This document shows positions 1-22,375 of a DNA stretch of 22,375 bases, piece by piece. This stretch comes from a virus. The notes below the pieces were generated by a model that saw only the letters and a list, made by a program, of their open reading frames with translations, did not search any database and was not told where the DNA came from. The position numbers and the translations under genes are program-made. How positions within the stretch are numbered: the stretch's first letter is position 1; each line of letters begins with the position of its first letter. The stretch is taken from the IMG/VR virus record IMGVR_UViG_3300027580_000508, positions 1 through 22,375 of that record. One strand, 5' to 3'.

Positions 1-234
1 TCAACCTTCCACCCCAGCCTCTTGCAATTTCCTTTGCTCATATTCTACCACCGAAGCTTCCCAGACCTGGTATCCCCGCACTGGACCAAAAGTCGCGGCC
101 CTTAATTCTCCGGAATGTATCAAACGGTAAATGCTGGATCTGGACAACCCCAAACGCTGAGCTACCTGGGCCACATCCAGGCGCTTGTCATTTTCATTAA
201 CTGCTTTTTGCTGTGCCTGCTGTTTCTTCGCCAT
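1..234 (-). CDS. Small HTH (excisionase/MerR-like) DNA-binding protein
   Basis: A 77-residue protein. Residues about 18-66 form a helix-turn-helix of the HTH_17/excisionase type: a 'LDVAQVAQRLGLSRSSIYRL' segment, then a short wing containing 'GPVRGYQVW'. Proteins like this bind DNA as recombination directionality factors, regulators or small packaging/adaptor proteins. A basic, Gln-rich tail precedes the HTH. The ATG lies one base beyond the stop of the large terminase gene, and an AGGAGGT ribosome-binding site sits in the terminase 3' end, so the two are translationally coupled. The TGA stop is the first three bases of the window, so the gene is complete. Its place after the terminase argues against a classical excisionase beside the integrase; a late regulator or head-module accessory is equally possible. 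Confidence 0.75.
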   Translation of the reverse strand: MAKKQQAQQKAVNENDKRLDVAQVAQRLGLSRSSIYRLIHSGELRAATFGPVRGYQVWEASVVEYEQRKLQEAGVEG

Positions 235-235
235 G

Positions 236-2299
236 TTACCTCCTGTTTAGCCATGATGGTTTTCCGGATCCACTTCCAGGACCGGGCTTTGACTTTTTCT
301 GTTTGGGCTTTTGTGTTTTCTGTTGCTTGAATGTCCAGTGTTTGATCCCCATTTCATCAGCCAGTGCCAAAACATACACTGAACAGTCCCAACCGTGGTT
401 GGGCTGATTCGAGGGGCACATCCAGCGATTTTTCTGCTCATCCAGGTATTCCGTGCACATGTGCCGTGCCCAATCCCTGGTGGTCTCGCTGTGGTATCTC
501 CAAGCGCCGGGATCCAGGGGAGCTATTTGCAGCTTAGTGGACAGATTGTCTTTGTAGTGGTTAACGTCCAGCTGCAGGAGCTGAACCCCTCCGGGGATCT
601 GCTTGTTTGAACCGGGATAAGTCTCTATTTTGGACCATTTCCTGGGCCTGTTAGCTCTGGTATTCATGCCCTGGATCGGAATAACCCTTCCCCTGTGCGC
701 CCTGCAGAAATCGTATACTTCCGCAGTACGGTGCCCCATTGCGTCGATTGCTACCCTGGATACCTGGTACTCGTTTCCGTCCGGATCCTGATAACTGTCC
801 TCGAACAACACCTGGCGCAAGGAATCAAAGGCTGGATGGTAGGGGTATGACCTGTCCTGTAGTTGTTCCGGGTCCATCTTGGCCCAATCCGCCTTGATAA
901 ACCCTTCCCTTATCTGCCAGCTATCCTGGGCCACCCCATAACCAATTGCACGGATTTCATACCAAAATCCATTATCCTGAGTATCTACACCGGCCAATAA
1001 ACAGGCTACCTGGCCGTTGCCCGGCACCTGACCCCTGGGGCGCTCATCGCACAGTGCCAAAATCTGATCTTCCTGGCGCTCTACTTCGTATTCAACCCAG
1101 GGTTCGGCCATATAGTTGTTCATGAAATCTTTCAGTTCCGTCTTGTCATGCCTGGATCTCAAAAAGGCAGCTGCAATTTCGGACAGAGATACAAACGGAG
1201 ATATCCAGGACGGCAAATGGAAGCCTACCTTTTTCGGCCGGTATTTTCTCAGGTGGTCAAACAGTTCCAATCCGGAATTCGCTTCTCTCCACTGCCCTGC
1301 CCTAACTGCCCGGTCCCTTTGATAGTCTGACCAAACCGCTTCCGGATCCGACTGGCAAACAGAGCCAGCGCATTTGTACCAGGCCAGCTCCAGTGATTCT
1401 ATCCTGGTGGGGTCGCGCTCATCCTTCGGCCATTTTATTCCGTGCAAGCTGTCCTTCTCTCCCAGTTCCATCTTTTGCCTGTGTCCGCACAAGGGGCAGA
1501 CAACCTCGTAATGGAACACAGCTTCCGCTTCCTGGCTCATATAAGTCCATATAGGTGCCTGTTCTACTGTCGGGGTGGAGAGCTGCCAGATCTTCCGGCT
1601 CCACTTGTACGTCTGTGTACGTTTCTTCCCCAGTGGGATAGGGCCTGCTTCCCGCTTACTTGCAACCTCCGGGTATTTGTCTGTCTCGTCGAAAATAACA
1701 ACCTTGATCGGCTTGTTCCCCAACCTACTGGCAGATCTGGCCCAGGCCATAAAGATAAGCATGTGTTGCAGGTTGATCCGCAGGGAAGATGAATCGTCCG
1801 CCACCCCGGTCATGTAGGACCGCAACCTGGGGGAATTTTTAATCATGGGTTCCACGCGGTCCTTGTTGTTTTCCTTGGCCGTGACCTCATCCGGATAAAC
1901 GTACAGGACCGGCCCCGGATCCCGGTCTATCGTATACCCCACAAAATTATGAGCCGCTTCCGACCCGCCAACCTGGGGAGCCTTGCAAAGTCCTATCTCT
2001 TGTACGCTGGGAAAGTTTGCCGCATCCATGACCCCGGCCAAATATGGAGTGGTGTTGTTCCTCCAGGGACCTGGAAGTGAGGATTGAGTAACTACCCGGT
2101 GCCGCTCCGCCCACTCGGAAACCGGAACCTTTTTGCGCTTGCGCAGGACCTTGCGCTCGGCTTTGGTGAACCTGGTCGTGTGCGTAAAACCACCCTGTTC
2201 CCTGATGCGATTCTTTACTGACTCCGGCAGCCAGTCCGGAAAATTTACTTGTATGGTTTGGGGTTGTTTCTCTACCGGGAGTTCAGCTTGATTTTGCAT
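236..2299 (-). CDS. Phage terminase large subunit, lambda GpA-like
   Basis: A 687-residue motor and nuclease that packages phage DNA into proheads. Visible motifs: a Walker A variant 'KAPQVGGSE' at about 106-114, Walker B 'VVIFDETDKYP' at 200-210 with D204/E205, and coupling motif 'STPT' at 241-244. A zinc knuckle is formed by C268/C271 (CPLCGH) with C310/C315. The C-terminal RNase H-fold nuclease shows its acidic residues in 'AGVDTQDN' (D439), 'VAIDAMGH' (D519) and 'WDCSVYVLA' (D638). Length and motif order match the Terminase_GpA family, which in lambda makes cos ends. A Lys/Pro/Gly-rich tail follows the nuclease. The small subunit lies just upstream (2645-3226), separated by an AT-rich insertion. 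The ribosome-binding site at the chosen ATG is weak. Confidence 0.95.
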   Translation of the reverse strand: MQNQAELPVEKQPQTIQVNFPDWLPESVKNRIREQGGFTHTTRFTKAERKVLRKRKKVPVSEWAERHRVVTQSSLPGPWRNNTTPYLAGVMDAANFPSVQEIGLCKAPQVGGSEAAHNFVGYTIDRDPGPVLYVYPDEVTAKENNKDRVEPMIKNSPRLRSYMTGVADDSSSLRINLQHMLIFMAWARSASRLGNKPIKVVIFDETDKYPEVASKREAGPIPLGKKRTQTYKWSRKIWQLSTPTVEQAPIWTYMSQEAEAVFHYEVVCPLCGHRQKMELGEKDSLHGIKWPKDERDPTRIESLELAWYKCAGSVCQSDPEAVWSDYQRDRAVRAGQWREANSGLELFDHLRKYRPKKVGFHLPSWISPFVSLSEIAAAFLRSRHDKTELKDFMNNYMAEPWVEYEVERQEDQILALCDERPRGQVPGNGQVACLLAGVDTQDNGFWYEIRAIGYGVAQDSWQIREGFIKADWAKMDPEQLQDRSYPYHPAFDSLRQVLFEDSYQDPDGNEYQVSRVAIDAMGHRTAEVYDFCRAHRGRVIPIQGMNTRANRPRKWSKIETYPGSNKQIPGGVQLLQLDVNHYKDNLSTKLQIAPLDPGAWRYHSETTRDWARHMCTEYLDEQKNRWMCPSNQPNHGWDCSVYVLALADEMGIKHWTFKQQKTQKPKQKKSKPGPGSGSGKPSWLNRR

Positions 2300-2340
2300 A
2301 CTATTTTGTGCTTTTATCTATTGTTCTTATATTTCCCTAT

Positions 2341-2613
2341 TTATGTTGATATAAATTCAAAAGGTTCAATTCCCATAATGCAGTAACCTGAAGGCAATCC
2401 TACATTATTAAAGACACCTCCATAAATTATATAGTCTACTCTTGCGGTTATAGCTCTCCTTGTATATCCATTTTCTTTATCGAATTCGCGCAAAATAATT
2501 ACATCTTCAACCTCAAAATCCCTATCATTTTTTCTATATTCGAAATTCTTCATTCCATCCCAAGTAGCTTGAAAATATTCCGGATATGTCTTCAATGTAT
2601 GTGTTTTCCTCAT
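2341..2613 (-). CDS. DUF3850 (ASCH/PUA-like) small protein
   Basis: A 90-residue protein matching the DUF3850 family throughout: 'HTLKTYPEYFQATWDGMKNF' at the N terminus, 'EYRKNDRDFEVEDVIILREF' in the middle, and a 'GYCIMGIEPF' end. The family is an ASCH-like, PUA-related fold expected to bind RNA or modified nucleotides and is common in phages; its role here is unknown. The gene is clearly more AT-rich than the terminase genes on either side and separates the two terminase subunits, which are usually adjacent. That suggests it was inserted as a moron. Upstream bases contain only a weak GAGAAG-type ribosome-binding site. Confidence 0.8.
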   Translation of the reverse strand: MRKTHTLKTYPEYFQATWDGMKNFEYRKNDRDFEVEDVIILREFDKENGYTRRAITARVDYIIYGGVFNNVGLPSGYCIMGIEPFEFIST

Positions 2614-2644
2614 TATAGCTTCTCACTTAATAAACGATTCTTAG

Positions 2645-3226
2645 TTATTCGATTTCTTCCCCGGTTGTCTGAATTTCTTCCTCTCCCACAAATACAACCT
2701 GGAACTGATCCATCCTGGCCATGTCGTTAAACAGGTCGTTCAGGGATTCGTTGGCCGCATCGATCAGGTCCTGGACCCTTTTAGGATCACCGTTTACCGC
2801 CCAGATCCACTCCAGGGCCTTTTCCCGGATCATATTCCGCAACCTGGCCTCGTGTGCTGCAACCCTGGAAGCCAACTCAGCTTCGAAATCCGACTTCGGA
2901 ATATACTTGCCCATTTCCTTTTCATATTCCAATTGCCGGCGCTTGTTTTCCCAGTCCAGTTTCTCGATTTCCTTTTGCAATTTTGTCCTGTTCAGTTCCT
3001 CGGCTTCCTCTGCGTGCTTGTCCAGGTCCGGCTGAATCAATCCCTCCCGCTTGATATAGCTTTCCAGGCTGGATTGAGTTATAGAACCATCTGCTTCCAG
3101 TTGGCACTTTCCATTCTTGCAGTCCTGGTAAAACTTGGACTTGCCTAGTTTATACCCGCGCCTGTGCAGATATTCGTGCGCCTCCAGCCGATTCTTGAAA
3201 ATACGTTCCTGGCTTTCCTCGGTCAT
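2645..3226 (-). CDS. Terminase small subunit, Nu1-like
   Basis: A 193-residue protein, likely the DNA-recognition subunit of the packaging terminase. The N-terminal third (about 8-60) reads as a winged-helix domain ('RLEAHEYLHRRGYKLGKSKF', then a Lys-rich turn and 'ITQSSLESYIKREGL'). Residues 65-105 are a charged coiled coil, as in lambda Nu1, where it drives dimerization and leads to the large-subunit contact region. The C terminus is acidic. Support comes from architecture and from its place upstream of the GpA-like terminase; I cannot show sequence homology directly. An AAGGAG site lies 5 bases from the ATG and overlaps the end of the upstream zinc-ribbon gene, so translation is probably coupled. 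Confidence 0.75.
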   Translation of the reverse strand: MTEESQERIFKNRLEAHEYLHRRGYKLGKSKFYQDCKNGKCQLEADGSITQSSLESYIKREGLIQPDLDKHAEEAEELNRTKLQKEIEKLDWENKRRQLEYEKEMGKYIPKSDFEAELASRVAAHEARLRNMIREKALEWIWAVNGDPKRVQDLIDAANESLNDLFNDMARMDQFQVVFVGEEEIQTTGEEIE

Positions 3227-3237
3227 CCCCGCTCCTT

Positions 3238-3447
3238 TTACTCACCCCATTTATAAGAATATCTTTCGTCATTGGTCTTAATCTTGGACCGTAAACCCTT
3301 GGAAGAGGTGCTTTTGCATCTTTCACAAAACCTACCAGGCATATACCCTTTCTTCTTGCGCTGGTAATAGGTGCTTAGTTTAATTTTAAAACTGGCACCG
3401 CAATTTTCACACTTGCAATTTACCGCTTGATTAGTGTCAACACTCAC
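3238..3447 (-). CDS. Small zinc-ribbon protein
   Basis: A 69-residue protein with two CxxC knuckles: 'CKCENCG' (C13/C16, with an extra C11) and 'CERC' (C41/C44), separated by a basic 'YYQRKKKGYMPGRF' segment. It should bind one zinc ion and probably nucleic acid. The C terminus is basic, then aromatic ('LRSKIKTN...YSYKW'). The start is GTG, supported by a strong GGGGAGGT site 8 bases upstream; no in-frame ATG fits. It lies between the P-loop kinase-like gene and the small terminase. A degraded copy of its last ~20 codons lies at 3988-4048. Function unknown. Confidence 0.75.
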   Translation of the reverse strand: MSVDTNQAVNCKCENCGASFKIKLSTYYQRKKKGYMPGRFCERCKSTSSKGLRSKIKTNDERYSYKWGE

Positions 3448-3469
3448 CCTTATTTACCTCCCCTGAAAA

Positions 3470-3970
3470 CTATTCTATCTCCAGGATATGATTTTCCCGG
3501 CAATAGAGTTCTCTTATTTTCCCCTCTACCTGTAAACGAAAATCCGGATCCAGCTCCCTTGTCCCGTCCAGGTTGTGCCAATCGTTATTCCTGGAACTTT
3601 TCCACAATATCCTGTCATAAGTCCTTACCCACGCATGAGCCAGGTTGAGCATTCTCTGTACATCCTCATCCGGACTTGAGTTATTGCCTTTTGCCAACCA
3701 GGTATAGGCGACTACGTCCATCACTGTGCAATCGCACACCAGGAAATCATAAATATTGGCGAGCCTTATCTCTTCCTGGACCTTGCGGGCGAAAATCCAC
3801 ATCTGCGACTCAAAGGTCGTGTTCTTGTTTATCGGCAAGGGACATTCCCTTTCAACATTGACCAAGCTCCCTACTTCTTTTTCCGGGTTCTCTTTTTTCA
3901 ACTCCACTGCTTTCATATATGTGGAATAGGTTTTTCCGGTCCCGTATGTCCCGGAGTATGCAATTTTCAT
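3470..3970 (-). CDS. P-loop NTPase, nucleotide-kinase-like
   Basis: A 166-residue protein opening directly with a Walker A loop 'SGTYGTGKT' (residues 6-14). A mid-protein strand 'FLVCDCTVMDVVAY' resembles the Walker B/DRx region of small P-loop kinases (NadR-, thymidylate kinase- or AAA_28-like). Such phage proteins phosphorylate nucleosides or nucleotides, or have lost that activity; the substrate cannot be read from sequence. The start at 3970 is chosen because AAGGAG sits 7 bases upstream and the Walker A strand then begins at residue 2. A longer reading from a TTG at 4048 would run through the zinc-ribbon remnant and is unlikely. The dUTPase nearby supports a nucleotide-metabolism role. 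Confidence 0.75.
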   Translation of the reverse strand: MKIAYSGTYGTGKTYSTYMKAVELKKENPEKEVGSLVNVERECPLPINKNTTFESQMWIFARKVQEEIRLANIYDFLVCDCTVMDVVAYTWLAKGNNSSPDEDVQRMLNLAHAWVRTYDRILWKSSRNNDWHNLDGTRELDPDFRLQVEGKIRELYCRENHILEIE

Positions 3971-3987
3971 CTTGATTCTCCTTCTTT

Positions 3988-4048
3988 TTACTCTATCCAC
4001 TTGTAAGAATACTTGAGACCCGGCATTTAATTTTGCCTTGGATCTCAA
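3988..4048 (-). pseudogene. 3' remnant of a zinc-ribbon gene paralogous to 3238-3447
   Basis: On the minus strand this stretch encodes 'LRSKxKxN' and then, after a frame change, 'KYSYKWIE' followed by TAA. The intact gene at 3238-3447 ends 'LRSKIKTN...RYSYKWGE' plus TAA. About 19 of the last 25 bases match between the two. It lies between the AT-rich gene 4045-4419 and the kinase-like gene, as if that insertion removed the front of a duplicate zinc-ribbon gene. The match is short, so this is a moderate call. Confidence 0.45.
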
Positions 4049-4419
4049 CCAGTTAAACCTTGTTTTAATTTTTCTTTTAATTCGCGAATTTTTTGTTCAA
4101 ATTTTTCATATACAAAGATATGTTCATTTAACTGTTTATTCTTATCTTCTTTATCATCCGCGGAATCACTTTCGTCTCTAGAAAATAATTCGAGCAAATC
4201 ATTACAATCATCTTCACATAATTTTATTAAATCAGAACAAAATTCAACATCTTCTTCACATCCTTCAAAAATGTTCATATAAAGTTTAAAGTTTTTAGTC
4301 ATAACATTAGATTCTAAAAAAATTTTCATATTTTCAGAAGAACTAAGTGTCTTTAATATATTACATCCATTGTTGTTTATAAAATCTTCTGAATCTATTC
4401 TTAAGTTTATTTCTTTCAT
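4045..4419 (-). CDS. Acidic AT-rich hypothetical protein
   Basis: A 124-residue protein I do not recognise. It is strongly acidic, with an Asp/Glu/Ser run around residues 78-92 ('DESDSADDKEDKNK'), and ends in a Lys/Glu-rich helix likely to form a coiled coil. Three Cys pairs are scattered in the middle, without a clear zinc motif. A strong AAAGGAGG site stands 4 bases before the ATG, which supports real expression. Base composition is far more AT-rich than the flanking genes, and its 3' end abuts a broken zinc-ribbon copy, so it looks like a recent insertion. Acidic phage proteins of this size are sometimes DNA mimics or inhibitors; that is speculation here. Confidence 0.65.
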   Translation of the reverse strand: MKEINLRIDSEDFINNNGCNILKTLSSSENMKIFLESNVMTKNFKLYMNIFEGCEEDVEFCSDLIKLCEDDCNDLLELFSRDESDSADDKEDKNKQLNEHIFVYEKFEQKIRELKEKLKQGLTG

Positions 4420-4471
4420 ACTTCCTCCTTTATTTTATGCCGCTTGACCCGTGTCCATCCCGGTCCACATC

Positions 4472-4924
4472 CTACAATTGTTTTACCGGCAAAACATTAA
4501 TCCCAGACATCTTGGGAACTATCTTGAATTGGACGACCCTCTCGTACAATCTCAATTCATTCGGAAAAATAGCCAAAAACTCAACAAACCATTCGTCATT
4601 GTTGCCGCAATAATCACTGTCCACGACTCCCATGCTGTTGGTCATGATTAATCCGTGCCGCTTGAACAAGGAACTCCTGGGCAGCAAATGTGCCTCGCAG
4701 CCTTTTGGCAGCTGGGCGGCAAATCCCAACCCGATCTTGACAATATCCATCGCTTCAAATGTGACACTTTTACAAGCTAAATGATCAGGTCTTTGCCATC
4801 GCTGATTCTCTCCGTTTTTCTGAATACTGCTTGCCCGAACATCAATCCAGTCACCATAATGGCCGGATTCTATAGCCGGCAAACTTGGATCCAAATACCT
4901 AACCTGCATATTCAAGCTACTCAT
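4472..4924 (-). CDS. dut: dUTPase (dUTP pyrophosphatase-like)
   Basis: A 150-residue trimeric-type dUTPase that would hydrolyse dUTP to dUMP and PPi, limiting uracil in phage DNA. Motif II 'PRSSL' is at 82-86, motif III 'GVVDSDYCGN' at 99-108 and motif IV 'ERVVQFKIV' at 129-136. Motif I is divergent ('GDWIDVRAS', about 24-32). The Gly-rich motif V arm that normally closes the active site is absent, as the protein stops soon after motif IV. A dCTP-deaminase-like or regulatory variant of the fold is therefore possible. The ATG overlaps the end of the primase gene by 8 bases, with a GGAGGGGG site upstream. Confidence 0.85.
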   Translation of the reverse strand: MSSLNMQVRYLDPSLPAIESGHYGDWIDVRASSIQKNGENQRWQRPDHLACKSVTFEAMDIVKIGLGFAAQLPKGCEAHLLPRSSLFKRHGLIMTNSMGVVDSDYCGNNDEWFVEFLAIFPNELRLYERVVQFKIVPKMSGINVLPVKQL

Positions 4925-6365
4925 TCACCCCCTCCAATAAGTTGTTCCGGTTTATGATTCTGCCCAGCCTTTTCGCTTGGAAGTGCAAAAAATCAATAAC
5001 GTAATCATCCCCAAACACCAGGTCGCTGATCCGTTTGGACAGCTCCCAGTACTCCAGAGCCTTTACCGGATTTTCCCTCAAGTGGACACTGCCGTTTTGC
5101 GCAACTTCTATAGCTGCCGGATACTGATCCAGCAAATGATACAACTCCTTGATCGTGTCCGGTATATCCAAATCATCAACCGCGTTGCCGTTTTCCTGGT
5201 TCGGAGAAAGTTCCTGCGGCTTTTCCACACTTTTTTCCACCTGTTCAAAAGAAGGTCCAAAGTTCCAGGCCGGCGGCAATCCTGACAATATCCATTGCCT
5301 GATATCCAGGCCCTTCTGCAGCGCATCCCCAGCGTCCTTGCCATAGGGCACAGGCCACAAGCTCGAAATATCCGGGAAGTGATTGTTCCACCATTCAGCC
5401 GCTTTGGCTCCTGCCTGATCAAAATCCAGGGCCAACAATATGCAGTTGCACTCCTGCAGCAATTGGTACGCAGCTTCATCCGGCTTTGACGAACTGCTCC
5501 CCAATCCGATGATGTCCACCAGGTCGCCGACGAACCGGTGCAACATTATTGCATCCAGTTCAGTTTCCACCGCCACGGCCCCCTGGGGCAAACCGGTTTC
5601 GGTATTAGCCCTTTCGATCAACATCATCCTCGGGGTGGATCCCGGAATCATATAATATCTCAGTTCGTTTTCCTGGCTTGTGAACCTGCGGACCCTGATC
5701 CGAAGAATGCTTTCATTATCCATGTAGGGTATGATCAGGCCCTGTGGGATCCATAGCTTTTTTGGCTTGCCGTTTTCCTTGTACTCTTCCTGCAGGCCCC
5801 AGCTGGATCTTTCCCTGAAAATGTCCTTCCCCCTCTCCCCTGGATTCCATCCAAGCTTGAATTTCCGGGCCATTTCCATGTCGATTCCGCGTGCCGCAAG
5901 CCAGTTCCGGATTTCCTGATTACGTTCCAGGTGCTGCTGCCCCCAGGCGATCAATCTTTTTGCCTTCTCCTGCCATATTTCTTCCGGGTCCTGATAATGC
6001 TTGGGCTCGTATTCCTGGCCCGATTGCTCCCTTGGCATTCTCGGGGTCCGCTTGAAGCTGCTCAATTCTCCGCTGCCCTTTAACACATCAGGGCGGAACT
6101 TGCTGAAAAACTCCTTGAAGGCGGCTGAGTTTTCCAGGCCATGAATGGATTGATAAATATTTATGAGATCTCCGCTTGTGCCGCAGGAGTGGCAATATCC
6201 AAAATCCTTTCCTGGTGTGTAATAAAATGCACCGCCCGGGGTATCCTCAACGTGCCAGGGGCAATGCGCCCATATGTGGCCACCGTAGTCATGCGGCTCG
6301 GTCAATATCTGCTTGGCTATGCTGTCCAGCTCACCGCTGTTTAAATGTTCACCTGCAGCTCCCAT
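4917..6365 (-). CDS. DNA primase, CHC2 zinc finger plus Toprim
   Basis: A 482-residue DnaG-type primase making RNA primers for phage replication. The zinc-binding domain shows 'CPWH' (C35/H38) and 'YCHSCGTSGDLI' (C58/C61). A central linker region leads to the Toprim fold, with 'AVETELDAIML' (E267/E269) and 'LALDFDQAG' (D314/D316), then 'GKDAGDAL' at about 342. The C-terminal ~100 residues probably contact the helicase. It is encoded downstream of the SF3 helicase across a repeat-rich gap, so primase and helicase are separate proteins, unlike the fused P4 alpha protein. AGAGGT precedes the ATG by 4 bases. Confidence 0.92.
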   Translation of the reverse strand: MGAAGEHLNSGELDSIAKQILTEPHDYGGHIWAHCPWHVEDTPGGAFYYTPGKDFGYCHSCGTSGDLINIYQSIHGLENSAAFKEFFSKFRPDVLKGSGELSSFKRTPRMPREQSGQEYEPKHYQDPEEIWQEKAKRLIAWGQQHLERNQEIRNWLAARGIDMEMARKFKLGWNPGERGKDIFRERSSWGLQEEYKENGKPKKLWIPQGLIIPYMDNESILRIRVRRFTSQENELRYYMIPGSTPRMMLIERANTETGLPQGAVAVETELDAIMLHRFVGDLVDIIGLGSSSSKPDEAAYQLLQECNCILLALDFDQAGAKAAEWWNNHFPDISSLWPVPYGKDAGDALQKGLDIRQWILSGLPPAWNFGPSFEQVEKSVEKPQELSPNQENGNAVDDLDIPDTIKELYHLLDQYPAAIEVAQNGSVHLRENPVKALEYWELSKRISDLVFGDDYVIDFLHFQAKRLGRIINRNNLLEGVNE

Positions 6366-6391
6366 AAATACCTCTGGACCTTTGGACCTTT

Positions 6392-6638
6392 GTGGAAGAT
6401 TGATGCTTTAAATCTTCCACTTATAATTTACTGTATTCTCTTTATTTTTTATCTTTTATGGAAGATTGGAAGATTTTTTATAAAAAAACGGAAAAATAAA
6501 AAAAAGATTTAATAAACATACGGAAAAATTACGCGCAATCTTCCAATCTTCCACGCATATATCTATCTTGTTAAATTTCAATCAGTTATTTTGTGGAGGA
6601 TTATTTATTCAATCTTCCACAATCTTCCAATCTTCCAC
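6392..6638. repeat. Iteron-like cluster, candidate replication origin
   Basis: Nine exact copies of the 9-mer AATCTTCCA (either strand) lie in this AT-rich gap between helicase and primase genes. Plus-strand copies are at 6411, 6537, 6545, 6611, 6621 and 6629; minus-strand copies at 6393, 6459 and 6467. Copies at 6392-6401 and 6411-6420 form a perfect 10-bp hairpin with a 9-base loop. A further direct repeat, ACGGAAAAAT, is at 6488-6497 and 6520-6529, 32 bases apart. Clustered iterons in AT-rich DNA beside replication genes suggest an origin or an operator array; I cannot separate these. No protein-coding sequence is supported here. Confidence 0.6.
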
Positions 6639-6643
6639 AAAGG

Positions 6644-8215
6644 CTAAAAAGGATCCGCAGCCCTCAAGGCAATACCCCGGTAGCTTATAGTACCCTTCTT
6701 CGACTTTTCGAACTTCTTGGCCAGCATCCGGCCAAAGGCGCGTTGAGATGGTACCTTTTTACCCACGTTTGCCTGGTACCATTCTTCGAAATCCGCATAT
6801 AAAACCGTACTGCTTGTTTCGTAGTTTTCCCCCATTATGCAGCGCTCCTCGATCCAATCTGCCAAAAGATCCTCATCCCTCCGGTATTCCGCCACTGCAT
6901 CCTTGACCTTGGGCGGCGGAGCCAATCCCAGTTTCTGATATTGAAGACATCCCCTGACTATCCAGGCCAATATCCCGGGAGCTTCCTGCCGGAACTTTGT
7001 TTTCAGGGTCCTGTCCTGGCGCCGCTCGTTCTGGCCCTGGGGCTCGCGATTCACGAAAGACAGTTCAAAAGGAATAAGATAAAGGCGCTCCCAAAATGCA
7101 AAATCATCCGCGGGAGCGTGTGGCCTGTTGTTGGTCAGGAGAAACAGGGAATGTGTGGCGGGGAATGTAGAGTTATACTTGTCATGCGGATTGCGGCCAA
7201 CCAAGGTATCGTCGCCGGTCAGCCACTTTACCCGGCTGGTACTTATCCTGCAGCCCTCGTCAGTCTCTGCGGCAAACGCCAGGCGCAGTCCCCGCAATGA
7301 CATTATGTCAGGTGATGGTCCCGAGCTGTTGCGGTTTTTCCCCTGGTCTACCAGCATATCGCTGGGTATCGGCGCGGCCAAGTCCCCCAGGATCCAGGAC
7401 AGGGTTTCCACTACCAGGCTCTTGCCGTTCCTGCCCTGCCCGGAAAACACGAAAAACGCGTTTTCCGAGTTCTTCCCAAGTATTGCAGCCCCAAAGACCC
7501 GCTGCAGAAAATCCACCATTTCCTGCTTGTCGTTCATGATTTCCAGCAAGGCGTTTTCCCAGGTGGGGCACTCGGCATCTATCCCTTGCCATTCCACTGG
7601 GCTGGCCATACTAAGATAGTCATCACGCCGGCCCTGTCTTACCTGGCCAGTGCGCAAATCTATGACTCCGTTCTGGCAAGCCAACAGATACGGATTCATA
7701 TCCATGTCGCTGCCGTCTATTCCCAGTCCTTCTTCGCACGTATGCGCAAAGGCAAGGGTGTTTTGCCTGCCTCTTGTGGATCTCAACCTATCAACCCGCT
7801 TATGCAGAGACTTTTTCAAGGCCTCTAGCCGCCTGTACTCGTCCTTGTTTCCGTCCCTTGCTGCCTGGCCTATTTGCTCATCTATCTTTTCAGCTTCCTG
7901 GAGATATCTAACCGCCAGGTCCTCGCAAGCCTGTAGACTGTGCTCCATCACATCCCGGCTCCAGTAATGCTCCTGCCACTCCATCCATTCGCCTGCCTGT
8001 TTATTGTAAATGAACCTTCCCCGCTGCAGAGCGGCGAAAAGCATACCGTCCCCGAGCTCGTTAGCCCGCAGGCACTGCATAACAAAATCGCTGCCAACAC
8101 CTCCGGAACCGCCACCACCTGACCCCCACTTCTCCATTTCCTGCTTACGCTTTTCCACCTGTTCCCGGATATTTTTGTTGGGATCCGAATTTTCCATATC
8201 AATTACCTGTCCCAT
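6644..8215 (-). CDS. SF3 replicative helicase, phage P4/D5-type
   Basis: A 523-residue helicase expected to unwind the phage origin and fork. After a charged N terminus with a Gly/Ser-rich linker (about 31-39), a D5_N-like region (about 170-215, 'LLACQNGVIDLRTG') leads to the SF3 core. Walker A 'GQGRNGKS' is at 259-266, motif B 'LAFAAETDE' at 312-320 and motif C 'SLFLLTNNRP' at 356-365, followed by 'FWERLYLIPF'. The C-terminal ~120 residues form a winged-helix-like region. There is no primase domain; that is supplied by 4917-6365. The ATG has only a modest AAAGGTG-type site. The iteron-like cluster lies directly downstream. Confidence 0.92.
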   Translation of the reverse strand: MGQVIDMENSDPNKNIREQVEKRKQEMEKWGSGGGGSGGVGSDFVMQCLRANELGDGMLFAALQRGRFIYNKQAGEWMEWQEHYWSRDVMEHSLQACEDLAVRYLQEAEKIDEQIGQAARDGNKDEYRRLEALKKSLHKRVDRLRSTRGRQNTLAFAHTCEEGLGIDGSDMDMNPYLLACQNGVIDLRTGQVRQGRRDDYLSMASPVEWQGIDAECPTWENALLEIMNDKQEMVDFLQRVFGAAILGKNSENAFFVFSGQGRNGKSLVVETLSWILGDLAAPIPSDMLVDQGKNRNSSGPSPDIMSLRGLRLAFAAETDEGCRISTSRVKWLTGDDTLVGRNPHDKYNSTFPATHSLFLLTNNRPHAPADDFAFWERLYLIPFELSFVNREPQGQNERRQDRTLKTKFRQEAPGILAWIVRGCLQYQKLGLAPPPKVKDAVAEYRRDEDLLADWIEERCIMGENYETSSTVLYADFEEWYQANVGKKVPSQRAFGRMLAKKFEKSKKGTISYRGIALRAADPF

Positions 8216-8390
8216 ACCTGCACCTTTTAAGCGTGTTACTTAATTTAAAAACCATGTCACTTTTTATACGCATTCCATTTTTCCACTTTATTTTTTCCAT
8301 TAACTGCGCGCAAAAATCGAGACTTACCAACCCGTGTAATTTGAAGCTCCAGTAAGGACCCGTCGGCCAATAAGCCCCAGATACAGACTT

Positions 8391-8406
8391 TTGGACAGTT
8401 GTCCAA
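8391..8406. promoter_or_regulatory. Perfect 7-bp dyad, candidate operator
   Basis: TTGGACA and TGTCCAA form perfect half-sites around a 2-base centre. The dyad sits between the leftward helicase gene and the rightward gene at 8512, where a regulator could control both. The rest of 8216-8511 holds no convincing gene. Confidence 0.45.
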
Positions 8407-8467
8407 TTCTTAAAAAATGGGGCGCGGGGAAAATAAAAACTGAATGCATAAGTTCTCGAGAGCAAAG

Positions 8468-8495
8468 TTGAATTCATTGACTCAATCTTTATAGT
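8468..8495 (+). promoter_or_regulatory. Sigma-70-like promoter for 8512-8727
   Basis: TTGAAT (8468-8473) and TATAGT (8490-8495) are separated by 16 bases. Transcription would begin about 10 bases before the ATG at 8512, giving an almost leaderless mRNA. That fits the lack of a ribosome-binding site there. Confidence 0.45.
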
Positions 8496-8511
8496 TAGTT
8501 AATTAAAAATC

Positions 8512-8727
8512 ATGTTTTATTATAAAACCGATGCCGGTACATTTTGGATAAAACAAGAAAGTAATGGTAGATGGACATTAAGACTAAACGGAGAAGCACT
8601 AGGATCTTACAATTCTCCCGAACAAGCAGCTGATGATGTGTATATGCAAGCAACTGGTTCATATGAATGGGACTCCAAAGATGAGATTTTGGAACCTACT
8701 GATCTGGGTGAATGGAATTATAGCTAA
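8512..8727 (+). CDS. Small conserved hypothetical protein
   Basis: A 71-residue protein, one of only two rightward genes inside the leftward early region. It reads as a small beta-rich protein: 'YYKTDAGTFWI', a Gly/Arg/Trp turn 'NGRWTLRLNG', then 'LGSYNSPEQAADDVYMQATG' and an acidic, Trp-rich end. The pattern resembles a widespread family of short uncharacterised bacterial proteins with the same YYKT...GTF...GRW...LGSY..PE.AADD order, known to me only as hypothetical. It has its own promoter-like sequence and little leader. Its 3' end overlaps the convergent gene 8696-8905 by 32 bases. Confidence 0.7.
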   Translation: MFYYKTDAGTFWIKQESNGRWTLRLNGEALGSYNSPEQAADDVYMQATGSYEWDSKDEILEPTDLGEWNYS

Positions 8728-8905
8728 CTGATGAATCCAGCACATTATCTAACTCACTATCTTTGGGAAGAACTTGCAACCCAGCCTGGCGCAATTTCTC
8801 CATGTTTTCTCCGCCTAAGAGGTCCTTTGCTTCCAGGTAAAATCTCCATCCGACAATATTGCCCTTTTCATCGAATTTTAGATATTTAGCATCTTTTTGA
8901 AGCAT
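8696..8905 (-). CDS. Small hypothetical protein
   Basis: A 69-residue protein that I do not recognise. It begins 'MLQKDAKYLKFDEKGNIVGW', reads like a compact soluble alpha/beta domain, and has no Cys motif or membrane segment. An AAAGAGAG site stands about 9 bases before the ATG. It lies at the end of the run of small leftward genes 8923-10387 and could share their transcript. Its last 32 bases overlap the end of the convergent gene 8512-8727. Confidence 0.55.
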   Translation of the reverse strand: MLQKDAKYLKFDEKGNIVGWRFYLEAKDLLGGENMEKLRQAGLQVLPKDSELDNVLDSSVSYNSIHPDQ

Positions 8906-8922
8906 CTTGTATTCTCTCTTTA

Positions 8923-9327
8923 TTACTTTGCGCGGTTCCCTAAACTCCTTGAACTGACTTCTAATTTATTCATTTTATACTTGCCCAATCCCAGGTGGTG
9001 TTCGCAATCATCGCATGTCTTAATATGATTCCCAGTAACCTTGCTTTTTCTAAATTTGGCCAAAGGCCTTTTCTTCTTACAGACTCGGCATTTCCTTGTT
9101 GGTTTATTGTCTGCCTGCCTCTTGATATAAACCTGGTTGCACATCTCCTGGAACTGTGTGCACTTACTGCAAGCAGCAGGTTGCAACGGTGCAGAAGATT
9201 CAAAGCCGCCTGTATTTTTGGGCCTTTGCCTGTTAGCCTTGCACTGCTCAGGAGAAATCCGACCAAGGCCATGAGGACAATCAAAAGTGTTGATTTCCTG
9301 CCAAAGTAATAAATGAAAATCACTCAT
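8923..9327 (-). CDS. Cys-rich zinc-finger protein
   Basis: A 134-residue protein with two likely zinc sites. The N-terminal half holds 'CPHG...C' (C17, C29) and 'CSKC' (C53/C56, C63). The C-terminal half holds a clear four-Cys ribbon, 'CRVCKKKRPLAKFRKSK' (C80/C83) with 'CDDC' (C105/C108), of a type found in phage HNH-like and zinc-ribbon proteins. No HNH catalytic pattern follows, so a binding rather than cutting role is likely. The ATG overlaps the stop of the upstream 53-residue gene by 8 bases, indicating coupled translation. It belongs to a series of small metal-binding genes with 9486-9821 and 10193-10387. Confidence 0.65.
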   Translation of the reverse strand: MSDFHLLLWQEINTFDCPHGLGRISPEQCKANRQRPKNTGGFESSAPLQPAACSKCTQFQEMCNQVYIKRQADNKPTRKCRVCKKKRPLAKFRKSKVTGNHIKTCDDCEHHLGLGKYKMNKLEVSSRSLGNRAK

Positions 9328-9481
9328 AAGTTGCGGACTCTTCTTCTGTCATTAAGTCGGCGTAATAAGCGGCATCATCTACCAGGTCCTTGTGCTCGCA
9401 TTCTTCTTTATCAACCGCATCCTGCTTGGCGATAATCAGAGCATTCAACGCCATGGCCTTGTAATATGATCTTTTGTCCAT
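9320..9481 (-). CDS. Small acidic hypothetical protein
   Basis: A 53-residue, mostly helical, acidic protein ending in a Glu-rich segment. The ATG at 9481 is preferred because AGGGG lies 6 bases upstream and the start then overlaps the end of the Cys-rich gene by a few bases. A longer reading from 9643 would run antisense-like through that gene and is not supported. The downstream ATG (9327) overlaps its TGA, so three genes form a tight cascade. Function unknown. Confidence 0.55.
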   Translation of the reverse strand: MDKRSYYKAMALNALIIAKQDAVDKEECEHKDLVDDAAYYADLMTEEESATYE

Positions 9482-9485
9482 TTGC

Positions 9486-9821
9486 TTACCCCTGTACACA
9501 AAAGATTTTTGATATTTGTGCCCAGGTACCGCAGTCCGGACATTTGACATGTTGAATAGTGTATTTTTGACCTCCAGTGGAAGTCTTTTCCACGTGCTTG
9601 CGTTCAACCTGGAAATTTCCCCGTTCACATGATTCAAAATCACAGGACGCTGTAATGATATAGTATGGTGGTTTCAGCTTGGATCTTCTTATATGTCCTT
9701 TTTTATGACATTCTGGATCCGCAACTGCACCGCATACTGGACAATCAGGACAACAACAAAAACACGGATCTAGCCCGCATATATCACAAGGCGGATCAAT
9801 ATCCTGAAATAAAAGTCCCAT
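9486..9821 (-). CDS. Cys-rich protein with three metal-binding clusters
   Basis: A 111-residue protein with 14 cysteines. Residues 12-38 form a dense cluster ('CDICGLDPCFCCCPDCPVC' plus C38). C60/C65 form a looser pair; C94/C97 ('CPDCG') with C108 form a C-terminal knuckle. It probably binds two or more zinc ions. The CCC run is unusual for a cytoplasmic protein. The start at 9821 is chosen for the AAAGGAGC site 7 bases upstream; an earlier ATG at 9854 lacks one. It lies just downstream of the structured non-coding region 9861-10190, whose transcript could include this leader. Function unknown. Confidence 0.7.
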   Translation of the reverse strand: MGLLFQDIDPPCDICGLDPCFCCCPDCPVCGAVADPECHKKGHIRRSKLKPPYYIITASCDFESCERGNFQVERKHVEKTSTGGQKYTIQHVKCPDCGTWAQISKIFCVQG

Positions 9822-9860
9822 AAGCACTGCTCCTTTAATAATTAGCTGTTTCAAAGCTTA

Positions 9861-10001
9861 AGGGGATGGCGGGTTGAGGTATTTGCGCAACCCCTGCGCT
9901 CACCCGCCTACCGGTAGTGACCGGGAGAACTTTATTCCTGATACCGGCGCGGATCGGGGTTGTACCAGGAACAAAGCCCGCGCCGCCCGGCTTTATCCCC
10001 T
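9861..10001. ncRNA. Candidate structured RNA domain
   Basis: This GC-rich stretch has no convincing protein but several nested perfect stems. An outer 7-bp stem (9861-9867 with 9995-10001) closes a junction containing four hairpins: 9868-9874 with 9902-9908 (7 bp), inside which 9885-9889 pairs 9895-9899; 9911-9915 with 9920-9924 (tetraloop); 9935-9940 with 9966-9971; and 9973-9978 with 9989-9994. Adjoining stems abut without gaps, which favours coaxial stacking. Stems pair on either strand; the minus strand matches the flanking genes. I do not recognise a known class. Confidence 0.4.
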
Positions 10002-10192
10002 CAAACTTCGAAGCTGCTCATTTATATAACTCTTTTTTTGGCCCCGGCCCGTCACAGCCAGGGCGGCAAATTAGGTGCAAGAAGTTCCGGCTTGCTAGAC
10101 CGGGCTCGTTATCTATTTACCAGGGCTACTGACGACGTGGACGGTGACGCGCCCAGCGCTCTCGCCCCGGCCGGCACGAGACACACCCGCCA
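10002..10192. other. GC-rich non-coding stretch continuing the structured region
   Basis: No protein-like reading frame is seen. It holds further self-complementary elements: AACTTC at 10004-10009 with GAAGTT at 10081-10086, a palindrome CTTCGAAG, and TCTCG/CGAGA arms around a GC-rich loop near 10160-10181. It may be a second domain of the same RNA as 9861-10001. Confidence 0.35.
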
Positions 10193-10387
10193 CTATTGAA
10201 TCCCAGGTTGGTATCCGGATCTGAATCGCTGGATCCGGAAATCCCATTCCTGGGTTGCTTTTTGTTTGGATTTCTTCAAACCGCTGCCGGTAAAAATCCT
10301 TCTGCATTTACTGCAGTTGTAATATCCTTTATGTTTGCTCAATATTGAGATCCTGCCCCTTAACTGGCATACCGGACAAAATTGCAT
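10193..10387 (-). CDS. Small zinc-ribbon protein
   Basis: A 64-residue protein with a classic N-terminal zinc ribbon: 'FCPVCQLRG' (C4/C7) and 'YYNCSKCRRIF' (C25/C28), followed by a basic tail. This is the transposase/TFIIS-like ribbon arrangement and suggests nucleic-acid binding. AAAGGAGC lies 4-5 bases before the ATG, almost identical to the site before the Cys-rich gene at 9821. It is followed by about 370 bases without a gene. Function unknown. Confidence 0.7.
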   Translation of the reverse strand: MQFCPVCQLRGRISILSKHKGYYNCSKCRRIFTGSGLKKSKQKATQEWDFRIQRFRSGYQPGIQ

Positions 10388-10401
10388 AAGTGCTCCTTTG
10401 C

Positions 10402-10707
10402 TTATATATCCTCGTCTAACCTTTCAGCGAACTCGCTGGCGCTAATGTTTCCTTCAACAAGTTCACTCATTAACGTCCTTTCCTTTTTGGGCTTTTTCTT
10501 TTTATTTGAATTTTTTGTTGATTGGGATATTCGTGTGTTCTCCAGGGCCTCGAAGATTTCGTCTTTTCTGTACCTGTATCCTACGCCACGGCCTTTGCCG
10601 AGGTAATAAGGCTGCACTCCCCATTCAGCCAATTTCTTCTTGGCTGTCTCGGGGTCCTTGAGCCTTAAAAATTCCGCGGCTTCCTGGGCTGTTAATAATT
10701 CAAACAT
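10402..10707 (-). CDS. HTH DNA-binding protein, excisionase-like
   Basis: A 101-residue protein. Residues 3-60 read as a winged helix-turn-helix of the excisionase type: 'LLTAQEAAEFLRLKDPETAK', then 'YYLGKGRGVGYRYRKDEIFEAL'. A Lys-rich linker (about 68-81) and a short acidic helix follow. It may direct excision with the integrase or act as an early regulator. The ATG at 10707 is preferred over an in-frame GTG at 10725, because GAGGAA lies 4 bases upstream and the ATG follows the preceding gene's stop by one base. Confidence 0.75.
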   Translation of the reverse strand: MFELLTAQEAAEFLRLKDPETAKKKLAEWGVQPYYLGKGRGVGYRYRKDEIFEALENTRISQSTKNSNKKKKPKKERTLMSELVEGNISASEFAERLDEDI

Positions 10708-10708
10708 T

Positions 10709-11158
10709 TTATTCCTCGCAGGCACTGACTGTTTCGTCTATTTCGCGCTTGGCCTCTTCAGCCAAATGGCAAACCTCATTCCAGGACTTTCCCTGGCGTA
10801 CAGCATCGTGAAATGCCGTTAAAATCGGATAATCGTCCAGGCACTCATCCCAGAAACTATTCTTGTCCGGTTTGGGCCTGTTGGTCTCGGCTATGCGGCA
10901 GCCGATAGCCTCGGCCAAAAAGTTGATTCCCGCCTTGGCCTCGCGCTCATGTCCCTGGTTTTTCATTTCCTTAAAGAGCAACTTTAAGCGGTCCAAGGGA
11001 TTGCGCTTGGAGTCCGCGGTAAAATCCGGGTCCCTGCTCCAGCGATAGATCTCGGTATGCCCGCGTTGGAATACCTTCTGCAAAAAAGTTATTCCCAGGG
11101 CATTCCTGCAGAACAAGAAAAATTCCCAACTGGTAAGCGGGGGCAAATCCTTGCACAT
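10709..11158 (-). CDS. CII-like phage regulatory protein (candidate)
   Basis: A 149-residue helical protein. The central part, 'WSRDPDF...SKRNPLDRL' then 'LFKEMKNQGHEREAKAGINF' and 'LAEAIGCRI', resembles the pattern of phage CII/CP76-type regulators, in which a DNA-binding helical domain is followed by 'NPLDR...LAE..GCRL'. Such proteins activate lysogeny promoters. This rests on remembered family patterns and the position next to an Xre-type regulator; I cannot align it here. The start codon overlaps the upstream stop as TAATG, indicating coupling. C-terminal residues are acidic. Confidence 0.55.
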   Translation of the reverse strand: MCKDLPPLTSWEFFLFCRNALGITFLQKVFQRGHTEIYRWSRDPDFTADSKRNPLDRLKLLFKEMKNQGHEREAKAGINFLAEAIGCRIAETNRPKPDKNSFWDECLDDYPILTAFHDAVRQGKSWNEVCHLAEEAKREIDETVSACEE

Positions 11159-11460
11159 TATCCCTCGCCTCCTGCTTTTTCGTATGTTGTATTAGAATCG
11201 TGTTTGGGCTTGGGGCCGCGCTTACACGGGGGTTTTGGTTCGGGCAAAAGCTCGGCAGGTATGCCCATGTTAATAAGCTGATCGATACGCTTTTTTGGAG
11301 TTTTTTTGCCGGAAAATATTTTACCGACAAATCCCAGGGAAAGACCTGTGGCATCAGCAACTTTTTGGTAAGTAATTCCGCGTTCTACGAGCCAAGCATT
11401 AAGCTTTTGTTGACGTGAAATAAATTCTGGGCTAATATCTAAACCGTTTCTATTTTTCAT
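11158..11460 (-). CDS. Xre/Cro-type HTH regulator
   Basis: A 100-residue protein with a lambda-repressor-like HTH at about 18-65: 'LVERGITYQKVADATGLSLG' then 'FVGKIFSGKKTPKKR'. A Pro/Lys-rich tail follows. With no peptidase domain it is the Cro-like partner of the CI-like repressor at 12142. The gene starts the leftward regulatory operon and overlaps the CII-like gene by TAATG. The ribosome-binding site is weak (GAAAG). Confidence 0.8.
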   Translation of the reverse strand: MKNRNGLDISPEFISRQQKLNAWLVERGITYQKVADATGLSLGFVGKIFSGKKTPKKRIDQLINMGIPAELLPEPKPPCKRGPKPKHDSNTTYEKAGGEG

Positions 11461-11498
11461 AATTAACTTTCATCTTTTAAGATTTTTAGAGGTTGTTT

Positions 11499-11765
11499 AT
11501 GGCCGAATTCAATAAAGTCAAAGATCATGAAAACCTGGGTGTCCAATTAAGGGATATTTCCGAAAAGCTGGACGACCTTCAAAAAAGTACTTTTCAAGAA
11601 CGGCCACAAGTTTCTGAACAAGCAAGCAAAGCCCACAGTGCAATTACTGATTTACGCCATGAACTTGAGGAATTAGCCCGCAAGCAATTCCCGGATGTGG
11701 ACAGTTCCAGATTGCTTCACTGCTATTATCCACCGCGGGACAGAAGGGGCGGCCTAGAAACTTAA
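11499..11765 (+). CDS. Small coiled-coil hypothetical protein
   Basis: An 88-residue protein. Residues 1-65 are charged and heptad-like, predicting a coiled coil ('LRDISEKLDDL', 'AITDLRHELEELARKQF'). The last 22 residues look unlike the rest and are antisense to the coding end of 11644-12030, so the natural C terminus may have been lost. AGAGG stands 6 bases before the chosen ATG. Orientation is opposite to its neighbours. Function unknown; it may be a truncated relic. Confidence 0.5.
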   Translation: MAEFNKVKDHENLGVQLRDISEKLDDLQKSTFQERPQVSEQASKAHSAITDLRHELEELARKQFPDVDSSRLLHCYYPPRDRRGGLET

Positions 11766-12030
11766 CACGTTCCATAAAAGCTATGTCGCTTATGTAGGAT
11801 TCCGGAAGTCCCCCGGCAATTACCATGGCAAAGTTTTCTGAGAGGGTGTTTTGTAGGCTCTGAGGAACTTCACCCGCAAACAAGGGTTTTAAATACTTTA
11901 TTTCTTCGCCGGAGGTGGTCGGATAAATCAAAACTATATCCATTTCTTTGTGATTGGGTTTCTTAGGTACTTGATAAACTTGAATCGCCCTTAATAGTTC
12001 TTCATCTGGCTGGAAAGTATTGAGGCACAT
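11644..12030 (-). CDS. Hypothetical protein opposite the repressor
   Basis: A 128-residue protein, first in the leftward direction from the repressor control region. It has a normal start: AAGGAGCC lies 4 bases before the ATG. Residues 1-95 look like a folded alpha/beta domain ('MDIVLIYPTTSGEEIKYLKP'). The last ~30 residues are antisense to 11499-11765 and low in pattern, so the end may be altered by a deletion. Its promoter region contains an imperfect inverted repeat (12047-12057 with 12091-12101), so CI-type control is likely. I do not recognise the family. Confidence 0.55.
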   Translation of the reverse strand: MCLNTFQPDEELLRAIQVYQVPKKPNHKEMDIVLIYPTTSGEEIKYLKPLFAGEVPQSLQNTLSENFAMVIAGGLPESYISDIAFMERVKFLGRPFCPAVDNSSEAIWNCPHPGIACGLIPQVHGVNQ

Positions 12031-12046
12031 AAATGGCTCCTTGTTT

Positions 12047-12150
12047 TTTGGTCCAGCTAATGAACTTGTTTTATTGTTGTGGGTAAATAAACTAGACCAA
12101 ATTACGGACTATGTCAACAGTTTTTACGGACATTTTACAATATGACGGAC
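12047..12150. promoter_or_regulatory. Lysogeny switch operator region
   Basis: An inverted repeat TTTGGTCCAGC (12047-12057) and ACTAGACCAAA (12091-12101) matches at 9 of 11 positions. TTACGGAC occurs at 12102-12109 and 12124-12131, and TGACGGAC at 12143-12150 overlaps the repressor start. The copies are about two helical turns apart, as expected for cooperative repressor sites. No clear -35/-10 pair is visible for the repressor, which also lacks a ribosome-binding site. Confidence 0.5.
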
Positions 12151-12849
12151 AAAAATTCATTATCTGAACGATTACAATATTTTATCGAGCAAAAAGGTTT
12201 AAAAAGTCAAGACCTTGCTCGTACCGGAAATATTAAAAAACAAACTGTTTCCGATTATTTATCTGGGAAAACATCACCAAGTACAAAAGCCTTAAAAGGG
12301 TGGGTACAAAATTACGGACTTAACTTGAATTGGCTTATTACTGGAGAAGGCGAACCAGAGAATTCTCAAGCTTCTATGGCTATTCGAAACATACGGCCAA
12401 ACGCTGTGCCTGAACCAGCACCCCAAGTCTGCCCCACTTGCAACTCTAATTTTGCCGGCCACATTGTAGATGTACACTCGACGATCGGCGCCGGATCTCC
12501 AAGTGAATACTGGGAACCAAATCCGTTGTTTCAGGTTTGCATTCCAGAACGATTTTATTCGCAAAATCTGATGGTCATTAAAGTTGAGGGTACCAGCATG
12601 GAGCCTTTGATAAAAAAAGGCGCATACGTAGGTTTAGATACTGGCCACAATGGAGTCGTGGCTGGAGAAATTTATGGGGTAAGGGTCCCATATGAAGGAC
12701 TTACCTTGAAAAGAGTTTTCGTAGACCCGGAAAAGGAATGTTTACGCCTCCAATCCGAGAATCCTAAACACCCGGAACAAAATTTACCGATCGAAGGCCG
12801 GGAAGATTTAATTGTGGGTAAAGCGGTGTGGGTTATGCAGGAGATTTGA
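12142..12849 (+). CDS. CI/LexA-like repressor, HTH plus S24 peptidase
   Basis: A 235-residue self-cleaving repressor that would hold the prophage silent until SOS induction. The HTH covers about 8-55 ('SQDLARTGNIKKQTVSDYLS'). A linker with an odd 'CPTC' (97-100) leads to the S24 peptidase. The likely cleavage bond is in 'IGAGSP' (A117-G118), the nucleophile is S152 in 'VEGTSMEPL', and the general base is K190 in 'EGLTLKRVF'. It is divergent from 11644-12030. The ATG has no ribosome-binding site and may be translated leaderless. The next gene begins 11 bases after its stop, so the two form an operon. Confidence 0.92.
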   Translation: MTDKNSLSERLQYFIEQKGLKSQDLARTGNIKKQTVSDYLSGKTSPSTKALKGWVQNYGLNLNWLITGEGEPENSQASMAIRNIRPNAVPEPAPQVCPTCNSNFAGHIVDVHSTIGAGSPSEYWEPNPLFQVCIPERFYSQNLMVIKVEGTSMEPLIKKGAYVGLDTGHNGVVAGEIYGVRVPYEGLTLKRVFVDPEKECLRLQSENPKHPEQNLPIEGREDLIVGKAVWVMQEI

Positions 12850-12860
12850 GGAGTCCTAAT

Positions 12861-13688
12861 ATGCCTCAATACAAGGTGTATGGATACGGAGAAAAAACAA
12901 ATCGACAAAGAAAGCGCATCTATTATGCCTATGACGAAAAAGAGGCACGGGAAAAAGCTTTACACGATGAGACCATTCCGGAAACAATCGAAATGTTACC
13001 TGAGGAGTCAGCAACAGACCGACAAATATCTTATGCAAGATCTCTTGGAAAAAATATCGATGAAAATTACACAAAAAGAGAGGCCTCTGATATTATTTCT
13101 CGAGTGGTTGATCACGATGAACCAGCTTGCGAAGAAATTAAGGAAATCGCCGATTACTTTAAGGTAGAATATTCTCAATATGCTAATGAATATTCCCTTT
13201 TTAATTCTGTGCATAACATATTAATACAAAGCGACAAAAAGGAAAATGTTTGTTCCTGGTTTCTTTCCAGAGTTTATCATAAACTATTTAGTAATCATTC
13301 GGGAAAATCAAAGCCCCCTTGGGATCCGACCATTAGTGAAATCGCATCAGAAATAGCCCAAGACGAATCGGTTTACCGCTCCATATGTCGTTACGAGGGT
13401 GATGAACTTGTATTTTTCGGAGAAAAAACGTTTGAAGATGGTTGGGTACATACCGGAGGCAGCATCCAAACAAAAGCCTACAAAAGAGCTAAAGAATTAT
13501 TAAAGAATTACTTTCCTGAATTAAATCAATCTACAAAGAAGCAAAAAAATAATAATTCATCAAAATATAATTTGGATAATGAGAGACAAAAAGACCAGCC
13601 TAACAAAACTTATAATAAAAAATCATTAGACTTTTTATTAATTAGCGGCGTTATTCTTTTGCTTATTTTTATAATTGCCAATTGTTGA
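12861..13688 (+). CDS. Tail-anchored hypothetical protein co-transcribed with the repressor
   Basis: A 275-residue protein I do not recognise. Residues 51-83 ('ATDRQISYARSLGKNI...REASDIISRVVD') match a short helical motif seen near the ends of many uncharacterised bacterial proteins. Residues about 170-215 hold a second compact pattern, 'FFGEKTFEDGWVHTGGS' with 'AYKRAKELL'. A Lys/Asn-rich linker leads to one C-terminal membrane helix (about 256-273), predicting a cytoplasmic protein anchored in the inner membrane. GAGGAG stands 7 bases before the ATG; an in-frame upstream ATG inside the repressor gene is less likely. Expression from the lysogen's repressor transcript suggests a prophage-stage role such as superinfection exclusion (inference). 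Confidence 0.7.
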   Translation: MPQYKVYGYGEKTNRQRKRIYYAYDEKEAREKALHDETIPETIEMLPEESATDRQISYARSLGKNIDENYTKREASDIISRVVDHDEPACEEIKEIADYFKVEYSQYANEYSLFNSVHNILIQSDKKENVCSWFLSRVYHKLFSNHSGKSKPPWDPTISEIASEIAQDESVYRSICRYEGDELVFFGEKTFEDGWVHTGGSIQTKAYKRAKELLKNYFPELNQSTKKQKNNNSSKYNLDNERQKDQPNKTYNKKSLDFLLISGVILLLIFIIANC

Positions 13689-13748
13689 TACATAATCATT
13701 ACACTCCACAATAGTTATGAAGTGCTGTATAATAGAAAGAAGGAATAA

Positions 13749-14016
13749 ATGATACTTCAGTGGATTACAGATACTCAAAAAGCTGCAGAAATGAGTCGAA
13801 GAATACAGGAAATTACTATGAATGGATTTAGGCCTCTGTTTGAACAATTACCTTAGAAGATGGTCAGACAATCTCAAATGTCTAGTTGGTATCCTCGAAT
13901 TATGGATATAATGGGGGAAAGAAGGACAATGGGCATATTATGGAAATGTCACGGTTGAAACTAAAGATGGAAATACTTATGTGTTAAATATTAGTACAAT
14001 AAAACGAGTTGATTAA
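13749..14016 (+). pseudogene. Decayed small gene with two frameshifts and a stop
   Basis: A normal start (AAGGA then ATG) opens a 35-codon frame ending '...MNGFRPLFEQLP' and TAG. Moving to a second frame at about 13853 gives 'LEDGQTISNV', TAG, then 'LVSSNYGYNGGK'. A third frame from about 13924 gives 'GQWAYYGNVTVETKDGNTYV' and 'LNISTIKRVD', then TAA at 14014-14016. The pieces run on in order like one ~90-residue protein with a beta-rich C terminus. The rest of 13689-14123 shows no other supported gene. Confidence 0.6.
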
Positions 14017-14123
14017 TTGGAAATCTATCACTGATTCACATAACCTTGCTGATGCAGGCAATGGACGAAAAAAGTACCACTCTTGAGCAGTCCGTTAGAA
14101 AGGTATTATCGGAGCGTTAGTAA

Positions 14124-15320
14124 ATGATATTAAGACACTATCTTAAATGTGAAACCTGTGAGCAACCAATCACACTAAGAATTGGTATCGGTCGTAATAA
14201 TGTTCAAAAGCATACTATCCAATGCCCAAATTGCTTTGAAGATATTAGATTCAAATTGAATCTTGATTATGAAAATATAACCACGGAATTAATCATGTTG
14301 GAGAATTGCGAAGAGGGAAAAGAAAAAGGCATAATTGTAAATGTGCATCCGGATTTCGCAATTAGCAAAGAAAAAATTAATGAAGAGTGTTTTTCTCCTT
14401 TTTTACAATATGTCTCAGACAATATAATAAATCACGATGCTGACATTGAACAAACAAATGAACAACGTCAAAGGGAAATACAAAGAAGCTTATTTTTATC
14501 TGAGGAATGGAAAGATCTAAAGCGGGCTTGGTCATTAAAATTGAATGATAACATAGAGCTATCAGAAACTATAACTAATAATAGCTCGGATAAATTTGAT
14601 TATGAAGAGGACTTGGATAGTGTCAATGACTGGATCTTTAGATTTTGCTATAGAATGTTAAGCCCTGGAAAATTATATTTATTTTATGATGCAACAGAGT
14701 ATATCAGAGATAATGTTATTCTTAAGTATCGATCAGAAATGAAGAGGTTCAGAGATTTTTACATAAATAATCTTTATGAAGAACATCTGGAAAGATATTT
14801 TGAAGCATATTCAGAATTTTTTTCAAATTACTCTGAATATTCACAACTACTCAATTATATGAAACAAGATACTAATTTACCTAAAAATTATACCGTCTCT
14901 TCTAACGATTTTCAAAAAACTAAAATGTTTTTTGGTAATGCATACGAACATTTAACTTCAAATCTGACAATTTTGGCTTATTACAATAATATAGCCAATG
15001 GACGATCATTTGATCAATTTGAAACTATGGATTTAAACAAATATTTGACTATTAACAAAGCTAATAGAGCTAATCCCTTTAAGGATACAAGACCATTTTA
15101 TAGGTTGGCTGATTGTCTTGATAGCTCTTTAAGAAATGCTTCACATCATGGCTCTGTCAAATTTAACAAAAAAAAGAAAAAAATAGTTTATCGTAGTGGT
15201 GGAACAGGTGCAGAGAGGAACATATCCTATACTGAATATTTGATGAAGTGCAACAACCTACTCTTCTCTTTGTCAGCGCTTCTTATGCTTGAAATGTTAT
15301 TACATAGAACAGATTTATAA
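14124..15320 (+). CDS. Zinc-ribbon protein with C-terminal HEPN-type RNase motif
   Basis: A 398-residue protein, not recognised as a named family. The N terminus is a zinc ribbon (C9/C12 and C34/C37). The long middle is helical, rich in Tyr, Asn and charged residues. Near the end, 'LRNASHHG' provides the RNxxxH signature (R337-H342) of HEPN RNases, set between helices as in that fold. HEPN proteins cut RNA in toxin-antitoxin, CRISPR and abortive-infection systems. The gene is the most AT-rich large gene in the window, unlike the block that follows, and GGAG lies 9 bases before its ATG. No antitoxin gene is adjacent except the decayed 13749-14016. The HEPN call rests on one motif plus helical context. 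Confidence 0.6.
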   Translation: MILRHYLKCETCEQPITLRIGIGRNNVQKHTIQCPNCFEDIRFKLNLDYENITTELIMLENCEEGKEKGIIVNVHPDFAISKEKINEECFSPFLQYVSDNIINHDADIEQTNEQRQREIQRSLFLSEEWKDLKRAWSLKLNDNIELSETITNNSSDKFDYEEDLDSVNDWIFRFCYRMLSPGKLYLFYDATEYIRDNVILKYRSEMKRFRDFYINNLYEEHLERYFEAYSEFFSNYSEYSQLLNYMKQDTNLPKNYTVSSNDFQKTKMFFGNAYEHLTSNLTILAYYNNIANGRSFDQFETMDLNKYLTINKANRANPFKDTRPFYRLADCLDSSLRNASHHGSVKFNKKKKKIVYRSGGTGAERNISYTEYLMKCNNLLFSLSALLMLEMLLHRTDL

Positions 15321-15356
15321 CTTTTTTATAATGAGAATAAAGGGACAGACCGTTAA

Positions 15357-15386
15357 TTGATTGTTAAAATTATAAAATTATATAAT
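15357..15386 (+). promoter_or_regulatory. Sigma-70-like promoter for the membrane/DUF3800/CHAT block
   Basis: TTGATT (15357-15362) and a consensus TATAAT (15381-15386) are separated by 18 bases. The -10 lies within a perfect 12-bp palindrome AATTATATAATT (15376-15387), a possible operator. The first gene starts about 50 bases downstream. Confidence 0.5.
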
Positions 15387-15438
15387 TACAACATTAGAAA
15401 ACTCAAGTTAATATTAGCTAGCACTTCAGGAGGATAAA

Positions 15439-15759
15439 ATGGGAAACCTTGGACTCACGGAGTTCGGCCTAATGGCTATCGTGCTGTTGGGCATCGTGGC
15501 CCTTTTGTGCTCTACATACGCGGTAGTGAACGTATATCCAAAGCAAGGAAAACAGATGCGACAGACTGTGGACAAGCTTGCAAAAGATCAACTTATACTC
15601 AGACTTGTCACCGTATTAGTAATTGCGGTTATCACCGCGATCCTAGCATTAACGGGCTCATTGAATGACGGTGTCGTAGCTCTGTTTAGCTCGGTAGTCG
15701 GATACGTTCTCGGGGGTATCTCAAAAAGGAAGTACGATGGAGTTGAAACGCAGGGATAA
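15439..15759 (+). CDS. Small integral membrane protein
   Basis: A 106-residue protein with membrane segments at about 10-31, 53-72 and a shorter one at 78-94. A basic loop (about 33-50, 'YPKQGKQMRQTVDKLAKD') lies between the first two and a basic tail 'KRKYD' follows the third. There is no signal peptidase site. The start has an excellent AGGAGG site 5 bases upstream. It is followed after 73 bases by the DUF3800 gene, with similar base composition and the same strand, so one operon is likely. Holin-like size is noted, but the late-gene context is absent. A membrane anchor or pore-forming effector for the DUF3800/CHAT partners is my inference. Confidence 0.75.
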   Translation: MGNLGLTEFGLMAIVLLGIVALLCSTYAVVNVYPKQGKQMRQTVDKLAKDQLILRLVTVLVIAVITAILALTGSLNDGVVALFSSVVGYVLGGISKRKYDGVETQG

Positions 15760-15832
15760 CAATCTCATAAAATCTATGCTCGTACTTCGCGCGGCTGATG
15801 TTTGGTGTTAAGTTAAATAGGGAGTATAAGCA

Positions 15833-16906
15833 ATGAAAGTAGTCGCGGTCGACGAATCGGGCAACACTGGCGCAGATCTTCTCAATGAGGACCAGCGAAT
15901 TTTCGTATTAGCCTCGTCAGATCTTTCATTAGACGAAGCAAATGTTTTAATCCGTGAGGTTCAAAGCAAACAAGCCAAAGAAGTCAAGTTTGAAACCATT
16001 AAGAAGTCACGCTCCGGGAGGCGCAGACTCGAGACATTTCTCAAAAACGCTTCAAGCCAAACCGAGCGGTTTGCAACTACGGTCTTTCACAAAGATTACA
16101 TGGTAATAACAAAAATGGTCGACTTCATCGTTGAACCTCTCGCGAAGCAAGATGGGATCGATATATACAAGGATGGTGCGAATCTTGCTTTATCTAATCT
16201 CCATTACTCAGTAATGCCAACGTTCTGTGGGCAAAATGAAACAAGGAATTTCAAGGAAGCTTTCATTAGAATGATTCGCGAGCAAACGAATGACTCAGTG
16301 CAGAGGTTTTACCAAAAGGCATGGGAGCTTTATGATACTTGTCGAAATGAAAAGTATAAAGCACTATTGTCTCCGTTTTTTCATTCAAGAATTCCCAAAA
16401 TTATCGAAAATTTGGGTGCAAACGCACTTGACCCGTCTATACCCGGTTTCTTTGATCATTGTGCTTACTGGGGTGATTATTCAGGCGAAAAATTTGATGT
16501 TTTACATGACAACTCTAAACCTATTTTTCAAGAAAAAGATTCTCTAGAGCAATGCATGTTGGACGACATTCCGGATCAGGTTATTGGCTACGATAGAAGA
16601 CAAGTGGGATTTCCACTGAAGGCCAAAGGTGTAAATTTCGGCGATTCTAAGGAGGATTCGCGACTGCAAGTTGTTGATCTTTTGGCTAGCAGCACTGCGT
16701 ATTGGGCTAACGGGATAGCCAAAAATCAAAAGAACAGCCAATTATGGCAAATCCTTGATGAGATAGATCCAAAACAATTCACTTTGAGGACCATATGGCC
16801 CTCACTTGAAGTTACTCCTTCTGAACTTGGTACTGATGGAGGTGGTGGCACTAATCCCGTTGACAGAATAGCTCACGAGTTAACCAATTTACAATCAAAA
16901 AAGTAA
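15833..16906 (+). CDS. DUF3800 protein (RNase H-fold nuclease-like)
   Basis: A 357-residue DUF3800-type protein. It opens with the family's strand motif 'VVAVDESGN' (D7/E8). Further candidate acidic residues lie in 'FDVLHDNSKP' (D226) and 'DSRLQVVDLLA' (D282), the usual late Asp. The family is predicted to adopt an RNase H-like fold with metal-dependent nuclease activity and is frequent on mobile elements and near defence genes. AGGGAG lies 8 bases before the ATG. The C-terminal ~35 residues form a Gly-rich linker then a short helix, unlike a compact end. The gene terminates on an A AAA AAG heptamer next to its TAA (16897-16903), which could place ribosomes into the CHAT gene. Confidence 0.8.
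   Translation: MKVVAVDESGNTGADLLNEDQRIFVLASSDLSLDEANVLIREVQSKQAKEVKFETIKKSRSGRRRLETFLKNASSQTERFATTVFHKDYMVITKMVDFIVEPLAKQDGIDIYKDGANLALSNLHYSVMPTFCGQNETRNFKEAFIRMIREQTNDSVQRFYQKAWELYDTCRNEKYKALLSPFFHSRIPKIIENLGANALDPSIPGFFDHCAYWGDYSGEKFDVLHDNSKPIFQEKDSLEQCMLDDIPDQVIGYDRRQVGFPLKAKGVNFGDSKEDSRLQVVDLLASSTAYWANGIAKNQKNSQLWQILDEIDPKQFTLRTIWPSLEVTPSELGTDGGGGTNPVDRIAHELTNLQSKK
16897..16903 (+). other. Candidate -1 ribosomal frameshift site (A AAA AAG)
   Basis: In the DUF3800 frame the last codons are TCA AAA AAG TAA, giving the canonical slippery heptamer with the stop directly after it. After a -1 slip the next codon is GTA at 16903, and the frame runs through 16 sense codons into the CHAT ATG at 16951. 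The CHAT frame is closed by TGA at 16861-16863, so the site lies inside the 43-base overlap where a productive shift must occur. A weak AACC/GGTT hairpin follows (about 16917-16929). Confidence 0.5.
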
Positions 16907-16950
16907 CAAATCTTTCAACCGAACAGGTTATACTGGCCATTGCCAATAAT

Positions 16951-17595
16951 ATGAACACTGAAATAACAAGACAGAGGAAAAAGAAGCCAGCGGTATTCAT
17001 TCTTGAAAGCAACTCGCTAACGAATGAATATGACTCGGAATTTGAAGGCGAAGCACTCTCCCGTATCCTTCACCTTTCGCGCATTGAATCTCAGTACTTT
17101 TACTTCCGCACGAAGAAAGAGCTGAAGGAATTGCTCGAGGAATTCAAGCTCATAAAATATCGCTACCTACATATCGCCTGCCATGGAGATGAAACGAGTA
17201 TGGCAACAACTTTTGATGAAATCTCATTTGATAAACTAGCCGAAATCCTTAAACCGAATGTCGCAAATAGACGACTCTTTTTCTCGGCGTGCTCTATGAC
17301 CAATATTAACTTGGCCCGGGCCGTGTTTTCCAAAGCCAGACCTTACTCGATCATGGGACCGGCCCAAGATCTCTACTTCTCCGAGGCGGCTGTGTTCTGG
17401 GCAGGTTTCTATACCGTTATGCTCCTTGAGAATCGTTCTATGTCCAAGGAGCGTATCCTTACGAACGCCCGAAATTTGGCTTCGTCGTTCGGTCTGGATT
17501 TTAATTACTTTGGCCGAGACAATTCACAGCAACGTGGGTTTACAACCCCTACTATCAGGAGGAGCCAACCCAACAAAATTGAACGAAACAGGTGA
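16951..17595 (+). CDS. CHAT-domain caspase-like cysteine protease
   Basis: A 214-residue protein that is almost entirely one CHAT domain. The catalytic pair is visible: His in 'LHIACHGD' (H78) and Cys in 'LFFSACSM' (C114). The family's following elements are also present: 'YSIMGPAQDLYFSEAAVFWA' then 'FYTVMLLE'. CHAT proteases are separase/caspase relatives; several act as proteolytic effectors in bacterial immunity, activated by a partner that senses infection. Here no repeat or sensor domain is attached. The first ATG has no ribosome-binding site, and no ATG, GTG or TTG occurs upstream in frame, while the open frame reaches back into the DUF3800 end. It may therefore be made mainly as a C-terminal extension of DUF3800. 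The last ~25 residues are basic and probably disordered. Confidence 0.85.
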   Translation: MNTEITRQRKKKPAVFILESNSLTNEYDSEFEGEALSRILHLSRIESQYFYFRTKKELKELLEEFKLIKYRYLHIACHGDETSMATTFDEISFDKLAEILKPNVANRRLFFSACSMTNINLARAVFSKARPYSIMGPAQDLYFSEAAVFWAGFYTVMLLENRSMSKERILTNARNLASSFGLDFNYFGRDNSQQRGFTTPTIRRSQPNKIERNR

Positions 17596-17630
17596 AGGCC
17601 ATTGAATACAACTTCATTCGCTTGCACGTT

Positions 17631-17654
17631 AGGTTAGACTCGTTCGGGTAACCT
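17631..17654. other. Hairpin between CHAT and vsr genes
   Basis: AGGTTA and TAACCT form a perfect 6-bp stem with a 12-base loop. No T-run follows, so it is not a standard terminator. It marks the border between two cargo blocks of different composition. Confidence 0.3.
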
Positions 17655-17714
17655 CTGAAAGCAACGATTCGCAATGCTTCCGGCTTTTGCTTAACTCAAC
17701 CGAGGACATAGACA

Positions 17715-18125
17715 ATGGACAGAGTGTCTCGAGAAAAAAGAAGCGAAATAATGAGCCTGGTAGCTCAAAAAAATACCAAACCCGAAATGATCGTCAGGAA
17801 ATTTTTACACTCGTTAGGCTTCAGATATAGATTACATAGAAAAGATTTGCCCGGAAAACCTGATATAGTATTACCCAAATACAAACTGGCCATTTTTGTT
17901 CATGGCTGTTTTTGGCATAGACATCCCGGATGCAAGAAAAGCACTATCCCATCGACAAATCGGGAATATTGGCTAAAAAAATTTCGGGACAACATCGAAA
18001 GAGACAAGAAAGTTCAAAAAGAGTTGAAAGAATTGAATTGGCTGCCTCTTGTTATTTGGGAATGTGAAACTTTCGATTCAGACGCTATAATCGAAAAAAT
18101 TGACGACATTTTAAAAATGAAGTAA
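17715..18125 (+). CDS. vsr: Vsr-type very-short-patch repair endonuclease
   Basis: A 136-residue endonuclease that nicks 5' of T in T:G mismatches formed by deamination of 5-methylcytosine. The N terminus 'SREKRSEIMSLVAQKNTKPE' is typical. The catalytic Asp is in 'GKPDIVLP' (D50), and the zinc/active-site signature 'HGCFWHRHPGC' (H63, C65, H68, H70, C73) is complete. The 'REYW...KF..N..RD' helix follows. It is first in an operon with a C5 methyltransferase, the standard genetic link, protecting the methylated sites from mutation. GAGGA lies 8 bases before the ATG. Length matches the family. Confidence 0.95.
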   Translation: MDRVSREKRSEIMSLVAQKNTKPEMIVRKFLHSLGFRYRLHRKDLPGKPDIVLPKYKLAIFVHGCFWHRHPGCKKSTIPSTNREYWLKKFRDNIERDKKVQKELKELNWLPLVIWECETFDSDAIIEKIDDILKMK

Positions 18126-18135
18126 ATTCCGGATT

Positions 18136-19185
18136 ATGCGAATTCAAGGAACAGACTTATTTTGTGGAGTTGGCGGACTCACTCACGGAATGCGTTTGGA
18201 AGGCATCGATATTTCTCATGGAATAGACACGGACCCATGGTGTCATTATCCTTTTGAAGCCAACAACGATTCCACATTCATACTTGAGGATATCAGAAAC
18301 TTAAACGGCAAGGATTTAAGCAATCTCTTTTCAAAAAACAATACGAAATTGTTGGCTGGTTGCGCTCCTTGTCAACCTTTCTCCAATTATGTAAAAGCCA
18401 ATGTAAAGGAAAAAGACTCCAAATGGAGCCTTTTATCTGAATTTTCGAGATTGATTAAAGAAACGCGTCCGGAATTGGTGACAATGGAGAACGTTGTCAG
18501 ATTGAAAAGACACGATATTTATTCGGATTTCATAAACGAACTCAAATCCATGGGTTACTGGATTACGGAACGAGAAGCCTACTTTCCAGATTACGGAGTA
18601 CCGCAAATCAGGACTCGATTGATCTTATTGGCATCTTTGTTGGGCCCCATACTACTTGAACCGCCCAAATACGATCCGGAAGAGTACCGAACGGTTAAAG
18701 ACGCAATCTCTCATTTGCCAAAAATTGAAGCCGGAGAAACTTCAAAATACGATACTTTGCACAGATCCAGCCAAATGTCTGAAAAGAATTTCAAGAGAAT
18801 CAGAGCTTCAAAACCAGGCGGTACTTGGCGGGACTGGAACAAAAATCTTGTAACGAAATGTCATACTAAAGAAAAAGGCAAATCCTATCACAATGTTTAC
18901 GGTCGTATGGAATGGGACAAGCCTTCACCAACTATAACCACAAGATGTACTGGTTTCGGAAACGGACGATTCGGACATCCCGAACAAGATAGGGCCCTCT
19001 CGTTAAGAGAAGCGGCTTTGCTTCAAACGTTTCCCGAATATTACTCGTTTGATAAAGACGAAAAAAACCTTAAAATGACACCTATAGCTAGATTGATAGG
19101 AAACGCTTTACCTGTCGATATAGGCAAAGTATTAGCAAGATCTTTTAAAGCTCACTTGCGGAGATATGGTTATGACGGAACGTGA
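18136..19185 (+). CDS. DNA (cytosine-5) methyltransferase
   Basis: A 349-residue C5 methyltransferase that transfers methyl from S-adenosylmethionine to cytosine in a specific DNA site. Motif I 'DLFCGVGGL' (7-15), motif IV 'GCAPCQPFS' with catalytic C79, motif VI 'ENV' (118-120), motif VIII 'QIRTR' (157-161), motif IX 'SLREAALLQTFP' and motif X 'LIGNALPVDIG' are all intact. The variable target-recognition region (about 190-265) gives no readable specificity. The gene starts 10 bases after vsr and overlaps the GHKL-nuclease gene by 14-20 bases. It would protect host and prophage DNA from that nuclease. The ribosome-binding site is weak, so coupling to vsr is likely. Confidence 0.95.
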   Translation: MRIQGTDLFCGVGGLTHGMRLEGIDISHGIDTDPWCHYPFEANNDSTFILEDIRNLNGKDLSNLFSKNNTKLLAGCAPCQPFSNYVKANVKEKDSKWSLLSEFSRLIKETRPELVTMENVVRLKRHDIYSDFINELKSMGYWITEREAYFPDYGVPQIRTRLILLASLLGPILLEPPKYDPEEYRTVKDAISHLPKIEAGETSKYDTLHRSSQMSEKNFKRIRASKPGGTWRDWNKNLVTKCHTKEKGKSYHNVYGRMEWDKPSPTITTRCTGFGNGRFGHPEQDRALSLREAALLQTFPEYYSFDKDEKNLKMTPIARLIGNALPVDIGKVLARSFKAHLRRYGYDGT

Positions 19186-21166
19186 ATATAGAATAAAAAT
19201 GAGTTTGAACGTATTGAACCATTTAGGGTTGAATCTATACAGCAATATCCCGGCGGTATTATCAGAAGCCGTGGCCAATTCTTGGGATGCCGATGCAGAA
19301 AACGTTTATATAGAAGTAAATAGAGATGAAGGATATGTATCCATAGAAGATGACGGACACGGAATGACTTATGAAGAAGTGAACGAAAAATATTTGAATG
19401 TGGGATACCCTAGAAGGGAGAGGGAAGAAAATTACACTCCTCATTTTAAGAGACCCGTAATGGGCAGGAAGGGAATAGGAAAATTATCTTTGTTTTCAAT
19501 TGCTGAAACAGTTGAATTATATACAGTCAAAAACGAAGACGAGAACGCTCTCAGAATGAATGTCGAAGAAATGCGTAAAAGCGTTGAAACTCAAGCAGAG
19601 ACCTATCATCCTGACCCGATTGAAAATACTGAAAAAGAATCCGAAGGTACTAAAATTCTTTTGAAGCAACTTAAAAAAAGATTGACTCATACAGAATCTT
19701 CTTTACGTAAAAGATTAGCTAGAAGATTCAGTATAATCGGAGACGAATACAAATTCAACATATATATAAACAATAGTATAGTAACTTTAGAAGACCGAGA
19801 TTATTTCCACAAGGTTCAATACTTATGGCGTTACGGAGAGGAATCCGAAAAATACAAAAATTTGTGTACAAACCTCAAAGAAGAAGAAAATCGCCCAGAT
19901 TATATAGACACAGATGATGATAGCAATGAATACAAAATACATGGATGGATTGGAACTGTAAAAAATTCCGGAGACTTAAAAGACGAAAAGGAAAATCTAA
20001 ATAAAATAGTAATCATGGTGAGAGGGAAAGTAGCTCAGGAAGACATACTTGAGGACTTCAGCGAAGGAGGGATTTATTCCAAATACGTGTTTGGAGAAAT
20101 AAATGCCGATTTTCTGGATCGAGACGACCTAGAAGACATAACTACCACTTCGAGACAAAAAATAATCGAAGATGATCCTAGGTATCAAAAACTAAAAAAT
20201 TTCATAGGGGAAGAGTTGAAGCACATAAGAAGCAAATGGACCGACTTGCGAAATGAACGTGGCACTCAAGAAGCACTGGAACTTGAAACTATAAAAGAAT
20301 GGTATGAAAGCTTGGACAAATCTTTGAAAAACAAGGCAAAACAACTTTTCGGTAAAATAAATCAAATACCGATTGAACCTGAAGAAGATAAATTCATGCT
20401 TCTGCAATATGGAGTTTTGGCTTTTGAAAGCCTTAGATACAAAGATCAGTTGGATGCTTTAGAAAATATCAGTCCAAACAATCTTCCTGAATTAACTAAG
20501 ATATTATCCGAATTCGACGACATAGAAGCTTCTCTATATCACCGAATCGCTTCCGAAAGAATCAGAATCATAAAGACTCTTCAAGATAAGGTAGAAGAAA
20601 GCGTTTTAGAAAAAGTTATTCAAGATTATATATTTAATCATTTATGGATCTTAGATCCTTCTTGGGAAAGAGCTACAAAAAATGTATATATGGAACAACA
20701 AGTACAAAAAGCTTTTGAAGATGTTGACAAAAAAGAATTAACCGAAGAAGAAAAGAAAGGTCGTATTGATATTAGGTACGTTACAACTTATGGCAAACAT
20801 TTGATCATTGAATTGAAAAAATCTGATAGGGCGGTGAAGACTACAGAGCTAGCGGACCAAATCGACAAGTATAGAAGCGCTCTTCAGAAATGCCTAGTAA
20901 AATTGGGGTATGACAATCCTCATATCGAATGCGTATGTATACTTGGTACTCAACCGCCCGATTGGTCAAGAGCCGGAGGACAAGAAACATCAAAAAACAT
21001 ACTTCAAGCGGTAAATGCAAGAATATTATTTTATCAAAACTTGTTAGAGAACGCATATTCCCAATATCAAGAATACTTACAAGCAAACGAAAAAGCAGGA
21101 CGAATTACCAACTTTGTAGAGAAAATAGGCCAAGAAATAAGCTCAAAGACTCCAAAAAACAATTAA
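19172..21166 (+). CDS. GHKL (MORC/MutL-like) ATPase fused to PD-(D/E)XK nuclease
   Basis: A 664-residue restriction component. The GHKL ATPase shows the N box 'LSEAVANSWDADA' (E32/N36), the G1 box 'DDGHGM' (60-65) and the ATP lid 'GRKGIGKLSLF' (98-108). A central transducer and helical region follow. The C terminus holds a PD-(D/E)XK fold with 'GRIDIRY' (D533) and 'LIIELKKS' (E547/K549). MutL/MORC-type ATPases fused to or linked with nucleases beside Dcm-type methylases and Vsr are a described restriction-modification class. The second ATG is chosen as start because GGAG lies 8 bases upstream; the first (19166) is only 2 bases from it. The start overlaps the methyltransferase end. Confidence 0.9.
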   Translation: MTEREYRIKMSLNVLNHLGLNLYSNIPAVLSEAVANSWDADAENVYIEVNRDEGYVSIEDDGHGMTYEEVNEKYLNVGYPRREREENYTPHFKRPVMGRKGIGKLSLFSIAETVELYTVKNEDENALRMNVEEMRKSVETQAETYHPDPIENTEKESEGTKILLKQLKKRLTHTESSLRKRLARRFSIIGDEYKFNIYINNSIVTLEDRDYFHKVQYLWRYGEESEKYKNLCTNLKEEENRPDYIDTDDDSNEYKIHGWIGTVKNSGDLKDEKENLNKIVIMVRGKVAQEDILEDFSEGGIYSKYVFGEINADFLDRDDLEDITTTSRQKIIEDDPRYQKLKNFIGEELKHIRSKWTDLRNERGTQEALELETIKEWYESLDKSLKNKAKQLFGKINQIPIEPEEDKFMLLQYGVLAFESLRYKDQLDALENISPNNLPELTKILSEFDDIEASLYHRIASERIRIIKTLQDKVEESVLEKVIQDYIFNHLWILDPSWERATKNVYMEQQVQKAFEDVDKKELTEEEKKGRIDIRYVTTYGKHLIIELKKSDRAVKTTELADQIDKYRSALQKCLVKLGYDNPHIECVCILGTQPPDWSRAGGQETSKNILQAVNARILFYQNLLENAYSQYQEYLQANEKAGRITNFVEKIGQEISSKTPKNN

Positions 21167-21292
21167 AAAAATCTTTTAATATTATCATCTTATAGAATGT
21201 CTTGAAAAAAAATGCATGGACGGTCAATCTTATTTTGATTTAATGTTAATTCCCTATAAAAAAATACTAGCTTAATAAAACAATCTTTTCCA

Positions 21293-22375
21293 ATGTCCGT
21301 TTACAAACGCAAAGACCGAAAAAATGTTTACCAGGTAGCTTACCGGGAACCTGGATCCAAACGTATAATAAAAATAGATTTTACTGGGCCGAATGCAAAA
21401 CAAGACGCCGAGATCTTCGAACAAGAGATCAAGCTGCAAAAAAAGAAAAATCCTTCAAAGTTAGCATCTAATGAGTCGACATTAACCCTGGAAAAGATAG
21501 TTTTCCTATACATTGCGGCAACTAAGCCCTACAAATCCAAATCCAGCATAAAAAACGAATCCTGTCATGCCAAAGCGATACTGGAACATATTGGGGACGT
21601 CTCCGTAGATGATGTTACAGTTAAGCACTTGCAAAAAGTCAAGCAAGATCACCTGGAAAAAGGGATATCTGTATCCACTTTTCAAAGGCGCTGGAACCTG
21701 TTGCGTGCCGCTATGAATTGGGCTGTTGACGAGGAGTTTATTGAAGCCAACCCTTTGGCCGGATACAAAATCAAAAAACCCCAAAGAGAACCTATTTTAC
21801 CCCCTAGCACTCAAGAAATCCAGGCATTATTTCAGGCCAGCCCTCCACACTTGAAACGAATTATTTTGCTGGTTTTTTACACTGGTGCAAGACCTGGCCC
21901 CAGCGAATTGTTTAATTTGCAGTGGCAGAGCGTGGACTTACAAAACGGATGGCTATATATGTTGTCTGCAAATAAAGGAGGCAAAATCTGGAGGGAGATA
22001 CCCATACATGAAAAATTACACAGCTGTCTGTCGGCCTGGAAAGAAGAGGACAATAGACTGAACTTAAATACTGATCACGTTATACATTTTCGAAATAGAC
22101 CCGTGCAATCGATAAAAAAATCCTGGGCAAAAGCTAAAGAAAATGCTGGGATAAAGCGCCAGCTACGTCCTTACGATTTACGCCATGCATTTATTACTTC
22201 CGCGATTGACGCGGGCGCAGACGTACAAGCCGTTGCAAACATGGCCGGTCACAGCGACATGAAAACAACTTTGGAACATTACCGGCATATAAAAAGCGAA
22301 GTTAAAAAAACTTCAATTGACAGGCTTCCTAACGTCGATCTGGTGGAACAAAACGGTGGAACAAAAGGGGGGTAA
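21293..22375 (+). CDS. int: Tyrosine recombinase (phage integrase)
   Basis: A 360-residue site-specific recombinase for prophage integration and excision. An N-terminal arm-binding domain (about 1-55) and a core-binding SAM-like domain (about 65-165) precede the catalytic domain. The latter shows R200 ('YTGARPG'), K228 ('ANKGGK'), 'RPYDLRHAF' with R297 and Tyr in place of the usual first His, H320 ('AGHSD') and nucleophile Y330 ('LEHYRH'). The gene is complete, ending at the last base of the window. The 126-base AT-rich gap before it shows no clear promoter or ribosome-binding site. Its position at the end of the element implies an attachment site close to the right edge. Confidence 0.93.
   Translation: MSVYKRKDRKNVYQVAYREPGSKRIIKIDFTGPNAKQDAEIFEQEIKLQKKKNPSKLASNESTLTLEKIVFLYIAATKPYKSKSSIKNESCHAKAILEHIGDVSVDDVTVKHLQKVKQDHLEKGISVSTFQRRWNLLRAAMNWAVDEEFIEANPLAGYKIKKPQREPILPPSTQEIQALFQASPPHLKRIILLVFYTGARPGPSELFNLQWQSVDLQNGWLYMLSANKGGKIWREIPIHEKLHSCLSAWKEEDNRLNLNTDHVIHFRNRPVQSIKKSWAKAKENAGIKRQLRPYDLRHAFITSAIDAGADVQAVANMAGHSDMKTTLEHYRHIKSEVKKTSIDRLPNVDLVEQNGGTKGG

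Follow-up and report, generated by a model that had tools for sequence, protein, structure and literature searches.

The DNA analysed here, a stretch of 22,375 nucleotides from the viral record IMGVR_UViG_3300027580_000508 (the window), belongs to a prophage in which integrase, repressor, helicase and terminase genes are all present (Table 1). The genes surrounding positions 9861-10192 are all carried by the minus strand, and the minus strand is therefore the sense strand for an RNA of this region. The region separates two genes for zinc-type proteins. The upstream zinc-ribbon protein shows a weak match to the IS1595-type zinc ribbon and the downstream Cys-rich protein a weak match to the Ogr/Delta zinc finger, both under the cut-off, and no relatives of either protein were found in the collections searched. 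The listed open reading frame (ORF) of the Cys-rich gene runs on to a TTG at 9854. The ribosome-binding leaders of the two flanking genes are very similar (AAAGGAGCA...CTTATG, 9821-9845 and 10388-10410).

A first-pass annotation described the region as the interruption of an operon with gaps otherwise below 50 bases. This is incorrect, as minus-strand ORFs are separated by long gaps at 6366-6643 and 11461-11643 too. The former (278 bases) lies just downstream of the D5 helicase gene, and the nearby minus-strand segment 6361-6550 folds with z -3.9 in the scan of 740 windows described below. Elsewhere, the interval between repressor and integrase contains cargo (17715-21166) encoding a Vsr endonuclease, a C5 cytosine methylase and a HATPase-type type II restriction enzyme, which together form a prophage-borne restriction-modification module. 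Within the restriction-enzyme gene, the plus strand of 20041-20230 has an unusually stable predicted fold (z -4.5, same scan).

At the 330-base scale, 9861-10192 has the highest GC content of the window (0.606, compared to a mean of 0.428), in agreement with its initial description as GC-rich. It was also correctly described as gene-free: no frame of the stretch has a relative in Pfam, PHROGs or phages, the translated longer open frames belong to no family found there, and no conserved protein reading frame appeared. The helices reported on the plus strand are all present, namely the 7-bp outer stem (AGGGGAT 9861-9867 with ATCCCCT 9995-10001) and the hairpins GGCGGGT/ACCCGCC (9868-9874/9902-9908, with GCGCA/TGCGC nested inside), CCGGT/ACCGG (9911-9924) and CGGCGCGG/CCGCGCCG (9945-9952/9978-9985). 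The outer stem is the inner end of longer inverted arms at 9840-9867/9995-10022, inverted repeat I1, with 28-nt arms that are 79% complementary. As a plus-strand RNA, 9861-10192 does not fold significantly (z +0.47, with 70 of 100 shuffles folding as well), and the minus strand of roughly the same stretch reaches z -2.0. Of the RNA fold proposed upstream of the Cys-rich gene, the unusual folding stands, but it belongs to the minus rather than the plus strand and is confined to 9836-10026.

Table 1. Features of the prophage and of the predicted RNA element (positions in the window).
Feature	Position	Strand	Remarks
GpA-type terminase	236-2299	-	
D5-type primase/helicase	6644-8215	-	
Cys-rich zinc-type protein gene, downstream of the RNA	9486-9821	-	111 aa from ATG
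Shine-Dalgarno AAAGGAG and start codon of the Cys-rich gene	9821-9836	-	A of ATG at 9821
Predicted structured RNA domain, three-way junction with long closing helix, 191 nt	9836-10026	-	MFE -88.9 kcal/mol
P1 3' arm	9837-9867	-	inverted repeat I1 and pairing probabilities
P3 arm	9868-9908	-	7 + 2 + 5 pairs, probability >0.9; apical loop GGGGU
P2 arm	9910-9991	-	
AACCCC, P2 loop	9956-9961	-	complementary to P3 apical loop GGGGU(U)
P1 5' arm, closing helix	9995-10022	-	inverted repeat I1 and pairing probabilities
GC-rich (0.62) spacer	10027-10192	-	z -0.75; alone, not unusually structured
Zinc-ribbon protein gene, upstream of the RNA	10193-10387	-	
Separate hairpin, 3' end of zinc-ribbon ORF	10204-10253	-	z -3.56
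S24-type repressor	12142-12849	+	
Integrase	21293-22375	+	

In a first shuffle test, the minus strand of 9836-10026 gave z -6.67, a value that is somewhat flattered by the choice of these boundaries after the inverted arms had been seen. None of 3,600 dinucleotide shuffles was as stable (z -6.3; best shuffle -78.7), while fitting a Gumbel distribution to these shuffles yields the more cautious p = 6e-4. Furthermore, when 190-nt windows were scanned without guidance along both strands (740 in all), the minus strand of this place ranked first (z -6.0). The plus strand is likewise more stable than its shuffles (z -3.44), and the minus-plus difference in stability of -14.1 kcal/mol is reached in 0.06% of the shuffles. 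The predicted fold of the element is real, strand-specific and statistically strong, though unsupported by comparison. In general, the folding energy of a single sequence says little about function (Rivas and Eddy, as cited in PMC3150283), and the "new phage RNA" of the first-pass annotation is a candidate based on single-sequence thermodynamics.

In the predicted structure, the closing helix P1 comprises 26 pairs, of which 17 are contiguous (mean probability 0.99), followed by 4 and by 5 outer pairs (about 0.8). The core of P2 is an uninterrupted 15-bp helix (9962-9976/9930-9944) with two G-U pairs and a mean probability of 0.98, whereas its base is predicted with a probability of about 0.6 and competes with the 8-bp GC helix CGGCGCGG/CCGCGCCG. 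The apical loops of P2 and P3 could form six Watson-Crick pairs, a number that shuffled loops reach in 1.6% of cases (p = 0.016), which is suggestive of a possible kissing interaction between the two arms. On the minus strand the fold contains eight G-U pairs, and the ungapped P1 arms contain one A-C mismatch. A neutral DNA palindrome would be expected to show an even split, and under strand-neutral decay of a DNA inverted repeat the ratio of 8 to 1 has a one-sided p of about 0.02, a count to be read with the caveat that the fold itself was selected to include G-U pairs; the bias is suggestive of the minus strand but not decisive. The outer end of P1 abuts the start of the Shine-Dalgarno sequence of the Cys-rich gene, which lies outside P1 and partly inside a small predicted hairpin of its own.

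At the other end of the region, the separate hairpin is near-palindromic (CCCAGG..TATCCGGATC/GATCCGGA..CCTGGG) and overlaps the last codons of the zinc-ribbon ORF. As the weak PHROG match of the zinc-ribbon protein stops near residue 42, the tail of this ORF may be read-through into the hairpin element. The segment 10141-10330 is the second strongest place of the 740-window scan, with z -4.7 on both strands.

The Rfam covariance-model search (Rfam 15) that had been proposed for the region gave no match at the gathering cut-off across the whole window to any family, riboswitches, ribozymes, GOLLD and ROOL included, and at a relaxed threshold the best sub-threshold hit had E = 2.2. Neither a tRNA nor a tmRNA was found. 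The element is single-copy in the host genome, and DNA similarity searches against phages, plasmids, 60 relatives and 395 genomes of the phylum returned short chance matches only. A covariance model built on the single sequence (R1) found no homologue over 101 relatives, 348 genomes of the class and the fetched loci. Several candidate loci were rejected: L046, an R1 match, sits in coding sequence; L055 aligns mainly via a single hairpin that resembles a terminator, its remaining helices being broken; L053, L054 and L058 each match over one 19-base stretch only, apparently in coding sequence; and the single 30-base stretch of L057 was counted as a chance match. Likewise, searching viral contigs for exact words of 18-22 bases and genome contigs for one of 18 bases recovered the window itself and chance matches, and a scan of genome contigs for relatives by protein returned nothing. 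Exact words and a single-sequence model detect near relatives only, which limits what this absence means. The element and both neighbouring genes are missing from the phages that encode a relative of the D5 helicase (about 50% identity) or of the 149-aa early protein. As no homologue was found, there is no covariation evidence for or against the proposed RNA, nor for or against the conserved, covarying aptamer upstream of related genes that marks a cis-regulatory leader or riboswitch.

Several known classes of non-coding elements were considered. A retron ncRNA was dropped, as no reverse transcriptase match occurs among the window ORFs scanned; attC was dropped for want of the core motif and ornate RNA for want of a model match. 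The pRNA of phi29 contains a three-way junction and loop-loop interactions (PMC5340915). By prediction, the element would resemble the phi29-type pRNA in having a three-way junction, a long terminal helix and complementary arm loops, a likeness of topology only, in which the loop complementarity spans 6 nt (p = 0.016). However, the element has no Rfam match and is situated in an early regulatory operon rather than beside packaging genes. Membership of the pRNA family, which goes with a phi29-type packaging ATPase and genome organisation, fails on the packaging genes, the terminase of the prophage being of the GpA type. With GOLLD and ROOL the element shares its nature as a (here predicted) structured RNA of a phage or prophage and possible kissing loops (PMC12286853), but it is far smaller, has no Rfam match and has no tRNA nearby.

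That phages do encode ornate, multimerising structured RNAs such as GOLLD and ROOL (PMC12286853) lends some plausibility to a trans-acting phage small RNA, which would be released from the operon mRNA by processing and bind a phage or host partner. The compact closed fold and the complementary apical loops are consistent with this; neither a promoter nor a terminator of its own was recognised, however, and there is no Rfam match and no second occurrence was found, so that we regard such an RNA as unlikely. In this reading, the apical loops of a rigid three-way junction would pair either in cis or between molecules, as an oligomer. More doubtful still is the idea that the element stands for a class of phage RNA not described before, a molecule of about 190 nt that has a three-way junction, a long closing helix and kissing loops, is released from an early operon and acts in trans or as an oligomer. 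The fold could instead be the by-product of a DNA structure, either the relic of a short inverted-repeat insertion (MITE-like) or another DNA palindrome. Like MITE-like elements, it is short, non-coding and GC-unlike its surroundings (0.60 in a window of 0.43), and has terminal inverted repeats, in the form of the I1 arms; the better-than-shuffled folding of the plus strand also fits. In contrast to such elements, which occur in several copies in a genome or its relatives, it is a single copy in the host genome and occurs in none of the 60 relatives or the 395 genomes of the phylum. In addition, no clear target-site duplication is present, the AT-rich TTTA on both sides being out of register with the arm ends, and the stability is strand-asymmetric. 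Such a DNA origin is rather unlikely.

Remnants of a decayed or foreign gene, rich in GC and folding by chance, would account for the base composition and the lack of genes. A 25-nt, 96% match (L005) inside an ORF for a Gp38-like tail adhesin in a related genome, where the common reading frame gives GGAGFVPG, could be taken in favour of this. However, chance alone would yield about 0.02-0.15 such matches in the genomes searched, and this one was rejected as a true relative; a decayed gene was likewise dropped, as the open-frame translations have no relatives. Since the fold also lies far outside the shuffle range, this explanation is improbable. The plus-strand RNA of the original description, which would be antisense to the operon, can draw on the helices of the first-pass annotation, which pair on the plus strand as well, on the z-score of that strand over 9836-10026, and on TTGCTTTTTG, which comes after the 10204-10253 hairpin on the plus strand and is terminator-like by eye only. 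Against it, the whole stretch 9861-10192 folds no better than shuffled on the plus strand and the element folds much better on the minus strand, while the only plus-strand promoter-like site nearby is weak (9408-9436), with fewer such sites found than chance expects. This makes an antisense RNA scarcely credible.

The best explanation is a cis-acting intercistronic RNA of the prophage early operon, forming part of the minus-strand polycistronic mRNA, to which we assign a probability of roughly 0.4. A role within the operon mRNA appears most likely because of the strand, the position between stop codon and Shine-Dalgarno sequence, the length of the duplexes and the finding of no promoter or terminator specific to the element, the last of which is as expected for part of a longer mRNA. 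The strength of the fold, both against shuffles and among the 740 windows, argues for this reading, as do the preference for the strand of the flanking genes and the location of the element directly before a Shine-Dalgarno sequence and ATG. Against it stand the lack of any homologue, and hence of covariation, and the limited weight of single-sequence folding energy.

Phages such as T7 have RNase III processing hairpins between early genes. The element resembles these in being a long sense-strand duplex, by prediction only, between genes of one early operon, but it is larger (about 190 nt) and branched, belongs to an unrelated phage and is known from its predicted fold only. To our knowledge, an RNase III site is not recognisable from sequence alone. 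By calculation, the transcript of 9836-10026 would adopt the three-way junction with its long closing helix, and the near-uninterrupted duplexes, with 17 and 15 contiguous pairs, would lend themselves to RNase III cleavage and could shield the resulting ends from exonucleases, which would be the simplest mechanism for such duplexes. Cutting would leave two separate messages, one for the regulatory genes close to the repressor and another for the downstream Cys-rich and replication genes. The element may also set the translation level of the Cys-rich gene, as its Shine-Dalgarno sequence begins where the helix ends. Local processing or control of the mRNA is thus the most likely role.

If the fold is not functional, it usefully illustrates how strongly a single sequence can signal a fold that comparison does not back. 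If it is functional, the early control region of a prophage whose relatives in databases are few would gain a structured RNA not described before, and the element offers a defined sequence of 191 nt for probing.
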